Of a DNA stretch of 64,000 bases, positions 1 through 64,000 are shown one piece after another. The notes beneath the pieces are model-generated. The model saw only the letters and a list, made by a program, of their open reading frames with translations. It had not been told where the DNA came from and made no database searches. The DNA comes from Bordetella parapertussis (lineage in GTDB: Bacteria > Pseudomonadota > Gammaproteobacteria > Burkholderiales > Burkholderiaceae_B): NCBI GenBank assembly GCA_945887835.1, contig CAMCZQ010000002.1, forward strand, positions 1-64,000, read 5' to 3'. The first letter of the stretch is position 1, and each line of letters opens with the position of its first letter. A program made the translations under genes and the position numbers.

Positions 1-845
1 AGCGAACCATCAAGCAAAGCGTGGTCGTCAGTCAAGTCAAGAACCTACTGCCTAGCCGACAAGACTGGAGAGAATCTTTCGCCCCGATTATGCGCGGCTC
101 TTTTTCAGGTTTTTTGCTGGGGATCTTACCCGGCGGTGGTGCTGTGCTAGCCTCGTTTATTTCCTACGGCACAGAAAAACGCATTTCAAAAACGCCTGAA
201 AAATTCGGCCATGGCGCCATCGCTGGCGTGGCGGGCCCCGAAGCGGCCAATAATGCCGCCGCGCAAGCTGCCTTCATTCCTCTGTTGACGCTCGGAATCC
301 CTGCCAACGCGGTCATGGGCATTTTGCTCGGCGCGCTGATGATTCATGGCATCACACCGGGCCCATTGATGATTCAAAAAAATCCTGAGCTCTTTTGGGG
401 AACCGTCACCAGTATGTACATAGGCAATGCCATGTTGCTGGTGTTGAACCTGCCGCTAATCGGGCTTTGGGTGCGCTTATTGCGCGTGCGCTACGCCGTG
501 TTGTTTCCGCTGATTTTATTTATCGCGCTGATTGGTGCGTATGTCATCAATGGCAGTGAGATGGATCTTTATCTGATGTTGTTTTTTGGTGTCGTGGGCT
601 ATTTGATGCGCAAGTTTGACTACGAGCCTGCGCCGTTGATTCTTGCTTACGTCTTGAGCCCGATCCTTGAAGATTCTCTGCGTCAGTCTTTGATTATTTC
701 GGGCGGCAGCATGGGGATTTTTGTGAGCCGCCCGATTGCCGCAGGATTCCTGTTTATTTCGTTACTGTTGTTGATCAGTGCGGTACTGCCGGCGATTCGA
801 AAAAAACGTAGTGCGTTAGTCGCTTCGGCCGATGACAATGCGTAG
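1..845 (+). CDS. tctA: TctA-family membrane subunit of a tripartite tricarboxylate transporter (C-terminal part, cut by window edge)
   Basis: This is the C-terminal 280 or so residues of the large integral membrane subunit of a tripartite tricarboxylate transporter, which imports organic acids delivered by a periplasmic Bug/TctC receptor. The frame stays open to base 3, so the GTG at 21 is not a real start and the gene begins outside the window. It aligns along its length with the complete TctA at 13858-15384. Shared landmarks are PSRQ-(D/E)-W, the glycine-rich [11 protein letters not shown] loop and the [11 protein letters not shown] segment, followed by repeated hydrophobic helices. A Bug receptor starts 24 bases downstream, so the two are probably one transport unit. 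The TctB partner would lie upstream, out of view. Confidence 0.93.
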
Positions 846-869
846 GACTAATTGACTTAAAGGACAAAT

Positions 870-1841
870 ATGAAACTTGGTGATCATTTAAAACTAGGCG
901 CACTTTGCTTACTGCTTAGCGGTGGTGTCATCGCAAGCGGCGCCACCCATGCCAAATACCCTGACAAACCCATCACAATGTACATTGCCTTTGCTGCCGG
1001 TGGCACGACCGACATCACCGGACGCGCCTTGGCGCAAGGTATTGAAAAAATACTCGGCGTGCCCGTTGCAATTGAAAACAAAGGCGGTGGCGGCGCCACC
1101 GTGGCAAATGGCTTACTCGCCAGCAAAAAACCTGATGGCTACACCTTGCTAGTCACGTCGGTCGGGTCTATCACCATGAGACCGCTGCTGGTCAAACTTG
1201 CCTATAACGCTCAAAGTTTTCGTCCACTGATGCAATTCAGTTATTACATTGGCGGACTTGTTGTAAACGCCGATTCTCCTATCAAAACAGTTGATCAATT
1301 TGTTGACTACGCAAAGAAAAATCCTGGGCTGACCTACTCGTCTAGCGGCCCACATACGCAACAACAAATCGGCGTTGAAGCGTTTGGGCGCTGCAAGGGC
1401 CTTGTGTTCAAGCACATGCCTACCAAGGGTGGCTCAACAGCCAACACTGCCTTGATGGGCAAACACGTGGATTTTGTTGCGGGCTCCGGGTCGCATATTC
1501 CCTTGGTCGAGCAAGGTCAGTTTCGTGAGTTGGTCACCTTTCACGTTGAGGAGCGCGACCCAAAGCGGCCAGATATTCCTGTGATGAAAGATATCGGCTG
1601 CCCACCCACCAATCCACCGAGCGGGATGATCGTGGTCGCACCTGCCGGTTTGCCTGACGCTGTGGCAGCGACCTTAGAAGCGGCGCTCAAGCAAGTTGCA
1701 GAGTCACCCGAGTTCAAACAACTGCTCATCAAATACAACTTGCCTTATGCCTACGAAGATGGCGCGTTGGTGGGCAGCAAGTTTCCGGCTGAGATTGAAT
1801 GGTACACAAAGTATTTTAAAGAGGTGGGCCTGCTGAAGTAA
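870..1841 (+). CDS. Bug/TctC-family periplasmic solute receptor
   Basis: A 323-residue tripartite tricarboxylate receptor. Residues 1-28 form a signal peptide ending ATHA, and the mature protein opens with the family signature YPDKPITMYIAFAAGGTTD. An ENKGGGGA loop (about 72) and a PDGYTLL motif (about 90) follow. Start ATG 870 has AAAGGA five or so bases upstream. It follows a TctA gene directly, so it probably feeds that permease. It has two cysteines (GRCKG and DIGCPP) that are not typical of the family and could form a disulfide. The ligand cannot be read from sequence; known members bind carboxylates, amino acids or nicotinate-like compounds. Confidence 0.93.
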   Translation: MKLGDHLKLGALCLLLSGGVIASGATHAKYPDKPITMYIAFAAGGTTDITGRALAQGIEKILGVPVAIENKGGGGATVANGLLASKKPDGYTLLVTSVGSITMRPLLVKLAYNAQSFRPLMQFSYYIGGLVVNADSPIKTVDQFVDYAKKNPGLTYSSSGPHTQQQIGVEAFGRCKGLVFKHMPTKGGSTANTALMGKHVDFVAGSGSHIPLVEQGQFRELVTFHVEERDPKRPDIPVMKDIGCPPTNPPSGMIVVAPAGLPDAVAATLEAALKQVAESPEFKQLLIKYNLPYAYEDGALVGSKFPAEIEWYTKYFKEVGLLK

Positions 1842-1853
1842 GTAAACAAGTCA

Positions 1854-3371
1854 GTGAACAAACAAGTAACCGAACAACTGGATAAAAAGATGAGTCAAAG
1901 AAATACCTTGCCCACGCACTGGGATGCAGTCGCGGATGTCGTTGTTGTCGGGTTTGGCGGTGCGGGTGCAGCCACAGCCATCACTGCAGTCGAGGCAGGT
2001 GCGTCGGTCATCTTGCTAGATAAAGCCCCTCAGGGGCAAGAGGGTGGCAACACTCGGGTCGCGGCACAAGGCTACCTCAATACCTCATCGACTGAGGCAG
2101 CGATCACCTACTTCAACGCCTTGGCGGGCCCATACAAAGTGCCGCAAGACATGGTTGAAGTGTGGGCCGACGAAATGTGTAAAAACAATGCGTGGCTCAG
2201 CTCGATAGGCGGCGATCCACAAGAGCACCAGTTTCAACCAGCGGGCATCGAGTTCCCGGATTTGCCGGGCGCTGAATGCGTACATAAGTACCACCATGGC
2301 GACATTCTGGGCTATTCAAAGACTTGGGAGATGCTCGAGCAAGCGGTGCGCGCACGCCCCATTGAGATACGTTCTGACTGCCCAGGGCAGCGCTTGTTAC
2401 AAGACCCGTTGACGCAAAACATTGTTGGTGTGGTCGCCTTGCAAAATGGCAAACCCATCAATATCAAAGCCAATAAGGCGGTGGTACTGACTTGCGGTGG
2501 TTTTGAAAACAATCAAGACATGATTCGCAACTATCTGAGTGGCTTGCCTTACTGCTACACCTCGGGCAGTCCGTTTAACGAAGGTGATGGGATCCGCATG
2601 GCCATGGAAGTCGGTGCGGATTTGTGGCACATGAATAACTTTGCCGGCCCATCGATGGCGCTCAAGGTCCCTGAATATCCAACCACGTTTTCGATGATGG
2701 CGCTGCATTTTTCGCACGAACCAGTCGGTGGCGCAGTGGTAGTAGGCCCTGACGGCAAACGCTTTACCGACGAAAAATATAAAACGCGTCACGGTAAAGT
2801 TGAGCAAAATGGTAAATGGCAAGCAATGCGTACCCCTTGTCCAATGCATATGGTTTTTGATCAAACCATGCTTGAGGGCGGCCCCATCTATGACGGCAAG
2901 CCAACGCACGGTTGGACCCAAATCATGAGTGGTTATGTCTGGAGCAAAGACAATCAGGCTGAGCTTGCCAAGGGATGGATTAAGTCGGCTCCAACACTCG
3001 CGGCACTTGCCACTTTACTGAAATTGCCCGCAGGCAGTTTGGACCAAACCGTGGCGCGCTGGAACGCACAGTGTGCTGCTGGTTCGGATAACGATTTTGG
3101 TCGCACTAAGATGCTCGCACCTTTTGGCGCAGGGCCCTATTACGCGGTCGAGCTTTCACCCTCGATGCTCAACACGCAGGGCGGGCCGCGTCGAAATAAA
3201 CACGCGCAGATCGTGCGGCCTGACGGCACTCCGATCCCGCGCCTTTACAGCGCGGGTGAGATGGGCTCGATGTACAGTTATCTGTATCAGGGCACTGGCA
3301 ATATCGGCGAGTGCTTTGCGTTTGGGCGAATCGCTGGGCGCAATGCGGTGGCTGAAAAGTCTCTCGCTTAA
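1854..3371 (+). CDS. FAD-dependent oxidoreductase, fumarate reductase/ketosteroid dehydrogenase type
   Basis: A 505-residue soluble flavoprotein of the FAD_binding_2 group, which holds fumarate reductase flavoproteins, urocanate reductase and 3-ketosteroid dehydrogenases. The dinucleotide-binding motif GFGGAG lies at residues 33-38, EGGNTRVAAQG follows near 65, and the C-terminal FAD region YSAGEMGSMYSYLYQGTGNIG lies near 466-486. No heme-binding CxxCH and no export signal are visible, so it is probably cytoplasmic. The start is uncertain: GTG 1854 overlaps nothing, and ATG 1890 would remove 12 poorly conserved residues. Neither has a strong Shine-Dalgarno. It sits 12 bases after the Bug gene and ends 15 bases before a strong terminator. 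Its substrate may be whatever the upstream transporter brings in. Confidence 0.88.
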   Translation: MNKQVTEQLDKKMSQRNTLPTHWDAVADVVVVGFGGAGAATAITAVEAGASVILLDKAPQGQEGGNTRVAAQGYLNTSSTEAAITYFNALAGPYKVPQDMVEVWADEMCKNNAWLSSIGGDPQEHQFQPAGIEFPDLPGAECVHKYHHGDILGYSKTWEMLEQAVRARPIEIRSDCPGQRLLQDPLTQNIVGVVALQNGKPINIKANKAVVLTCGGFENNQDMIRNYLSGLPYCYTSGSPFNEGDGIRMAMEVGADLWHMNNFAGPSMALKVPEYPTTFSMMALHFSHEPVGGAVVVGPDGKRFTDEKYKTRHGKVEQNGKWQAMRTPCPMHMVFDQTMLEGGPIYDGKPTHGWTQIMSGYVWSKDNQAELAKGWIKSAPTLAALATLLKLPAGSLDQTVARWNAQCAAGSDNDFGRTKMLAPFGAGPYYAVELSPSMLNTQGGPRRNKHAQIVRPDGTPIPRLYSAGEMGSMYSYLYQGTGNIGECFAFGRIAGRNAVAEKSLA

Positions 3372-3385
3372 GCTTTACGCGGTCT

Positions 3386-3423
3386 GTAAAGAAATACGCC
3401 TCGATTGAGGCGTATTTCTTTAC
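3386..3423. terminator. Strong bidirectional intrinsic terminator
   Basis: A perfect 17-base inverted repeat (left arm 3386-3402, loop GATT, right arm 3407-3423). The arms carry GAAATACGCCTC and GAGGCGTATTTC, with A/T-rich outer ends that supply a U-run in either direction. It lies between the rightward flavoprotein gene and the leftward FAA-hydrolase gene and can end transcription from both. Confidence 0.88.
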
Positions 3424-3532
3424 TCAAAGACTCTTCGTCAAAATTAATCAAACGTTAACGATCAAGCGGCGTCATGAACCATAAGACGGTAGCACCAACA
3501 CAACCATCAAAACCGCCACCTAATCACTCTGA

Positions 3533-4462
3533 TTACTTTTTGTACTTGCCGCTCAACTGCGGCGTATGTGCGCCTGGCAACTTCGCATCCGCATGCTCAA
3601 GCCGTGTTTGGCGACCCCAGGTACGCTTTAAGTCGTCGCGAATATTGAACGCTAAGCGTCCCAAACCTTCGCACTCAAGTTCGATTTTGTCGCCGTCGAT
3701 AAACGCGTTCAAGCCCCGATGATTCGTACCGGTTGCCACAATGTCGCCGGGCTCAAGGGTATGAATCGAACTCACCCACTCGATGCAACGTGGAATATTG
3801 TGCGCCATATCATCGGTGTTGAAGTTCTGCATCAGCTTGCCATTGTTCCACAGGCGAATTTGCAGTTTTTGGGGATTGGGGATCTCGTCTGCCGTCACAA
3901 TGTAGGGTCCGATTGGTGCGAACGTATCACGCGATTTCATTTGGAAAAACACGTTACCTTCGGGTCCTAACCCACGTGCTGAACCATCAATAAAATTGAC
4001 ATAACCAAACACATAATTCATCGCATCTTTGGCAGCCACATTGGTTGCGCGCTTGCCGATGACCAAGGCAATTTCAGCCTCGCCTTCAAACACACTTGCC
4101 GCAACATCGGGCAGCACCATCGTGTCGCCGTGGCCAATAATCGCACCGGGTGCCTTTTGAAAGGCGTTGATCGGCGCAGGCGCGGTGCGGGTGCCGTCTT
4201 CCATGTAGTTAACGGCCATGCAGTCAATATTGCCCGGCTTAGGCAGTGGCGGACGAATACGCACCGAACTCACTGGCACACCCGTACCCTTGCGAACCGC
4301 CTCTTCAATCTTTGGGCGATAGGCATCAAAGCGCTCGATCAAACCATTGATCAAATCATGGGGGCCTAGGTGTGGAATGTCCGCCACCACAGCAGACACG
4401 TCAACCACCTGGTCGCCTTTCAGGATCCCTAGCTTGAAATCATTAAAAAATAAAATCTTCAT
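3533..4462 (-). CDS. Fumarylacetoacetate hydrolase family protein
   Basis: A 309-residue member of the FAH superfamily, whose members hydrolyse, decarboxylate or hydrate 2-oxo/enol acids using a divalent metal. The core region starts at about residue 80 (KPGNIDCMAVNY). The metal-ligand segment FEGEAEIALVIGKRA is near 122-136, RDTFAPIGPYIV near 180, and GDIVATGTNHRGLNAF near 250. Start ATG 4462 has GGAGA eight bases upstream. It is transcribed alone to the left, converging on the flavoprotein gene with a terminator between. In this setting it probably cleaves a ring-opened or 2-oxo acid intermediate; the exact reaction (hydratase, isomerase or hydrolase) is not determinable. Confidence 0.9.
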   Translation of the reverse strand: MKILFFNDFKLGILKGDQVVDVSAVVADIPHLGPHDLINGLIERFDAYRPKIEEAVRKGTGVPVSSVRIRPPLPKPGNIDCMAVNYMEDGTRTAPAPINAFQKAPGAIIGHGDTMVLPDVAASVFEGEAEIALVIGKRATNVAAKDAMNYVFGYVNFIDGSARGLGPEGNVFFQMKSRDTFAPIGPYIVTADEIPNPQKLQIRLWNNGKLMQNFNTDDMAHNIPRCIEWVSSIHTLEPGDIVATGTNHRGLNAFIDGDKIELECEGLGRLAFNIRDDLKRTWGRQTRLEHADAKLPGAHTPQLSGKYKK

Positions 4463-4898
4463 GTTGCAATGTCTCCGTGTTTAGTTTTCAGCTTTGATAT
4501 TAGCTTGTCTGAATCGGGCTGCGCAACAAAGTCGATTACTCGACACTCACCTGAAACGACACACGCGCAACTCACGTGTCCACATGGCGGATAGAAATGA
4601 GGTGCCGAGCCGAGACCTTTATGCTAGGATAAATCCTATACAAATAGTTTTAAAAACAAGTGGTTTGAGACAAAGCTGAAGTTGCAGCCTGAAGCGGTTC
4701 AACGCTTGGTATCTGCCAAACGATCGATCAGATTCCCACCGAATCCTTGCATAGACATAATGTGCACTTGCAGCAATACAGCCCTCCTCGGCCACTGAAA
4801 CACCTTCTTATTGCCTCTAGCCACAACGTTTTGGGGCTCTTGTGCAAAGAACTTATGCGCGCGCATTGACGCGCGCGGCGTATTGGGAGAGTAGTCAG
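4463..4898. other. Divergent intergenic region with operator-like palindrome
   Basis: 436 bases separate the leftward FAA-hydrolase gene from the rightward acyl-CoA dehydrogenase operon, and I see no convincing gene here. It must hold the promoters for both directions. It contains the palindrome at 4625-4638 and a GC-rich inverted repeat (4858-4877) just before the dehydrogenase Shine-Dalgarno GGGAGAG. The reading frame open from GTG 4842 has no Shine-Dalgarno and adds 19 non-conserved residues, so I treat it as leader. Confidence 0.6.
4625..4638. promoter_or_regulatory. Candidate operator palindrome
   Basis: TAGGAT-AA-ATCCTA is a perfect two-fold symmetric site in the divergent promoter region, followed by ATACAAAT. 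GntR-type dimeric repressors often bind short AT-flanked palindromes like this. No regulator gene is present in the window to pair it with, so this is inference from symmetry and position only. Confidence 0.3.
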
Positions 4899-6158
4899 AT
4901 GGATTTCGGTCATACTAAAGAACAGACGCAACTGCGCAACGACGTGCTCGATTTTATTCGTACGCACATGACGCCTGAGGTGTATGCAGAACTTGACGCC
5001 ACCGAAGAGGCGCATGAGGCCGGCAAAGGTGAGCGCCTGTCTAATAAGCGCGGCCCGTTAGTGGCGGCGCTTTATCAAAAGATCGATGACCGCGGTTGGC
5101 TGGGTTATAGCTACCCGAAAGAGTATGGTGGCGCCGATGGCGATCGGGTCAGTCAAAATATTATCGAAGAAGAATTTCAGCGAGCCGGCTTGCCGATCAG
5201 CTTAGTTGGTAGCGGCGCCCCCGCCATCATGGCCGTGGGCACCGAGCAGCAGAAGCAACACTATCTGCCAAAGCTGATCAAGATGGAATACTCTTTCGCA
5301 CTTGGTTTTACCGAGCCACATGCGGGCGCTGATTTAGCGGCGCTGCGCTGCCGGGCGATTCGCGACGGCGATCACTTTGCCATCAACGGTCAGAAAATGT
5401 ACACAACGTCTGCGCACCATGCGACCCACATGTATCTGATGGCCCGCACGGATCCCGACGCAAGTCGCCATGACGGCATTTCGATTTTTCTTTTCCCGAT
5501 GGATACACCTGGTCTCACTGTGCGCCCACTTTGGACGATTCAAAACAATCCGCGTGCGCCGCGCGGCACCACTTACGGTGATGCGCGCACCAATGAAGTC
5601 TTTTTTGAAAACGTTCGCGTTCACGAGTCATGTTTGTTGGGACGCGAGAATCAAGGCTGGCGTGTGGGCTCGATGGGGCTGAATCTTGACCGTGTTGGCG
5701 CGGCTCGTTATCTGCGCTCGGTGCGACGCGACGAAGATATTGTGAATTGGGTTAAAGCGAATGACTTTGGCGGTTATGCGCCTAAAGATAACCCAGCCAT
5801 TCGCGACAAGATTGCCGAGCTATGGATTGAAGCGCAGGTGTGCCGGTTGATGACGATGCGCAGCATGTCAATCGTTGAGCGTGGCGGAAACTTTACCTAC
5901 GAAGGCTCAGCTGAAAAAGTTTGGTCACCTGAGCACGGTGTCAGAACTACTGAAGCAATTACCCAAATGTTAGGGTCGTATGGCCAACTGCTCAATGGCT
6001 CGCCGCACGCTGTTGAAAAAGGCGTCTTCGCACACAACACGATGGGCGCCTTTCAATCGGGCATCAATCACGGCAGCGTACAGATCATGCGTGACCAGGT
6101 GGCCAAGCGTGGGCTGGAGATGCCCTCGATGCGTCGCGCGAAAGCCGCTGCCAAATAA
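4899..6158 (+). CDS. Acyl-CoA dehydrogenase (first of a pair)
   Basis: A 419-residue FAD-dependent acyl-CoA dehydrogenase that would introduce an alpha,beta double bond into an acyl-CoA. The N-terminal helical domain begins MDFGHTKEQTQLRNDV. The flavin/substrate segment ALGFTEPHAGADLAALR is near residues 133-149. INGQKMYTTSAHHATH follows near 165-180, with the usual beta-barrel and C-terminal helices after it. ATG 4899 is chosen because GGGAGAG precedes it by seven bases and the family N-terminus begins there. It is 62 bases upstream of a second acyl-CoA dehydrogenase. Such adjacent pairs often form heteromeric enzymes in steroid, terpenoid and side-chain catabolism, which is my inference here. 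Confidence 0.92.
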   Translation: MDFGHTKEQTQLRNDVLDFIRTHMTPEVYAELDATEEAHEAGKGERLSNKRGPLVAALYQKIDDRGWLGYSYPKEYGGADGDRVSQNIIEEEFQRAGLPISLVGSGAPAIMAVGTEQQKQHYLPKLIKMEYSFALGFTEPHAGADLAALRCRAIRDGDHFAINGQKMYTTSAHHATHMYLMARTDPDASRHDGISIFLFPMDTPGLTVRPLWTIQNNPRAPRGTTYGDARTNEVFFENVRVHESCLLGRENQGWRVGSMGLNLDRVGAARYLRSVRRDEDIVNWVKANDFGGYAPKDNPAIRDKIAELWIEAQVCRLMTMRSMSIVERGGNFTYEGSAEKVWSPEHGVRTTEAITQMLGSYGQLLNGSPHAVEKGVFAHNTMGAFQSGINHGSVQIMRDQVAKRGLEMPSMRRAKAAAK

Positions 6159-6220
6159 ATACATGCGAACAAGCGACAGAGCTCAACTCGTCGGTCATTG
6201 AAAGACTAATAGGAAACAAG

Positions 6221-7396
6221 ATGGACGTGCTTTTAAACGATGAAGAACAATTAGTGGCGGCAAGCGCGCGCGAGTTTCTTGAAGGAGAATGCTCGACCGC
6301 CTTAGTGCGTCAAATGGAAGAAGACCCGATCGGCCATCCACCTGAGCTTTGGGCAAAATGCACCGAGATGGGTTGGACTGGCATGTGTTTGAACGAAGAG
6401 TACGGCGGTCAAGCCTTACCGCTCACCTATCTGGGCCTCGTCATGCAAGAGGTCGGCCGCGCCATCGCACCGATTCCGTTGCATAGCACTGCAGTGACTT
6501 CGCTCGCGATCCAGAAAGCAGGCACAAAGGCGCAATGCCAGAGAGTGTTACCCGGCGTCTCAGAGGGCAAAACAATTTTGACCTGGGCCTTCTCTGAGCA
6601 AGATCCACGTTTTTTACCTGAGACGGTAAAAACAACAGCCGTGGTGGATGGCGATCACTTTGTCATCACCGGCAAAAAACTGTTCGTTGATAACTTTGCT
6701 GCATCCAATCAAATTTTAGTGGCCTGCCGCACCGCTCCGGCCTCTGCAAGCAATGCGGGTCTCTCCTTGTTTTTGATTGACTCGAACGCCGCCGGAATCT
6801 CTCATGCCCGCCTGCGCACCTTGGCAAAAGATCAACAGTGCGAAGTGATGTTTGAGCAAGTGCGTGTACCGAAAGCAAATATGCTGGGCGGCCTGCATCA
6901 AGGGTGGCCAATCATGCAAGACCTACTTGATCTTGCGACCGTCTTGTTATGCACCCAAATTCTAGGCGCCACACGTATCGATGCCGAGATGGCGATTGAT
7001 CACTCAAAGTTTCGTGAAGCGTTTGGCCAGCCCATCGGTGCCTTTCAGTCGATTCAACATACCTGTGCCGACATGATTATCTCAATCGATGGTGGCGAGC
7101 TGCTAGCGTACGAAGCACTCTGGAAAATGGACAATGGGTTGCCGGCGCAGGTTGAAGTGTCGCAAGCCAAAGCGTTTTGTAATGATAAGTGCCCTGCGGT
7201 CTGTCGCAACTCGCAATCCATTCATGGCGGTATTGGTTTCATGATGGAGTTTGATTTGCACCTTTGGCTGCGTCGTGTGACAGCGTGGTCGATGCGCTTA
7301 GGCACCAGTTACGAGCATCGTGAACGCATCGCCCAGGCGCTCTTGGATATGCCCGGGCATGTCGTACTTGGGCAGCCGGTTCCGGCGCAGGCCTGA
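6221..7396 (+). CDS. Acyl-CoA dehydrogenase (second of a pair)
   Basis: A 391-residue acyl-CoA dehydrogenase with a shorter and more divergent flavin-binding region than its neighbour: TWAFSEQDPRF stands where FTEPHAGAD is usual. The C-terminal helix keeps SIHGGIGFMMEFDLHLWLRR (about 330-350), the flavin-contacting consensus. Start ATG 6221 has AGGAAA six bases upstream. The pairing with the 4899 gene, and the loss of the canonical TEP.AGSD motif in only one of them, fit an alpha/beta heteromer in which one subunit carries most of the active site. It could instead be an independent enzyme with different chain specificity. Confidence 0.88.
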   Translation: MDVLLNDEEQLVAASAREFLEGECSTALVRQMEEDPIGHPPELWAKCTEMGWTGMCLNEEYGGQALPLTYLGLVMQEVGRAIAPIPLHSTAVTSLAIQKAGTKAQCQRVLPGVSEGKTILTWAFSEQDPRFLPETVKTTAVVDGDHFVITGKKLFVDNFAASNQILVACRTAPASASNAGLSLFLIDSNAAGISHARLRTLAKDQQCEVMFEQVRVPKANMLGGLHQGWPIMQDLLDLATVLLCTQILGATRIDAEMAIDHSKFREAFGQPIGAFQSIQHTCADMIISIDGGELLAYEALWKMDNGLPAQVEVSQAKAFCNDKCPAVCRNSQSIHGGIGFMMEFDLHLWLRRVTAWSMRLGTSYEHRERIAQALLDMPGHVVLGQPVPAQA

Positions 7397-7467
7397 AGGC
7401 TAATCGGTGAGGGCTGGTTGTTGTATCGATTTTTTGATTATCAATATTAATTTTTGAGATACGCGTG

Positions 7468-7671
7468 ATGAAATGTCTAGTTTGCGGTAAAGCGATCGAC
7501 CTCGAAGGGGCCGAATCCAAAACAGGTGAAACCGCCCATGGCGCCAAAGAAATTGATCCGTCTAAAGGGACGCGTCAGTTTCATGATGGTGACTGGTACT
7601 ACTTCGACACGCTGAACTGTCGTAGCAAATTCACGATCAGCCCACAACGTTACTTAACACCAAAGGCTTAA
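7468..7671 (+). CDS. YHS-domain mini-protein
   Basis: A 67-residue protein. The C-terminal half (WYYFDTLNCRSKFTISPQRYL) matches the YHS pattern, an aromatic-Phe-x-x-x-x-Cys-x-x-x-Phe-x-x-x-Pro-x-x-Tyr-Leu motif thought to bind metal. A CLVCG pair sits at the N-terminus (residues 3-7). ATG 7468 is preferred over the overlapping GTG 7465 because TGAGAT lies about seven bases upstream. It lies 71 bases after the dehydrogenase gene and 3 bases before a Bug receptor, so it is part of the operon. A metal-binding or zinc-ribbon-like accessory role is inferred; no enzyme activity can be assigned. Confidence 0.75.
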   Translation: MKCLVCGKAIDLEGAESKTGETAHGAKEIDPSKGTRQFHDGDWYYFDTLNCRSKFTISPQRYLTPKA

Positions 7672-7674
7672 CAC

Positions 7675-8655
7675 ATGACACCCTGTGCACACCTTCTGAG
7701 AGTCCTGATCGTAGGCGCAGCCGCACTCAGCGCTGGGCTCTCTGCGAGCTGGGCGCAAAGCTTTCCGAGTCGCACCATCAAACTGGTGGTGCCTTACGTG
7801 CCAGGCGGTGGGGCTGACACGGTGGCGCGTGTGATGGCTCAGGGGTTGACTGAAGAGTTTGGTCAAACCGTGATGGTTGAGAACAAAGGGGGTGCCAACA
7901 CGATCATCGGCACCGAATTTGTCGCGAACGCGCCACCCGATGGCTACACACTGCTGATCTGTACGACCGCACACGCGATCAATCCAAGCCTGTACAAACT
8001 AAACTTTGACACACTGAAGGCGTTTACCCACGTCACCATGCATTTGGGTGCAAGCCTATTACTCGTCGTTCATCCGTCTGTTCCTGCGAATAGCGTAAGC
8101 GAGCTCATCGCAGTGGCCAAAGCACAACCTGGAAAACTCACGTTTGCCTCGTATGGCACAGGTAGTCCTGGACACTTGGCGGGCGAGCTCTTCATGAAGC
8201 TAACAGGCACCGACATGCTTCATATTCCCTATAAAGGCAGCTCACCTTCCATCGCTGATGTCGTCGCAGGTCGTGCCACGATGTCGTTTGCCGTGCTAGA
8301 GCCCGTCTTACCCTTCGTCAAGTCAGGTCACGTCAGAGCTCTGGGCGTCGTGATGACCAACCGAGCGACTCAACTGCCTGAGATGCCTACGATCGGCGAG
8401 ACGGTAAATGGCTTTGCCATCAGTGGGTTCAACGGCGTGTGTGCGCCCTCAGCCACACCCAAACCTGTCATTGAGCGCCTAAACGCTGCCATTATTAAAG
8501 TCATGACCAACCCTGCCGTGCGCGATCGATTGATCAAGAGTGGGTCCGATATTCTTGAACGTCCCTTGCCTACCCTTGAGTTCGAAGTCTTTGTTCGGGG
8601 CGAGGTCGTGCGCTGGCAAAAAATTGTGCAAGACGCCGGTGTTAAAGTGAACTAG
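7675..8655 (+). CDS. Bug/TctC-family periplasmic solute receptor
   Basis: A 326-residue exported receptor with a signal peptide to about residue 27 (SWA|Q). It has the opening KLVVPYVPGGGADTVARVMA, the ENKGGANTIIG loop and PPDGYTLLIC. It starts three bases after the YHS gene and sits inside a CoA-thioester operon, so it probably captures the acid that the flanking enzymes degrade. The nearest complete permease, TctBA at 13360-15384, already has its own receptor (12343), so this one may share that permease. Its last codons are duplicated in the 39-base tandem repeat just downstream. Confidence 0.92.
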   Translation: MTPCAHLLRVLIVGAAALSAGLSASWAQSFPSRTIKLVVPYVPGGGADTVARVMAQGLTEEFGQTVMVENKGGANTIIGTEFVANAPPDGYTLLICTTAHAINPSLYKLNFDTLKAFTHVTMHLGASLLLVVHPSVPANSVSELIAVAKAQPGKLTFASYGTGSPGHLAGELFMKLTGTDMLHIPYKGSSPSIADVVAGRATMSFAVLEPVLPFVKSGHVRALGVVMTNRATQLPEMPTIGETVNGFAISGFNGVCAPSATPKPVIERLNAAIIKVMTNPAVRDRLIKSGSDILERPLPTLEFEVFVRGEVVRWQKIVQDAGVKVN

Positions 8656-8722
8656 TCCACAGTCAGCATCAATCATTCTTTTTAAGTGAATTAGTCAGTA
8701 GTCAGCATCAGTCATTCTTTTT
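8645..8722 (+). repeat. Two 39-base tandem repeats spanning a gene end
   Basis: Two adjacent 39-base copies (8645-8683 and 8684-8722) differ at five positions. Each copy ends CATTCTTTTT. The first includes the last codons and TAG stop of the Bug receptor; the second is non-coding leader of the MaoC-like gene and also carries an in-register TAG. This looks like replication slippage that lengthened the intergenic spacer. Confidence 0.85.
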
Positions 8723-8742
8723 ACTATCCTGGGAGATTCAAA

Positions 8743-9273
8743 ATGTCCGCCCTTTCCGACTCACTAAAAAAATATATCGGAATGAAATCCACGACCGAAA
8801 TGGCGTGTGATTCCGTTGAACGTGGTGCCGTACGCCGTTACGCACAAGCCATCATGTACGAAGATCCGATCTTTGATAAGCCTTGTGCCAATAATGCCCG
8901 CTATGGCGGACCCGTTGCGCCACCGCTTTACCCGACACACTTAGCGCGGCGTGCGTTTGGCGTCACTGATCCCATTCAAGCAAATGCAAGCAACGCAGAT
9001 TTTGATGGCATCGTGGCAGCTACGAGTTCAGGCGGCTTGCCCGCGCTTGAGCCCTTGAACGGCTATGCGCTACTCAATGGTGGCTCTGAAATTGAATTCT
9101 TTCGCTACGCACGTCATGGCGAAACCGTCAGTCAGACGTCAAGCTACGCAGACATCAGCGAGAAAGAAACCAGCAAAGGCCCCATCGTGTTGGTTGTCAC
9201 AGAGACAGAGTTTAGAAATGGTGATGGTGATTTGTTGATCCGCACCCGTCGCACACAAATCCGGAGAAAATAA
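8743..9273 (+). CDS. MaoC-like/FAS1-like dehydratase subunit, N-terminal hot-dog type
   Basis: A 176-residue protein of the MaoC_dehydrat_N (FAS1-like dehydratase) kind. It has the N-terminal KKYIGMKS helix, then YEDPIFD and YGGPVAPPLYPTHLARRAF (about 63-81), and a hot-dog fold with EIEFFRYARHGETV near 116. GGGAG precedes the ATG at 8743. It lies one base before a second hot-dog protein (9275). Together the two make the length of a two-domain MaoC hydratase such as itaconyl- or mesaconyl-CoA hydratase, so I infer a heteromeric enoyl-CoA hydratase acting after the acyl-CoA dehydrogenases. This half usually lacks the catalytic Asp-His pair. Confidence 0.85.
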   Translation: MSALSDSLKKYIGMKSTTEMACDSVERGAVRRYAQAIMYEDPIFDKPCANNARYGGPVAPPLYPTHLARRAFGVTDPIQANASNADFDGIVAATSSGGLPALEPLNGYALLNGGSEIEFFRYARHGETVSQTSSYADISEKETSKGPIVLVVTETEFRNGDGDLLIRTRRTQIRRK

Positions 9274-9274
9274 T

Positions 9275-9757
9275 ATGGCACTCGGTACCACTCCTAATTT
9301 TGAAGATGTCGCGATTGGCTCTGACATCCCCGGTCTTGAAAAAGGCCCTCTGACCACAGCACACTTAATGCGCTGGTCTGCTGCCATGGAAAACTGGCAC
9401 AAGATTCATTACGACAAGCCCTTTGCCATGGAGCACGATAAATTGCCGGGGCTGCTGATTAACGGCTCACTCAAGCAACAATTCGTGATGCAGATGCTTG
9501 CTGATTGGGCGGGGCCAAACGGCTGGGCCTGGAAAGCCAGCTTTCAGTTTCGCGCAATGAATATTGTTGAAGAGGCGGTACGCGTCTGGGGTCGTGTGAC
9601 CGCCAAACGCGAAGGCCCAGGGTACGGCTTAATTGATATCGAGCTTGGCATTCTCAACAATGCGGGCAAAGAGTCAACGCCGGGTACCGCAACGGTTGCA
9701 CTGCCTTATAAAAATGGCAAACCTGTTCCTTATCCTTTTGTTCCGCCCGCAGCCTAA
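9275..9757 (+). CDS. MaoC-like dehydratase subunit, catalytic-type hot-dog
   Basis: A 160-residue hot-dog protein whose WSAAMENWHKIHYDKPFA segment (about 33-50) corresponds to the MaoC hydratase region that carries the catalytic His. GLLINGSLKQQFVMQM follows, where the consensus has G.l.a. It lies one base after its partner gene, so translation is probably coupled. By family it would add water to an unsaturated acyl-CoA. Its short length and partner suggest a split version of a two-domain hydratase. Substrate is unknown; the neighbouring CoA-transferases suggest a dicarboxylic or branched acid. Confidence 0.85.
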   Translation: MALGTTPNFEDVAIGSDIPGLEKGPLTTAHLMRWSAAMENWHKIHYDKPFAMEHDKLPGLLINGSLKQQFVMQMLADWAGPNGWAWKASFQFRAMNIVEEAVRVWGRVTAKREGPGYGLIDIELGILNNAGKESTPGTATVALPYKNGKPVPYPFVPPAA

Positions 9758-9768
9758 GTAGGGTCCGT

Positions 9769-10974
9769 ATGCAACAGGCGTTACAGGGCGTCCGCGTTCT
9801 GGATCTGAGTCACGGCATTGCTGGGCCCTTTGCGGCTCGGCTGCTAGGCGACTACGGTGCAGACGTGATCAAAGTCGAACAACCCGGCAAGGGCGACTTT
9901 GCGCGTTATCTCGCGCCTCTGAAAACCGATGCCGCAACGACCGAGCAAAGCCTGCTGTTTCAGTATCTCAACTGGAACAAACGTAGCGTTGCACTCGATC
10001 TGCGCTTAGCCTCAAGTCGACCGGTGATGCGTAAGCTGATCGAGCAAAGCGATATCGTGATCGAAAGTTTTAAACCCGGCAGACTTGAAAGCTGGGGTTA
10101 TAGCGTGGATCAATTGCTTGAATGGAATCCAACACTTGTCGTGACCTCGGTGACTAATTTTGGTCAAACCGGCCCTTATGCACAATACCGCGCCAGCGAT
10201 CTCACCCTACAGGCCATGAGCGGGATCATGGCCATTAGCGGGCGGGTCGATCGCGAACCACTCAAACACGGTTTATCGCAATCTTTTTATTGCGCCGGCT
10301 TGACCGCCGCCTACGCCTCAACCATGGCGTTTGCCGCTGCACAAGCCGATCAGTTTGGTGAGCACGTTGACGTATCGATTCATGAGTGCCTTGCCTCTGA
10401 ATTAGTGTTGAATCAGTCGTACTACGGTTTTTTAGGCGCCGTACAAGGTCGTCGAGCCATTGTGCAGGATCCCTTCGCGGGCGAACCCATCGCGGCACGT
10501 AAGGGGTTTTTGGCCTTTCAAACCGGCGGCGGCGCGCCGTTCGAAACGCTGGCCGAATTGTTTGGTCGCCCAGAGTTTCGCGATCCTAAATTCGCGAGCC
10601 CACCGCAGCGCGAAAAACGAGTGCCCGAAGTGCGTGCGTTACTTGAAGCGTGCGTACAAGATCGTGATGCCAAGGAAGTATTTCTCGCGGGCGCATCAAA
10701 AAGACTCTTAATCGGTATGGTGCAAAGCGCAGATGATCTACTGCACTGCGAACACTTGAATGAGCGCCAGGCTTTTGCTGAAGTCGCACACCCTGCAACC
10801 AACACCCACTTACAGTTTCCGGCAGAGCTCACTAAATTATCTGTCACCCCAACAAAGGTGCGTCGTCGCTCGCCGATGTTAGATGAGCATCGTCACGAAA
10901 TTCTTGTCAAGCAGCTTGGGCTAAGCACCGCCGAGCTCGCGAATCTTGCTATTGTGACAACGGTGGGACACTGA
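9769..10974 (+). CDS. CaiB/BaiF CoA-transferase family protein lacking the catalytic Asp
   Basis: A 401-residue class III CoA-transferase-like protein. The N-terminal Rossmann part is intact (VRVLDLSHGIAGPFAARLLG, GADVIKVE near 30-37). In this family the catalytic Asp lies 20 residues before the TG-x-GQ-like loop. Here that position reads SQS-Phe-YCAG (Phe173), so the nucleophile is missing. GGGT precedes ATG 9769 by six bases. The next gene, two bases downstream, encodes a homologue that keeps the Asp. I infer a heteromeric transferase in which this subunit is structural, as in two-gene class III enzymes such as BbsEF. It could instead bind a CoA ester without transferring. Confidence 0.88.
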   Translation: MQQALQGVRVLDLSHGIAGPFAARLLGDYGADVIKVEQPGKGDFARYLAPLKTDAATTEQSLLFQYLNWNKRSVALDLRLASSRPVMRKLIEQSDIVIESFKPGRLESWGYSVDQLLEWNPTLVVTSVTNFGQTGPYAQYRASDLTLQAMSGIMAISGRVDREPLKHGLSQSFYCAGLTAAYASTMAFAAAQADQFGEHVDVSIHECLASELVLNQSYYGFLGAVQGRRAIVQDPFAGEPIAARKGFLAFQTGGGAPFETLAELFGRPEFRDPKFASPPQREKRVPEVRALLEACVQDRDAKEVFLAGASKRLLIGMVQSADDLLHCEHLNERQAFAEVAHPATNTHLQFPAELTKLSVTPTKVRRRSPMLDEHRHEILVKQLGLSTAELANLAIVTTVGH

Positions 10975-10976
10975 CC

Positions 10977-12332
10977 ATGGAACAGAAAAAGAAACTTCCA
11001 CTAGACGGCGTTCGCGTCCTTGATTTGTCGTACGTCTTTGCCGTGCCCTATATGGCTGGGCTCTTAAGTGACCTCGGTGCCGAGGTCATCAAGATTGAAG
11101 CGCCACACAAACTGGATCAGACGCGTGGTCGCGCTTTTGGGCCCTACCTCGATAACGATCCCGCTCAAGATCCCTGGAATCGTTCGGGTATTTTTTATGT
11201 CGTGAATCGAGGCAAGCGATCGTTGGCACTTGATTTAGGCCAAGAAAAAGGCCAAGAGATCTTTCGCGACTTAGTACGTAAAAGCGATATCGTGCTTGAG
11301 AACTACACGCCGCGTGTGATGCGTAAGTGGGGCTTGAATTACGACGAGCTCAAAAAGCTTAAGCCCTCGCTCATTATGTTGTCGAACACTGGCTACGGTT
11401 CCAGCGGACCTTGGTCGGCGTTTCCAAGTCAAGGCACCACGCTTGAAGCCACGATGGGCGTCACCTTCTACACCGGCTACGAAGGCGACAAGCCCTGGAA
11501 AGTAGGCCAATCTTATCCAGACTTTATTGCCTGCTGGGCCGGTATGAACGCGCTGTGGGCGGCGATCGTACACATGCGCAAGACCGGAGAAGGTCAATGG
11601 ATCGACTGTGGCATGTATCAACTCGGGCTCTCACTGATCCCTGAGGCTTTGATTCAAAAGCAACTCGATGGCACTGACCGCCCACGAATCGGCAATGAAG
11701 ACCTTGAGCATGTGCCTAGCAATTTATATCGCGCCAGTGGTAACGATCAGTGGATTGCCCTCACAGTGGATTCAGATGAGCGTTGGTCCACGCTCGCAGC
11801 GCTGATGGGCCAACCTGCCCTCGCGCAAGACCAGCGTTACGCCACTGCCGTCGCACGTCGCGCGCACCGCGTTGAGATCAACACGCTGGTGTCGGCGTGG
11901 ACGGTGTCTCGTGAAGTCACTGAGTTAACCCGCTTGCTGCAAGCGCAAGATATCGCCAGCGGCCCGGTCCTGCACAGTAAAGACCTGTTCATCAACGAGC
12001 ATTTACGACACCGCGGTTTTTATGAACGTGTCGAGCATCCGGCGCCAATTGGCCCGCGTCCGATTATCGGTCGCCCCTACCGGTTGCGCTTTCGTGATGC
12101 GCATATTAAGAAGCCGGGGCCACGCTTTGGTGAAGATAACGATGCGATCTTGCGTGACGTACTAGGGATGACACCAGAGCAGATTGCCGAGGTCAAGACC
12201 AACAAAGTCGTCTGTGACCTGCCAACCAATCCAGGAATATCGGGCACAATGGATACCGAGATGATGTTGCGCTTGGGCACACTTTCAGCTGTAGACAAAA
12301 ACTATCGCAGCATAATGGGTGTAGATCGTTAA
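10977..12332 (+). CDS. CaiB/BaiF CoA-transferase family protein (catalytic subunit candidate)
   Basis: A 451-residue class III CoA-transferase, 40-50 residues longer than its neighbours because of a C-terminal extension (from about 395, ending SIMGVDR). It has GVRVLDLSYVFAVPYMAGLL at 11-30, GAEVIKIEAPH at 34-44, and the catalytic Asp in QSYPDFIACWAG (Asp182), exactly 20 residues before TGEGQ. It would form a glutamyl/aspartyl-CoA mixed anhydride and move CoA between acids. It sits 2 bases after a homologue without the Asp and 10 bases before a Bug receptor. Together these genes suggest that an imported acid is activated by CoA transfer. Confidence 0.9.
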   Translation: MEQKKKLPLDGVRVLDLSYVFAVPYMAGLLSDLGAEVIKIEAPHKLDQTRGRAFGPYLDNDPAQDPWNRSGIFYVVNRGKRSLALDLGQEKGQEIFRDLVRKSDIVLENYTPRVMRKWGLNYDELKKLKPSLIMLSNTGYGSSGPWSAFPSQGTTLEATMGVTFYTGYEGDKPWKVGQSYPDFIACWAGMNALWAAIVHMRKTGEGQWIDCGMYQLGLSLIPEALIQKQLDGTDRPRIGNEDLEHVPSNLYRASGNDQWIALTVDSDERWSTLAALMGQPALAQDQRYATAVARRAHRVEINTLVSAWTVSREVTELTRLLQAQDIASGPVLHSKDLFINEHLRHRGFYERVEHPAPIGPRPIIGRPYRLRFRDAHIKKPGPRFGEDNDAILRDVLGMTPEQIAEVKTNKVVCDLPTNPGISGTMDTEMMLRLGTLSAVDKNYRSIMGVDR

Positions 12333-12342
12333 AAGGATTGCC

Positions 12343-13350
12343 ATGCAAGTTTGCAACTGCACAACCTCTTGTTGGATCGCGCGTCTTCGACTCGTGACTG
12401 TGACTCTGCTTGCACTGCTGCTCACTGGCTTCACGTTCAGTGCCACAGCGCAGTCTTATCCGAATCGCGCCATCACTTTTGTCGTACCTTACGGTCCCGC
12501 CGGCTCAACCGATCCAATCTCAAGACAATTCGCCACACAGCTCGAAAAAGTTCTGGGTGTCGAAGTAAATGTTGAAAACAAACCCGGCGGCTCTGGCACG
12601 ATTGGGTTTGGCATCATTGCGCGGGCTAAACCAGACGGCTATACGATTGGCTTAGGAACAAACAGCATCTTGGCCTATCAGCCCTTGGTAAATCAAAACT
12701 TACCCTTCAAAACACCAGAGAACTATCAACCGATCGCTAAGCTTGGCGAGATGCCCGTGATATTGGTGGTGCGAGCAGATTCTTCATGGAAAACACTTGA
12801 AGAATTTTTAACACATGTTAAAAATAATCCTAATAAGGTTCGCGCCTCGGTATCCGGTTTACGTACCGTACCAGACTTGGTCGCACAAGAATTCAACAGA
12901 AATAGCGAACTCAAGCTTCGCACGATCCCGTTTACGGGTGGCAGTGGTGAAGCTTTATTGGCGCTTTTAGGTAACCGTGTTGAGGCGACGCTTTTCACCG
13001 GTGCGGTGGGGATTCCCGGTCAGGTACAGGCTGGGAAGGTCCGTGTGTTGGCCGTATTTAAAAAGGGCACTTATGATCCTGTGCCTGAGGCAACTTCAAC
13101 GATTGATGCGGGGTATCAAACCACTTTGTCGGCCCAGTTCTATGTCATGGCACCCAAAGGCCTGCCTGCAGATGTTTTGAAAAAATTAGTCAGTGCATCC
13201 GCACAAGTGATCAGTAGCGCACAGTTTGCAACCTTTGCTAAAGAGGGCTATGCGCTCGATCCCAAAACCCCTGAAGCGCTCAGCGCAGAAATCGTGCGCG
13301 ATACCCAGACCTTTGCCGAACTATTAAAAATACTCGAACAAAAACCTTAA
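12343..13350 (+). CDS. tctC: Bug/TctC receptor of a complete tripartite transporter
   Basis: A 335-residue exported receptor with a long leader: residues 1-36 include CTTSCW, then a hydrophobic stretch to SATA. The mature start is SYPNRAITFVVPYGPAGSTD. An ENKPGGSGTIGFG loop and PDGYTIGLG follow. AAAGGA precedes the ATG. It is followed by TctB at 10 bases and TctA, giving the full receptor-small-large gene order of a tripartite tricarboxylate transporter. This is the only Bug gene in the window with a whole permease set beside it. Confidence 0.93.
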   Translation: MQVCNCTTSCWIARLRLVTVTLLALLLTGFTFSATAQSYPNRAITFVVPYGPAGSTDPISRQFATQLEKVLGVEVNVENKPGGSGTIGFGIIARAKPDGYTIGLGTNSILAYQPLVNQNLPFKTPENYQPIAKLGEMPVILVVRADSSWKTLEEFLTHVKNNPNKVRASVSGLRTVPDLVAQEFNRNSELKLRTIPFTGGSGEALLALLGNRVEATLFTGAVGIPGQVQAGKVRVLAVFKKGTYDPVPEATSTIDAGYQTTLSAQFYVMAPKGLPADVLKKLVSASAQVISSAQFATFAKEGYALDPKTPEALSAEIVRDTQTFAELLKILEQKP

Positions 13351-13359
13351 AAGTACACT

Positions 13360-13833
13360 ATGTCTAATCGCACGATTTCAAAGCGTACCGCCTATCTATC
13401 GACGGGGGGGTTCGGGCTCTTATTGTCGGCTGGATATATTGCGATAGCGATGCAGCTGCCGTTTGGAGAGATGGACGCACCGGGCGCTGGGTTGTTTCCG
13501 GTCTTAGTAGGCGCGATTCTTTGCTTTGCCAGCATCGCGACTATTGTGGAGGGCTGGAAAACACTACGTGCTGAAGGCATCGAGATACCTGCTGGGCAAG
13601 ACCGCGCGCGCCTCTATAAGCTGATCGCCCTGCTGGGACTCTATTTTGGGACGATGCCTTGGCTAGGCTATACCTTGAGTAGCTGGGGCTTTGCGCTGCT
13701 CTTAATGCGCTTGTTGTCACCGCTCTCTTGGCTACGTTGTAGCGCGTACGCCGCGGTAATGACGGGGGCCATCTATTTATGCTTTATCGCGTTGCTAAAA
13801 GTTCCAATGCCGTCGTTCGCGCTCTTTCTTTAA
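13360..13833 (+). CDS. tctB: TctB-family small membrane subunit
   Basis: A 157-residue membrane protein with four predicted hydrophobic segments (about 12-30, 45-63, 85-105 and 118-150). The short loop GEMDAPGAGLFPVLVGAIL near 38-56 is the DUF1468/TctB hallmark (a P-G-x-x-x-F/P-motif). It lies between the receptor and the TctA subunit with short spacers, and by family it is the small, poorly conserved subunit needed for transport. No good Shine-Dalgarno is visible before ATG 13360, so translation is probably coupled. Confidence 0.9.
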   Translation: MSNRTISKRTAYLSTGGFGLLLSAGYIAIAMQLPFGEMDAPGAGLFPVLVGAILCFASIATIVEGWKTLRAEGIEIPAGQDRARLYKLIALLGLYFGTMPWLGYTLSSWGFALLLMRLLSPLSWLRCSAYAAVMTGAIYLCFIALLKVPMPSFALFL

Positions 13834-13857
13834 AAAAAATAATAGGTCACCATCGCC

Positions 13858-15384
13858 ATGGATGCACTAGACGGAATTCTATACGGACTGAGTGTTGCGT
13901 TCACGTTCAACAACTTATTAGCTGCTCTAGTGGGCGCGCTTGCGGGTACGTTGATCGGCGTCTTGCCAGGCCTTGGGCCTACCGCGGGGATCGCCATGAT
14001 CCTGCCTCTGAGTTATTCACTCGATCCAACGAGTGGCCTGATTATGATGGCCGGTATGTTTTATGGGGCGATGTACGGTGGCTCGACGACAGCAATTCTG
14101 GTGAATATGCCGGGTGAATCGGCCTCAGTCATTACCTGCCTGGATGGCTATAAGCTCACAAAAAAAGGTCGTGCAGGCGCAGTCTTGACGGTTGTGGCGG
14201 CGGGTTCGTTTGTTGGGGGAGTGATCTCGGTCGTCGGGGTCATGCTCTTTGCCCCAGCTTTGGCCGAGGTCGGTTTACTGTTTGGGCCTGCAGAGTTCTT
14301 TGCCCTCACCGCGGGCGGTCTGCTGCTGTTTTCTAGAATTTCTGGCGGTACCTTAGCCGCAGGTATTTTCCCGATGGCGATTGGACTGATGCTCAGTACC
14401 GTCGGTCAAGAGGCCGTAACAGGTCAAGATCGTTTTACCTTCGGTTTGGCTGAGCTGACTCTGGGCGTTGAGCTGGTGGCCCTCGTTGTCGGGCTATATG
14501 GCATTGCCGAGATCATGAGTGTGGTTGAGACCTTACAGAAGCAGGTCAAGCCCTTACCGGTCAAGCTAAGAGATATGTTTCCCTCGCGCCAAGAGTGGCG
14601 TCGTTCCGTTGCACCCTATGGACGCGGTACGGTTTTAGGTTTTATCTTTGGCTTACTGCCCGGCCCCTCTGCCACACTCGCGAGCTTTGCCGCTTATCGC
14701 CTTGAACAAGCCGTTTCGAAATATAAACACGAACTAGGCGAGGGTGCGATCGAAGGCGTGGCCGGCCCCGAGACCGCGAATAACGCGGCGGCCACTTCGT
14801 CGATGGTGCCTTTATTAGCGCTAGGGATACCGTTTGGTCCGGTCACAGCACTGATGCTGGCCGCCATGATGGTACACGGCGTGCAGCCTGGCCCCATGAT
14901 GATGACGGCGCACCCTCAAGTTTTTTGGGGTGTGATTGCTTCGATGCTGGTCGGCAATGTGATGCTGGTGATTTTAAATGTGCCGTTGATCAGCGTCTGG
15001 GTCAGTTTATTACGCGTACCAAACCATATTTTCTTACCAATTATTTTGATGGTCGCCTCGGTTGGATGCTATAGCGTACGCAACAGTATGCTGGACGTCG
15101 GGATGCTGTTCGTCGTGGCCTTGATCGGTTACACGCTGCGTAAGCTCGATTTTCAGTTAGCGCCGATGGTGGTCGGCTTAGTGCTAGGGCCCTTAATAGA
15201 AAAACACATGCGCGAGGGGCTTTTTATGAGCCTGGGCGAAATCTCAGTGTTCTATACCAGCCCAATTGCCATCGCCATTTGGGTGCTAGTCCTTGTCGTG
15301 CTGCTCCTTGAACCGCTACGTCAACTGTTCGCACGCGCGCTAGGCATCAAAGTCAAAAAAATTATCCCAGAGAGCTCTGAATGA
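13858..15384 (+). CDS. tctA: TctA-family large membrane subunit
   Basis: A 508-residue polytopic membrane protein with about a dozen hydrophobic segments. The family's two related loops are visible: GTLIGVLPGLGPTAG at 30-44 and FGLLPGPSATLASF near 264-277, a sign of internal duplication. GVAGPETANNAAATSS follows near 300. It is the transport channel driven by cation gradient for substrate delivered by the receptor at 12343. The stop overlaps the next gene's ATG by four bases (ATGA), so the flavin oxidoreductase is translationally coupled to the transporter. Confidence 0.95.
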   Translation: MDALDGILYGLSVAFTFNNLLAALVGALAGTLIGVLPGLGPTAGIAMILPLSYSLDPTSGLIMMAGMFYGAMYGGSTTAILVNMPGESASVITCLDGYKLTKKGRAGAVLTVVAAGSFVGGVISVVGVMLFAPALAEVGLLFGPAEFFALTAGGLLLFSRISGGTLAAGIFPMAIGLMLSTVGQEAVTGQDRFTFGLAELTLGVELVALVVGLYGIAEIMSVVETLQKQVKPLPVKLRDMFPSRQEWRRSVAPYGRGTVLGFIFGLLPGPSATLASFAAYRLEQAVSKYKHELGEGAIEGVAGPETANNAAATSSMVPLLALGIPFGPVTALMLAAMMVHGVQPGPMMMTAHPQVFWGVIASMLVGNVMLVILNVPLISVWVSLLRVPNHIFLPIILMVASVGCYSVRNSMLDVGMLFVVALIGYTLRKLDFQLAPMVVGLVLGPLIEKHMREGLFMSLGEISVFYTSPIAIAIWVLVLVVLLLEPLRQLFARALGIKVKKIIPESSE

Positions 15385-16466
15385 CACAAAAAAAAGATCT
15401 GTTTGAACCTTTTCGTTTCCGCAATGGTGTTTGGGCGCCAAACCGGTTAGCGCTCGCTGCGCTCACCAATTCACAAAGCCATGCTGACGGTACGCTGAGT
15501 GATGAAGAGTTGCATTGGTTAAACCTACGGGCTGAAGGTGGCTTCGGAATCGTCACGTCATGCGCGGCACACGTTTCAAAGTTAGGGCAAGGCTGGCCGG
15601 GTGCGCTTGGAATTTCTGATGATGCGCAGCTACCGGGTTTAACGCGTTTCGCCCAAGACATGCATCAACGCAAAAGTTTAGCCTTAATGCAAATTTTTCA
15701 TGGTGGCTTGCGCGCCGATCCAACGGTGTGTGGAGGGCAGCCGATTAGCGCGAGCGATGGCGGGCCGACAGGCGCCAGAGCTGCAACCGAACACGATCTT
15801 GAGCAAGTCATCGAAGATTTTGCACAGGCAGCTGTGCGTGCCCATGCGGCCAAGATGGACGGCATTGAAATTCATGGCGCGCATGGTTATCTGTTCACAC
15901 AATTTTTAAGTACGACCGAAAATCACCGCACGGATCAATGGGGTGGCTCGTACGAAAACCGTGCACGGCTCTTGCGAAGAACGATGCAAGCGGTGCGCGC
16001 ACGTGTACCAAAAGACTTTGTTGTAGGCGTTAGGATTTCACCTGAAGATGGCGGCAACGCGCGCGGCATTGATTTGGACGAAAGTCTGCAACTCGCGAAA
16101 TGGCTCGCCGAGGATGGTATTGATTTTTTACATATGTCTTTGTGGGATGCCTTTAAACCGTCGATCAAACGACCTGCTGAACACCCGCTAGATATTTTTA
16201 AGCGCGTGATACCTGCCGATCTGCCAGTATTTGCCGCAGGACATATCTGGGATCGTAACGATGCTCAAAAAGTATTAGATCTTGGCGCCGATGTCATTGC
16301 CTTAGGACGCTCTGCAATTTTGAATCCTAATTGGCCAAAAGATATCGTCGACCCGGCTTGGCAGCCCAAGCGCTTGCCCACCACATCGGCACATTTGCTT
16401 AGTGTGGGTTTACAGCCTGTGTTTATCAATCGTTTAAAACCACGCCCTGGGTTTATTGCTGATTAA
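15381..16466 (+). CDS. NADH:flavin oxidoreductase, Old Yellow Enzyme family
   Basis: A 361-residue FMN TIM-barrel protein. The N-terminal part reads NRLALAALTNSQSHADGTL, a variant of the OYE start loop. The substrate-binding His pair lies in GIEIHGAHGYLFTQFLS (about 160-176), followed by RTDQWGGSYENRARLLRR. The phosphate-binding end is VIALGRSAILNPNWP. By family it reduces activated C=C bonds in enones, acrylates or nitro compounds using NAD(P)H. It overlaps the tctA stop by four bases, so substrate uptake and reduction appear co-expressed. It belongs to a different OYE subgroup from the two YqjM-like copies at 22123 and 51110. Confidence 0.92.
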   Translation: MTQKKDLFEPFRFRNGVWAPNRLALAALTNSQSHADGTLSDEELHWLNLRAEGGFGIVTSCAAHVSKLGQGWPGALGISDDAQLPGLTRFAQDMHQRKSLALMQIFHGGLRADPTVCGGQPISASDGGPTGARAATEHDLEQVIEDFAQAAVRAHAAKMDGIEIHGAHGYLFTQFLSTTENHRTDQWGGSYENRARLLRRTMQAVRARVPKDFVVGVRISPEDGGNARGIDLDESLQLAKWLAEDGIDFLHMSLWDAFKPSIKRPAEHPLDIFKRVIPADLPVFAAGHIWDRNDAQKVLDLGADVIALGRSAILNPNWPKDIVDPAWQPKRLPTTSAHLLSVGLQPVFINRLKPRPGFIAD

Positions 16467-16537
16467 TGCGGATGGCATCGCAACAAATTTTTTGTTCTGA
16501 GTCATTTCGACGTTGCACGTTGACATAAAGGCTTGCT

Positions 16538-18049
16538 ATGGCACGCATTGCAATAGGTGGTTTTCAGCACGAAACAAATTGTTTTGTCGAACCGAAAACG
16601 GATTTTGCATATTTTCAATCTCACCGTGATCGCCCGCCGCTCGTCTTCGGCGATGATGTCATGACTTGGTTAAGCAACAATAGTTTTGCGCTGACTGGCT
16701 TTATCAAAGACATGCGTCAAACTCATGAGTTAGTGCCGTTACTTTGGACGAGCGGTGGTGCGGGTGGTTTGGTTACGCGTGACGCGTTTGAGCGAATCAC
16801 CGGTGGTTTAGTTGGCGCTCTTTCTGCTGCGATGCCTGTCGATGCCATCTACCTTGATCTACATGGCGCAATGGTGACCGAAGATTTTGAGGATGGTGAA
16901 GGCGAAGTTCTCAGGCGGGTGCGTGCTTGCGTAGGGCCAAACATCCCAATCGTCATTAGCCTTGATTATCATGCGAACGTGACACCGCAAATGGTTGAGC
17001 TGACGGACTCAATTGCAGCCTATCGTACCTATCCACATATTGATCGTGCTGAAACCGGCCAATACGCCGCGCAAGCACTCAATGCCATTCTAAAACGAGG
17101 TCAACCAACTGGCCGTGCTCTTCGTAAAGCACCTTTTTTGATCCCGTTAAATGGTCAATGCACAATGGTCGAGCCCTCTAAAGGGGTCACGGCGCGCTCA
17201 AAGGTGGTTGACGGAGACCTGATTAATCTCTCTTACTTAGCGGGTTTCCCTCCCTCAGATCTTTACTGGTGCGGCCCTTCCGTGATCGCCCACGCCTGGA
17301 GCCAAGAGGCTGCAGATCAAGCTGCCGACGAAATGATGGCTGATATTCTGGCCCAAGAAAAAAACTTTGCCGAGAAAATGGTGAGCCCCGAAGACGGTGT
17401 CGAACAAGCGATGCGCCTGGCCAGCAATGCCTCACGAGCGATCGTCATCGCGGATACGCAAGACAACCCTGGTTGTGGTGGCTCGGCCGACTCAACGGGT
17501 GTGCTCAAAGCGTTGGTGGCGGCTCAGGCACAAGAGGTGGTTCTAGGTTTTATGTGTGACGCGCAGGCAGCTGCGGCTGCCCATGCTGCAGGAGAAGGCT
17601 CCAAGGTGACGTTGAAGCTTGGCGGGCGCTCAGGGCCGGTTGGCGTGACGCCATTTGAAGCGACCTTTAGCGTTGATAAGTTAGGCAATGGAAAAATGAA
17701 AACCGATGGTGCCGTGTCGGGCGGTCGGGAGATTGATGTCGGTCCGATGGCGCTACTGCGTGTGGACGGCATTCGTATCGTCGTCACGAGCAAACGCTTT
17801 CAGGCACTTGACCAAGCTCCCTTCCGGCATCTTGGTATTGAGCCAGCCGAACAAAAAATCTTGGTGCTCAAGAGCACATGCCACTATCGCGCTGAGTTCG
17901 AGCCGTTGGCTGAGCACATCATTGTGGTGCTGGCTCCGGGCTACTATTTGGCGGATCCAACCGACTATCCGTTTAAGAAACTGCGCGAAGGGGTACGCCT
18001 GAAACCACTCGGAGAGGTGTTTTCTGCCCAGCATGCCACCACCGGTTAA
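16538..18049 (+). CDS. M81 family metallopeptidase (MlrC-like)
   Basis: A 503-residue protein of the MlrC family, named for the enzyme that finishes microcystin breakdown but common in organisms that never meet the toxin. It starts MARIAIGGFQHETNCF. A metal-ligand region DLHGAMVTEDFEDGEGE lies near 108-124, SLDYHANVTPQMVE near 145-158, and the C-terminal domain motif ADTQDNPGCGGSADST near 305-320. AAAGG precedes the ATG. The stop codon overlaps that of the opposing Bug gene at 18046. Amide or lactam hydrolysis of a small molecule is more likely here than peptide toxin degradation; that is inference from context. Confidence 0.92.
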   Translation: MARIAIGGFQHETNCFVEPKTDFAYFQSHRDRPPLVFGDDVMTWLSNNSFALTGFIKDMRQTHELVPLLWTSGGAGGLVTRDAFERITGGLVGALSAAMPVDAIYLDLHGAMVTEDFEDGEGEVLRRVRACVGPNIPIVISLDYHANVTPQMVELTDSIAAYRTYPHIDRAETGQYAAQALNAILKRGQPTGRALRKAPFLIPLNGQCTMVEPSKGVTARSKVVDGDLINLSYLAGFPPSDLYWCGPSVIAHAWSQEAADQAADEMMADILAQEKNFAEKMVSPEDGVEQAMRLASNASRAIVIADTQDNPGCGGSADSTGVLKALVAAQAQEVVLGFMCDAQAAAAAHAAGEGSKVTLKLGGRSGPVGVTPFEATFSVDKLGNGKMKTDGAVSGGREIDVGPMALLRVDGIRIVVTSKRFQALDQAPFRHLGIEPAEQKILVLKSTCHYRAEFEPLAEHIIVVLAPGYYLADPTDYPFKKLREGVRLKPLGEVFSAQHATTG

Positions 18050-19032
18050 TTAGGCTTGCGTGGGAACGCCTTCTCTAGCCTAGGCCCCACATTGCCCTCA
18101 AAATTCTTGATGCTGACTTTGAGAACCTCTGGACTCGTAAAAATCGGTTGATATGTCAAACGTTTGGCAACTTCGATATATTCAGGGTCTTTGATTGCCT
18201 CTTCAATCGCTTTTGATATTTTCTGCGCCAACGCCGCAGGCATCTGACCTGGCCCCCAAAAATCAAAACCAAAAACAGGCACATTCTCGTTAATGCCCAA
18301 CTCTTTTAACGTCGGCACATCAGGCATCTCAGGCAATCGAGTCGGAAACGCCACCGCGAGACCTCTGGTTAAACCCGCTTTCACGTTTGGGTATACCTCA
18401 GGGGGTTGTGCCACTCGATATTGCACGTGGCCGCCAAGCAGCGCTGCGCCGCTCGGCGCACCGCCAGCATAAGGAATGTAAGTGATATCGATGCCTGCGC
18501 TCGCGGCACTTTCAAGGATAATCAAATTCATCATCCCACCTAACGCTGGCCCACCTGCGCTGAGTTTGCCTGGGTTTTTCTTGGCAAACGCGATCAATTC
18601 TTGCCAAGTTTGAAATGGCGCATCCGCACGGGCTTCGAGCATTCCCCACGCCATCTGTCCAGTCTGCCCCAGAACGGTCATTTCATCCCAAACCTTTGAA
18701 TCATAGGTTCCAGAATAGTAGTAGCTCATCAGCGCAACGTGACCGAGTAAAAGCAAAGTATGACCATCAGGCTCGGCGCGCAGCAGGGCTTGGGTCCCAA
18801 TTTTCGTGGATCCACCAGCACGATTCTCAACCACCACAGTCCCGCCAAGCGCTTTTCCTAATGGCCGTTGTAAAGCACGTGCAATCAAATCGTTCGCACC
18901 GCCCGCAGCAAAGGGAACAATGACACGAATTGGTTTACTAGGAAAATCGTTAGCGCTTGCCTGGCCCCAATTCAGCAGCAGCGCCACTAGACTCAGGGTG
19001 CACCACGTGGCACGAAGGCGATTTGACATCAT
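18046..19032 (-). CDS. Bug/TctC-family periplasmic solute receptor
   Basis: A 328-residue exported receptor. The signal peptide runs to about residue 28 (ASA|ND), then PSKPIRVIVPFAAGGANDLI, ENRAGGSTKIG and EPDGHTLLLL. Its DGH variant replaces the usual DGY. AAGGAG lies five bases before the ATG. Its TAA shares two bases with the TAA of the rightward M81 gene, leaving no space for a terminator. It is followed 27 bases upstream by an M28-type peptidase on the same strand, so it probably captures an amide or conjugate processed by these hydrolases. No permease is adjacent. Confidence 0.92.
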   Translation of the reverse strand: MMSNRLRATWCTLSLVALLLNWGQASANDFPSKPIRVIVPFAAGGANDLIARALQRPLGKALGGTVVVENRAGGSTKIGTQALLRAEPDGHTLLLLGHVALMSYYYSGTYDSKVWDEMTVLGQTGQMAWGMLEARADAPFQTWQELIAFAKKNPGKLSAGGPALGGMMNLIILESAASAGIDITYIPYAGGAPSGAALLGGHVQYRVAQPPEVYPNVKAGLTRGLAVAFPTRLPEMPDVPTLKELGINENVPVFGFDFWGPGQMPAALAQKISKAIEEAIKDPEYIEVAKRLTYQPIFTSPEVLKVSIKNFEGNVGPRLEKAFPRKPN

Positions 19033-19059
19033 TGCAACTCCTTGACTGAATAAGTCTGT

Positions 19060-20823
19060 TTATTTCACAGCGCGCAGCACATCTTGAATGAGTCGAGCCG
19101 CGTCGCTCAACGTGTCAACAATGCTATTGCGATTTCTTAATAACTGCGTTTCAAGCATCCAGCGCTCTGCCGCTTCAGGCAACTTAGCGAGTTTCGGTAC
19201 GTCGTACAACGACGGTAAGACCGTTGTTTGGGCGGTATAAGAGTAAGGATCATGGCCATAGCGACCCTTAACAGTACCGACCATCGGTAACAACAAACGA
19301 CTCAACCGCTTAATTGTCGTGTTGACTAACTCTGCTCGAGCCTCAGCTTGCGCGTCTTTTGCCACACACTTGCGATTGAGTTCGGTCGCGTGCGCATCAA
19401 AGAGCAAGGTCTGCTGGCGCAGCTTTTTCGCGCAATCTAGTGCAGACTCCAGCCCGATACTCGCACCCGCAGGCAACAACTCAGTTAGGCGATGAATGAC
19501 TTCATCTGCAACGGGTGTGAACGTACACGGAATAATAGGGGCAGTACATAGCTCCCAGACATACGACGCATACATTTTTAAATGTAGGCCCATCGTATCC
19601 CAATCAAGCTTGTCGACGGTATTTTCAAGGCTGTGGTGCCACCAACCTAAATTTGCATTACCACTGGCCTTGAGCTCTTCGGCTGTAAAGACGCCCAATC
19701 CAGAAAACATCGGTACGCCAACCCCGAAAAAGGAGGCGTCGCCAATTTTAACGGTGCGGCGCCAAGCTCGAGGACGATCTCCTAATAGTTTGGCATCGAT
19801 GGTTTCTTGAAATTGTTTGAGTTCCGCATTAGAAACGCTGCCCCAGCGGGTTGTACCAAAACAGGCGGGCTGATCAATTTGCAAATAAGCAATGCCATGT
19901 TCTCGCAGACGATCCCAGTTCTTATCCACATACCAAGTCGAACCAATCATCGTGCCTGTCTCGTGGGCTGTCCATAAGCCGAACGAAATTCCTCGACGCA
20001 AATGCTTGCGATACTTGGTGAAGAAACGCGCTAACTCAATCATGCAGGCTGAACCTGCGGCATTATCAGTCGCTTGCTCGCCCTCCCAAGAGTCTTGGTG
20101 TCCGCCGACCACAACGAAATCGTCAGAGCCATCAGCTGCCACTTCGCCAGTCGTCATTTGGATTGGGCGCCAAACATTATCGACATCGGCATGCAACTGA
20201 ACAGTCACTGAGCCTACTGTCAACAGCTCGCGTAAATGTAAGCCATCATCGCGCGCAATACCGATGCAGGGTAACTGCGTCATCTCATTGCGAAAGGTGT
20301 CAGGGGTTGGATTACCCCAGGCTGGCTTCACCGAACCATAGGGCAACAACTTGCTGTCAGCGTAGCCCCAGTTCATCATGACACAGCCTAGCGCGCCATA
20401 TTCTGCAGCGATACGCTGTTTCTCATGGCGGCCTGGATGATAAGACAGTTCAACCAGAACAATTTTTCCGGCAACATCTTTACCAACATAATCTGCGTAG
20501 CCACCTGGCCCTACGTTCACCAACTCAGCAGTCACGCCCTGCGCCGGAGTCGATACGCTGTGGCCAAGGGTATTGGCAACAAGAGTTTTGCCAGCGGGCT
20601 TCAATACATCCAGCTTACCGGCACGCGGAAAGCTGACTAAACCTGGGATCTCATGAAGCTGAGCCTGAGCCCCTGCCGCGGCAAGGCCGGCACAGCTAAA
20701 TTCTGCCATGCGTTTACCGTTTTCTGACCCAGCTAAGCGAGACGGTATCTGTCGACAAATATGCTCGACATCTGCACGTACACGTTCAACCGAAAGATCA
20801 CTGCTGTCGATCATGAGATTCAC
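19060..20823 (-). CDS. M28-family metallopeptidase homologue with altered catalytic Glu
   Basis: A 587-residue M28/glutamate-carboxypeptidase-like protein with a PA-type insertion (about 85-195) and a zinc-peptidase core. The metal ligands of the family are recognisable: His242 and the nearby Asp in GGHQDSW, Asp253 in ATDNAAG, Glu288, the Asp in YLQIDQP, and a His in WWHHSLENT. The Glu-Glu pair expected near 287-288 reads His-Glu (WTAHETGTMIGSTW), so the general base is replaced. No signal peptide is visible. I chose GTG 20823 because GGAG lies six bases upstream; the longer reading from 20874 would run into the upstream gene. Confidence 0.86.
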   Translation of the reverse strand: MNLMIDSSDLSVERVRADVEHICRQIPSRLAGSENGKRMAEFSCAGLAAAGAQAQLHEIPGLVSFPRAGKLDVLKPAGKTLVANTLGHSVSTPAQGVTAELVNVGPGGYADYVGKDVAGKIVLVELSYHPGRHEKQRIAAEYGALGCVMMNWGYADSKLLPYGSVKPAWGNPTPDTFRNEMTQLPCIGIARDDGLHLRELLTVGSVTVQLHADVDNVWRPIQMTTGEVAADGSDDFVVVGGHQDSWEGEQATDNAAGSACMIELARFFTKYRKHLRRGISFGLWTAHETGTMIGSTWYVDKNWDRLREHGIAYLQIDQPACFGTTRWGSVSNAELKQFQETIDAKLLGDRPRAWRRTVKIGDASFFGVGVPMFSGLGVFTAEELKASGNANLGWWHHSLENTVDKLDWDTMGLHLKMYASYVWELCTAPIIPCTFTPVADEVIHRLTELLPAGASIGLESALDCAKKLRQQTLLFDAHATELNRKCVAKDAQAEARAELVNTTIKRLSRLLLPMVGTVKGRYGHDPYSYTAQTTVLPSLYDVPKLAKLPEAAERWMLETQLLRNRNSIVDTLSDAARLIQDVLRAVK

Positions 20824-20837
20824 TGGTGACTCCGTGT

Positions 20838-22073
20838 TTAGCTTGCCGAGCCCACTTTGGGCACCTTTACCCAACCTGGGTCTAGCCCGATCGTACCTTG
20901 CGCTGCAAGTGCCTTGATCTGTTCGTCGGTAAAGCCAGCCGCCGCCATCACTTCAGCCGTGTGCTGACCTAGGCGTGGTGGCGGCAAGCGAATTTCACCT
21001 GGCGAGTCACTGAATTTGATGGGCAAACCCGCCATTGCAATTTTGCCCAGTCCTTCAAGATCCATCTCGTGCACCATGTCGCGCGCTAACACTTGCGGTT
21101 GCACGACAACCTTATCAATCGTATTAACTGGCGAACACGGAACATCTTGTTCGATCAAACGCGCCTGCCAATGCGCCAGAGGTTGCGTAATGATGATGTC
21201 ACCAATCATTTGAATTAAGAGTGACCGATTCAACGAACGCATTTCAGGATTTAAGAATCTTGGATCGTCGACCCACTCAAGCCTCTCAAGCACGGCGCAC
21301 AGGCCTTTCCACATCCGCTGATTAAATGATGAAATGACCAGCCACTGATCACTGGCCTGATACGCGCGATAGGTTGGGCTACCTAATGAGCCACTGCCGC
21401 TCGGGCCCGGCACTTCACCGCTTGAAAAATAGCGTGTGAAGAACTGTGCCAGCATTGACATATGGCCTTCAAGCAAAGACGTGTCAACGCGTTGGCCACG
21501 ACCTGTGCGATGTCGGGTTTCAAGCGCCATCATGACGCCAATCGCGCCAAACATCCCGGCCCCAACGTCTGCAACGGACATGCCCATTTTTGCAGGACTG
21601 CCCTCAGGGTCGCCGGTGATACTCATTGAGCCTGCGTAGGCCTGCATAAACAAATCGTTTGCGGGTTCTTTGCTCAAGGGGCCGCTTGCCCCAAAACCAC
21701 TGATGGCGCAATAGACTAGTCTCGGATTGACTGCAGACAAACTCTCGTAATCTAAACCTAAGCGATCAAGTGCACCGAGGCGATAGTTGTGCACAAAGAC
21801 GTCGGCTTCTTCGATCAGCTTACGCGCGATCGCTACGCCAGCAGGCGTTTTCAAATCAATCGCCATCCCGCGCTTGTTACGGTTAGCCGCGGCATAGTAA
21901 TAGCTCAGTGAATCATGAAAATAAGGGGCCCAGACGCGACTGTCGTCACCGGTGACGGTGCGTTCAATTTTGACTACGTCTGCGCCATAGTCGCCCAACA
22001 GCATGCCGCAAAAGGGGCCCGCCATCGCGACACTGATTTCTACAACCTTGATACCCTCTAGTGGTGCTGTCAT
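20838..22073 (-). CDS. CaiB/BaiF CoA-transferase family protein
   Basis: A 411-residue class III CoA-transferase with all expected parts: IKVVEISVAMAGPFCGMLLG at 8-27, GADVVKIE at 30-37, the catalytic Asp169 in SVADVGAGM, and TGRGQRVDTSL 20 residues later. The C-terminus carries PPPRLGQHTAEVM. It lies 14 bases upstream of the M28 gene and 49 bases downstream of an Old Yellow Enzyme gene on the same strand, so the three are probably one transcript. Unlike the pair at 9769/10977 it stands alone and would be a homodimer. It may be an acyl-CoA transferase or racemase. Confidence 0.92.
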   Translation of the reverse strand: MTAPLEGIKVVEISVAMAGPFCGMLLGDYGADVVKIERTVTGDDSRVWAPYFHDSLSYYYAAANRNKRGMAIDLKTPAGVAIARKLIEEADVFVHNYRLGALDRLGLDYESLSAVNPRLVYCAISGFGASGPLSKEPANDLFMQAYAGSMSITGDPEGSPAKMGMSVADVGAGMFGAIGVMMALETRHRTGRGQRVDTSLLEGHMSMLAQFFTRYFSSGEVPGPSGSGSLGSPTYRAYQASDQWLVISSFNQRMWKGLCAVLERLEWVDDPRFLNPEMRSLNRSLLIQMIGDIIITQPLAHWQARLIEQDVPCSPVNTIDKVVVQPQVLARDMVHEMDLEGLGKIAMAGLPIKFSDSPGEIRLPPPRLGQHTAEVMAAAGFTDEQIKALAAQGTIGLDPGWVKVPKVGSAS

Positions 22074-22122
22074 GTCATTCTCGTGAGTCTTTGATCGGGG
22101 CGACTTCGTTCAAGACCAGCAC

Positions 22123-23292
22123 TCAAACTTGCGGAGTATCGATGCCTTTGAGCCAGGTGGAGGTGCGGTCTTTAAAACCAATATCCGCGCGTTTCTCAAG
22201 CCAATAAGCGTAGCTGTCTGGTACGGTCGAAAACGGATTGTCTTGACCAAGCTTGCTTGCCGCATCAAGCGCCCAATTGGGGTTGTGCAACATCTCGCGG
22301 CCGATCGCCACAATATCAGCCTGGCCTTTTTGTAAGATATGTTCGGCCTGATCCGCATGAATAATTAAACCAACGGCCATCGTCATAATGTCAGCGCCGT
22401 GGCGGATCTTTTCTGAGTAAGGCACTTGGTATCCGTATGAGGGCTTAACCGGTGACAGTACCGCCGATTTTTCTGACATACCTCCGCTACTGCAATCGAA
22501 CACATCGACGCCTTTGCTCTTAAGCACCTTGGCAAGAGTAATACTGTCTTCGATTGTCCAGCCGACTTCATCAACGGCCGAGGTTCTATAAAACAAAGGC
22601 TTGTTATGCGGCCATGATTGGCGCACGCGCTCGACGACTTCGATCGCAAAGCGCATGCGCTTTTCGGGCGTGCCACCATACGCATCGGTACGCAAGTTGG
22701 TGGTGGCCGATAAAAACTGATGCGTCAGATAACCGTGCGCGCCATGGAGTTCTAACACGTCAAAGCCCGCGCGGTTTGCGCGCTCAGCCGCCTGACCCCA
22801 GCGTTCGATCTGCTCTTGGATATCTTTCAGCGTCATCGCGCGAGGCATTGCAGCTTTTGAACTTAGGCTAAATGCACTTGGGCCGATCAACTCCCACTCT
22901 TCACCATGGTCCACGCCCTTTTGACTGGCGTCGAGTGGCGCGCGCCCTTTCCAGGGAACCGAATTGCGCGCCTTGATTCCAGAGTGACCCAATTGAAGCC
23001 CCACCGTGGCGCCATAGGATTTTACAAACGACGTAATGCGCTGCAACTGCGGAATAAACTCATCTTTCCACAAGCCTAAGTCTGAAGGTGTTGTGCAGCC
23101 ACGCGGATCAACCTTAGTCGACTCAACCATCACCAAGCCTACGCCCCCGACTGCATACTTGGCATAGTGGGCAAAATGCCAGTCACTGGCGTGCCCATTC
23201 ACCGCAGAATACGTCAGCATCGGCGACAGCGCGATGCGATTACGAATCACCACATCACGAATTTGTATCGGTGAAAATAATTTGCTTTGCAT
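22123..23292 (-). CDS. Old Yellow Enzyme, YqjM-like, active-site Cys replaced by Leu
   Basis: A 389-residue flavin oxidoreductase of the YqjM/xenobiotic reductase branch. Visible parts are the N-terminal RIALSPMLTYSA loop, QLGHSGIKAR, the substrate His pair in ELHGAHGYLTHQFLS (about 175-189), RTDAYGG, and the FMN phosphate loop ADIVAIGREMLHNPNW. In YqjM the start loop carries a redox-tuning Cys (PMCMY); here it is PMLTY. The gene is 18 bases downstream of a Bug receptor and upstream of a CoA-transferase. It is a paralogue of 51110-52285, with the same RIALSPM/SDWHFAH arrangement. It probably reduces an unsaturated acid or ketone. Confidence 0.92.
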   Translation of the reverse strand: MQSKLFSPIQIRDVVIRNRIALSPMLTYSAVNGHASDWHFAHYAKYAVGGVGLVMVESTKVDPRGCTTPSDLGLWKDEFIPQLQRITSFVKSYGATVGLQLGHSGIKARNSVPWKGRAPLDASQKGVDHGEEWELIGPSAFSLSSKAAMPRAMTLKDIQEQIERWGQAAERANRAGFDVLELHGAHGYLTHQFLSATTNLRTDAYGGTPEKRMRFAIEVVERVRQSWPHNKPLFYRTSAVDEVGWTIEDSITLAKVLKSKGVDVFDCSSGGMSEKSAVLSPVKPSYGYQVPYSEKIRHGADIMTMAVGLIIHADQAEHILQKGQADIVAIGREMLHNPNWALDAASKLGQDNPFSTVPDSYAYWLEKRADIGFKDRTSTWLKGIDTPQV

Positions 23293-23310
23293 AGTTGTCT
23301 CTGTATTGAA

Positions 23311-24291
23311 TTAATCTGCTTTGATATTGCCAGCTTTAATAACCTCTGCCCATTTTGTCGAGTCGTTTTTAATCACTTCGGCAAATTGCTGGGTGCTTTG
23401 TATGAGCGGTTGCGAACCAAGCTTGGCCAACTTCGCAATAACTTCAGGGTCCGCCAAAGACGTACGCACCGCCGCGTTCAGTTTTTCAACGATGGGTTTT
23501 GGGATACCTTTGGCACCAATCAGACCGTACCAAAGCGAAATACTAAAGCCGGGCAGACCCAGTTCAGCCACTGTCGGGATGTCGGGCATGAGCGGTGAAC
23601 GCTGAGGTAACGCAATCGCCAAGACTTTTAAGCGACCCGAGTTCATTTGAGGGAGAACTTCGGGCGTGTTGTTAAACATCAGCTGTACCTGACCACCCAT
23701 CAAACCGACCATCGCCTGCGCCCCCCCTTTGTAGGGGATGTGCACCATCGAAATGCCGGCCGTTTGTTTAAAAAGCTCCATCGCAAGGTGATTCGACACC
23801 CCATTGCCTGCCGAGGCGTAGGAAATCCCATCGGGCTTCACTTTGGCCTGAGCAATCAAATCTTTGACTGACTCAACCTTAAAAGAGGGATGAACAATCA
23901 ACAGATTGGGCACCTCGGCGAAGTTTGCTATGCCGACCAGATCTTTAAGTGGATCGTATTTAATATTTTTAATTAAAGACTGATTCACGGTCACAATACC
24001 TGAGTACACCATTAACAAGGTATAACCATCTGCAGGCGCTTGCATCATGTTCTCGACTGCAATCATGCCACTCGCACCACCTTTATGATCAAAGACGATG
24101 GGTTGACCCAACTGCTTGACCAAATGATCGGCCATCACGCGCGCCAAAATATCTGTGCCGCCTCCTGGGGGGGCTGGTATCAATAGCCGAATGGGCTTGG
24201 TTGGATAGTCTTGAGCAAAGCCGCTTGTCGATAAAGCGAGCAACCCTGCTAGCAAAAGCGTACGAACGCTGCGGCCTGTTGTCTTGAGCAT
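23311..24291 (-). CDS. Bug/TctC-family periplasmic solute receptor
   Basis: A 326-residue exported receptor with a signal peptide to about residue 26 (GFA|Q). It reads PTKPIRLLIPAPPGGGTDIL, DHKGGASGMIAVE and PADGYTLLMV. The VPYKG-like segment is HIPYKGGAQAMV. It heads a leftward set that continues into the Old Yellow Enzyme and CoA-transferase genes; an alpha/beta hydrolase lies 77 bases upstream. No permease subunits are adjacent, so it must work with a permease coded elsewhere or play a sensing role, as has been shown for some Bug proteins in Bordetella. Confidence 0.93.
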   Translation of the reverse strand: MLKTTGRSVRTLLLAGLLALSTSGFAQDYPTKPIRLLIPAPPGGGTDILARVMADHLVKQLGQPIVFDHKGGASGMIAVENMMQAPADGYTLLMVYSGIVTVNQSLIKNIKYDPLKDLVGIANFAEVPNLLIVHPSFKVESVKDLIAQAKVKPDGISYASAGNGVSNHLAMELFKQTAGISMVHIPYKGGAQAMVGLMGGQVQLMFNNTPEVLPQMNSGRLKVLAIALPQRSPLMPDIPTVAELGLPGFSISLWYGLIGAKGIPKPIVEKLNAAVRTSLADPEVIAKLAKLGSQPLIQSTQQFAEVIKNDSTKWAEVIKAGNIKAD

Positions 24292-24368
24292 CGTTGCCCT
24301 CCTCGGCGTGGATGATTAGTTTCAGCTTTCCGCTCTTGGGCGGCTTGAGTCTGTTTGAGTTTCAAAAA

Positions 24369-25256
24369 CTATACCCTACATAAGAACCTACGGATAGCCA
24401 TCACAACCTCGTCTGGTCGATACTCCATCGAGAGGCCCACGGCATTTTTTAGCTGCTCATGTTCGGCTCCTGGGATCAAATCACACAGAAGTCTGCCCTG
24501 TGGGCCATAATGCGCTTCTTGAGGCGTTAGCAACTCTAAGACCAGTGTTCTCACCTTGATGCGTTTGACCACTTCGGGCAAGTCAAACGCAAAAATCGCC
24601 CGATACAGCGGCGCGATACTCTCCCAGCCGTGCAGGTGGTCGGTCACTCGCACTTCGGCCTGCGCAAGGTCTGCGGCACTTGTGATCTGGGCATTGAGTA
24701 ACTCGGGCGGCCACCAAAACCCTTCAACAGCGGCCTGTGTCACGTTCCATGCTTTCAATAAATGAGAGCCGTCTGAACTATGGTCATACTTGGGAAAATA
24801 CTTCTCGCAATATGGCGCCAAGGCGGCATTGCGGGTTTGCATATCAAGGATCAGGCTATGCGTCTGCCCAGCCAAGATCACGTCGCCAACCCGTTCGGGC
24901 CAATTCGCAGCAAGCGCGGCGGCGATTTTGTTTCCAGTATGTAGACCAAAGATGTGGGGGCGATGCAACGCAAGCGCGTCAATCAACTCAGCTAGCGTTT
25001 GTGCCAAGGTATCAATCGACGGGTTTTCAGCCATACGAGCAGAGTAGCCAAAACCCGGCAGGTCAATGGCGATCGCTCTAAAATCTTTTGCAAGCAAAGG
25101 CAACATATGCCGATAACAGCTACTTGAGCGTCCGGCGGCATGCATCAAGATCAGTGGCGGCGCGTCTAGTGCGCCTGCTTGCGCATAATGAATTTGGCCA
25201 AGCCCAACTGTCGCATAACCATATTGAATCGAAACGTCTGAATGCTTGATTGACAT
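24369..25256 (-). CDS. Alpha/beta hydrolase fold protein with His at the nucleophile position
   Basis: A 295-residue alpha/beta hydrolase fold protein. The oxyanion-side loop is LILMHAAGRSSSCYRHMLP (35-53), then AIDLPGFGYS, and the nucleophile elbow reads FGLHTGNKIAA with His106 where Ser, Asp or Cys is expected. I have seen the G-x-H-T-G elbow as a recurring variant in this superfamily, so it is not a sequencing error, but classical Ser chemistry is excluded. ATG 25256 has AGGAG seven bases upstream and is preferred over the longer frame from 25313. It follows the PPOX flavoprotein gene by about 100 bases. Function is unassigned; a lyase or non-hydrolytic role is possible. Confidence 0.82.
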   Translation of the reverse strand: MSIKHSDVSIQYGYATVGLGQIHYAQAGALDAPPLILMHAAGRSSSCYRHMLPLLAKDFRAIAIDLPGFGYSARMAENPSIDTLAQTLAELIDALALHRPHIFGLHTGNKIAAALAANWPERVGDVILAGQTHSLILDMQTRNAALAPYCEKYFPKYDHSSDGSHLLKAWNVTQAAVEGFWWPPELLNAQITSAADLAQAEVRVTDHLHGWESIAPLYRAIFAFDLPEVVKRIKVRTLVLELLTPQEAHYGPQGRLLCDLIPGAEHEQLKNAVGLSMEYRPDEVVMAIRRFLCRV

Positions 25257-25353
25257 CTCTAGGCTCCTATGCCGATTAGGTTGTGCATAGAACAAAACTA
25301 TACACAGCGGCACATCAGTGACACATCAGCCGATCGGCCAGCGTTGCTGCCTA

Positions 25354-25959
25354 CTATAGCTCGGCGCGATACCGCGCTAACATTTCTTCTTGCGTTTCTG
25401 ACGGTGTCGTCATTTTTGCCTGCTCGTTAATCATGTCACCCATACTGGGCATCACCGAGCGCTCAATGTGACTTTGCATATCCCACAACTTTGAACGCAT
25501 AAAGGCTTTCGCGCAGTGCAAGTAGGCTTGTACCACATTGACTTTGATCACCAATTTTGGCGCACGCACTTCGGTCGTACACAACGCAAGATCTGCAGCA
25601 TCGTCTGACAAAGAGGCTGTGCCATTCACCCGCAAGGTCTCGTCCATACCTGGAATCAAAAACAGCATCCCAAGCTTGCCAGTGTGAATAATATTTTCAA
25701 GAGTGTCTAAACGATTATTACCGGGCGAATCGGGTATCAGCAACGTGTGAGCATCCACGACTTTGACAAAGCCAGGTGCCCCACCGCGTGGCGAGGCATC
25801 GAGCATTTGATCCAGACCTAAGCTCGAGATCACCACAAAAGGTGACAGCCCGACAAAGCGCTGACAGTGCACATCTAGTGCTGACAACTGTTTTTTAACA
25901 GCCCGCTCTTTAGCTGGGGCATATAAGCCGCGCAACTGCTCAATGGTCTGGATCATCAT
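25354..25959 (-). CDS. PPOX-class FMN-dependent flavoprotein (DR2398/MSMEG_1061-like)
   Basis: A 201-residue member of the pyridoxamine-phosphate-oxidase-like split-barrel flavoproteins. Its middle holds SPRGGAPGFVKVVDAHTLL (about 76-94), PDSPGNNRLDTLENI, and GMLFLIPGMDETLRVNGTA (about 117-135), the pattern of the DR2398 subgroup. Members bind FMN or F420 and reduce small molecules, but most are uncharacterised. Two ATGs are adjacent at 25959 and 25956. It sits 9 bases downstream of a zinc-type dehydrogenase gene, which suggests a shared redox step or detoxification role. Confidence 0.88.
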   Translation of the reverse strand: MMIQTIEQLRGLYAPAKERAVKKQLSALDVHCQRFVGLSPFVVISSLGLDQMLDASPRGGAPGFVKVVDAHTLLIPDSPGNNRLDTLENIIHTGKLGMLFLIPGMDETLRVNGTASLSDDAADLALCTTEVRAPKLVIKVNVVQAYLHCAKAFMRSKLWDMQSHIERSVMPSMGDMINEQAKMTTPSETQEEMLARYRAEL

Positions 25960-25968
25960 AGTCTCGAG

Positions 25969-26940
25969 TTACATCGTCACCACGATTTTGCCGAAATGCT
26001 GATTGGCACGCATGCGCGCAAAGGCATCGGCAAGCTTGTCAAGGCTATAGCTACTGTCGATTGGCAACGCGAGTTTGCCCGACTTTAAATGGCCAGCCAA
26101 ATCTGCCATTGCCAGCCTGGTGATCTCGCGCACTTCGTCTACGCTACGGGTGCGAAAGGTAACACCGGTGTACTTGATGCGCTTGAGTGCGTGCAGATCG
26201 AAATCAAACTCGGCGAAGCGTCCGGCAAGTCGACCGACGTTCACGATGCGACCCAGAATTGCACACGCCTCGATGTTAGGGGTGCCAAACTTGCCAGACA
26301 ATTGGTCAATAATCAGATCAACGCCCTTGCCACCATTTGCTTCGGTGGCAAGCTTGGGCCACTGAGGGTCGCTGTTGTCGATCGCAAAGTCAGCACCAAA
26401 CTGTTTAAGTTGTGCGCGTCGCCCGGCGTTAGACGACGTTCCAATCACCGTTTTGGCGCCCATCAATTTTGCAATCTGCATCGCCATCAAGCCTACGCCC
26501 GACGAGGCACCCTGAATCAGCACCGTCTCGCCTTTTCGCAATTCGCCTGCAGTGACTAACGCGTTATGCATCGTTGTGACGGCGATCGGCAAGCTAGTCG
26601 CTTGCTCAAAGCTCATGGAGTCAGACGGGATCGACATGACACGCCCCCAGTCGGCGACGGCATATTCAGCGTAACCGCCTGACCCAGAACACATCACCCG
26701 GTCACCGACCTTTAAACCTTTCGCGTTGGCACCCAGCTCGGCAATTTCACCGGCCCACTCAAGGCCAGGTACGGTGCCTGCACCACCTTGGCTGCCGTGC
26801 ATACCGCCCGCGATCACACCAAGATCGGCGCGATTCAAGCCCGCCGCACGCACACGCACCAAAACCTGATCGGCCGTAGGGACGGGCTTGGGAGCCTCAG
26901 TGATGTGGAATCCTTCAGTCGTCAATACAGCTGCTTTCAT
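25969..26940 (-). CDS. Quinone-oxidoreductase-like medium-chain dehydrogenase
   Basis: A 323-residue medium-chain dehydrogenase/reductase of the zinc-independent quinone oxidoreductase branch. The GroES-like N-terminal half reads VRVRAAGLNRADLGVIAGG and PGLEWAGEIAELG. The Rossmann half has VLIQGASSGVGLMAMQIAKL (about 142-161), the AXXGXXG-like NADPH site. The Cys/His ligands of catalytic zinc are absent. GGAGAC precedes the ATG. It is between an SDR gene (36 bases upstream) and a PPOX flavoprotein (9 bases downstream). Likely an enone or quinone reductase acting on a pathway intermediate. Confidence 0.92.
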   Translation of the reverse strand: MKAAVLTTEGFHITEAPKPVPTADQVLVRVRAAGLNRADLGVIAGGMHGSQGGAGTVPGLEWAGEIAELGANAKGLKVGDRVMCSGSGGYAEYAVADWGRVMSIPSDSMSFEQATSLPIAVTTMHNALVTAGELRKGETVLIQGASSGVGLMAMQIAKLMGAKTVIGTSSNAGRRAQLKQFGADFAIDNSDPQWPKLATEANGGKGVDLIIDQLSGKFGTPNIEACAILGRIVNVGRLAGRFAEFDFDLHALKRIKYTGVTFRTRSVDEVREITRLAMADLAGHLKSGKLALPIDSSYSLDKLADAFARMRANQHFGKIVVTM

Positions 26941-26976
26941 AATATTTAGTCTCCGGTGTCTATAAAACTTTTCTCT

Positions 26977-27786
26977 TTAGTCGCACTTTGCGCTCATGCC
27001 GCCGTCGACAATGAGTTCGGTGCCAGTGATAAAACGCGCCTCGTCAGAGGCCAAAAACAATACTGCGTTGGCGGTATCTCGGCCATCGCCCATAAATGAC
27101 ATAGGGATGCGTGCCTGCCTGCGCTTTAACAAGCCTTCGGCATCGCCGCCCGCCTGTGCGCCTGCCAACACGGCTTCAACAAGCGGCGTATGCAGCAAGC
27201 CGGGCAGCACTGAGTTTACGCGGATACCTTTTTTGGCATACTCAACAGCGACCACTCGACCAAACTGTATAACACCGGCTTTTGCTGCGGCGTAACCCAC
27301 TTGCGGCGCACCCGAAAACCGAATGCCCGAGGTCGATGAAATATTAACGATCGACCCAGCACCTTTGGCCTCCATGATGGGCATCACATATTTGCACATT
27401 AAGAAAACGGTTTTGAGATTGACGTCGATTTGTGAATCCCAATTTTCTTCGCTGAGTTCGATCGGACCGCCACGGATCGGACCACCCACATTATTCACCA
27501 AGATATCAACTGTGCCGTATTGCTTCAGGCACGCGGCCACCAAGCCTTGAATCGCCTTGCTATCGGTGACGTCGCAGGTGTAGGGTGTGACCTCTCCATC
27601 GAACTCTTTAATCAGAGCCAAGGTGTCGGTCATTGCGGCCAGTTCTTTATCTACCGCGAACACGCGTGCGCCTTCTTGCGCAAACCGCATTGCGATCGCG
27701 CGGCCGTTGCCCCACCCTGGGCCGACACAGCCCGCACCCGTGATGATTGCAACTTTGCCAGCGAGTCGGCCTTGAGAATGATTCAT
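26977..27786 (-). CDS. Short-chain dehydrogenase/reductase
   Basis: A 269-residue classical SDR. The cofactor motif is expanded to TGAGCVGPGWGNGRAIA (about 17-33), NNVGG lies near 97, the catalytic Ser is in NISSTSG, and Tyr-x-x-x-Lys is in VGYAAAKAGV (near 165). The C-terminus FITGTELIVDGGMSAKCD is typical. It follows another SDR (27804) on the same strand by 17 bases; the two share the long GWGNG insertion and probably arose by tandem duplication. An alcohol/ketone oxidoreduction on a CoA ester or free acid is likely. Confidence 0.93.
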   Translation of the reverse strand: MNHSQGRLAGKVAIITGAGCVGPGWGNGRAIAMRFAQEGARVFAVDKELAAMTDTLALIKEFDGEVTPYTCDVTDSKAIQGLVAACLKQYGTVDILVNNVGGPIRGGPIELSEENWDSQIDVNLKTVFLMCKYVMPIMEAKGAGSIVNISSTSGIRFSGAPQVGYAAAKAGVIQFGRVVAVEYAKKGIRVNSVLPGLLHTPLVEAVLAGAQAGGDAEGLLKRRQARIPMSFMGDGRDTANAVLFLASDEARFITGTELIVDGGMSAKCD

Positions 27787-27803
27787 GCGAGCTCTTTAAA
27801 AAG

Positions 27804-28598
27804 TTAAGGGGTTGTCGAGGTCAGGCCGCCGTCAACCACAATCGTTTGGCCCGTAATGTAGCGGGCTTCATCGCTGGCTAAAAACACAACCGTATTCGCA
27901 ACATCCCAGGCATCGCCCATGTAGCCGGCGGGTACCTGCTTATGACGATGCGCCACAAAACCTTCAAAGTCGCCCTTTGCGTATTTGTCGGCTAGGCGCT
28001 TGACGAGTGGCGTAAACACCAAGCCAGGTGCCACACAGTTCAAGCGCACACCACGTTCGGCATACAGCACGCCAGTCGTTTTTGTCAGTTGCATCAAGGC
28101 AGCCTTACCCGCCGCATAGCCCACCTGAGGCTTACCAATATAGCGTAAGCCCGCAACCGACGAAATACTGACGATCGAACCTTTGCCTTGCGCCTCCATA
28201 ATCGGCAGCACATGTTTGCAAGCCAAAAAAGCGGCTTTAACATTGACATCCATCTGATCGTCCCAGACTTGCTCACTCATACTGACCGGGTCGCCGGGTT
28301 CTGAGCGCCCCACGTTATTGATCAGAATATCAATACGCCCGTACTGAGCCATACAAGCGTCGACTAGCCTTTTTACATCGTCAGCCTGTGTGGCGTCAGC
28401 GGTGAGCACGTGTGCAATCCCGCCCTCGTCTTCGATAATTTTTTTGGTTTGCTGTGCGGCCTCAAGATTCAGGTCAGAGCCGAAGATGCTTGCGCCTTGT
28501 CTGGCCAAGGCCACAGAAATCGCCTTGCCATTACCCCAGCCCTCGCCGAGCGTGCCGCAGCCCGTCACCAAGGCGACTTTGCCATCCAATCTAAACAC
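27804..28598 (-). CDS. Short-chain dehydrogenase/reductase
   Basis: A 264-residue classical SDR, paralogue of the 26977 gene. The cofactor motif TGCGTLGEGWGNGKAIS lies at about 12-28, NNVGRSEPG near 91, the Ser site in SISSVAG, and YAAGK in VGYAAGKAALMQL. It ends YITGQTIVVDGGLTSTTP. The gene is first of the leftward set that continues through 26977, the quinone-oxidoreductase-like gene and the PPOX gene. Its promoter should lie in the 38-base gap to the TRAP-associated gene, or the transcript comes from upstream. Confidence 0.93.
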   Translation of the reverse strand: MFRLDGKVALVTGCGTLGEGWGNGKAISVALARQGASIFGSDLNLEAAQQTKKIIEDEGGIAHVLTADATQADDVKRLVDACMAQYGRIDILINNVGRSEPGDPVSMSEQVWDDQMDVNVKAAFLACKHVLPIMEAQGKGSIVSISSVAGLRYIGKPQVGYAAGKAALMQLTKTTGVLYAERGVRLNCVAPGLVFTPLVKRLADKYAKGDFEGFVAHRHKQVPAGYMGDAWDVANTVVFLASDEARYITGQTIVVDGGLTSTTP

Positions 28599-28636
28599 GG
28601 TGGTTCCTTAATTGTCTTGAAAGATTTTTAACTATA

Positions 28637-29086
28637 TTACCTGCCCAACATCAGGGCGGCAAAAGCGCGTTGCACGGCAGGGTGTCCCGTGTAAAAAACC
28701 GTCATGATGGGACCCGTGCGCACGATCAGACGCGGTGCGATTAACCAACTCAAGTAGGGCAGGTAAATAAACTTAGCCTGCCGGATATCGGCGATACGCA
28801 CTTGTTTTTTCCAGACCCAGGTTTGTTCGATGACCCCCTGCTTAATCGAGGTGCGGCTTTTTAAGATCCAGTAATACACAACCAGAACAATCGCGAGGGC
28901 TGCGAGCCAGACTAAGCCCGCTTGCAGCGAAAACTCTTGCCACGCCAAGACGCGCGAGGCGCGTGCCCCCCAAAAAATCAAAGCGCCCACCAGCACCGAG
29001 GCCAGTAGCTTGATCAGTACTGTGAAGGCCGGGCCCTCTGCCTCAAGGGGGATGTCTACAGTTACGTCAGTCGTTGGTTCAGCCAT
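28637..29086 (-). CDS. Small two-helix membrane protein of unknown function, last gene of TRAP operon
   Basis: A 149-residue protein with a charged N-terminal tail, two hydrophobic segments (about 22-42 and 54-72) and a soluble C-terminal part (75-149). That part has alternating strand-like residues (TSIKQGVIEQTWVWKKQVRI, then RQAKFIYLPYL), resembling a bacterial PH-like domain. I do not recognise the family with certainty. It starts two bases after the TRAP large-permease stop, so it is co-translated with the permease. The transporter here lacks a DctP receptor gene, so this protein occupies the receptor's place in the operon, but it has no export signal of the DctP kind. Confidence 0.72.
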   Translation of the reverse strand: MAEPTTDVTVDIPLEAEGPAFTVLIKLLASVLVGALIFWGARASRVLAWQEFSLQAGLVWLAALAIVLVVYYWILKSRTSIKQGVIEQTWVWKKQVRIADIRQAKFIYLPYLSWLIAPRLIVRTGPIMTVFYTGHPAVQRAFAALMLGR

Positions 29087-29088
29087 TT

Positions 29089-30585
29089 TTATTTTTTATC
29101 TTTCATCAGGCTGCGCATCAAGTCATTGACAGTATCTTGTTCGCCCTGGGCATCGGGTTGCTGCAAATCGTTCTCGGGGATCTCGATGCGAATGGTGCTT
29201 AAATCAACCTGGATCGGCTTATCTAAAAATACCGTCACCGTCTGCGGAAAGAAAATCACAATCGCCACGAGCATCAGCTGCAAGAATACCCACGGAATTG
29301 CCCCTAAATAGATATCGCGCGACAGCACTTTGCCCGGCAACGAACCTGCTTTGAATAAAGAATCTGCCGTGCTGCGCAAGTAAAACAGAGCGAAGCCAAA
29401 CGGTGGGTGCATAAAGCTGGTTTGCATATTGACACAGAGCAACACCCCAAACCAAATCATATCGATTCCAAGCTTTACGGCCACCGGGGCGAGCATTGGA
29501 AGAATAATGAAAGCGATTTCGAAAAAATCTAGAAAAAACGCTAAAAAGAAAACGAAGACATTCACAACAACTAAGAAGCCAATTTGCCCACCTGGCAAGC
29601 CTGACAAGAGGTGCTCAATCCAGATCGCGCCATCGACACCTTGAAATACCAGCGAGAACACTCGCGAACCGATCAAAATAAACACCACCATGGCGGTGAT
29701 ACGCATCGTACTGGTCATGCCATCGCGAATAATCGGCCAATCCAAGCGCCCGTGAACCGCGGCAAGCAAGATTGCGCCCATCGCACCCATCGCGCCGGCC
29801 TCTGTCGGGGTCGCAATCGCATAGGTCATGCCTGGCAAGCCGCCCATGCTGCCAAGTACGGCAAAAATTAAAAGCGCTGAGGGGATGATGCCGCGAAGGC
29901 ATTTACGCCAAAGCGCTGAACCGTGCAATGTTCGGGCGGTAGTGGGCAGGCCCGGCACTTGCGAGGGCGCAACCTTAGAGAGCACAAAGGTGTACCCCAA
30001 AAAGATCAAGACCTGCAAGATTGAGGGCCCCCACGCGCCTTTGTACATGTCGCCAACCGATCTGCCCAGTTGATCGGCCATGACCACGAGCACCAAAGAC
30101 GGCGGCACCAATTGCGTAATCGTGCCCGAGGCTGCCAACACCCCTGTGGCGTAGCGCATGTTGTAGCCATAGCGCATCATGACCGGCAAAGAAATCATCG
30201 CCATGGCGATCACTTGTCCGGCGACCGTACCGGTGATCGCGCCCAACACGAACCCAACGATAATGACCGAGTAGCCCAACCCGCCGCGAATCGGCCCGAA
30301 CAACTGACCCATTGAATCGAGCATATCTTCGGCCAGACCGCACTTTTCAAGTACCGCGCCCATCAGTGTAAAAAACGGAATCGCTAAAAGTAGATCGTTA
30401 GAAAGGATCCCAAAGATATTGAGCGGCAAGTTATACATGAAGGCTGCAGGAAACCAGCCCATCTGGATCGCGATAAAGCCACTGATTAAACCCAGCGCCG
30501 AAAGTGAAAATGCCACCGGAAATCCGATCAGCATGATCACGATCAGCCCCGCGAACATCAGGGGCGCAAAATCTTGCATGGTCAT
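29089..30585 (-). CDS. dctM: TRAP transporter large permease subunit
   Basis: A 498-residue DctM-type membrane protein, longer than the usual 425-440 because of a charged C-terminal tail (from about 455, with PENDLQQPDAQGEQD). The core is polytopic. Characteristic stretches are NDLLLAIPFFTLMGAVLEK near 63-81, GAITGTVAGQVIAMAMISLP near 115-134, and PTEAGAMGAMGAILLAA near 262-278. It overlaps the DctQ stop by four bases (ATGA) and is followed at two bases by a small membrane protein. TRAP transporters import organic acids with sodium and normally need a periplasmic receptor, absent here. Confidence 0.92.
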   Translation of the reverse strand: MTMQDFAPLMFAGLIVIMLIGFPVAFSLSALGLISGFIAIQMGWFPAAFMYNLPLNIFGILSNDLLLAIPFFTLMGAVLEKCGLAEDMLDSMGQLFGPIRGGLGYSVIIVGFVLGAITGTVAGQVIAMAMISLPVMMRYGYNMRYATGVLAASGTITQLVPPSLVLVVMADQLGRSVGDMYKGAWGPSILQVLIFLGYTFVLSKVAPSQVPGLPTTARTLHGSALWRKCLRGIIPSALLIFAVLGSMGGLPGMTYAIATPTEAGAMGAMGAILLAAVHGRLDWPIIRDGMTSTMRITAMVVFILIGSRVFSLVFQGVDGAIWIEHLLSGLPGGQIGFLVVVNVFVFFLAFFLDFFEIAFIILPMLAPVAVKLGIDMIWFGVLLCVNMQTSFMHPPFGFALFYLRSTADSLFKAGSLPGKVLSRDIYLGAIPWVFLQLMLVAIVIFFPQTVTVFLDKPIQVDLSTIRIEIPENDLQQPDAQGEQDTVNDLMRSLMKDKK

Positions 30586-31121
30586 TGCAGCGGTCTCTCG
30601 TAGTGCATATCCATCTGATAAGCGTTATTTAACCAGGCGACGCGCTTAATGATTTCGGCGATCCCTTGCAAAACCATCAGACTAAAGCCTAGCGGCAACG
30701 TCAGCATTGCTGGCCAACGGATCAGCCCACCCGCGTTCGGAGAGCCTTCGCCCGAGAGCAGCATTTGCACAAACAAAGGCCATGACAAATATAAAAACAA
30801 AGACATCGCAGGCATTAAAAAGAACAGCAAGCCGAATAAATCAATGTAGGCGCGGCTGCGGACTTTAAGCGCACCGTAAATCACATCCACGCGCACGTGC
30901 TCGTTGACACGCAAAACCTGTGCGGCACCAAGCATGACACAGGCGGCAAAGAGATACCATTGGATCTCGAGCCAGGCATTTGAACTGTACGAAAAGGCGT
31001 AGCGCATAATAGCGTTGCCCGCGCTCAGACAGGCGCACAGCAGGACTGCCCATTTTGCAAGTAAAGCAAAAAAGTCTGTGAGTCGGTCAACCCAACCGGC
31101 CGCGACAAGCAACTGTTTCAT
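30582..31121 (-). CDS. dctQ: TRAP transporter small permease subunit
   Basis: A 179-residue four-helix membrane protein of the DctQ family. Hydrophobic segments lie near 15-40, 48-68, 88-115 and 133-155. NAWLEIQWYLFAACVMLGAA and LRVNEHVRVDVIYGAL are typical of the family. CGGAGC precedes the ATG at 31121. It is the first gene of this leftward unit; the upstream 201-base region holds a hairpin terminator that isolates it from the DUF3501 gene. No DctP gene lies between 31121 and that terminator. Confidence 0.92.
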   Translation of the reverse strand: MKQLLVAAGWVDRLTDFFALLAKWAVLLCACLSAGNAIMRYAFSYSSNAWLEIQWYLFAACVMLGAAQVLRVNEHVRVDVIYGALKVRSRAYIDLFGLLFFLMPAMSLFLYLSWPLFVQMLLSGEGSPNAGGLIRWPAMLTLPLGFSLMVLQGIAEIIKRVAWLNNAYQMDMHYERPLQ

Positions 31122-31268
31122 TTACGCTCCGAAAAACGCCTGACAAAAGGCTAACAGCCAAAAGGGGTCAGAGCGCTAGCCCGTCATGATAACGAAATGT
31201 CTAAGTTTAAGTCGAACATTCGCCGCAGACCTTATTGGCGAATACCCTTAGTTCAGTCCTTAAAAGAA

Positions 31269-31297
31269 CTTCGCCCAGCCATTAGGGCTGGGCGAAG
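31269..31297. terminator. Intrinsic terminator after the DUF3501 gene
   Basis: A perfect 12-base stem (CTTCGCCCAGCC, loop ATTAG, GGCTGGGCGAAG). A-rich and T-rich flanks (CTTAAAAG on the left, TTTTTAAG on the right) extend the pairing and give a U-run on either strand. It lies 26 bases past the stop of the leftward DUF3501 gene and before the TRAP unit, so it separates the two operons. Confidence 0.85.
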
Positions 31298-31322
31298 GTT
31301 TTTAAGCGCAGCGTGCTGGGGG

Positions 31323-31907
31323 TCAGCTTAAATCTTGTACCAAAGAGGCCAGCACGGCATCGGGCAAGGTCTCGACATGCATCGGGTACTCAAGGTGGTC
31401 GCAACCTACCATCAGCTGAGCGCCTGTCAATAACGACTTCTTAGCGGCAGCGGTCAGTTCAAAGCGTAAAAAATGCACCGCTGAGGTCTTGGTGTCGGTG
31501 GAGCGCTCGAGGTCTTCGTTTGCAATCGCATAGACCCTGGGTTGTCCTTCGACCTCCACAAACATCTTGTGCTCAACCCCCATTAACTTACCCAATGCAA
31601 TTTTGCGATCAGCCTCGTTGGGATATTCGAGCATCATGGTCGCCTTGAAATTCGAGCCATCGGGGATCAAGGGGTTATAGGCGTCGAGCTCACCCTGAAT
31701 GCCCTCGTCTTCAAACACTTTTTCAACGCGCAACATCTCTTGAATCTGATAGCGCATTAAAAATTCATTTTCAAAAATAAGATTCAGATGCTCGCCTAGC
31801 GCCACAGTACGCAAGCGACGCTGTTCGATCGCCCGCTTGCGCATTTCAGGACGCGCCTTGTGATATGCCTCGAGGGTCATCAGGCTTTCGCGTGTGATTT
31901 TGGTCAT
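31323..31907 (-). CDS. DUF3501 family protein
   Basis: A 194-residue soluble protein of DUF3501. Visible family traits are the N-terminal SLMTLEAYHKARPEMRKRAI (10-29), LRTVALGEHLNLIFENE, the long FMRYQIQEMLR-like helix, and the C-terminal LMVGCDHLEYPM. No enzyme motif is visible. It lies 34 bases downstream of the Hdr-like Fe-S gene and 1.5 kb from rubrerythrin on the same strand. The three-gene set recurs in proteobacteria as far as I know, which suggests a shared redox or peroxide-defence role; the biochemical role of DUF3501 is unknown. Confidence 0.88.
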   Translation of the reverse strand: MTKITRESLMTLEAYHKARPEMRKRAIEQRRLRTVALGEHLNLIFENEFLMRYQIQEMLRVEKVFEDEGIQGELDAYNPLIPDGSNFKATMMLEYPNEADRKIALGKLMGVEHKMFVEVEGQPRVYAIANEDLERSTDTKTSAVHFLRFELTAAAKKSLLTGAQLMVGCDHLEYPMHVETLPDAVLASLVQDLS

Positions 31908-31941
31908 GGTGTTCTCTTCTTTATTGTTGCGACGTCATTAT

Positions 31942-33279
31942 TTAAAGACCGTACGCTTTAACGATCAAGCTCAAGGGATGCGCCATCTCGGCATGCGCCA
32001 ACCCATTTTCTTTCATTCCTTGTTCAATGTGATGGCCCGCCAACTGGCAGTCTGAGCTGATGTAGTCAGGCTCGTTGTTTGCCATCGCTTTGAACACCGG
32101 CTTGCCAATCTTCATGGCAGTGTCGTGATACTCTTTTTTGACGCCCCAGGTGCCCGAATGCCCCGAACAACGTTCAACCACGTTGACCTCGGTGCCGGGT
32201 ACGAGCTTGAGCATCTCAGCGGTTTTCTTGCCTACGTTTTGTACCCTTGAGTGACAAGGTACGTGATAGCTCACATGGCCTAACTCTTCTTTAAAGTCAG
32301 TCTTGAGCAAACCTTCTTTGTTACGAGCAATAAAGTATTCGAACGGATCCCACATCGCATCTTTGACTAACTGCACGTCTGCCTCAAGCGGAAACATCAA
32401 CGGCAACTCTTGCTTAAACATTAAGGTGCACGAGGGAATCGGCGTCAAAATTGCATAGCCTTCGCGCGCAAGCTTAGCGAGCTTTGGAATGTTCTTATCT
32501 TTGTTCGCAGCCACGGCGTCGAGGTCGCCGAGTTCAAGCTTAGGCATGCCACAGCACGCCTCCTTCTCAACCAACTCATACGGGATTTGATTGTGCGTCA
32601 AGATCTTGATTAGGTCCTGACCGATACCGGGCTCGTTATAGTTGATGTAACAGGTAGCATAGATCGCCACTTTGCCCTGCGTTTTTGCGCCATTTACGAC
32701 TGGAAAGGGCTCTGAAGGACTCGCGACCTTCGCAAAGGTCTTTGTTGCATATTCAGGAATCCAAGCTTTTTTGTCTACGCCCAGAGTGCTTTCCATCACC
32801 GAACGCATCACACTGGTTTTATTCACGGCGTTGACGGCTTGCGTCACGATCGGTATCCCGGCAAACATGCCCAGTTTGTCAGTCGAGGACAACACCGCAT
32901 CACGCATTGTCGTTTCGCCTTTTTTAAAACTCACCGCTTTGGCACGCAACATCAAGTGCGGAAAATCTAAGTTCCAAGGGTGTGGCGGCACGTAGGGGCA
33001 CTTGGTGACATAACAGACGTCACACAAGAAGCACTGATCCACCACTTTTTTGTAATCTTTTTTATCGACGCCGTGCACCTCGCCGTCTTCGGTGGCGTCG
33101 ATTAAATCGAACATGGTCGGAAACGAACCACACAAGCTCAGGCAGCGACGGCAACCATGACACATGTCGAACACGCGTTCCATTTCGGTATGCAGCTTAC
33201 CTTCGTCATAGAAGTCTGGATTGGTCCAGTCTAGCGGGTGACGGGTGGGCGCGTCGAGATTACCTTCGCGGTTTGACAT
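31942..33279 (-). CDS. Fe-S oxidoreductase of the heterodisulfide-reductase/GlpC type
   Basis: A 445-residue cytoplasmic protein. It has two N-terminal cysteine clusters, C40-x2-C43-x2-C46-x3-C50 and C83-x2-C86-x2-C89-x4-C94-P, for [4Fe-4S] centres. Two C-terminal cysteine-rich (CCG-type) regions follow, with EKEACCGMPKLELGD near 240 and VERCSGHSGTWGVKKEYH near 363. This is the HdrD/GlpC architecture, which moves electrons between quinones or thiols and a donor. It lies between rubrerythrin and DUF3501 on one strand. Electron delivery to rubrerythrin for peroxide reduction is a reasonable inference, not shown by sequence. Confidence 0.9.
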   Translation of the reverse strand: MSNREGNLDAPTRHPLDWTNPDFYDEGKLHTEMERVFDMCHGCRRCLSLCGSFPTMFDLIDATEDGEVHGVDKKDYKKVVDQCFLCDVCYVTKCPYVPPHPWNLDFPHLMLRAKAVSFKKGETTMRDAVLSSTDKLGMFAGIPIVTQAVNAVNKTSVMRSVMESTLGVDKKAWIPEYATKTFAKVASPSEPFPVVNGAKTQGKVAIYATCYINYNEPGIGQDLIKILTHNQIPYELVEKEACCGMPKLELGDLDAVAANKDKNIPKLAKLAREGYAILTPIPSCTLMFKQELPLMFPLEADVQLVKDAMWDPFEYFIARNKEGLLKTDFKEELGHVSYHVPCHSRVQNVGKKTAEMLKLVPGTEVNVVERCSGHSGTWGVKKEYHDTAMKIGKPVFKAMANNEPDYISSDCQLAGHHIEQGMKENGLAHAEMAHPLSLIVKAYGL

Positions 33280-33412
33280 GAAAAATCCTTAGCTATTGCA
33301 ACAAACACGTACTTAAAAAAACTGTGACCAGCAGAGCCGGCCACAGATCCAACGGCAGCGTGCGACGGCGTAAGCAAGCTCTTGCCGTCAACACCCGCTC
33401 AAGCAGACAAAC

Positions 33413-33835
33413 TTAGTCGACCAGTGCGTCCAGCGCTTTCTGGTAACGATTGGCGTGTGAACGCTCGGCTTTTGCGAGTGTTTCAAACCAGTCGGCGACT
33501 TCGTCAAAGCCTTCGGCGCGAGCTGTTTTAGCCATGCCTGGATACATGTCGGTGTACTCATGGGTTTCGCCATGAACAGCCGATGCCAGGTTGTCACGGC
33601 TGGAACCCATGGGCAGGCCAGTGGCTGGATCACCCGAGGCTTCTAGAAACTCGAGGTGACCATGTGCGTGGCCAGTCTCGCCTTCGGCGGTTGAGCGAAA
33701 CAGAGCAGCAACGTCTGGTTGACCTTCAACGTCTGCTTTGTTTGCGAAGTACAAATAACGGCGGTTTGCCTGTGATTCGCCTGCGAAAGCGTCTTTCAGG
33801 CACTGTTCTGTTTTAGAACCTTTGAGCTGGGCCAT
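33413..33835 (-). CDS. Rubrerythrin-like diiron protein without rubredoxin domain
   Basis: A 140-residue four-helix diiron protein. The Glu and Glu-x-x-His ligands are visible: [11 protein letters not shown] (20s), [12 protein letters not shown] (about 53-64), [18 protein letters not shown] (near 88-105), and [11 protein letters not shown] near 125. The usual C-terminal rubredoxin domain with two CxxC pairs is absent, so electrons must come from a separate partner, perhaps the adjacent Hdr-like protein. ATG 33835 has AGGAGG five bases upstream; 22 residues that precede it in the open frame are not conserved. Peroxide reduction in the cytoplasm is the likely role. Confidence 0.92.
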
Positions 33836-34152
33836 ATAGCCTCCTGACTTTGAAAAATGGGAAAATTGGAGCATCAATCGCACAAGCCGCCTATGAAGCA
33901 CGGCTGCACCTGACCTCTGGTAGAAGTTTAAGCGCGGTTTATGACCAAGAGAAGTTAAATTTATCTAATTTTTTAATAGCTTTTAGCTAAAAGCTGCGCA
34001 CACAAACCCCGTTCGGCACCCCTGCTTTGCCTATGAAAGGGTGCTTGTCTGGCGGTGCAAATGATGCTCAGCCGGCCGTCTAAGCTTTAATTAACCCCAT
34101 CGCCTTTGCGAATAAGGGGCAGGCATAGGAAGCCTAGGGGCGGTTGCAAGCC
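33836..34152. other. Intergenic region upstream of rubrerythrin
   Basis: 317 bases with no credible gene. It must contain the rubrerythrin promoter (leftward) and the end of the rightmost leftward operon. It holds the perfect 18-base palindrome at 33978-33995. A weak CCCC...GGGG hairpin around 34105-34130 follows the stop of the hydroxyacyl-CoA dehydrogenase gene and may be its terminator. I could not pick a convincing -35/-10 pair. Confidence 0.5.
33978..33995. promoter_or_regulatory. 18-base perfect palindrome upstream of rubrerythrin
   Basis: AGCTTTTAG-CTAAAAGCT is its own reverse complement over 18 bases, embedded in A/T-rich sequence 143 bases before the rubrerythrin start. It could be an operator for a dimeric redox or iron regulator, or part of the core promoter's upstream element. 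No regulator gene is nearby, so the assignment rests on symmetry and position. Confidence 0.4.
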
Positions 34153-35076
34153 CTACTCAGCTGCTTTTTTATGCGCCGCCAGCGCCATCAGTCTGCGATC
34201 GCGCCAAAGGCGACGCGCCATCAGTTGATCTTTAGGCAAGAGCGCACGGCGCTCAGCTTCTAGCTTTGCAATGATTGCCTCAGACCAATGCTCGGTAGAG
34301 GTTTGCTCAGTTGACATTGCCTGATACATTTCATCGAACCGATGCGCGTAGTCAGCCAAGCCGTCTGGCGCGTTTAAGTCGATCGTTTCAAAGGGTCCCA
34401 TGAACGACCAGCGCAAACCTAGTCCCTCGCGAATCGTTACGTCAAGGCCATCCGCATCAACATACCCCTGCTCGACAAGCTTGAAGGCTTCGCGCAGTAA
34501 CGCACCCTGCAAACGGTTCAACACAAAGCCACGCAATTCGCGATGAATCTTGACTGGTTTTTGACCGACACTTTGCATCACATCCCAGGTTTTCTGAACA
34601 ACCGCAGCATCCGTCCAGGGTGCGCCGCAAATTTCGACAACCGGAATCAAGTAAGGAGGATTCACAGGATGTGCGATCAGGCAACGCGCGCGCCCGGCGA
34701 GGTTTTCGGTAAAGGCCGAGGCGGGAATGCTTGAGGTCGAACTCGCAAGCACGGTGGTCGGCGCAGCCAGTCGATCCATTTTGGCGAAGATTTCGCTTTT
34801 CATTTCTACCCGCTCAGGCAAATTCTCTTGAACGTAATCAACGTCTTTCAAAACCTCTTCTAGCGTGGCGCTTGCGCTGATGCGCGCGATCAAACCCTTA
34901 GGGTCAGTGATCAACCCTGCGGCCTCAAGGTCGGCCACCTGTTTTTCAATCAGGGTGAAGGCCAGAGTGACGGCCTTAGGGTCACCGTCCCAAAGTTTGA
35001 CCTCATGCCCGCCGCGCGCAAAAACAATGGCCCACGCCTGACCAATCAACCCTGAACCCACGACTGCGATTTTCAT
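34153..35076 (-). CDS. 3-hydroxyacyl-CoA dehydrogenase family protein
   Basis: A 307-residue NAD-dependent dehydrogenase of the 3-hydroxyacyl-CoA/L-gulonate (lambda-crystallin) group. The Rossmann motif is VVGSGLIGQAWAIVFARGG (4-22). An acidic residue after it (LWDGD) favours NAD. The catalytic His region is ASSTSSIPASAFTE and CLIAHPVNPPYLIPVVE (near 138), and the C-terminal domain holds GFVLNRLQGALLREAFKLVE. ATG 35076 follows AGGAG at eight bases; the longer frame to 35220 would overlap the upstream gene. Likely oxidises a 3-hydroxy acid or its CoA ester. Confidence 0.92.
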   Translation of the reverse strand: MKIAVVGSGLIGQAWAIVFARGGHEVKLWDGDPKAVTLAFTLIEKQVADLEAAGLITDPKGLIARISASATLEEVLKDVDYVQENLPERVEMKSEIFAKMDRLAAPTTVLASSTSSIPASAFTENLAGRARCLIAHPVNPPYLIPVVEICGAPWTDAAVVQKTWDVMQSVGQKPVKIHRELRGFVLNRLQGALLREAFKLVEQGYVDADGLDVTIREGLGLRWSFMGPFETIDLNAPDGLADYAHRFDEMYQAMSTEQTSTEHWSEAIIAKLEAERRALLPKDQLMARRLWRDRRLMALAAHKKAAE

Positions 35077-35146
35077 TTTTTCTTCTCCTGTTTGGTGACA
35101 GCGGTTTCTGTCAGCTAGTGTAGTTGTGAATCGTCTTGCCGCCCAC

Positions 35147-36064
35147 TTAGTGGCGCACAAACTGCCTAAAGGCTGCTGCCTGTTCATGCGCCAGCCTGAC
35201 GGTTTGCACATGAACGTCAACGATGGTGCTTACCTCGGTGCTATAGCCTCCTGCCATCGTAATGGCTAGCGGGCATTGCTGACGTTGAGCATATTGCATC
35301 ACGCGCAAATCTCGGGCGACCATCCCTGCTGTGGTGACTTTGAGTCGGCCTAAACGGTCGGATTCGTGCGGATCGGCCCCTGCAAGATAGAACACAAACC
35401 GAGGCGCAAACCGAGCCTCTAAGGTTGCCAGCGCTGTATCGAGTGCCTCAAGATACTGTTCATCGGCACAGCCGTCCGGCAAGGGCACATCAAGCGAACT
35501 CTGTTGCTTATTAAAGGGATAGTTGCGCGCACCGTGTAACGACAAGGTAAAAATGCTGGCGTCCTGCTCAAAGATCGCTGCGGTGCCATCGCCCTGATGC
35601 ACGTCGAGGTCAATGATCGCAATATTTATCTTTTCTTTGCGGCTTTGCTGCAAAACCTTTACCGCGATGGCAACATCGTTGAACACACAGAAGCCGCTTC
35701 CGCGCTGGCGATAAGCGTGGTGCGTGCCACCGGCTAAATTTACAGAGACGCCTTCTTGTGTTGCGGCGCAGCAGGCGCCGATCGTCGCACCGACCGAGCG
35801 ACGCGAACGTTCAACTAGCTGAGGGCTCCAGACAAAACCGATTTCGCGTTGTTCTTTCTCGCTCAGTTGGCCACGAAGCACCGCCTGCAAATAACGCGGT
35901 TCATGTACCAACAACAACTGCGTATCGGTTGCGCACGGCGCTTCTTGCAGCTCGATGCCCGCGTCACCGCTCAGTGCCTCGCGCAAGAGTCGGTACTTTG
36001 ACATCGGAAACCGATGCCCCGCGGGAAGCGGCAAGACAAAATGATCAGAATAGAAGGCTTTCAA
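35147..36064 (-). CDS. Histone-deacetylase-family hydrolase (acetylpolyamine amidohydrolase-like)
   Basis: A 305-residue member of the arginase/deacetylase fold. The zinc site and catalytic residues of the family are visible: GGTHHAYRQRGSGFCVFND near 110-128, IDLDVHQGDGT (near 149-159), and YLAGADPHESDRLG (near 235-248). It begins LPLPAGHRFPMSKYRLLREA, as bacterial members do. The initiator appears to be TTG at 36064 with no clear Shine-Dalgarno; the frame is open further upstream, so the start is uncertain. In a bacterium it would remove acetyl groups from small amines or proteins. Its link to the neighbours is unclear. Confidence 0.9.
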   Translation of the reverse strand: MKAFYSDHFVLPLPAGHRFPMSKYRLLREALSGDAGIELQEAPCATDTQLLLVHEPRYLQAVLRGQLSEKEQREIGFVWSPQLVERSRRSVGATIGACCAATQEGVSVNLAGGTHHAYRQRGSGFCVFNDVAIAVKVLQQSRKEKINIAIIDLDVHQGDGTAAIFEQDASIFTLSLHGARNYPFNKQQSSLDVPLPDGCADEQYLEALDTALATLEARFAPRFVFYLAGADPHESDRLGRLKVTTAGMVARDLRVMQYAQRQQCPLAITMAGGYSTEVSTIVDVHVQTVRLAHEQAAAFRQFVRH

Positions 36065-36292
36065 AATGGCTGGACTGTCGCTTGCTATCGAAGGCTCATA
36101 ATTTAACGCTTGACGAAAACTTGCGGCTCGCCTGGCGCTTTGGGACGCGGCGCGGCTCGCTCAAAGTGGCGACTGACGTTTGCGTCTTGCGCCAGGGCGC
36201 CTCGGTGTTTTCGGGCAACAAACAAAGTCTAAGCGAACAAGGCAGCGCAGGCGATCTGTCTTCGATGTATTTGTAAGGCGTGCGAAGCTGGC
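36065..36292. other. Intergenic stretch with an unassigned open frame
   Basis: 228 bases between the leftward deacetylase and cupin genes. On the plus strand a frame runs open from within the deacetylase gene to a TAA at 36274-36276. Its final 58 residues (NLTLDENLRLAWRFGTRR at the start, GDLSSMYL at the end) look protein-like and lie outside any gene. No start codon with a Shine-Dalgarno is visible. It could be the remnant of a gene whose front was lost or simply chance. Confidence 0.25.
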
Positions 36293-36691
36293 CTAGCCCG
36301 CAACGGCTTTGTCTTTAGACTCGCCGTAGGGCGGCGAATACATGACCAGCACACGCACAGGTTCTTCGCTAATGCGGGTAAAGGCGTGCATGGCGTCAGC
36401 AGGAAAAAAACAGCTGTCGCCAGGGCCTAATTCAGACACCTCACCCCCAACTTCGACGCGGGCACGGCCTTCTAGCAAATAGCAAACCTGCTCGATGCCG
36501 GGATGTCGATGCGGCAAGGCACCACCACCCGCGGCGCCAAGCTTGCCTCCGATTACACCCAGCAACACTTCGATATGCTGCGCTCCCACGGTTTCGGGCC
36601 CGATCAGCCGCCGATTCACGGTGTCGCCGTGGTTGGCCGGGCTGTAAGGGGTCACGTCAGATTCTTTGATGAAATAGCGGCTCTTTGTCAT
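36293..36691 (-). CDS. Cupin-domain protein
   Basis: A 132-residue single-domain cupin. The first motif is HRHPGIEQVCYLLEGRARVE (about 64-83), with a metal-binding His pair and Glu; the second is PGDSCFFPADAMHAFTRI (near 94-111). Such proteins bind a metal and act as dioxygenases, isomerases or sensors. ATG 36691 has GAGAGAG six bases upstream and is preferred over TTG 36706. It lies 63 bases downstream of the monooxygenase gene on the same strand, so it may process the monooxygenase product; substrate unknown. Confidence 0.88.
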   Translation of the reverse strand: MTKSRYFIKESDVTPYSPANHGDTVNRRLIGPETVGAQHIEVLLGVIGGKLGAAGGGALPHRHPGIEQVCYLLEGRARVEVGGEVSELGPGDSCFFPADAMHAFTRISEEPVRVLVMYSPPYGESKDKAVAG

Positions 36692-36754
36692 TCTGATCTC
36701 TCTCAATAAAAATTAAAATACTGAATTCTTAGTTGCACCAGCAAAAATTGTGCG

Positions 36755-38413
36755 TTAGCGCTTCAAAAATCCCGCATAGTTTTGGGTTGTAACTTCGTCA
36801 CATTTTTTTCGGTATACATCTAGCCCGGCCACGTACGGTGTAAACACGCGCGGTTTTCCTGGTACGTTTGCGCCAACATACCAAGAGTTCGCCAAGGGAT
36901 AGAGTGTCGAGTCACCTACGTCATTGACATGCTGCGTCCACTGCGCTTGAGCACTTGGGTCTGCGTCGATCTCTTGTAGCCTCTGCAATCGGATCTGTTC
37001 GATGCAAGCCGCGATCCAGTCGACATGCTGTTCAATGGCACACACCATATTGGTTTTAACAGAAGGGCTTCCTGGTCCAGTCACAATAAACATATTGGGG
37101 AATCCGGCAGTCATCAAGCCCAGATAAGTTGCCGGGCCATCTGCCCACTTTGTTTTGAGCTCAACGCCTTGCTTGCCTCGAATATCAATCTCAAAGAGCG
37201 CGCCGGTCATCGCATCGAATCCCGTTGCAAAAACGATCGCATCTAATGCGAAGCTCTCGTTTTCTGTTTTCAGGCCTTCAGGTTCAATCTCCTGTATGGG
37301 TGCTTTCTGCACATTCACTAACCGAACGTTATCGCGGTTGTATGTTTCAAAATATCCCGTGTCCACACACAAACGCTTTGTTCCAATATAGTGATCATTT
37401 GGACATAAGTCTTCCGCCGTTTGTGGGTCTTTCACAGTCTGCCGAATTTTTTGTCGAACAAATTCGCCGGCAGTTTCATTTGCCTCTTTACTGACCAAAA
37501 GATCGGTGTAGGTATAAAGAAAGCTGATCGCTCCGCCCTTCGCCCATTTGGTCTCATACGTTTCCTGACGCTCCTGCGCTGAGACCTCAAAAGCCTTCTT
37601 GCTTGGTTTAGGGTGCCCCCCAATACAAAATGGCGTCAGCTGAGCCTCTGCCCGATGTTCGACGTAATTCGCCTGGTGTGCTTGATGCACCGCGGCATCA
37701 AGCGGCCTGTTATGTGCCGGGACCACAAAATTGGCGTGACGCTGAAAGACATACAACTGCTTAGCCTCTTTGGCAATCAAAGGGATCATTTGCACCGCCG
37801 AAGAGCCCGTACCAATCACGCCAACCCTTTGGCCCGTAAAGTCTACGCCTTGCTCCGGCCACAATCCGCTGTGATACCACTTACCTTTAAAGCGATCGAT
37901 TCCCGAAATCTCTGGGAGCTTTGCCGTCGAGAGGCAGCCAGTTGCCATGACACAAAACTGCGCCTCAACAACGTCATCACGCTGCGTCGACAAGGTCCAT
38001 AGGCAGCGCTCACTATCGTAGTGCGCTGACGATATCCTCTGATTCAGCTCAATATCTTTACGCAATTCAAACCGATCCGCCACGTGATTCAGATACTTCA
38101 AAATAACAGGTTGCTCAGCGTAACGCTCTGGCCAAACCCAATCTTGCTGAAGATCTTCGTCAAACGAATACGAGTACTCAAGACTCTCAACATCGCATCG
38201 CGCACCTGGGTACTTATTCCAAAACCAAGTGCCTCCGACGTTTGAGCCCGCTTCAAACACCCGAACACTCAGGCCAAGCGCGCGCAAACGTTTAAGCATA
38301 TAGAGCCCCGCGAAGCCCGCCCCAACAATAACCGCGTCATAGCATTGGGTGTTTGTTGCAGCCGCCGAAACATCCTTCATTTGTGCAGCGATCGACATGA
38401 CTTTGTTTTCCAT
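36755..38413 (-). CDS. Flavin-containing monooxygenase, Baeyer-Villiger type
   Basis: A 552-residue FAD/NADPH monooxygenase. The FAD motif is VIVGAGFAGLYMLKRLRALG (about 29-48), then GGTWFWNKYPGARCDVES (near 61-78). The Baeyer-Villiger fingerprint F-x-G-x-x-x-H-x-x-x-W reads FKGKWYHSGLW near 172-182. The NADPH motif is VIGTGSSAVQMIP. By family it inserts oxygen next to a ketone to give an ester or lactone. ATG 38413 and 38398 are both possible starts; neither has a strong Shine-Dalgarno. It is 21 bases downstream of a Bug receptor and followed by a cupin. Confidence 0.92.
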   Translation of the reverse strand: MENKVMSIAAQMKDVSAAATNTQCYDAVIVGAGFAGLYMLKRLRALGLSVRVFEAGSNVGGTWFWNKYPGARCDVESLEYSYSFDEDLQQDWVWPERYAEQPVILKYLNHVADRFELRKDIELNQRISSAHYDSERCLWTLSTQRDDVVEAQFCVMATGCLSTAKLPEISGIDRFKGKWYHSGLWPEQGVDFTGQRVGVIGTGSSAVQMIPLIAKEAKQLYVFQRHANFVVPAHNRPLDAAVHQAHQANYVEHRAEAQLTPFCIGGHPKPSKKAFEVSAQERQETYETKWAKGGAISFLYTYTDLLVSKEANETAGEFVRQKIRQTVKDPQTAEDLCPNDHYIGTKRLCVDTGYFETYNRDNVRLVNVQKAPIQEIEPEGLKTENESFALDAIVFATGFDAMTGALFEIDIRGKQGVELKTKWADGPATYLGLMTAGFPNMFIVTGPGSPSVKTNMVCAIEQHVDWIAACIEQIRLQRLQEIDADPSAQAQWTQHVNDVGDSTLYPLANSWYVGANVPGKPRVFTPYVAGLDVYRKKCDEVTTQNYAGFLKR

Positions 38414-38434
38414 CAAGAACAAAAGGGTTGATTT

Positions 38435-39400
38435 TTACTGTGGCGCAATATTTGCTTTTTTAACAACACGGCCCCATTTTTCAATGTCCTGTGCCAGCAA
38501 CGTCTTGAACTGCTCGGGCGTCGTGGCTAGAGGCTCCATGCCAATAGAAAGAATCCTCGCAATCACAGCGGGCTCTTTCAAAATTAAAGTGATGTCTGCA
38601 CTAATTTTGGCGACGATCTCCATCGGCATATTGGCTGGCCCAAGCAAACCAACCCAAGGACTGACGCCAAACTGCGGGTAACCTAACTCAGCGATCGTCG
38701 GCAAATTAGGCAAGCGTTGGGATCGCGCGGCACTTGTTACGGCCAGCGCTTTTAAACTACCGTTGTCAACCTGCTGCGCAATCGAAGGCACACTCGCAAC
38801 AACGGTCGAGACGTGGTTGCCTAGCAAATCCGTCAAGGCGGGCGCCGCGCCTTTGTACGGAACATGCTCCAATTTCATATCCGTGGCCTGGTTGATCATT
38901 TCGCCAATCAAATGATTCAAAGAGCCCGTTCCGGCCGAGCCAAACGTCAACCCAGGTTTAGATTGAGCGAGTTTCACCAGCGCCGGAAAATCAGATACCC
39001 CCAGCTGATTATTCGTGGCGATTAAAAAAGCCACCGCGCCGATCATTGCGATCGGCGTAAAGTCTTTAATGGGGTCGTACGGCAAAGACTTGTAAAGGCT
39101 AGCATTGATCGCTTGAGGGCCATCGCTGGACATCAAAAGGGTGTACCCATCATTCGGGGCGATCGCAACAGACTGCACGCCGATAATTCCGCCCGCCCCC
39201 GCTTTATTTTCAACAAAGACCGAACGACCCCAGCGTTGCGACAATTTTTCGGCAAACAGTCGGGCCAACAAATCTGTCGCGCCCCCGGTCGTTTGCGGCA
39301 CAATCATTCGCACGTCTCGTTGCGGATATTGTTGAGCAACGCTCGCGGAAGCCACAAAAAACAACGCTGCGGCAGCGAAGCCGACCTTAAGCATCTTCAT
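38435..39400 (-). CDS. Bug/TctC-family periplasmic solute receptor
   Basis: A 321-residue exported receptor with a signal peptide to about residue 22 (SVA|Q). It reads QRDVRMIVPQTTGGATDLLA and ENKAGAGGIIG, then NDGYTLLMSS. The ligand-binding loop has GATD in place of GGTD. It opens the leftward set Bug-monooxygenase-cupin, so the ligand may be a cyclic ketone or acid. No permease gene is adjacent. Confidence 0.92.
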   Translation of the reverse strand: MKMLKVGFAAAALFFVASASVAQQYPQRDVRMIVPQTTGGATDLLARLFAEKLSQRWGRSVFVENKAGAGGIIGVQSVAIAPNDGYTLLMSSDGPQAINASLYKSLPYDPIKDFTPIAMIGAVAFLIATNNQLGVSDFPALVKLAQSKPGLTFGSAGTGSLNHLIGEMINQATDMKLEHVPYKGAAPALTDLLGNHVSTVVASVPSIAQQVDNGSLKALAVTSAARSQRLPNLPTIAELGYPQFGVSPWVGLLGPANMPMEIVAKISADITLILKEPAVIARILSIGMEPLATTPEQFKTLLAQDIEKWGRVVKKANIAPQ

Positions 39401-39481
39401 TGAATTCCCCCAGTTTGATACTACGCGGCGCTGTTTTGAGATTTTTAATGGCGCGCTTAGATTAGCGTTTAAGCACTAACC

Positions 39482-39509
39482 TTGACGCTATGCTACAAGT
39501 ATTTATTAG
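39482..39509 (+). promoter_or_regulatory. Candidate sigma-70-type promoter for the ThDP enzyme operon
   Basis: TTGACG (39482-39487) and TATTAG (39504-39509) are separated by 16 bases, 84 bases before the ATG at 39594. Five of six and four of six consensus positions match. Direction and distance suit the rightward operon. It is a weak visual match and nothing else supports it. Confidence 0.35.
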
Positions 39510-39593
39510 AATTTTCTAGCTTATGAGCGGTTATGATGGGCAAAATAATAGAAAAAGCATCCACTCAAGCGGTGCGTTAACCTGGAGACTCGC

Positions 39594-41273
39594 ATGAAAG
39601 TATATGAAGCCGTTACGGTTGGTTTGGTTGCCGAAGGTTGCAAAACACTCTTTGGCTTAATGGGCGATGGCAACATGTCGCTTTGGGGCGCTTTGGGGCG
39701 CCAGGGCAAAATCGATATCGTCTCGTCGTTTAACGAAGCCGGCGCCGTATCCATGGCAGACGGCTACTCTCGCAGCACCGGACGCGTCGGCTTGTGTACG
39801 ATCACCTGTGGCCCAGGCCTGACCCAAGTGGGCACCTCGCTTAGCATCGCAGTACGTAATCGCTCGCCGATGGTGCTGATCACCGGGCAAATTGCTGCGG
39901 GTGCAAAAAATAACATCCAGTCAATGGATCAGCGACGTTTTGTCGAAGCCTGTGGTGCCCGGTTTCACGATATCAGCAGCGCCGACAATTTGGCTGACGA
40001 AATGGCTGAAGCCTTTTATGCCGCACGCGTGCACCGCATCCCTGTTGTGTTGAACCTTGATATGGCGCTGCAAGAACAATCTTTTGACTGGGATTTTGAT
40101 TACCGCCCCTCGACCGATTTCTTACCTGCCCCGATTGGCGCACCGAGCGACGAGTCACTGCAACCACTCTTAGAGAAGCTGATCGCCGCCAAGCGAACTG
40201 TCATCATCGCAGGGCTTGGGGCGCAACGTGCAGGTGCCAAGCCAGAAATTCTTACGCTCGCAGGGCAGTTGGGCGCGTTGGTTGGCACGTCGTTGCAAGC
40301 CAAAGATTTGTTTTTGGGCGAAGAGTACAACTTGGGCATCTCGGGTACGTTTGCGTCGGCGCCTGCCGAACACCTCTTTGCCGAGTCAGATTTTGTGTTG
40401 GCGCTTGGTGCTGAGTTGGGTTACTACACCGCTGAAGGCGGTCTCATGTTCCCTTCAGCCGAAGTCGCTCGTATCGACATTAAAGCTGCACCAGACGAGA
40501 TTGGTGTGCTCCCCGGCATGTATGTGTGCGGCGATGCCAAAAAAACTGCGGCGGCGTTGAGTCGACTTTTAGAGGCTCGCAAGGTGCAAAAAGAAGGTTT
40601 CCGTACCGCCGCGACGCGCGAAATTTTAAACACACCGGATGCTGTCTTTACGAAACCTACCGATGGTTTGGATCCTCGCCTGCTTGCCACAAATCTATCG
40701 CGGGGTTTACCTAAAGATGTCGTGCTCACCATCGGTGCTGCGCATTATTTTTCGTTTCCAGCGATGTACACCGCTTTGCCTGAGGGTGCTTTGGTTCACT
40801 TCTCGCATCACTTCGGTGCAGTTGGCCAGGCGCTACCGCTTTCAATTGGCGCGAGTGTGGGGCATCCCACACGACCGCACGTTGCGATGGAAGGCGACGG
40901 CAGTGTCATGATGAATTTGCAAGAGCTCTACACCGTCACGCGTCACAAGATTCAACTGGTGCTGATTATCTGGAACGACGCTGGCTATGGTGCAGAGGTG
41001 CACAAACTCAAAGCAAAAGGTTTTAACCCGGCTCTGGCGCAATGGCAATCGGCAGATTTTGCGGCAATCGGCAAAGCGTTTGGTGGCGATGGTGTACGCC
41101 TAGCCTCGGAAGCCGACCTCGCACCCACCATCGAACGCGGTATCAAAGCGGGCGGCTTATTCATCATTGATGCGCGCGTGTCGCCCACCGAGATGAGCGA
41201 CCCCTACGGCAAAATTCACTTTGGCCGAGAGAATCGCGCGCCGCATTTGCGTCGGTTGACTAAAGGCGGTTGA
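39594..41273 (+). CDS. Thiamine-diphosphate-dependent enzyme (acetolactate synthase/decarboxylase type)
   Basis: A 559-residue ThDP enzyme with the three-domain order of acetolactate synthase and benzoylformate decarboxylase. The N-terminal catalytic Glu is in SSFNEAGAVSMADGYSR (near 45-61). The central domain spans about 185-330. The ThDP/Mg site GDGSVMMNLQELYTVTRH (near 432-449) ends in NDAGYG, close to the GDGx(25)NN motif but with Asp for the second Asn. GGAG lies six bases before the ATG. It is followed by a CoxG-like gene and a Bug receptor. A 2-oxo-acid decarboxylase or carboligase is likely; the substrate cannot be read. Confidence 0.9.
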   Translation: MKVYEAVTVGLVAEGCKTLFGLMGDGNMSLWGALGRQGKIDIVSSFNEAGAVSMADGYSRSTGRVGLCTITCGPGLTQVGTSLSIAVRNRSPMVLITGQIAAGAKNNIQSMDQRRFVEACGARFHDISSADNLADEMAEAFYAARVHRIPVVLNLDMALQEQSFDWDFDYRPSTDFLPAPIGAPSDESLQPLLEKLIAAKRTVIIAGLGAQRAGAKPEILTLAGQLGALVGTSLQAKDLFLGEEYNLGISGTFASAPAEHLFAESDFVLALGAELGYYTAEGGLMFPSAEVARIDIKAAPDEIGVLPGMYVCGDAKKTAAALSRLLEARKVQKEGFRTAATREILNTPDAVFTKPTDGLDPRLLATNLSRGLPKDVVLTIGAAHYFSFPAMYTALPEGALVHFSHHFGAVGQALPLSIGASVGHPTRPHVAMEGDGSVMMNLQELYTVTRHKIQLVLIIWNDAGYGAEVHKLKAKGFNPALAQWQSADFAAIGKAFGGDGVRLASEADLAPTIERGIKAGGLFIIDARVSPTEMSDPYGKIHFGRENRAPHLRRLTKGG

Positions 41274-41275
41274 GC

Positions 41276-41947
41276 ATGCGTTTTGAAGGAGAATTTCGCG
41301 TGCCGGGACAACCGCGCGCGGTGCTTGAGCGTTTTGCCGAAGTTGAGCGCATGGTCAAATGCATGCCCGGCGCAAGTATCGACGGACGTGACGACGACGG
41401 CAACTATCAAGGTGGGATGCTGGTTGCCTTTGGACCTAAGAAAATTAAGTTTAAGGGCAAGGTGACCGCCTCGGTCGACTTAGAATCTTTAGCAGGCACG
41501 TTATATGTTCGCGGCGCTGCCGATATGCGTGCGGGCGCTCGGGCAGAGGTGAAGGTCGTGTACACCGTGCGCGACGATACGACTGCCACCACCCCCACCA
41601 GCATCGTTGCACTGACCTCTGACGCTGAACTCGGTGGAGTCTTAGCAGACTTTGGCAGCACAGGAGGTATTGCCGTCACTCAGGCCCTGATGGACGTCTT
41701 CGCGCAGCGCTGTGCCCAGGAGTTTAGTCGCGAGGCGGAGTCAGTCACGGGTCAAACCACCGCGCAGACTGGCGCCATAGGCGTGGCGGTCAGTTCTACT
41801 GGCAACGCTAACGAAACTGTGCGAACCGCAGCGACAAGCGCCTCGTCCGAGCCTCCTAACGAAGCACTTTCGGCCAACACAATATTGTGGTCGGTTCTTA
41901 AAACAAAATTCAAAAAATTCAAAAAGTGGCTTGGCTTTAGCCATTAA
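41276..41947 (+). CDS. CoxG-like/SRPBCC-domain protein
   Basis: A 223-residue protein. Residues 1-140 match the CO-dehydrogenase accessory CoxG/SRPBCC pattern: GEFRVPGQPRAVLERFAEVE, MVKCMPGASIDG, FKGKVTASVDL. They are followed by a polar, Thr/Ser/Ala-rich linker (about 145-200) and a basic, amphipathic end (KTKFKKFKKWLGFSH) that may associate with the membrane. ATG 41276 has AAGGCGG six bases upstream; the ThDP gene's stop ends two bases before. No coxMSL genes are present, so it is probably a lipid- or ligand-binding protein working with the ThDP enzyme. Confidence 0.85.
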   Translation: MRFEGEFRVPGQPRAVLERFAEVERMVKCMPGASIDGRDDDGNYQGGMLVAFGPKKIKFKGKVTASVDLESLAGTLYVRGAADMRAGARAEVKVVYTVRDDTTATTPTSIVALTSDAELGGVLADFGSTGGIAVTQALMDVFAQRCAQEFSREAESVTGQTTAQTGAIGVAVSSTGNANETVRTAATSASSEPPNEALSANTILWSVLKTKFKKFKKWLGFSH

Positions 41948-41962
41948 CCTCAGGAGTCACCC

Positions 41963-42940
41963 ATGTTTCATACTCTGATCATGCGTTTTAAACTCGCAGC
42001 GCTTGCAACGTTTGCCCTGAGCAGCTTCATGCAAGCCAGTGAGGCCGCCGAGCCACCGCCCTGGCCCACAAAACAAATTGCCCTTGTCGTGCCCTACCCT
42101 CCCGGCGCAATCACCGACACCGTGGGTCGCCGCCTGGGCAATCAATTAAGTGCTGCATTAGGCGTGACGGTGGTGATTGAAAACCGTGCGGGTGCCGGAG
42201 CAAACTTGGGGGCCGCTTATGTTTCAAATGCCCAACCAAACGGCGCCACCATATTGTTCACCTCATACGGCAATATTATGATCGACGCGGTGACCGACGC
42301 TCAACACAAGTTGACACCTGTTGCCGCCGTCGGGCCGATGACCGTCGTGATGTTAGTGCGACCCGACTTACCTTACAAAACCATTGAAGAGCTCGTCAGC
42401 TACGCGCGTGCCCACCCGCAGAAAATTAGCTTTGCGAGCGTCGGGGTCGGCAGTTCGTACCATCTGGTGATCGAACAGATGAATGCGCTCGGTAAACTCG
42501 ACATGGTTCATATTCCGTACAAAGGCGGTGCGGCTTCAATGGCAGATTTTTTAGGTGGGCGCGTTGACGTGATGCTCGCGACTTGGCTGTTCGCAAAACC
42601 CTACGTCACCGACAAGCGCGCGCGAGCCGTCGCGTTAGTGAATGCAGAGCGCTCACCTAGCCTACCTGAGCTTCCCACAGTCAACGAGCGCGCGCTCCCG
42701 GGAGTCAGACTGATCGACGGGCTTGGCGTCTTTGCGCCAAAAGGCTTGCCCGACGCCTTGGTGGTGCGTTTAAACAAAGAGATCAATACGATCATTGAGC
42801 AGCCCGAAATGAAAGCCTGGCTGACAAACGAGGCGATCCCACCCACCGCGATGACCACAGCCGCTTTTGAAAAAATGCTGAGCGAAGAAGCCAAACCGCT
42901 GGACAAGCTTATTCGCGAAAACAAGATCGGAATGAAATAA
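41963..42940 (+). CDS. Bug/TctC-family periplasmic solute receptor
   Basis: A 325-residue exported receptor with a signal peptide to about 28 (ASEA) and PTKQIALVVPYPPGAITDTV at the mature start. ENRAGAGANLG is present, but the usual DGYT motif reads QPNGATILF, so the helix cap is altered. AGGAG precedes the ATG by six bases. It is the third gene of the ThDP-CoxG-Bug set. Its stop is one base from the stop of an oppositely oriented Bug gene, so two receptors stand tail to tail. Confidence 0.9.
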   Translation: MFHTLIMRFKLAALATFALSSFMQASEAAEPPPWPTKQIALVVPYPPGAITDTVGRRLGNQLSAALGVTVVIENRAGAGANLGAAYVSNAQPNGATILFTSYGNIMIDAVTDAQHKLTPVAAVGPMTVVMLVRPDLPYKTIEELVSYARAHPQKISFASVGVGSSYHLVIEQMNALGKLDMVHIPYKGGAASMADFLGGRVDVMLATWLFAKPYVTDKRARAVALVNAERSPSLPELPTVNERALPGVRLIDGLGVFAPKGLPDALVVRLNKEINTIIEQPEMKAWLTNEAIPPTAMTTAAFEKMLSEEAKPLDKLIRENKIGMK

Positions 42941-42941
42941 C

Positions 42942-43913
42942 CTATTCGACCTTAGCGCCACTTTCGATAATGATTTTTTTCCAGCGTATTTGTTCTTCTT
43001 TCATGTATTGGGTGAACTGAGCGGGCGTACCGCCCAACAGCACGGTGCCTTGTGGTGCAAGCCTTGTTTTGAGCAAGGGGTCTTGCAACGCCGTGTTTAA
43101 GGCTACGGTCAATCGGCTAATGATCTCTGGCGACACTCCTTTTGGTGTAACAACGCCTTGCCAGGCTCCCATGACCCAGTCTTTGGTCCCTAACGCTTCA
43201 TTAAAAGTCGGCACCTCCGGAAACAGCGGGCTACGCTGTGTTGCAGCGATTGCCAAGGCGCGCACTCTTGCGTCTGACATCATCGCGACAGCCGCGCTAA
43301 GTGTCGAAAACATAAATTGCGTACGACCGCTGGCCACATCTACCAAGGCTGGCGACTCGCCTTTGTAGGCGATGTGCGTTGACTCTAGGCCGAACTCACG
43401 CGAAAAGGCTGCGGCTGGCAAATGCGTCATCGTACCCGCACCGCTTGAACCATAATTCATATTGCCGTGTGCTTTTGCATACGTCAAAAACTCTTTGAGC
43501 GAACGCGGCGTCAGACTTGGTGCGGCCAAGAACACCAAAGGATTCGTTGCCGTCAGCATCACTGGTGAAAAGTCATTGAACGGATCATATTTAACATTTT
43601 GATAAAGCAAGGGCCCCAAAACAATCGCTGACGTTGCATAAAAAATAGTGTGCCCATCGGGATCGGCGCGTGCCACTTCGGCAGCGGCAATATTGCCGCC
43701 CGCTCCGCCTTTATTTTCAACGACCACCGTCTCTTTAAGCTCTCGGCTCATTGACTCGGCAAAAATTCTTGCCGAAATATCCGCCGAACCACCAGGCGCG
43801 AAGCCAACAATCATACGAATGGGTTTGGACGGATAGACTGGAGTTTGCGCGCTCGTGTTTTGTGCGAACAGTATTGCCACTGCTGCGAAACATAGTTGTA
43901 GTTTTTGTCTCAT
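42942..43913 (-). CDS. Bug/TctC-family periplasmic solute receptor
   Basis: A 323-residue exported receptor with a signal peptide to about residue 22 (NTSA|Q). It opens PSKPIRMIVGFAPGGSADIS with ENKGGAGGNIA and DPDGHTIFYA. It converges on the 41963 receptor and is otherwise alone on its strand. Its promoter region (43914-44136) is shared with the divergent SDR gene. No permease is adjacent. No good Shine-Dalgarno precedes its ATG beyond AAAGAAAA. Confidence 0.92.
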   Translation of the reverse strand: MRQKLQLCFAAVAILFAQNTSAQTPVYPSKPIRMIVGFAPGGSADISARIFAESMSRELKETVVVENKGGAGGNIAAAEVARADPDGHTIFYATSAIVLGPLLYQNVKYDPFNDFSPVMLTATNPLVFLAAPSLTPRSLKEFLTYAKAHGNMNYGSSGAGTMTHLPAAAFSREFGLESTHIAYKGESPALVDVASGRTQFMFSTLSAAVAMMSDARVRALAIAATQRSPLFPEVPTFNEALGTKDWVMGAWQGVVTPKGVSPEIISRLTVALNTALQDPLLKTRLAPQGTVLLGGTPAQFTQYMKEEQIRWKKIIIESGAKVE

Positions 43914-44136
43914 ATTTTCTTTTTAGTCACGCTGTTGATCCTGTGCTGCGTCGGCTTTTGTCACCGTCCCAGCCTGATACTGCTGCCTGAGAATTGTTTT
44001 TACTATAGGCGTGAGCTTTACGCAATGCTTAAGCGACTCGGCTGTTCTCTCTCGAGGACAATCTCGGGTAACATAAGTCACAACACCTACAAATAAAAAG
44101 CGCGCGGCGCCTTGAGACAAACATTAGAGAGACGAT

Positions 44137-44925
44137 ATGGATCTTCACCTGGCAGGTAAACGTGCGTTAATCACGGGCGGCTCGAAAGGCTTAGGCTTTG
44201 GTGCTGCGAAAGTGCTAGCAACAGAGGGTTGCGCAGTTCATCTTGTCTCGCGCTCGGCTAATGATTTAGAAGTCGCCGCCAACGAAATCAAAAAAGTGTC
44301 TGATGTCGAAGTATCGTTCACCGCACTCGACCTGATTAAACCCGCCAGTGTTGAACGCCTAAGAGACCGACTGACCACCACCGATATTTTGGTCAATAAC
44401 GCGGGGGCCGTGCCGCTTGGTTCGATCGAAGATTTGGACGATCAAAGCTGGCGCGATGGCTGGGATCTTAAGGTGTTTGGCTACATCAATATGACGCGTC
44501 TGGCCTTTCAAGTTTGGAAACCATTAAAACGACCTGGTGTCATCGTGAACGTCATCGGCCATGCAGGTGAGAATTTAACTTCGACTTACCTGGCGGGTAC
44601 CTCAGGCTGTGCAGCACTCATGGCACTGACTCGTTCGCTTGGCTCGGTCAGCCCCGAGCACAACATTCGCGTGGTTGGTTTGAACCCGGGCCCGGTGCTC
44701 ACCGAGCGCCTGTATAACTTTTTACGCAAACGTGCTGAGTTAACGTTGGGCGATGCTGAAAAATGGAAGCAACTTGTTGCCTCAATGCCTTTTGGCCGCA
44801 CCGGCAAAGTCGAAGAGATCGCAAACGCCGTGGCGTTTTTGGCCTCTGACTTGTCGGGCTACACCACCGGTACGATCGTTACGATCGATGGTGGCGTGTC
44901 TTCGCGCGCAAAGACTTGGCTATAG
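44137..44925 (+). CDS. Short-chain dehydrogenase/reductase
   Basis: A 262-residue classical SDR with TGGSKGLGFGAAKVLATEG (11-29) and NNAGAVPLG near 88-96. The Ser-Tyr-Lys catalytic site is degenerate: NVIGHAGENLTSTYLAGTSG stands where IxSxxG...YxxxK is usual, and the expected Tyr/Lys spacing is not clear, so the protein may be a non-canonical SDR. It ends YTTGTIVTIDGGVSSRAK. GAGAG precedes the ATG. Its end overlaps the opposing amidohydrolase gene by six bases. Substrate unknown. Confidence 0.88.
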   Translation: MDLHLAGKRALITGGSKGLGFGAAKVLATEGCAVHLVSRSANDLEVAANEIKKVSDVEVSFTALDLIKPASVERLRDRLTTTDILVNNAGAVPLGSIEDLDDQSWRDGWDLKVFGYINMTRLAFQVWKPLKRPGVIVNVIGHAGENLTSTYLAGTSGCAALMALTRSLGSVSPEHNIRVVGLNPGPVLTERLYNFLRKRAELTLGDAEKWKQLVASMPFGRTGKVEEIANAVAFLASDLSGYTTGTIVTIDGGVSSRAKTWL

Positions 44926-45795
44926 CGCTTGTGCTGCCGGCCAATTCAACACTTTCGCCAGCGCCCCGCCCATCACCATCTCTAAATCATCGCCTTTTAA
45001 AAAGCTCATCTCTTCAGTGAACAGGCTCACGCACTGTGCATAAGTGCAAGGGAGTCGCGAGACATCCGAGCCCCACATTGCGCGCGCTGGGCCAAAGCCC
45101 TCAATGAGGCGCTGCAGATAAGGCTGAATGTTTTTGAAAGGATAAGGATGCGTGCTGTAGCCAGGCGCGGACGTCACCTTCACTGAAAGATTTTTGTGCT
45201 TCGCCAGCCTGAGCAAAATATCGAGGTCGGCAAAACAGGCATCGTCGCGCAAGGCACTTTTGCGACCCATGTGATCCAAAATCAATTTCAAATCTGGATA
45301 ACGCGTCGCAAGCCGATCCAACACATCGAGTTGCTCAGACATCAGTACCATCACCGGAATCCCAAGGCGTTCACAGCCTGCCCAAAACCAATCGAGCGAA
45401 CTGTCAGCAAGCCAACGCGACCACTTCGCTTTGTGAAACGTCATGCGAATACCAAGCATTCCGGGTTGTGTCAGCCAAGTCTCAAGCAAACTGCGCGCAT
45501 TCGGATCTTCGGGATCAAAGCGCCCCATGATGCCGTAACGGCCGGGGTAATTTTGTACGGCCTCAAGGGCAGTCAAATTTTTGCTGCCAACCATTGAGGG
45601 CGGCACGATGATGGCACGCGACACGCCTGTCGCATCCATGAGTTCGGTCATTTCAGCGGCTTCAAAAGGTTTTTCACGATGTGGTCTCGCCCCTTCTCCC
45701 GCAATGATCACGGTGTGGCCCACGTCTTCAGGCAACCAAGGGCGGTCCGGGCGATGCGCTTCCCAAAGATGAACCTGTGCGTCGGTGATAACCAT
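44920..45795 (-). CDS. Amidohydrolase family protein (pyrone-dicarboxylate lactonase-like)
   Basis: A 291-residue TIM-barrel hydrolase of the amidohydrolase_2 group, related to 2-pyrone-4,6-dicarboxylate and L-fucono-lactonases. The first motif is ITDAQVHLWEA (3-13), where the usual His-x-His is Gln-x-His, a variant I have seen repeatedly in this branch. KLILDHMGRKSAL lies near 167-179 and RAMWGSDVSRLPCTY near 245-259. AAGGAA precedes the ATG by five bases. It is divergent from the carboxymuconolactone-decarboxylase-like gene. Lactone or enol-lactone hydrolysis in a catabolic route is likely. Confidence 0.88.
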   Translation of the reverse strand: MVITDAQVHLWEAHRPDRPWLPEDVGHTVIIAGEGARPHREKPFEAAEMTELMDATGVSRAIIVPPSMVGSKNLTALEAVQNYPGRYGIMGRFDPEDPNARSLLETWLTQPGMLGIRMTFHKAKWSRWLADSSLDWFWAGCERLGIPVMVLMSEQLDVLDRLATRYPDLKLILDHMGRKSALRDDACFADLDILLRLAKHKNLSVKVTSAPGYSTHPYPFKNIQPYLQRLIEGFGPARAMWGSDVSRLPCTYAQCVSLFTEEMSFLKGDDLEMVMGGALAKVLNWPAAQAL

Positions 45796-45924
45796 ATGTG
45801 TTCCTTGTTGTTCTAGGCTAGTATTTAAGCCATTCTCTTTTTATTGATGTCTAGTCGCCGTTGCCCATTTACGGGCACCGCGTTATTTTCTACATCTTAG
45901 CCTGTCTCTGCAAAGGAAATTCCC

Positions 45925-46518
45925 ATGTCGACCGCTCCTCTTGAACCTCTGCGTTTTACCCCGATTGCCCCCGAGGATTTGACGCCCGAACAACACGCGG
46001 TCATGAAGCTCTATCGCTCAGGTTGGCAGGCGCAATTCACTGAATTGCCCAAACACCACTGGATGACCCTGCGCTCGCCTAAGTTTGCCGCGGCGGTCAC
46101 GCCCGTCAGTAATTTTTTTCGGAACAACTCATCGCTATCTGCACGCTTGAATGAATTCGCGATTTTGCTCACGGCGCGCCACATGGAATCCCAATTCGAA
46201 TGGGGTCTACACAGCAAATGGGCCGTCAGAGACGGCGTCTCGCCTGCTGTCGTCGATGCGTTGCCGCGAGGCGGCAAACCTGCAGGGCTGCAGCCCGATG
46301 AAGACATCATTTACGATTTCGTCACTGAACTGCTGTCCACAAAACGCGTGAGCACCGCCGCCTTCAAACGCACGAAAACACTACTGAACGACCAGCAATA
46401 CTCTGATCTCGTGTGTGTCGTGGGCTACTACACCATGGTGTCCATGGAAATCGCAGCTGCGGGTGTCGACGTACCTGACTGGGCAGACACCGTCGCAGCA
46501 GCCAAGGCGCGTGCCTAA
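45925..46518 (+). CDS. Carboxymuconolactone decarboxylase family protein
   Basis: A 197-residue all-helical protein of the CMD/AhpD family. The core motif is NEFAILLTARHMESQFEWGLHSKWA (near 75-99), with the Glu and His pair of the decarboxylase branch and no CxxC, so it is not an AhpD-type peroxidase. A further helix, DLVCVVGYYTMVSMEIAA, is near the C-terminus. AAGGAAA precedes the ATG. It is divergent from a lactonase-like gene, and both fit aromatic ring-fission product breakdown. Exact substrate is not determinable. Confidence 0.9.
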   Translation: MSTAPLEPLRFTPIAPEDLTPEQHAVMKLYRSGWQAQFTELPKHHWMTLRSPKFAAAVTPVSNFFRNNSSLSARLNEFAILLTARHMESQFEWGLHSKWAVRDGVSPAVVDALPRGGKPAGLQPDEDIIYDFVTELLSTKRVSTAAFKRTKTLLNDQQYSDLVCVVGYYTMVSMEIAAAGVDVPDWADTVAAAKARA

Positions 46519-46539
46519 GGATTTTGGCTGGTTGCGGCA

Positions 46540-47067
46540 TCAGCCCTTCGCAGCCGCAGGCTTTTTCTGCGTATGCGCGGCGTGCTTAGACTTTATATAG
46601 TTTGAAAGCGTCTTTTTTTGCGTCGTAGTCAAACCATCCCAAAACGTCAGCCACTTCTGCTGCACGGCTTCCATTCTAGTTTCCATCGCAGTACGCATCT
46701 GCTTGTGCTGCGCAAGCAGCGCACGCGGGTCAATCGTGTCTTTGGCAAACTGCGCATCCATCGCCTTTTTCTGCTCGGCGCGCAACGACTGCTTATTTGC
46801 CTGTCCGTCTTTACGCGCAACTTGTGCGGCATCGAACTGTAGTTTTTGCTCTGGCGTCAGCGCCAGTTGCTCAATGACCGCTTGAGGGATTTTCCCAAGT
46901 GGACTGTCTGCACCGCCGTGCGCAGCCGCAGGCGTCGATTGTGCCGCTTGCGGTTGAACGACGGGGGGCGAAGACGTCTGAGCCGAACTCGTTTGCGCCA
47001 GGGCGCTTACTGCAACGAGCGTGAAACCCAAACCTGCAATCAATGAACGAGCTGAAGTGTCTGTCAT
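46540..47067 (-). CDS. Periplasmic Spy/CpxP-like (LTxxQ) protein
   Basis: A 175-residue exported protein. A signal peptide (about 1-25, SALAQ) is followed by a Ser/Gln/Ala-rich linker. A helical region follows with the LTPEQKLQF motif near 75 and GLTTTQKKTLSNY near 147, the pair of LTxxQ repeats seen in Spy/CpxP-type proteins. It is rich in Gln, Lys and Ala. ATG 47067 has AGGAG eight bases upstream; 13 residues of the longer frame are not a signal sequence. A periplasmic chaperone or metal/envelope-stress role is inferred from family. Confidence 0.78.
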   Translation of the reverse strand: MTDTSARSLIAGLGFTLVAVSALAQTSSAQTSSPPVVQPQAAQSTPAAAHGGADSPLGKIPQAVIEQLALTPEQKLQFDAAQVARKDGQANKQSLRAEQKKAMDAQFAKDTIDPRALLAQHKQMRTAMETRMEAVQQKWLTFWDGLTTTQKKTLSNYIKSKHAAHTQKKPAAAKG

Positions 47068-47176
47068 GGCGTGAACTCCTGTGTGATTACGCAACCACAT
47101 CTTCACATGCCACTCGTTTCAACAATGTTTCGAGTCGAACCTCATCTGTTACAGATGATTTCGACTCGGAAGTCAG

Positions 47177-48499
47177 CTACTTACCTCGCATGGTCTCAGG
47201 CAACCAGGTCACGATCTCTGGATAAAAAGTCAAAATCACGATCACGATCAACATCAAAAATACATATGGTGTTGAGCCTGCGACCACTTCAGAAAACTTT
47301 GCGCCTCCCGAGATTCCGTGAATCGTGAACAGATTTAAACCAACGGGCGGTGTGATCTGCCCGAGTTCGATCAAGATCGTAATGATGACGCCCAACCAGA
47401 TCAGATCAAAACCAAAAATCTTGATTACTGGCAAAAGCACAGGCAGCGTCATGTAGATCATCGAGATACCATCCACAAAACAACCCAGAATGATATACAG
47501 CACGACCAAGATGACAAAGAACTCCCACTTGCTTAAGCCAAGGCCAACGATCCACTCACTGATCTCGCGGCTCACGCCCGAAAAAGTCAACGCTGTCGAT
47601 AAAATCTGTGCCCCAATAATAATCATCGAGACCATGCAAGTCGTTTTGACCGTTGACATGACTGAGTCGCGAAGCACAGGCCAGGTCAACTTGCGATAGC
47701 CTGCTGCCATGACTAAGGCACCCGCGGCCCCAACCGCAGCGGCCTCAGTCGGGGTAGTCAGACCAGAGTAAATCCCGCCGAGCACCAAAACCAAGAGCGA
47801 CACAATCGGCATCACATCCCAAAGGGGATTGGACTTAGTCGACAGGAGCTCAGAGGCCTCTTTGAGCTTCACGTCTGGCCTTGGCGCGATCGCTGGGTTT
47901 CTGTACACCATGACTGCGATGTAGATCATGAAGATCAAGCTCATCAGCAAGCCTGGCAAAATCCCCGCAATAAACAAGCGGCCAACAGACTCTTCAACCA
48001 GCGCCGCGTACAACACCATAATGATTGAAGGCGGGATCAAGATGCCTAGAGTGCCGCCAGCAGCCAGCGAACCGTAAACCGCGCGAGGCTGATAGCCCGC
48101 CTTAATTAACTCTGGGATCGCGACCGTGCCAACGCTAGCAGCCGTTGCAACGCTTGAGCCGCTGACCGCTGAAAAAATCGCACAGGCAACAATATTTGCA
48201 TGCAACAAGCCGCCAGGAAGCTTATGTAATAGCTTTACAATTCCCGAATAAAAAGCCTTGCTGGTGCCACTACGCAAGATCACTTCACCCATTAACAAAA
48301 ACATGGGTACGGCGATCAAAATATAGCTGTTGGCATTATTCCAAACCACCGAGCTTAGGCCGAGCAATCCGACCCAACCTTTAGTCATCATGATGACAAT
48401 GACGCCAACAATACCTAACGCAAACGCCGTCCATTGACCCACAAACAAAAACACGCCAAGGGCGATAAATAAAACAGCAATGACGACTTCTGAGCTCAT
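47177..48499 (-). CDS. dctM: TRAP transporter large permease subunit
   Basis: A 440-residue DctM-type polytopic protein. Conserved stretches are NSYILIAVPMFLLMGEVILR near 51-70, SAVSGSSVATAASVGTVAIP (near 105-124), and GLTTPTEAAAVGAAGALVMA near 250-269. The ATG at 48499 fits the family length; the extra 24 residues of the longer frame are not conserved. It is the last gene of a complete leftward DctP-DctQ-DctM set with gaps of about 10 bases. It would move an organic acid inward with sodium. Confidence 0.93.
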   Translation of the reverse strand: MSSEVVIAVLFIALGVFLFVGQWTAFALGIVGVIVIMMTKGWVGLLGLSSVVWNNANSYILIAVPMFLLMGEVILRSGTSKAFYSGIVKLLHKLPGGLLHANIVACAIFSAVSGSSVATAASVGTVAIPELIKAGYQPRAVYGSLAAGGTLGILIPPSIIMVLYAALVEESVGRLFIAGILPGLLMSLIFMIYIAVMVYRNPAIAPRPDVKLKEASELLSTKSNPLWDVMPIVSLLVLVLGGIYSGLTTPTEAAAVGAAGALVMAAGYRKLTWPVLRDSVMSTVKTTCMVSMIIIGAQILSTALTFSGVSREISEWIVGLGLSKWEFFVILVVLYIILGCFVDGISMIYMTLPVLLPVIKIFGFDLIWLGVIITILIELGQITPPVGLNLFTIHGISGGAKFSEVVAGSTPYVFLMLIVIVILTFYPEIVTWLPETMRGK

Positions 48500-48509
48500 G
48501 GCAATCTCA

Positions 48510-48986
48510 CTAGGGTAGATTCTTAAATTTTGTGAAAGTGAAGATTGCAAGCTGCAAGGTGAGCACAGCACAGCCCAGCACGACGATGCTCATTGGGACC
48601 CATTCAGGCGTCTGCAAAATCGATACTGCGCGGACATCTTGCGTGTAGGCATAAGTCGTGTGCAAAATCAAAAAGTAAGTCAAGATGCCAGAAAAAATAA
48701 GTGCGGAAATCGTGATCAAGGACTTGACCCAGAAAAAAGTTGCGCCTTTCAACTTGTCGTAAAGCAACTCGATACGAATAAAAGCGCCTTCTTTTAAGGA
48801 GTAGCCAAGCCCCAAAAAGATCACAGCTGCGTTCAGATAACCGGCGTATTCATCGGCGATTTGTGTCGAATGATTAAAGAAGCGCGCAATCACTTCGACG
48901 CATACCAACAATAAAATTAGAACCGTCGCCAGGCCAGCTAAGTAGCCTGTGCCTAGTACGATTTTTGACGCCATCCGTGACACCAT
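48510..48986 (-). CDS. dctQ: TRAP transporter small permease subunit
   Basis: A 158-residue four-helix DctQ protein with hydrophobic segments near 12-30, 45-62, 85-107 and 128-147. SLKEGAFIRIELLYDKLKG (60-78) is the typical central loop. It lies 12 bases after the receptor gene and 10 bases before DctM. It binds DctM to form the membrane part of the transporter. Confidence 0.92.
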   Translation of the reverse strand: MVSRMASKIVLGTGYLAGLATVLILLLVCVEVIARFFNHSTQIADEYAGYLNAAVIFLGLGYSLKEGAFIRIELLYDKLKGATFFWVKSLITISALIFSGILTYFLILHTTYAYTQDVRAVSILQTPEWVPMSIVVLGCAVLTLQLAIFTFTKFKNLP

Positions 48987-48998
48987 GATTATTGCCTT

Positions 48999-50003
48999 TT
49001 AACGCTTGAGCACTGCGCGAATCTCTTTAACCGCCGCCACAGCATTCGGGCCTTGCGCCTCGGCCCATGTCGTCCAGTAAGGCTTCATTAATTCGGTCAG
49101 CTTGTCGACCTGCTCTTGTGGAGGCACAAACAGATCAACCTTAAATTTGGTTTTCAAAATCTCAAGGTCGCGCGTTTCGTCTGCGGCGTTTTCACGCGTC
49201 ATTTTGGGGCCCCATTGTGCGGCAACTTTATCCAACACAGCGCGCACTTCAGGCGTGAGCTTTTTATAGGCGTCGATGTTGACCATGATGTAGTCTGGGC
49301 CTCCCGCGTGAATTCCAGGGATATAGCCCCAGTTCACGAACTCGCTCCATTTGGCTCCCACAACGTTAAAGCCCGCAGTCATAAAGCCATCGACGACGCC
49401 ACGCTCAACGGCTAAAGGCACTTCGGCGAGCGTCAAAGAGACTGCTGAGCCACCTAAGCGCTTGAGCATCTCACTTTGCTTGCCGTCTGTCGTACGGAAT
49501 TTTCGACCAGCAAACTCTTCGATCGATTTAATTTGCGGACCGCGACCAAACAGGTTTTGTGGTGGCCATGAAAAATAAAACAAAGTCTTGACACCCGCTT
49601 TTTCAAGCTCTGGCTCGGCATATTTTTTGATAATGGGCCAAACTTTATCAAGCTCGTCTGAGTTGCGTACGAGTAACGGCAAATTAGCGACAGAGGCCAG
49701 TGGCGTTGAGCCAGAGATAAAGCCTGAGTAGCCCTCTCCCATTTGTACTTGACCAGTACCGGTGGCCCGCACAACTTCGGTTGCTTTAAACGGAAACTCG
49801 CCCGAAGGTCTGACCGTAATAATCAATTGCCCGTTCGTCTGCTTGCGCACCTCGGTCGCAAACTCAGTTAGGCGCAAGGTAATCGGGTGGCTTGCTCCTG
49901 GAAAGGCATACATATCCCACTTGGTTTGAGCCGCAACGGGCGACAACAATGTCAGGCCCAAACTGAGCAACGCGTAGTTTAATAATGACTTGAAATGACG
50001 CAT
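48999..50003 (-). CDS. dctP: TRAP transporter periplasmic receptor (DctP type)
   Basis: A 334-residue exported receptor with a signal peptide to about residue 25 (SPVAA|Q). It reads TKWDMYAFPGASHPITLRLTEFA, then ELEKAGVKTLFYFSWPPQNLFG, and the conserved GRKFRTTDGKQSEMLKRLG (about 172-190), in which an Arg binds the substrate carboxylate. VDGFMTAGFN follows. AAGGAG lies five bases before ATG. It is the first gene of the unit and is divergent from the racemase-like gene, with a 295-base gap between them that must hold both promoters. A carboxylate ligand is expected. Confidence 0.93.
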   Translation of the reverse strand: MRHFKSLLNYALLSLGLTLLSPVAAQTKWDMYAFPGASHPITLRLTEFATEVRKQTNGQLIITVRPSGEFPFKATEVVRATGTGQVQMGEGYSGFISGSTPLASVANLPLLVRNSDELDKVWPIIKKYAEPELEKAGVKTLFYFSWPPQNLFGRGPQIKSIEEFAGRKFRTTDGKQSEMLKRLGGSAVSLTLAEVPLAVERGVVDGFMTAGFNVVGAKWSEFVNWGYIPGIHAGGPDYIMVNIDAYKKLTPEVRAVLDKVAAQWGPKMTRENAADETRDLEILKTKFKVDLFVPPQEQVDKLTELMKPYWTTWAEAQGPNAVAAVKEIRAVLKR

Positions 50004-50298
50004 GACTTCTCCTTAAGATCGTACGAGATACGGCTGTAAACTAAGCACCGAGCACCACGCTACAAAAATCCTATGCTCTCAACTACTACGCTATTTCTGC
50101 TTTATCAACAGATTAGGCTTGTGAACAAACGTAATCTACTTTTATAGTCTGAGGGAAAGTTTTAACGTCTGGCGGTGTGACTGTCAAGCCAATACAGGCG
50201 CTGCGAGCACAGTGCATACCCTAGGTGCGTCAGGATCCTCCACTTTGATTTTTTTGCTTGGCACACTACGACTCACTCACAAAATAGGAAGACAAGAC

Positions 50299-51054
50299 AT
50301 GCGCGACTATCTAGCTTGGAGAATGGCTTTTGGGGTAACAACACCTTCAACCAATACCGTTGTTCAACCCGAATACGATGACATGCGCCCCCCAGGGGTG
50401 ACCAACCATTTGGGACGCATGGTGATCCCTGACATGGCCATCAATAACAACGACGACTTTGACCGCTCAATTGCCCTCATCGACGCCGCGCTTGAAGGTG
50501 CCGTCGAGCGTGTGATGGATAGTAAGCCCAATGCGTTCGTCTTAGGTATTTCAGCCCTCTCGATTTGGGGTGGTAACGCAGCTTGGGGCGATGAGCTCAA
50601 GGCGCGTATTCGCAAAGTCGCTGGCTGGGAGATCCCTGTCGCACTTGCAAGCGACGCCATCGTGGCGGCACTTAAAGCCCATGGCATCAAGCGCAAAATC
50701 GCAGTGATGGAGCCCTACTACCCGTCGATCGAGCCACGCATGCAAGGCGTCTTGAACCCGCATGGCTATGAGGTCGTACGCTTTAACCACATGCGTGGCA
50801 AGAGCCCTGCTTCATATTCAATTTTGACTGCGCAAGACATGATTGCGGGGATGCGCAAAATTGATGGCGATGATATCGAGGCAATTGTTCAGTTTGGTGC
50901 AAACCTACCCATGGCGCGTTTGGCCGATGAGGCCGAGCGTTGGTTAAACAAGCCTGTGATCAGCGTGAACGTCGCCACTTACTGGCATGCGCTTCGTATG
51001 AATGGCATACAAGACAAAATGTATGGCTTTACAAAGTTAATGTCGGAGTTTTAA
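50299..51054 (+). CDS. Asp/Glu racemase/maleate isomerase-like protein without cysteine
   Basis: A 251-residue protein of the Asp/Glu racemase, maleate isomerase and arylmalonate decarboxylase superfamily. The N-terminal half has TPSTNTVVQPEYDDMRP. The C-terminal half has FGANLPMARLADEAE and KPVISVNVATYWHALRM, matching the end of maleate isomerases. The two catalytic Cys positions fall on Ser85 (LGISALS) and Gly200 (QFGAN), and the whole protein contains no Cys. ATG 50299 has AGGAAG eight bases upstream; the longer frame from 50212 lacks any Shine-Dalgarno. It is divergent from a TRAP transporter, possibly its substrate source. Confidence 0.82.
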   Translation: MRDYLAWRMAFGVTTPSTNTVVQPEYDDMRPPGVTNHLGRMVIPDMAINNNDDFDRSIALIDAALEGAVERVMDSKPNAFVLGISALSIWGGNAAWGDELKARIRKVAGWEIPVALASDAIVAALKAHGIKRKIAVMEPYYPSIEPRMQGVLNPHGYEVVRFNHMRGKSPASYSILTAQDMIAGMRKIDGDDIEAIVQFGANLPMARLADEAERWLNKPVISVNVATYWHALRMNGIQDKMYGFTKLMSEF

Positions 51055-51072
51055 GCGGCTTGGCGAAGCACC

Positions 51073-51100
51073 CCTGACGCGAGGAATGACATGCGTCAGG
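51073..51100. terminator. Candidate terminator between convergent genes
   Basis: An 8-base perfect stem CCTGACGC / GCGTCAGG with a 12-base loop, located in the 55-base gap between the stop of the rightward racemase-like gene and the stop of the leftward Old Yellow Enzyme gene. There is no clean U-run, so efficiency is uncertain. Confidence 0.5.
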
Positions 51101-51109
51101 CGGTTTGGG

Positions 51110-52285
51110 TTAAGCGTTCGTTCTGGGCTTGCCGCTCGAGTCAAGCCCCACCATGGCCAACCCCCCGACCCGCTTGTCTAGCCACCAACCGGCTGAAGGC
51201 TCCCACTGCTCAAAATTAACATCGGCACCCAACTGCTGAGCGGCGTGATGCGCCCAGAAGGGATCAAACATCGCTTGACGCCCAATCGCAATCAAATCGG
51301 CCCGCCCTTCTCTCACAATGGCCTCAGCCTGAAGGCCATCAAGAATCAAACCCACCGCCATGGTGGGCACGCCCCCACCGTGTTTAATTCGTTCAGCAAA
51401 CGGCACCTGATAACCTGGGCCTCGTGCCTGATTGGCGAGCGTCGCCGATAAACGTACGCCGCCCGAAGAGCAATCCACAACGTCGACGCCCGCTTTGTGC
51501 AGCTCGAGCCCAAGCACCACCGAATCCTCAAGACCCCAACCGCCTTCGCCGCCACCATCTTCAGCAGAGACTCTGAAAAACAGAGGCTTGTTAACAGGCC
51601 AGTGGGCGCGAATCTCGGCCACGACTTCTAAAGCAAAACGCATGCGACCCGCACGATCTTTACCGTATTCGTCTTGGCGATTATTGACTAGCGGCGTTAA
51701 AAAGCTCGCGATCAAATAACCGTGTGCGCCGTGAATTTCGATGATGTCAAAGCCGGCTGCATTTGCACGCGCCGCAGCTTGACCAAATTTTTTAACGATC
51801 TCGCGAATTTCACTGACTGATAGGGCGTGAGGCGTCTGATAGTTTTCACCCACCGCCAACTCACTTGGCCCGACAATCCCCCACGGGGCCTCGCCCCGCA
51901 CGGTATCCGCTTGCGTCAACGGGCCATTACCTTCCCAAGGCCGTTGCCAACAGGCTTTTCGCCCAGCGTGCGCCAACTGGATCGCAGCGAGCGCACCTTG
52001 AGCATGAATAAAGTCAGTCATGCGTTTGAGATCAGGAATAAATTCATCAGACCACAGACCTAAATCACCATAGGTAATTCGGCCGCGCGGCTCAACCGCA
52101 ATCGCCTCGGTCATCACCGTACCAAAACCACCCAGCGCAAACTTACTGAAATGCGCGAAGTGCCAGTCAGAGGCAAAGCCATCAATGGCTTTGCACTGCA
52201 TCATGGGGGCCAACACAATTCTGTTTGGGAGCGTTGTTTCGCGGATCTTATATGGGCTAAACAACGCACTTTGTTCAACAGTCAT
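51110..52285 (-). CDS. Old Yellow Enzyme, YqjM-like, with altered start loop
   Basis: A 391-residue FMN TIM-barrel oxidoreductase, paralogue of 22123-23292. The start loop reads RIVLAPMMQCKAIDGFASDW: the YqjM redox Cys is Met, and a Cys falls two residues later where Tyr is usual. The His pair is in EIHGAHGYLIASFLTP (near 180), RQDEYGKDRAGR follows, and ADLIAIGRQAMFDPFW is the phosphate loop. It is followed 33 bases upstream by a GST gene on the same strand. By family it reduces enones or unsaturated acids with NAD(P)H. Confidence 0.92.
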   Translation of the reverse strand: MTVEQSALFSPYKIRETTLPNRIVLAPMMQCKAIDGFASDWHFAHFSKFALGGFGTVMTEAIAVEPRGRITYGDLGLWSDEFIPDLKRMTDFIHAQGALAAIQLAHAGRKACWQRPWEGNGPLTQADTVRGEAPWGIVGPSELAVGENYQTPHALSVSEIREIVKKFGQAAARANAAGFDIIEIHGAHGYLIASFLTPLVNNRQDEYGKDRAGRMRFALEVVAEIRAHWPVNKPLFFRVSAEDGGGEGGWGLEDSVVLGLELHKAGVDVVDCSSGGVRLSATLANQARGPGYQVPFAERIKHGGGVPTMAVGLILDGLQAEAIVREGRADLIAIGRQAMFDPFWAHHAAQQLGADVNFEQWEPSAGWWLDKRVGGLAMVGLDSSGKPRTNA

Positions 52286-52318
52286 GCCTTAGCCTTTTTG
52301 TTCCAATTAAATAGCCGC

Positions 52319-52915
52319 TCAGGCAACAGGTGCTGTTTTTGCCAGGGCGGGCAAGTTCACAACCGATGCATACCAGGCCTCAAGCTTAGGGTGGCCAAGG
52401 CGCCAAGGCTCGTTTGCAAAACGAAAATCAAGGTACCCCAACGCGCAAGCAATCGCTATTTCGCCGATCGTGTCGAGCTTATTTAGGTTGGCGGCGTCTT
52501 TTTCAAGGTCGGCCAAAGAATTTTTAACCTTTCCCTGCTGTAACTGAATGTACCCAATACGACCTTCATCTTGGGGCAAGGCGATTTCACGGCGACGAGG
52601 CTGACTCGCATCCAAAATACCATCGCCTATGGCTTGCTGACGCAGGGCAGCCCAGCGTGCAGGGCCTGCTGCAGGAAACAATGGTTTGGCAGAACCGAGG
52701 CTATCTAAGTATTCACAAATAACAGGGCTATCAAACAAGCTCTTGCCGTCAGCCAACACCAGCGTGGGCACCTTTGACAGGGGGTTGGCGGGGACCAGTG
52801 CCGCATCGGTTGAAGGAATCACCCACTTCTCGATCTGGCCATCAATGCCGCGCGCAACCGCGCAGGCCATGACTTTACGGACGTAGGGGCTTGCAGGAGA
52901 AAAAGCTAATTTCAT
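52319..52915 (-). CDS. Glutathione S-transferase family protein
   Basis: A 198-residue GST. The thioredoxin-like half has MKLAFSPASPYVRKVMACA (1-19), with a Ser at the catalytic position, NPLSKVPTLVLADGKSLFDS (44-63), then a helical domain with ALGYLDFRF. ATG 52915 lies 42 bases after a Bug gene in the same direction. In catabolic clusters such enzymes isomerise maleyl-like intermediates or conjugate electrophiles; which applies here is not shown. Confidence 0.9.
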   Translation of the reverse strand: MKLAFSPASPYVRKVMACAVARGIDGQIEKWVIPSTDAALVPANPLSKVPTLVLADGKSLFDSPVICEYLDSLGSAKPLFPAAGPARWAALRQQAIGDGILDASQPRRREIALPQDEGRIGYIQLQQGKVKNSLADLEKDAANLNKLDTIGEIAIACALGYLDFRFANEPWRLGHPKLEAWYASVVNLPALAKTAPVA

Positions 52916-52957
52916 GAGTTGCTTCCGATTAATGTGGAAAAAAAATTAATGCGCTGA

Positions 52958-53938
52958 TCACTGATCCGCTTTGATCCCAGCAGCCTTGACGGTTGCGCCC
53001 CAACGGTCAAATTCTGACACCAGCACTTTGCCAATTTGTTCAGGATTTAAGACGTCGATCTGCAGACCGCCTTTAATCATCAGTTCAATAATTTGGGGGT
53101 CTTTGACAGCTTCGCTCACAGCCTTATAAATCGCATCGACCGCAGCCTTGGGCATTTTTGCTGGTCCAAGAATTGAAATCCAAGGAGAGGTATATACGCT
53201 GACGCCTTGTTCTGCCAAGGTTGGCATATTAGGTGCGCCCACAAACCGCACAGGGGCACCCAAACCGATCGCAACCACTTTGCCGGCGTCGGCATTGGGG
53301 ACGGCCAAGCTAAGCGGCACAAACATCCCGTCAACTTGGCCCGCTAAGACCGCAGTCATGGCGGGTGCTGCGCCTGTAAACGGGACGTGCAAGATATCGA
53401 GCTTGCTCATCACTTTGAGCATCTCCATCGCCACTTGGCTTGAACTACCTACGCCCCAAGAGGCATACGTCAGCTTGCCCGGCTGGCTTTGTGCCAAGGC
53501 GATGAACTCTTTTATATTTTTTGCGGGGACTTTAGGGTTGACCACCAAGGCGTAGGGCAACAAGCCGATCTGTACGATCCCAACAAAGTCTTTCAGTGCG
53601 TCATACGCGATCTTAGGGTAAACGTGCGGGTTGATCGAGTGCGTGTCTGCCGCAGTCATCAAGATGGTGTAGCCATCAGGCGCAGACTTACCCACATAGT
53701 CAGAGCCGATCATGCCGCTGGCTCCTGGCTTATTGTCGACAACGATTGTCTGCTTCAGGATCTTGCCAGCGCCCATCGCGATGGCTCGCGCGAGCACGTC
53801 AGTGCCCCCGCCTGCGTTGTATGGCACCACCAAGCGAATCGATTTATCGGGGTAAACCCCTTGAGCCTGAACGCCCAAGCCAAAGAGGGCCGTGGCTGCA
53901 AACAGCGCGAACGTCTTAAACATCTGGGTATTTTTCAT
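52958..53938 (-). CDS. Bug/TctC-family periplasmic solute receptor
   Basis: A 326-residue exported receptor with a signal peptide to about residue 25 (VQA|Q). Mature features are PDKSIRLVVPYNAGGGTDVL, DNKPGASGMIGSD, APDGYTILMT and HVPFTGAAPAMT. It begins a leftward Bug-GST-Old Yellow Enzyme set, and its upstream region (53939-54050) is shared with a divergent FMN 2-hydroxyacid dehydrogenase. The set probably imports and reduces or isomerises one compound. No permease is adjacent. Confidence 0.92.
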   Translation of the reverse strand: MKNTQMFKTFALFAATALFGLGVQAQGVYPDKSIRLVVPYNAGGGTDVLARAIAMGAGKILKQTIVVDNKPGASGMIGSDYVGKSAPDGYTILMTAADTHSINPHVYPKIAYDALKDFVGIVQIGLLPYALVVNPKVPAKNIKEFIALAQSQPGKLTYASWGVGSSSQVAMEMLKVMSKLDILHVPFTGAAPAMTAVLAGQVDGMFVPLSLAVPNADAGKVVAIGLGAPVRFVGAPNMPTLAEQGVSVYTSPWISILGPAKMPKAAVDAIYKAVSEAVKDPQIIELMIKGGLQIDVLNPEQIGKVLVSEFDRWGATVKAAGIKADQ

Positions 53939-54050
53939 TTAGGTCTCCGGTCAACGATTAGGTATTATTTTGTTAATCTTTTAACATGATTTTTTCGCCT
54001 TCACCACCTGAACGAGTCGGTTAGGCAAACCCTTTAGGACATCAGCACTC

Positions 54051-55199
54051 ATGCGCCCTGCCATTAACTTGCACGATTTTAGGGCGATGGCCCGCCGTAA
54101 ACTGCCTCAGATCGCTTTCGACTTTATCGATGGCGGTGCTGACGACGAGCTTGGCATGGTGCGCAATCGCGAAGCCTTCAGCGACTATCAACTACTGCCA
54201 CGCTACCTCAATGACGTGACCACTCGCGATCAATCCATCACCTTGTTTGGTAGAAAGTACTCGAGCCCGATCGGCATTTCGCCTACCGGGATGGCCGGCT
54301 TGTTTCGGGTGGGCGCCGACAGCATGCTTGCTGCAGCAGCAAAAAAAGCGAATGTGCCCTTCTTGTTATCAAGCGCCAGCAATTTCAAAATTGAAGATGC
54401 CGCAAAAATTGCCCCAGACAATGTGTGGTTTCAAATGTATGCCACCAGCGATCACCGTATCAATATGGATTTAGTGCGTCGCGCGCGCGAAACCGGTGTG
54501 GGAGTCTTAGTCATTACAGTAGACGTGCCCGTTAATTCAAACCGCGAACGCAATCGCCGTAACGGTTTTACGCGGCCATTTCGTATGACGCCCTCGATCA
54601 TGCTCGATACCTTAAGCCGCCCGGGGTGGTTGTTGCAGTACCTCAAGTCGGGCGGTATGCCGATGATGAGTAACTGGCAGCCTTACGCGCGCGAAGGCGC
54701 CAACGCCGATGAAGTCGCCGACCTGTACGGCACGTTAACGCCCGCACCGATGACGACTTGGGAGACCGTGACTGCCATTCGTCGCGAGTGGGAAGGACCG
54801 TTAGTGATCAAAGGTATCTTGCATCCAGACGACGCTGTGCAGTCAACTGAGCACGGGTTGGACGGCGTCATCGTTTCAAATCACGGGGCTCGACAATTAG
54901 ACGCAGCGCCATCGCCGATTGCAATGCTGGCTGCCATTCGTGCTGCGGTGGGTGACCGAATGACCGTGATGCTCGACAGCGGCATACGCCGCGGTTCAGA
55001 TGTCATCACAGCAAAATGCCTGGGCGCAGAGGCATGCTTTTTTGGCCGCCCCACGCTCTATGCCGTCGCAGCTTTAGGTCAAGAAGGAGCCGATCAAGTT
55101 TTTGCCATCATGCGCCGCGAAATTGATGCTGTGTTGACGCAAATTGGCTGTGGCAGTTTTAATGCTTTGACCGAGAAATTTTTGCATCGCAAAGCGTAA
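54051..55199 (+). CDS. FMN-dependent 2-hydroxyacid dehydrogenase (LldD type)
   Basis: A 382-residue TIM-barrel flavoprotein of the lactate/mandelate dehydrogenase and glycolate oxidase family. It begins INLHDFRAMARRKLPQIAFDFIDGGADDE. FMN-binding PTGMAGLFRV lies near 82-91 and FLLSSASNFKIEDAA near 104-118. The catalytic His is in VSNHGARQLDAAPSPI (near 279-294), followed by LDSGIRRGSDVITAKCLGA. The ATG has only AGGA 13 bases upstream. It oxidises a 2-hydroxy acid to a 2-oxo acid, passing electrons to quinone or oxygen. Its stop is four bases from that of a convergent Bug gene. Confidence 0.93.
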   Translation: MRPAINLHDFRAMARRKLPQIAFDFIDGGADDELGMVRNREAFSDYQLLPRYLNDVTTRDQSITLFGRKYSSPIGISPTGMAGLFRVGADSMLAAAAKKANVPFLLSSASNFKIEDAAKIAPDNVWFQMYATSDHRINMDLVRRARETGVGVLVITVDVPVNSNRERNRRNGFTRPFRMTPSIMLDTLSRPGWLLQYLKSGGMPMMSNWQPYAREGANADEVADLYGTLTPAPMTTWETVTAIRREWEGPLVIKGILHPDDAVQSTEHGLDGVIVSNHGARQLDAAPSPIAMLAAIRAAVGDRMTVMLDSGIRRGSDVITAKCLGAEACFFGRPTLYAVAALGQEGADQVFAIMRREIDAVLTQIGCGSFNALTEKFLHRKA

Positions 55200-55203
55200 A
55201 ACA

Positions 55204-56169
55204 TCACTGAAGCGAAATCTTGGCGTCTTGAATCACCTGCGACCAACGCGCCGTGTCTTGGGCAATCTTTTGAGTGAAGTCGGCGGCGCTGCCCCCGACG
55301 GCCTCGATACCCGCGCCCGCTAATTGCTGCACGACCCCAGGGTCTTTGAGCGCTTGATTGAGCGCCAGATTCAACTTTGACACGATCTCGGGTGCTAAGC
55401 CGGCAGGGCCAAACACGCCAAACCAGGTCAGGGAAACATAGCCCGGTAAATCTTGCGCAATCACAGGCACGTCTGGTACGAGAATCGAGCGCTCAAGCGC
55501 CGAGATACCCAATGCCCTAACCTTGCCATCGCGCACATGCGGATAGGCCGATGAGAAGCTATCGAACAGCACATCGAGTCGACCCGCCATCAAATCTGGC
55601 ATAGCCAAAGCAGTCCCTTTGTAAGGGACATGCGTGATCTTGATCCCAGCCATCGCCTGAAACCGCTCACCGGATAGGTGCGGAATACCACCCGTACCCG
55701 CCGAACCAAAATTGAGTTTCCCCGGATTTTGTTGCGCATACTGAATAAATTCTTTAACGGTCTTAGCCGGCGAAGACAAGGGCACGATCATCATCGACGG
55801 CGACTGTGCCGCGTAGCTAATCGGTGTGAAATCTTTAGTGGGATTAAAGGGCGTTGCAGGATTAAGCAAAGGCCCCAGCACGTGTGTGCTGTTGGTAGAC
55901 AACAAAAGCGTATAACCATCTGGCGCTGCTTTAGCGGCCATCTCAGCGCCGATCATGCCCGCCGCCCCGCCTTTATTATCGATGACGATTGTCTGGTTAA
56001 GCTCCGCAGAAAACTTCTGCACAATGATTCGACCAACAATGTCGGTCCCGCCGCCAGCCGGAAACGGAACGATCAGTCTGAGGGGTCGGTTTGGGTAGGC
56101 GGTTTGTGCGCTCACCGCTTGTAAACAAAATAGGCCCAAGACCAAAAATAGCTTACCGATGTTTTTCAT
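55204..56169 (-). CDS. Bug/TctC-family periplasmic solute receptor
   Basis: A 321-residue exported receptor with a signal peptide to about residue 21 (VSA|Q). It reads PNRPLRLIVPFPAGGGTDIV, DNKGGAAGMIGAE, APDGYTLLLS and HVPYKGTALAMPDL. It faces the hydroxyacid dehydrogenase gene tail to tail and diverges from the cobalamin operon. As no permease is nearby, it may use one of the TctBA sets elsewhere in the genome. It is the tenth Bug gene of the window. Confidence 0.93.
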   Translation of the reverse strand: MKNIGKLFLVLGLFCLQAVSAQTAYPNRPLRLIVPFPAGGGTDIVGRIIVQKFSAELNQTIVIDNKGGAAGMIGAEMAAKAAPDGYTLLLSTNSTHVLGPLLNPATPFNPTKDFTPISYAAQSPSMMIVPLSSPAKTVKEFIQYAQQNPGKLNFGSAGTGGIPHLSGERFQAMAGIKITHVPYKGTALAMPDLMAGRLDVLFDSFSSAYPHVRDGKVRALGISALERSILVPDVPVIAQDLPGYVSLTWFGVFGPAGLAPEIVSKLNLALNQALKDPGVVQQLAGAGIEAVGGSAADFTQKIAQDTARWSQVIQDAKISLQ

Positions 56170-56257
56170 TAGAAATCCTTCATCCTTAAGTTTCCATCCG
56201 AATTAGACTACTTTTTGGAGCTACCCACACCTTGAGGCCTTTACCGCTAAAATGGCT

Positions 56258-56470
56258 TTGTTGGTGCTCGCTGCTTGGTTCACAGGCAGCAGTTCAACGG
56301 GAAGCAGAAAAATATCGCGGTATCGCTGAGATATTTAGCCTGCGCTGCCCCCGCAACGGTCAAGCGAACAAGCCTCACCGCTTTGCTTCTGTCACGCTAG
56401 CCACTGGTCGTCTGAACAAACGACTGGGAAGGCGACAGAGGTTGTTTTCGTTAGCCCGGATACCGGCCAA
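56258..56470 (+). ncRNA. Cobalamin riboswitch
   Basis: This leader has the conserved blocks of an adenosylcobalamin-type riboswitch in order. GGTGCTC is near 56263, and an ACGGGAAGCAG block is near 56297. GCTGCCCCCGCAACGGTC lies at 56344-56361, TGGGAAGGCGACAGAG at 56425-56440, and the B12-box-like AGCCCGGATACCGGCC at 56453-56468. It precedes the cobalamin transport and salvage genes on the same strand, so it would lower their expression when cobalamin is plentiful. An imperfect GC-rich hairpin at 56478-56501 follows and may be part of the switching region. Confidence 0.94.
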
Positions 56471-56477
56471 CAAGGTT

Positions 56478-56501
56478 GCGCGCTGTCTTCAGACACCGCG
56501 C
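56478..56501 (+). promoter_or_regulatory. Leader hairpin after the riboswitch, possible expression platform
   Basis: GCGCGCTGTCT, two-base loop, AGACACCGCGC: an 11-base stem with one mismatch, directly after the riboswitch aptamer. It lacks a following U-run, so it is not a typical terminator. Its place about 65 bases before the first coding start suits an anti-structure or ribosome-access control, but that is inference from position. Confidence 0.45.
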
Positions 56502-56566
56502 TTAAACGCTCAAGAGTCGTCGGGGATGGCGGCTTCGGGTGCTGCTGTGATTGTGGATCTTGCCAC

Positions 56567-56800
56567 ATGACTCAAGTCGTGCGCAGTGAATTTATTTTAG
56601 GCGGTCAAAAAAGCGGTAAGTCACGTCGCGCGGAGGCGCTTGCGCAGAACTGGCTCGCAAGCGGGCCACCACATACGGCAATCTTAATCGCAACGGCACA
56701 AGCCTTTGATAACGAGCTGCGCGCACGTATTGAACGTCACCGACAAGATCGTTTATTGCGCGTGCCGGGCATGGTCACAATCGAAGAGCCTCTCGCTTGA
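56567..56800 (+). pseudogene. cobU: Truncated cobU (adenosylcobinamide kinase/guanylyltransferase), N-terminal 77 residues only
   Basis: The 77-residue product matches the first part of CobU: FILGGQKSGKSRRAEALA holds the P-loop (GGQKSGKS), ILIATAQAFDNELRARIERH the next conserved block, and TIEEPLA the segment where CobU normally goes on to PLALxxA. It stops there; a complete CobU has about 175-185 residues and needs the missing part for guanylyl transfer. Its TGA overlaps the TTG start of btuF (TTGA), so a deletion appears to have joined the cobU front to btuF. It could still be translated and couple translation to btuF. No Shine-Dalgarno stronger than GGAT is visible. Confidence 0.85.
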
Positions 56801-57669
56801 AACGTCTCGCGACACTGCTGTTACTGGCGCTGCTGAGCTTGGCCGCTCACACAGCCTACGCACAATATTCTGTCACCGATGATCGAGGGATCGCTAACCA
56901 CTGGAGCAAGCCCCCCGAGCGCGTGATTACCTTACTGCCCTCGTTAACCGAAACGGTTTGCGCGCTTGGTGAGTGCGCGCGCTTAGTCGGCGTCGATCGC
57001 TACTCAAATTGGCCCACGTCAGTCATGGCCCTGCCGGAGCTCGGCGGTGGCCTGGATCCAAATATCGAGGCAATCGTTGCGTTGGCGCCAGACGTTATTT
57101 TTACCGCGCAATCTTCGCGCGGCGCTCAAAAGCTTGAAGATCTTGGCTTAAAAGTGGTGGCCCTCGAACCTAAAAGTCACGCGGATGCAAAACGAGTCTT
57201 AGACAAAATTGCGCAAATGCTAGGCTTGAACCCAGAGCGCGCGCAACAACTTTGGCTAGCGACCGAGCAAGCTGTGACTGCAACCGCACGAACCTTGCCT
57301 GCGAGCACTCAAACCCTTCGGGTTTATATTGAGGTGAACCGCGCGCCCTTCGGTGCAGGCCCAACGTCTTTTATCGGTGAAACGTTGACACGCTTAGGCG
57401 CGCAAAATATTTTGCCCAGAAGCTTAGGACCATTTCCTCGCGTCAATCCCGAATTCGTCGTCCGCGCACAACCCAGCGTCATCATGATTAGCAAACGCGA
57501 TCTGCCAGAGATGCTCTTGCGCCCAGGGTGGGCCGCGATGCAGGCAATCAAAGAGAATCGCGTGTGTGCGTTTGCACCCGCAGAGCAAGATGTCTTGGTG
57601 CGCCCGGGACCGCGGCTCGCCGAGGCAGCAACGCTGATGGCGACTTGCCTAAAAAGACTCGCGCCATGA
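56797..57669 (+). CDS. btuF: Cobalamin ABC transporter periplasmic binding protein
   Basis: A 290-residue exported helical-backbone metal/cobalamin-binding protein. The leader MKRLATLLLLALLSLAAHTAYA|Q is removed. Then come PERVITLLPSLTETVCALGE, VGVDRYSNWPTSV, ELGGGLDPNIEAIVALAPDV (near 85-104) and INP-like FPRVNPEFVVRAQP. The start is TTG 56797, overlapping the cobU remnant's stop. The next gene btuC overlaps its stop by four bases. Riboswitch control, binding-protein class and neighbours all point to vitamin B12 or corrinoid capture rather than iron siderophores. Confidence 0.9.
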   Translation: MKRLATLLLLALLSLAAHTAYAQYSVTDDRGIANHWSKPPERVITLLPSLTETVCALGECARLVGVDRYSNWPTSVMALPELGGGLDPNIEAIVALAPDVIFTAQSSRGAQKLEDLGLKVVALEPKSHADAKRVLDKIAQMLGLNPERAQQLWLATEQAVTATARTLPASTQTLRVYIEVNRAPFGAGPTSFIGETLTRLGAQNILPRSLGPFPRVNPEFVVRAQPSVIMISKRDLPEMLLRPGWAAMQAIKENRVCAFAPAEQDVLVRPGPRLAEAATLMATCLKRLAP

Positions 57670-58691
57670 ACGCGTCGCTACCCGACACGCACTCTTCACA
57701 ACACTCGCGCGCGCTGTGCTCTGCCTGGCTGTTGGCGCTGCTATGTGTCGTTGTCTTGCTCGCCGGCTTGTGTGTTGGCAGCACGGGCGTCGAGCCCCTG
57801 TGGCGCTTGTTGGCCGACCCAATTGCCGCTCAAATTATTTGGGATATTCGCGCGCCACGCACCTTAGGTGCACTGCTCGCCGGCGCCTTACTCGGCCTTG
57901 CCGGTGCCATCGCGCAAGGGCTCTTTCGCAACCCACTGGCAGATCCCTTTTTACTCGGTAGCGCCTCGGGCGCCTCCGCTGCAGTCGCACTTGCTTTGGC
58001 CGGCTTTGGCATATCACCACTTGTCACACAATGGTTGCTCAGGCTAGGCCTGACCGCCGCGGCCTTCACGGGCGCGATGCTCGCCGTCTTTCTGACGCTG
58101 AGCCTGGCCCGCGGGGTGCAGCACACCTTACGCCTGTTGTTGGCCGGCGTTGTCGTGAGTGTGGTCTTAGGGGCCTTCACGTCTTTTCTGTCGTTAACGC
58201 ACCCAGATATTTTGCAAGCAATGCAAGCGTTTATGCTGGGCTCGACAGGTTTTGTAGGTTGGTCCGCTTGCGCCATCATGGGCATCGTATGGCTGGCCTG
58301 TAGCGCGGCAGGACGCGGCCTTTCAATAGCCTTAGATGGCTTGGCGTTAGGCGAGGCCACGGCCCAAAGCCTCGGGCTACCCTTGAGACCGCTACGCACA
58401 GCCTTAATTGCCACCCTTGCCCTGGCAACTGGCACCGCGGTTGCCCAGACTGGCTTGATTGCTTTTGTGGGGTTAGCCGCTCCCCATCTCGTGCGTGCAC
58501 TTGTCAAAACAAGTCACGCGTGGCTGTTGCCCCTGGCCAGCCTGATGGGTGCCGCCCTGCTATCGCTTGCGGATCTGCTGGCGCGCGGCTTGCTTGCTCC
58601 GCAAGAATTACCCGTTGGCGTGCTGACCGCGCTCTTGGGAGGCGGCTATTTAATGTGGCTGATGCATCGCCGAGGGCCCACGCATGAGTGA
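57666..58691 (+). CDS. btuC: Cobalamin ABC transporter permease
   Basis: A 341-residue FecCD/BtuC-type permease with about ten hydrophobic segments. Conserved loops are DIRAPRTLGALLAGALLGLA (about 60-79), FRNPLADPFLLGSASGASAA (90s-110s) and the EAA-like GLIAFVGLAAPHLVRAL near 265-281. The ATG at 57666 overlaps the btuF stop (ATGA), and 46 upstream codons of the longer frame lie inside btuF. It overlaps btuD by eight bases. It forms the membrane channel for corrinoid uptake. Confidence 0.93.
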   Translation: MNASLPDTHSSQHSRALCSAWLLALLCVVVLLAGLCVGSTGVEPLWRLLADPIAAQIIWDIRAPRTLGALLAGALLGLAGAIAQGLFRNPLADPFLLGSASGASAAVALALAGFGISPLVTQWLLRLGLTAAAFTGAMLAVFLTLSLARGVQHTLRLLLAGVVVSVVLGAFTSFLSLTHPDILQAMQAFMLGSTGFVGWSACAIMGIVWLACSAAGRGLSIALDGLALGEATAQSLGLPLRPLRTALIATLALATGTAVAQTGLIAFVGLAAPHLVRALVKTSHAWLLPLASLMGAALLSLADLLARGLLAPQELPVGVLTALLGGGYLMWLMHRRGPTHE

Positions 58692-59484
58692 CTCTCGCCC
58701 GACGCACCAAACAGGTGCCGCAGCCTTAGAAGTGAGAAACTTAGGCGTGACACTCGGTCAGCATCCTGTGCTTCAGGGGCTGAATCTGAAACTACCTCAG
58801 GGGCGCTGGAGCGCGATTGTCGGCCCAAATGGCGCGGGCAAATCAACACTGCTGCAGGCCTTGGCGGGTGTCTTGCCTTTCCACGGTGACATATACCTGT
58901 TCGACCAAGCATTGAGCCGCTTTACCGCGCAGCACCGCGCACGCCAAGTTGCCTGGCTTGCTCAAGGCTCGGTACAAAGCGCTGACGACCTGACGGTCTA
59001 TGATGTTGCGATGCTTGGTCGACTGCCGCATCAATCGTGGCTTGGCGGGCCCAGCCACGCGGATCATGTTGCCACCGAACGAGCGTTAAGACTGACGCAT
59101 GCCTGGCCTTGGCGCCAGCGCGCGCTGGGCACGCTGTCAGGCGGTGAAAAACAACGCGTCTTGCTTGCCAGATTGCTAGCCGTCGATGCTGATATTCTAT
59201 TAATGGACGAACCCTTAGCCAACCTTGACCCGCCCCATCAGGTCGACTGGCTGTTATTGGTTCGTGATTTAGTCGCCTGCGGAAAAACCGTCGTGAGCGT
59301 CTTGCATGAGGTCACGCTCGCACTGTACGCAGACGAATTAATTGTGATGGCTGGCGGCACAATCCAACACACAGGCACCCGCGACGACCCCGTCTTACAC
59401 CGCACAATCGAAAGCGTTTTTGACTACCGCATCGCCATTGAGGCTCTCGGCACCGGCTGGGTAGCTTTACCCAAACTTCTTTAA
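58684..59484 (+). CDS. btuD: Cobalamin ABC transporter ATP-binding protein
   Basis: A 266-residue ABC ATPase. Walker A is VGPNGAGKSTLLQALAG (about 48-64), the Q-loop WLAQGSVQSADDLTVYD, the signature LSGGEKQRVLLARLL (near 151-165), and Walker B ILLMDEPLANLDPPHQ, with the H-loop SVLHEVTLAL. It overlaps the btuC stop by eight bases. It powers the transport complex with BtuC and BtuF. A cobalamin substrate follows from the operon and riboswitch. Confidence 0.93.
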   Translation: MSDSRPTHQTGAAALEVRNLGVTLGQHPVLQGLNLKLPQGRWSAIVGPNGAGKSTLLQALAGVLPFHGDIYLFDQALSRFTAQHRARQVAWLAQGSVQSADDLTVYDVAMLGRLPHQSWLGGPSHADHVATERALRLTHAWPWRQRALGTLSGGEKQRVLLARLLAVDADILLMDEPLANLDPPHQVDWLLLVRDLVACGKTVVSVLHEVTLALYADELIVMAGGTIQHTGTRDDPVLHRTIESVFDYRIAIEALGTGWVALPKLL

Positions 59485-59500
59485 GACAGGAAAACTGAAT

Positions 59501-60070
59501 ATGCAGATCGTGACCCCTCCAACCGAAAAGCCCTACGAAAAATCGACCGGTGAACGTCGAGGCTTATTAATCATCAACACCGGCGATGGTAAAGGCAAAA
59601 GCACCGCAGCCTTCGGCTTAGCAATGCGTGCGCACGGACGCGGCAAGGTGGTCAAGATTTTTCAATTTATGAAAGTGCCGAGCGCACGCTTTGGCGAACA
59701 CCGCGTCTTTGAACAACTCAACGTGCCGATCGAAGGCCTGGGCGATGGCTTTAGCTGGAAGAGCCAAGACCTTGAGCACTCTGCTCGGCTCGCGCGCGAT
59801 GGCTGGGCTAAAGCTAGCGAAGCAATTTTAAGTGGCGAATACTTTATGGTAACGCTCGACGAACTCACCTATCCGATTACCTTTGGCTGGATCGCACTCG
59901 AAGAGGTCTTGCAAACTTTGCGTTCGCGCCCGCCAGAGGTTCACGTCGTCATCACGGGGCGCCGCTGTCCGGCAGAGATCATTGAAATCGCCGACACCGT
60001 CACCGAGATGACGATGATCAAACACGCGTTCGATGCCGGCATCCCCGCACAGCGCGGAATCGAAGATTGA
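59501..60070 (+). CDS. cobO: Cob(I)alamin/cob(I)yrinic acid a,c-diamide adenosyltransferase
   Basis: A 189-residue CobO/BtuR-type ATP:corrinoid adenosyltransferase. A short N-terminal tail is followed by the P-loop LLIINTGDGKGKSTAAFGLA (near 23-42), then KIFQFMKVPSARFGEH, LDELTYPITFGWI (near 124-136) and EVHVVITGRRCPAEIIE. It adds the upper adenosyl group to reduced corrinoid after uptake. GACAGGAAAACT precedes the ATG. It is 16 bases after btuD. Confidence 0.94.
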   Translation: MQIVTPPTEKPYEKSTGERRGLLIINTGDGKGKSTAAFGLAMRAHGRGKVVKIFQFMKVPSARFGEHRVFEQLNVPIEGLGDGFSWKSQDLEHSARLARDGWAKASEAILSGEYFMVTLDELTYPITFGWIALEEVLQTLRSRPPEVHVVITGRRCPAEIIEIADTVTEMTMIKHAFDAGIPAQRGIED

Positions 60071-60170
60071 TTGCTGCGGCTCTCATGCTAAGAATCCCTC
60101 TGAGGCTCGGAGCACGTGGCACCCTAATCATTTGCGGGGCAAGGCATACCCTTGCCAAGGGTATGGCTAG
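60071..60170 (+). other. Short non-coding stretch with hairpin before the cobQ remnant
   Basis: About 100 bases after cobO with no open frame of interest. It contains a perfect 9-base stem CATACCCTT-GCC-AAGGGTATG at 60145-60165, directly before the ATG of the cobQ remnant. There is no U-run after it. It could be an mRNA processing or stabilising hairpin, or residue of a deleted gene. Confidence 0.5.
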
Positions 60171-60320
60171 ATGACCGCACGCTGACTCATGGCGTTAGGG
60201 ACAACAAGCGGCGCGGAAAGCTCGCAAGCCCGCACCCTAGACACCGTCTTTGACGGCTTGGCCGACTGCCTCGAGCGCAACAGCACGCCCGGCTTTCTGC
60301 AAGCCTTAATCGCTAACTGA
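60171..60320 (+). pseudogene. cobQ: cobQ remnant: start and end joined, middle deleted
   Basis: In frame from ATG 60171 the sequence reads MTAR, a TGA, then LMALGTTSGA, which fits the usual N-terminus of cobyric acid synthase (MTARTLMVLGTTS-x-AGKS). It then continues directly as a short stretch TLDTVFDGLADCLERN and FLQALIAN with a TGA at 60318-60320, which resembles the end of CobQ. A normal CobQ is about 480-500 residues, so roughly 430-450 codons are missing. The residual frame from ATG 60189 is 43 codons plus stop. I infer an in-frame internal deletion plus a nonsense codon. Adjacent cobO and cobT are intact. Confidence 0.75.
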
Positions 60321-60336
60321 CCGAAGGGCTAAAAAA

Positions 60337-61374
60337 ATGACCTTTGCGCTCCCTGTATTGACAGACCTCGATGACGCTGCACGCGCCCGTCAGTTACAAA
60401 GCAAACTCGATCACAAAACTAAACCTCGCGGCTCCTTGGGTCAGCTAGAGACGCTTGCGCTACAGCTTGGGCTGCTTTTGCAAACCGACTCACCCACGCT
60501 GCAAGCGCCGCAGCTTGTGGTCTTTGCGGGTGATCATGGTTTAGCCAAGCACGGCGTGTCGGCTTATCCAAGCGAGGTGACCTGGCAGATGGTTGAAAAC
60601 TTTTTGACGGGCGGTGCGGCGGTGAACGTGCTCGCGCGCCAACATGGCTTAGCGCTTACCGTGGCCGATTGCGGCGTCAATCATGATTTTGCGCCTCAGC
60701 CAGGCTTACACACTTGCAAAATCGCTTACGGCACTGCCGACTCCTTGGTGCAAGCAGCGATGTCTACAGGCCAGTGTGCTCAGGCCCTTTCAAACGGACG
60801 CAAGTTGATCAGAGCCTTGCCTGGTAATGTTCTGTTGCTGGGTGAAATGGGTATCGGTAATACCTCAGCGGCATCACTGCTGCTCGCGCATTTAGCCAAC
60901 CTACCGCTCGAGCAATGTACGGGAGCCGGCACCGGCCTAGACGCACCAGCGCTACAGCGAAAAACACAAATTTTACAAAGCGTACTAACCAAACACGCTG
61001 GCGCAAACGCACCGCTGCAGGCGCTTGCTGCGTTTGGTGGCTTTGAAATCGCCACCATGGTGGGCGCTATTTTCGAGGCGAGCGCCAGCAATCGGGTGAT
61101 CGTCATCGACGGCTTCATTACAAGCGCCGCAGTATTCGTTGCGAGTCAACTCGACCCCTTAGTATTACAGCGCTGCATATTTGCGCATCGCTCAGACGAA
61201 CGCGGGCACGCGCTGCTGCTGACACGCTTAAACGCCAGGCCCCTGCTGGATTTGCAGCTGCGCTTAGGCGAAGGCTCGGGCGCGGCGCTAGCCTGGCCCT
61301 TGCTGGTTTCAGCCTGCGACCTACTGAATCACATGGCTAGCTTCGCCTCAGCGGGGGTCGCTGAGGCACCTTGA
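60337..61374 (+). CDS. cobT: Nicotinate-nucleotide-dimethylbenzimidazole phosphoribosyltransferase
   Basis: A 345-residue CobT that makes alpha-ribazole phosphate from dimethylbenzimidazole and nicotinate mononucleotide. It starts with RARQLQSKLDHKTKPRGSLG (typical), then VVFAGDHGLAKHGVSAYPSE (near 66-85), LGEMGIGNTSAASLL (near 168-182), GAGTGLD, and the catalytic Glu region LGEGSGAALAWPLL near 308-321. GAAGGG lies eight bases upstream of ATG. It follows the cobQ remnant by 16 bases. Confidence 0.95.
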   Translation: MTFALPVLTDLDDAARARQLQSKLDHKTKPRGSLGQLETLALQLGLLLQTDSPTLQAPQLVVFAGDHGLAKHGVSAYPSEVTWQMVENFLTGGAAVNVLARQHGLALTVADCGVNHDFAPQPGLHTCKIAYGTADSLVQAAMSTGQCAQALSNGRKLIRALPGNVLLLGEMGIGNTSAASLLLAHLANLPLEQCTGAGTGLDAPALQRKTQILQSVLTKHAGANAPLQALAAFGGFEIATMVGAIFEASASNRVIVIDGFITSAAVFVASQLDPLVLQRCIFAHRSDERGHALLLTRLNARPLLDLQLRLGEGSGAALAWPLLVSACDLLNHMASFASAGVAEAP

Positions 61375-61408
61375 GTATCCGTGGTACGCAAAACGATAAG
61401 GGGTATCT

Positions 61409-62215
61409 GTGAGACAAGCTGTGCGTCACTATTTACTCGCTCTACAGTACTTCACCCGCATCCCGCTGCCTGAAGGTGTCGCGCGCTGGGTGGGCTTTAA
61501 TGCAACGCTGCAACAAGCCAGCCTGGCGCATTTTCCGGGCGTCGGCTGCTTGGTGGGTGCGGCGACCGGCGCCCTGTTTTATATGGCCGCTCTCTGCCTG
61601 CCACTCACCAGCGTGTCGCCCTGGCTGGCTGCCTGCTTAAGCACGGTTTTGAGCGTGATGCTGACGGGCGCATTTCATGAAGATGGGCTAGCGGACACCT
61701 CGGATGGCTTGGGCGGCATGGTGGCGCGCGCTCGGGCACTCGAAATCATGAAAGACTCACGTATTGGTAGCTACGGCGCTGTCGCGCTTGTGTTGGCGAT
61801 CACCACCAAACTTGCCCTCTTGACGATGCTCGGGCAAATTGATTTTGCTCTGGCGGCCTGGAGCCTGTTTGCAGCGCACGTTTGCTCACGGGTGATGCCT
61901 TTACTGATTGCCGCACGGTTAAGCAACGTGGGCGATGACCTCACCACAAAAACCAAACCTCTGGCAAACAAGGTCTCGCGTCAGACCCTGTTTGTCGCGT
62001 TGGTCTGGTTGTTACTCGCTTACCTACTGTTCAGCAGTCAGCATGCAACCATACTTTTGCTATGGGCCACCGGTTGTAGCCTGTGCGCGTGGTGGCTGAT
62101 GCTGCGCTTACTGACTAAACGCTTAAATGGCTTTACCGGTGACACACTGGGCGCGACCCAACAAGTGTGTGAGTTGGCTTTTTATCTAGGTATTTTGCTG
62201 GGCTTACCAAGGTGA
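61409..62215 (+). CDS. cobS: Adenosylcobinamide-GDP ribazoletransferase
   Basis: A 268-residue membrane enzyme that joins adenosylcobinamide-GDP with alpha-ribazole phosphate. It has about six hydrophobic segments and the family motifs FTRIPLPEGV (15-24), FHEDGLADTSDGLGG (near 90-104) and MKDSRIGSYGAVALVLAITTK (near 114-134). The GTG start at 61409 has AAGGGG five bases upstream. It overlaps cobC by four bases. Its substrate normally comes from CobU, which is truncated in this operon. Confidence 0.94.
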   Translation: MRQAVRHYLLALQYFTRIPLPEGVARWVGFNATLQQASLAHFPGVGCLVGAATGALFYMAALCLPLTSVSPWLAACLSTVLSVMLTGAFHEDGLADTSDGLGGMVARARALEIMKDSRIGSYGAVALVLAITTKLALLTMLGQIDFALAAWSLFAAHVCSRVMPLLIAARLSNVGDDLTTKTKPLANKVSRQTLFVALVWLLLAYLLFSSQHATILLLWATGCSLCAWWLMLRLLTKRLNGFTGDTLGATQQVCELAFYLGILLGLPR

Positions 62216-62763
62216 AGCTTTGGCTCGTTCGTCACGCGCAACCTCTCATTCAAAAGGGCCTTTGCTACGGCCAGCTCGATGTCGCGGCAGATCACGAGGC
62301 CACGCAACGAGCCGCCAAAGCTCTCGCGCCGCTGCTACCCGACAAACTGACACTTTATAGTTCAGGCCTGAAAAGAACTCAACAACTTGCATGCGCCCTA
62401 CAAGAGCAGTGCACGGCGTGGTCCTTTGAGGTCGACACCCGCTTACAGGAAATGAATTTTGGGCGTTGGGAGGGTATCGCCTGGGATACGATTCCTAAAG
62501 CCGCCTTTGACGCGTGGACACAAGAGTTTGACACCCACCGCTTTGGTGGCGCCGAAAGCGTGCGAGACTTACTATTACGGGTCAATCAGTGTCTTCTTAA
62601 CACCCCTCTTGATCGTGACGCACTTTGGGTCACGCACGCAGGAGTCATTCGGGCGGTGAATTACTTAAAACACCATGGGCTTGCTTCAAGTGCAACCACC
62701 CAGACATGGCCAGCAACAGCACCCGCCTTTGGCGAGTGGGAATGCTTGACGCTGCCGTTTTAA
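62212..62763 (+). CDS. cobC: Alpha-ribazole phosphatase (histidine phosphatase family)
   Basis: A 183-residue phosphatase with the family's LVRHAQPL at the N-terminus (catalytic His8), LQEMNFGRWEGIAWD (near 81-95) and WVTHAGVIRAVNY (near 140-152, second catalytic His). The GTG start overlaps the cobS stop (GTGA). It removes phosphate from alpha-ribazole-5-phosphate or the cobalamin phosphate in the last steps. It is the final gene of the riboswitch-led operon and converges on leuB with a 52-base gap. Confidence 0.92.
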   Translation: MKLWLVRHAQPLIQKGLCYGQLDVAADHEATQRAAKALAPLLPDKLTLYSSGLKRTQQLACALQEQCTAWSFEVDTRLQEMNFGRWEGIAWDTIPKAAFDAWTQEFDTHRFGGAESVRDLLLRVNQCLLNTPLDRDALWVTHAGVIRAVNYLKHHGLASSATTQTWPATAPAFGEWECLTLPF

Positions 62764-62815
62764 CTTTCAGTCATTCGGTCTTTTAATTGTGCGCCTGTGC
62801 AAAACAGCACGCCCT

Positions 62816-63883
62816 TTAAACCTTCAAAGCGGCCACCACCGCGTCGCCCATTTCTGCAGTACCCACTTGTCGCGAACCCGGTTCAAAAATATCAGCCGTC
62901 CGGTATCCGTTAGCCAACACTGCCGCGACCGCACGCTTGATTCGAGCGCTTTGCTCGGGTTGTTTAAACGAATAATCCAACATCATTGCCGCCGATAAAA
63001 TCGAGGCTAAAGGGTTGGCAATGTTTTTACCCGCAATATCGGGAGCGGTGCCGTGCACCGGCTCATACAGCCCGCGTCCATCAGGGCTTAGCGATGCCGA
63101 GGGCAGCATCCCTATTGAACCTGTCAACATTGCTGCGGCATCTGAAACAATATCGCCGAACATGTTGCCGGTCACAACGACATCAAACTGTTTAGGCTGA
63201 CGCATCATCGTCATCACAAAAGCGTCGACCAGCGCGTTTGAGTACTCGACGTCTGGGTATTGCTTACTGACGCGTTCGGCAACCTCACGCCAGAGCTGCA
63301 TCGTGTCAAGCACGTTCGCCTTATCCACCGAACACACTTTTCCTCTGCGTTGGCGGGCAGTCTTGAAGGCGACATGAATGATTCGCTCGATCTCGGGCTC
63401 GGTGTAATACATGGTGTTAATGCCAACGCGAATCCCTTGCGCGTTTGTGCTGACTCCACGCGGCTCGCCAAAATAAATATCGCTGCTAAGTTCACGAAGA
63501 ATCAATAAATCCAGGTCTTCGACCAAGTGCGGTTTGAGCGACGAGGCACCAATTAATTCTGGAAACATAAATACAGGGCGGTAATTGGCAAACAAGTCGA
63601 GCTCTTTACGTAGACGCAATAAACTTGCGCCTGGGCGCTGCGCATAAGGCAACGCTTCGTCACCAGGCATACCGGCCGAGCCAAACAAAATAGCGTCAGC
63701 CGCTTTAGCGATCGCCATCGTAGCCGCGGGCAGTGGATCGCCCGCCGCCGTGACGCCCGCGCCCCCCACTGGCGCTTCAGTCAGCTCCAAATTAGCGTCG
63801 CCCACCGTGGCGCGCAACACCTTCACCGCCTGAGCCGTCACCTCTGGGCCCACACCATCACCCGCTAACACTGCAATCTTCAT
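62816..63883 (-). CDS. leuB: 3-isopropylmalate dehydrogenase
   Basis: A 355-residue NAD-dependent decarboxylating dehydrogenase of leucine synthesis. It starts [20 protein letters not shown]. The substrate-binding part [20 protein letters not shown] (near 88-107), [16 protein letters not shown] (near 190-205), and [20 protein letters not shown] (near 276-295) are typical. AGGA precedes the ATG. It is preceded, on the same strand, by the end of a leuD-like gene, giving the usual leuC-leuD-leuB order of betaproteobacteria. Confidence 0.96.
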
Positions 63884-63956
63884 CGCTTAATCCTGTCAGG
63901 TACAAACAAAAAATCCTCGGACAAAGCGGTCACCCACTTTGCGCAAATACTCTGGA

Positions 63957-64000
63957 CTAAAACTCGTTTGCCTCATACTGACGGGCAAACGCGGCAATCT
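63957..64000 (-). CDS. leuD: End of 3-isopropylmalate dehydratase small subunit (partial)
   Basis: The last 13 codons and TAG of a leftward gene: the peptide IAAFARQYEANEF resembles the C-terminal tail of LeuD, and it stands 73 bases upstream of leuB, where leuD is found in this group. Only 44 bases are in the window, so the call rests mainly on order and on a weak tail match. Confidence 0.55.
   Translation of the reverse strand, partial: IAAFARQYEANEF

Follow-up and report, generated by a model that had tools for sequence, protein, structure and literature searches.

At positions 56567 to 56800 of the forward strand of the window (the whole stretch of DNA analysed, i.e., the first 64,000 bases of the 70,704-base contig C2 of draft genome G000), an ORF with an ATG start encodes 77 amino acids that correspond to residues 1–77, the N-terminal part, of CobU. 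Its stop codon overlaps the start of btuF. The question raised by this locus is whether such a stub is the debris of an enzyme gene, a leader kept for the translation of btuF, a small protein in its own right, or an artefact of assembly. A literature search over titles and the openings of abstracts found no description of a cobU stub preceding btuF. The draft consists of 292 contigs, with 86.6% completeness and 4.7% contamination, numbers from which it is probably metagenome-assembled, and it is the single genome found to have the stub junction.

The operon and its two damaged genes

The gene order on either side of the stub is the one found in relatives, which is far from chance. The features of the locus are the following.

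56245–56485, + strand: cobalamin (B12) riboswitch aptamer heading the operon (RF00174 in Rfam, 71.3 bits against a gathering score of 31.5)
56567–56800, + strand: cobU stub, very probably a pseudogene; codons 1–77, P-loop present, C-terminal part gone (PF02283)
56788–56796, + strand: deletion junction; net 405 bp lost, nine bases matching each flank at 7/9
56797–56800, + strand: TTGA, the btuF start overlapping the stub stop, aligned with codon 11 of btuF in G009
56797–57669, + strand: btuF, periplasmic corrinoid-binding protein whose signal peptide is shortened (Peripla_BP_2, 2.6e-27); TTG start, 290 residues
57666–58691, + strand: btuC, permease (FecCD, 6.5e-74)
58684–59484, + strand: btuD, ATPase (ABC_tran, 1.5e-27)
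59501–60070, + strand: cobO, corrinoid adenosyltransferase (PF02572, 1.3e-61)
60171–60320, + strand: remnant of cobQ (cobyric acid synthase); TGA as codon 5 of the surviving 5′ end, net internal deletion of 1359 bp at 60216/60220, last 32 codons
60337–61374, + strand: cobT, full length (PF02277, 2.2e-120)
61409–62215, + strand: cobS, full length (PF02654, 5.5e-49)
62212–62763, + strand: cobC-like phosphatase, full length (PF00300, 5.1e-23)

Nine of the ten stretches scanned in relatives also carry the B12 riboswitch, at 66.5–71.7 bits. The tenth, contig L064 of G023, which has cobU and btuF, shows none above the gathering score.

The sequence-only reading had described a CobU front of 77 residues with a P-loop, whose TGA overlaps the TTG of btuF; both ORFs are confirmed, and the stub matches the Pfam CobU profile with 51.6 bits (E = 1e-13), above the cut-off of 27. 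With the family of CobU/CobP adenosylcobinamide kinases/adenosylcobinamide-phosphate guanylyltransferases (PF02283; PDB 1c9k/1cbu, 8yep), the stub shares the N-terminal part and the P-loop. Unlike the family, it covers just profile positions 2–60 of 168, so that most of the domain is missing and the match falls short of a full-length one. The blocks VVDCLTLW and NEIGLG, common to the CobU of G010 and a solved CobU, are absent. At the equivalent place, G010 has a cobU of 200 residues, with 96% identity across the 77 codons of the stub.

The operon has a second lesion, which the sequence-only reading overlooked. Between cobO and cobT, cobQ has 502 codons in G008, G009, and G010, whereas in the window it is doubly broken, by the deletion and by the early TGA. 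A protein search for CobQ in G000 recovers just residues 471–501, and the 32 codons of the tail show three synonymous changes and one nonsynonymous change. The genes for import and adenosylation (btuF, btuC, btuD, and cobO) are full length. Relative to these close relatives, both deletions and the cobQ stop are evident from the alignments.

The alignment of the window to G009, over some 60 kb, contains 37 small gaps, of which 36 span 1–4 bases (gaps counted across all genes together). These being few and small, the contig appears not to be error-ridden. Compared with G009, the window also has about 4.3 kb extra at 16471–20845 and about 0.9 kb extra at 24400–25354, and it lacks about 5.3 kb at 36112–36308. 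Hence, deletions are not limited to the B12 operon.

The cobU–btuF junction and the start of btuF

In G008, G009, and G010, btuF starts with GTG. In G010 the 200-codon cobU ends in TAA, followed after two bases by this GTG, and G009 is arranged identically. DNA alignment gives the same net loss of 405 bp in the window relative to either of these two genomes and places the break within 56788–56796. Of the nine junction bases, 7/9 agree with the cobU side and 7/9 with the btuF side (G009; counted on the alignment). What disappeared comprises about the last 124 codons of cobU, the Shine-Dalgarno sequence of btuF, and the first ten codons of btuF, including its GTG. The earlier proposal that a deletion joined the front of cobU to btuF is therefore borne out, as the stub is disrupted relative to the intact orthologs of close relatives. 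A frameshift with the remainder of cobU nearby was ruled out, because btuF begins at the stop of the stub and the draft genome does not contain the missing part.

BtuF itself is well preserved, with 92–96% identity to its close relatives (96% to G010, and 97% over residues 31–300 of the latter). The remaining signal peptide, MKRLATLLLLALLSLAAHTAYA, seems complete when read by eye. Upstream of the TTG at 56797, the btuF frame has no ATG, GTG, or TTG. The best duplex of btuF with the anti-Shine-Dalgarno sequence reaches −2.1 kcal/mol in the window versus −5.6 kcal/mol in G008–G010, and the window lacks the AAGG-type sequence at the cobU 3′ end. In the same operon the corresponding values are −0.9 kcal/mol for btuC and −2.4 kcal/mol for cobC, so that the weakness of the btuF site is not extreme.

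The stub had been taken to be special for the btuF start at TTG and for the four-base TTGA, a view that does not survive comparison with the genus. Its outlying members include nine genomes in which cobU is full length and the junction can be read, and in 9/9 of these a candidate btuF start shares four bases with the cobU stop (TTGA in eight, GTGA in G016). As this overlap is usual there, neither the TTG nor the TTGA signals a special device. The idea that TTGA is a scar unique to the stub is refuted by the eight genomes. In G023 the TTG is the sole start candidate ahead of the aligned part of btuF; in those outlying genomes the overlapping codon is the putative btuF start. For the btuF leader counted from the TTG, dN/dS was 0.45–0.86 in five pairs and undefined in a sixth (the six pairs among four of the eight TTGA genomes), values that neither prove nor exclude TTG as their start.

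Inheritance of the TTGA from the outgroups was considered and rejected. The TTG of the window stands 22 codons before the putative mature Gln, versus 32–46 codons in G023, G028, and G025 (distances counted by eye on three outgroup translations, with Gln taken as the mature start). This difference in spacing, together with the alignment to codon 11 of the G009 btuF, indicates that the TTGA was created anew. On this comparison, the window has regained by a new route the geometry usual in the genus, minus the AAGG-type sequence.

CobU, CobS, and CobQ across the genus

The genus set contains 32 genomes, including G000. PF02283 has matches in 13 of them, namely 11 complete proteins, one split over two contig ends in G008, and the stub of G000. 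The two pieces of G008 overlap with 138/138 identical bases, and the gene is therefore counted as complete. The two G008 contigs that end inside cobU, L048 and L049, differ in their identity to the window over long matches (about 79–88% for the upstream and about 95% for the downstream contig), which suggests that the assembly is a strain mixture. The 13 genomes with a PF02283 match are also the ones that have CobS, and G000 alone among them lacks a complete CobU; a truncated cobU alongside cobS is thus seen once in the genus.

The genome of the window was also searched, as had been proposed, for another complete cobU or a cobY. Neither a second CobU nor the lost part of cobU was found in the draft, and no CobY-family match passes the cut-off. 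The six weak CobY matches in G000 all lie below 174.7 bits, and weak matches occur in all 14 control genomes, one of which passes; replacement by CobY was accordingly dismissed.

Homologs of about 77 residues were likewise sought elsewhere, since they would have spoken against a truncation. None occurs among the 12 other CobU of the genus. Among 200 sampled genomes of the family (G000 and some genus members included), CobU is present in eight, and the seven besides G000 have frames of at least 192 codons. A plasmid search with the stub gave 36 records, all below 60% identity; the top one, unannotated and the sole record opened, is a CobU of 173 residues. Within the material examined, the stub is a singleton.

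A close CobO is present in 17/32 genomes of the genus. The B12 domain of MetH is found in 30/32 genomes, G000 included, CbiB in 1/32 (G016), and CbiC in none of the 32, again including G000. Judged by these markers, the genus uses B12 without making corrins. The frame with the MetH B12 domain has 627–656 codons in G000 (C96, 5032–5850), G007–G010, G012, G014, G025, G028, and G030, and 1258–1315 codons in most other members, with a few intermediate, as if metH had been divided into two genes in the clade that bears cobU. A FastTree phylogeny of BtuF, BtuC, BtuD, and CobO from 17 genomes places G000 among G008–G010 with weak support (0.51, 0.62), and the group of G028, G012, and G014 is also weakly supported (0.34). 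Relatives of the window's btuF occur in four metagenome-assembled records, labeled Alcaligenaceae bacterium (bin.388; Baikal-G1), uncultured beta proteobacterium (Kiruna2), and Gammaproteobacteria bacterium (SFB_Fresh), labels that suggest fresh water.

The distribution of cobQ is more irregular. Within the 13 genomes with CobU and CobS matches, cobQ is full length in eight (G008, G009, G010, G016, G023, G025, G027, and G030), a remnant in three (G000, G007, and G028), and undetected in two (G012 and G014). Three genomes that lack CobS (G019, G020, and G029) have kept it. In coordinates of the intact gene of G030, G028 retains bases 12–73, 571–730, and 1407–1494, G007 retains 12–95 and 1448–1494, and G012 and G014 have the 3′ end alone, from 1446. 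In all four cases cobO and cobT are in place around the deleted gene (L075, 3003–3180, in G007; L057, 9992–10406, in G028; the spacers of L060 and L061 in G014 and G012, respectively). Because G028 retains DNA missing from G007 and vice versa, and the break of G000 lies elsewhere, cobQ has been lost at least three separate times. The 3′ breaks of G007 (1448) and of G012 and G014 (1446) are nearly identical, and the loss in the latter two may continue the one in G007. Without CbiB, the product of CobQ has no known route to cobinamide. Given the near absence of CbiB and the absence of CbiC, cobQ is without known use in nearly all these genomes, which would explain its repeated loss. As to the order of loss, the distribution suggests that within the genus cobQ has gone at least three times and cobU once among the genomes that keep cobS.

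Readings of the stub

The 77-codon ORF is very probably a young deletion pseudogene, in an operon reduced from cobinamide salvage to B12 import and adenosylation. In its favor are the equal net loss of 405 bp relative to two relatives, the full length of cobU in these relatives, and the independent losses of cobQ elsewhere; against it stands the single draft genome, the junction having been found in no other. On this reading, an illegitimate deletion with one end in cobU codons 74–77 and the other some ten codons inside btuF took out the C-terminal part of CobU along with the native Shine-Dalgarno sequence, GTG start, and N-terminal codons of btuF. An internal Leu codon, the TTG immediately preceding the signal-peptide core, would now be able to start btuF, and this ability is presumably why btuF survived. 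The cobU frame reads into the TGA within TTGA, and since it ends in overlap with the TTG, the stub may still be the frame that delivers ribosomes to btuF, though as a side effect of the deletion rather than a kept device. With cobQ gone too, the operon would come down to the riboswitch, btuFCD, and cobO, leaving cobT, cobS, and cobC without the product of CobU. From this arrangement we infer the loss of cobinamide salvage, a TTG start by coupling, and the recency of the change.

Relative to G010 and G009, the stub has two nonsynonymous changes and one synonymous change specific to G000 over 75 codons, too few to separate constraint from youth. The mean dS between G000 and G010 is about 0.11 over seven neighboring genes, and simple arithmetic from this value gives about ten nonsynonymous changes expected in the stub under neutral drift since the split, versus the two observed. 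The stub is therefore either young or constrained, and youth appears the simpler reading. For cobT, cobS, cobC, and btuF, dN/dS relative to G010 is 0.11–0.24, a ratio made little informative by the short time. The three cob genes show no clear relaxation of constraint, which speaks against the pseudogene reading, though the elapsed time may be too short for it. Attempts to infer selection or dates from substitutions were abandoned, changes being too few.

Selection could instead keep the stub as a translational leader, i.e., a degraded enzyme gene turned, behind a B12 riboswitch, into the only route of ribosomes to btuF, with its start and frame under selection; ribosomes ending at the TGA would restart at the TTG, and btuF would require the stub. 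We regard this as unlikely. Ribosome delivery would explain the translation of btuF after the loss of its Shine-Dalgarno sequence, the first ATG, GTG, or TTG in the btuF frame is the one that overlaps the stub stop, and the stub frame is unbroken with few amino acid changes. In most tested cases, overlapping pairs of the types ATGA and TGATG proved to be coupled (PMC6728339); TTGA is absent from that paper's text. The likeness to such termination–reinitiation pairs is the four-base overlap, which the relatives also have. Unlike them, the upstream gene is dead here, the start is TTG, the Shine-Dalgarno sequence is lost, and the coupling is putative. Because the overlap is usual in the genus alongside full-length cobU, it does not point to a new role; youth accounts for the open frame without selection, and coupling would require an open frame alone, not the CobU sequence. 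More doubtful still is that the deletion is an artefact of assembly or binning, or a minor strain variant, in an organism with an intact cobU. A single draft in many contigs leaves some room for this, but the homology at the junction is short and imperfect, with no repeat of assembly length, and 7/9 bases are far below the lengths that usually mislead assemblers. Moreover, cobQ has a nonsense codon in addition to its own deletion, the lost part of cobU is nowhere else in the draft, and elsewhere in the window the alignment to G009 has few small gaps, yet larger differences as well. Both deletions are judged real and probably recent. Least credible by far is a functional small protein of 77 residues, such as a nucleotide-binding regulator, for which the retained P-loop might speak; the lost VVDCLTLW and NEIGLG blocks and the lack of any homolog of similar length in the genus, the family sample, and the plasmid match opened argue against it.

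The stub sets G000 apart from its relatives. Cobinamide salvagers have nucleotide-loop assembly genes and lack most corrin-ring genes, according to PMC6461909. Relatives such as G009, G010, and G025 have such a set, with cobU, cobT, cobS, cobC, btuFCD, and cobO downstream of a B12 riboswitch and no CbiC. On the one marker used, CbiC, G000 also lacks corrin-ring synthesis, but its nucleotide-loop set is incomplete, with a mere stub of cobU beside cobT, cobS, and the cobC-like gene. Without working cobU and cobQ, the window falls outside that set. That some partial cobamide pathways of this kind are possibly being lost has already been suggested in print, in PMC6461909. The operon would then be a clear case of ordinary gene decay, a B12 operon caught during reduction, in which two-thirds of cobU and nearly all of cobQ are gone and the genes of vitamin import are intact. 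It also carries a warning, as the presence of cobT, cobS, and cobC would mislead one into inferring that G000 completes cobamides from cobinamide.
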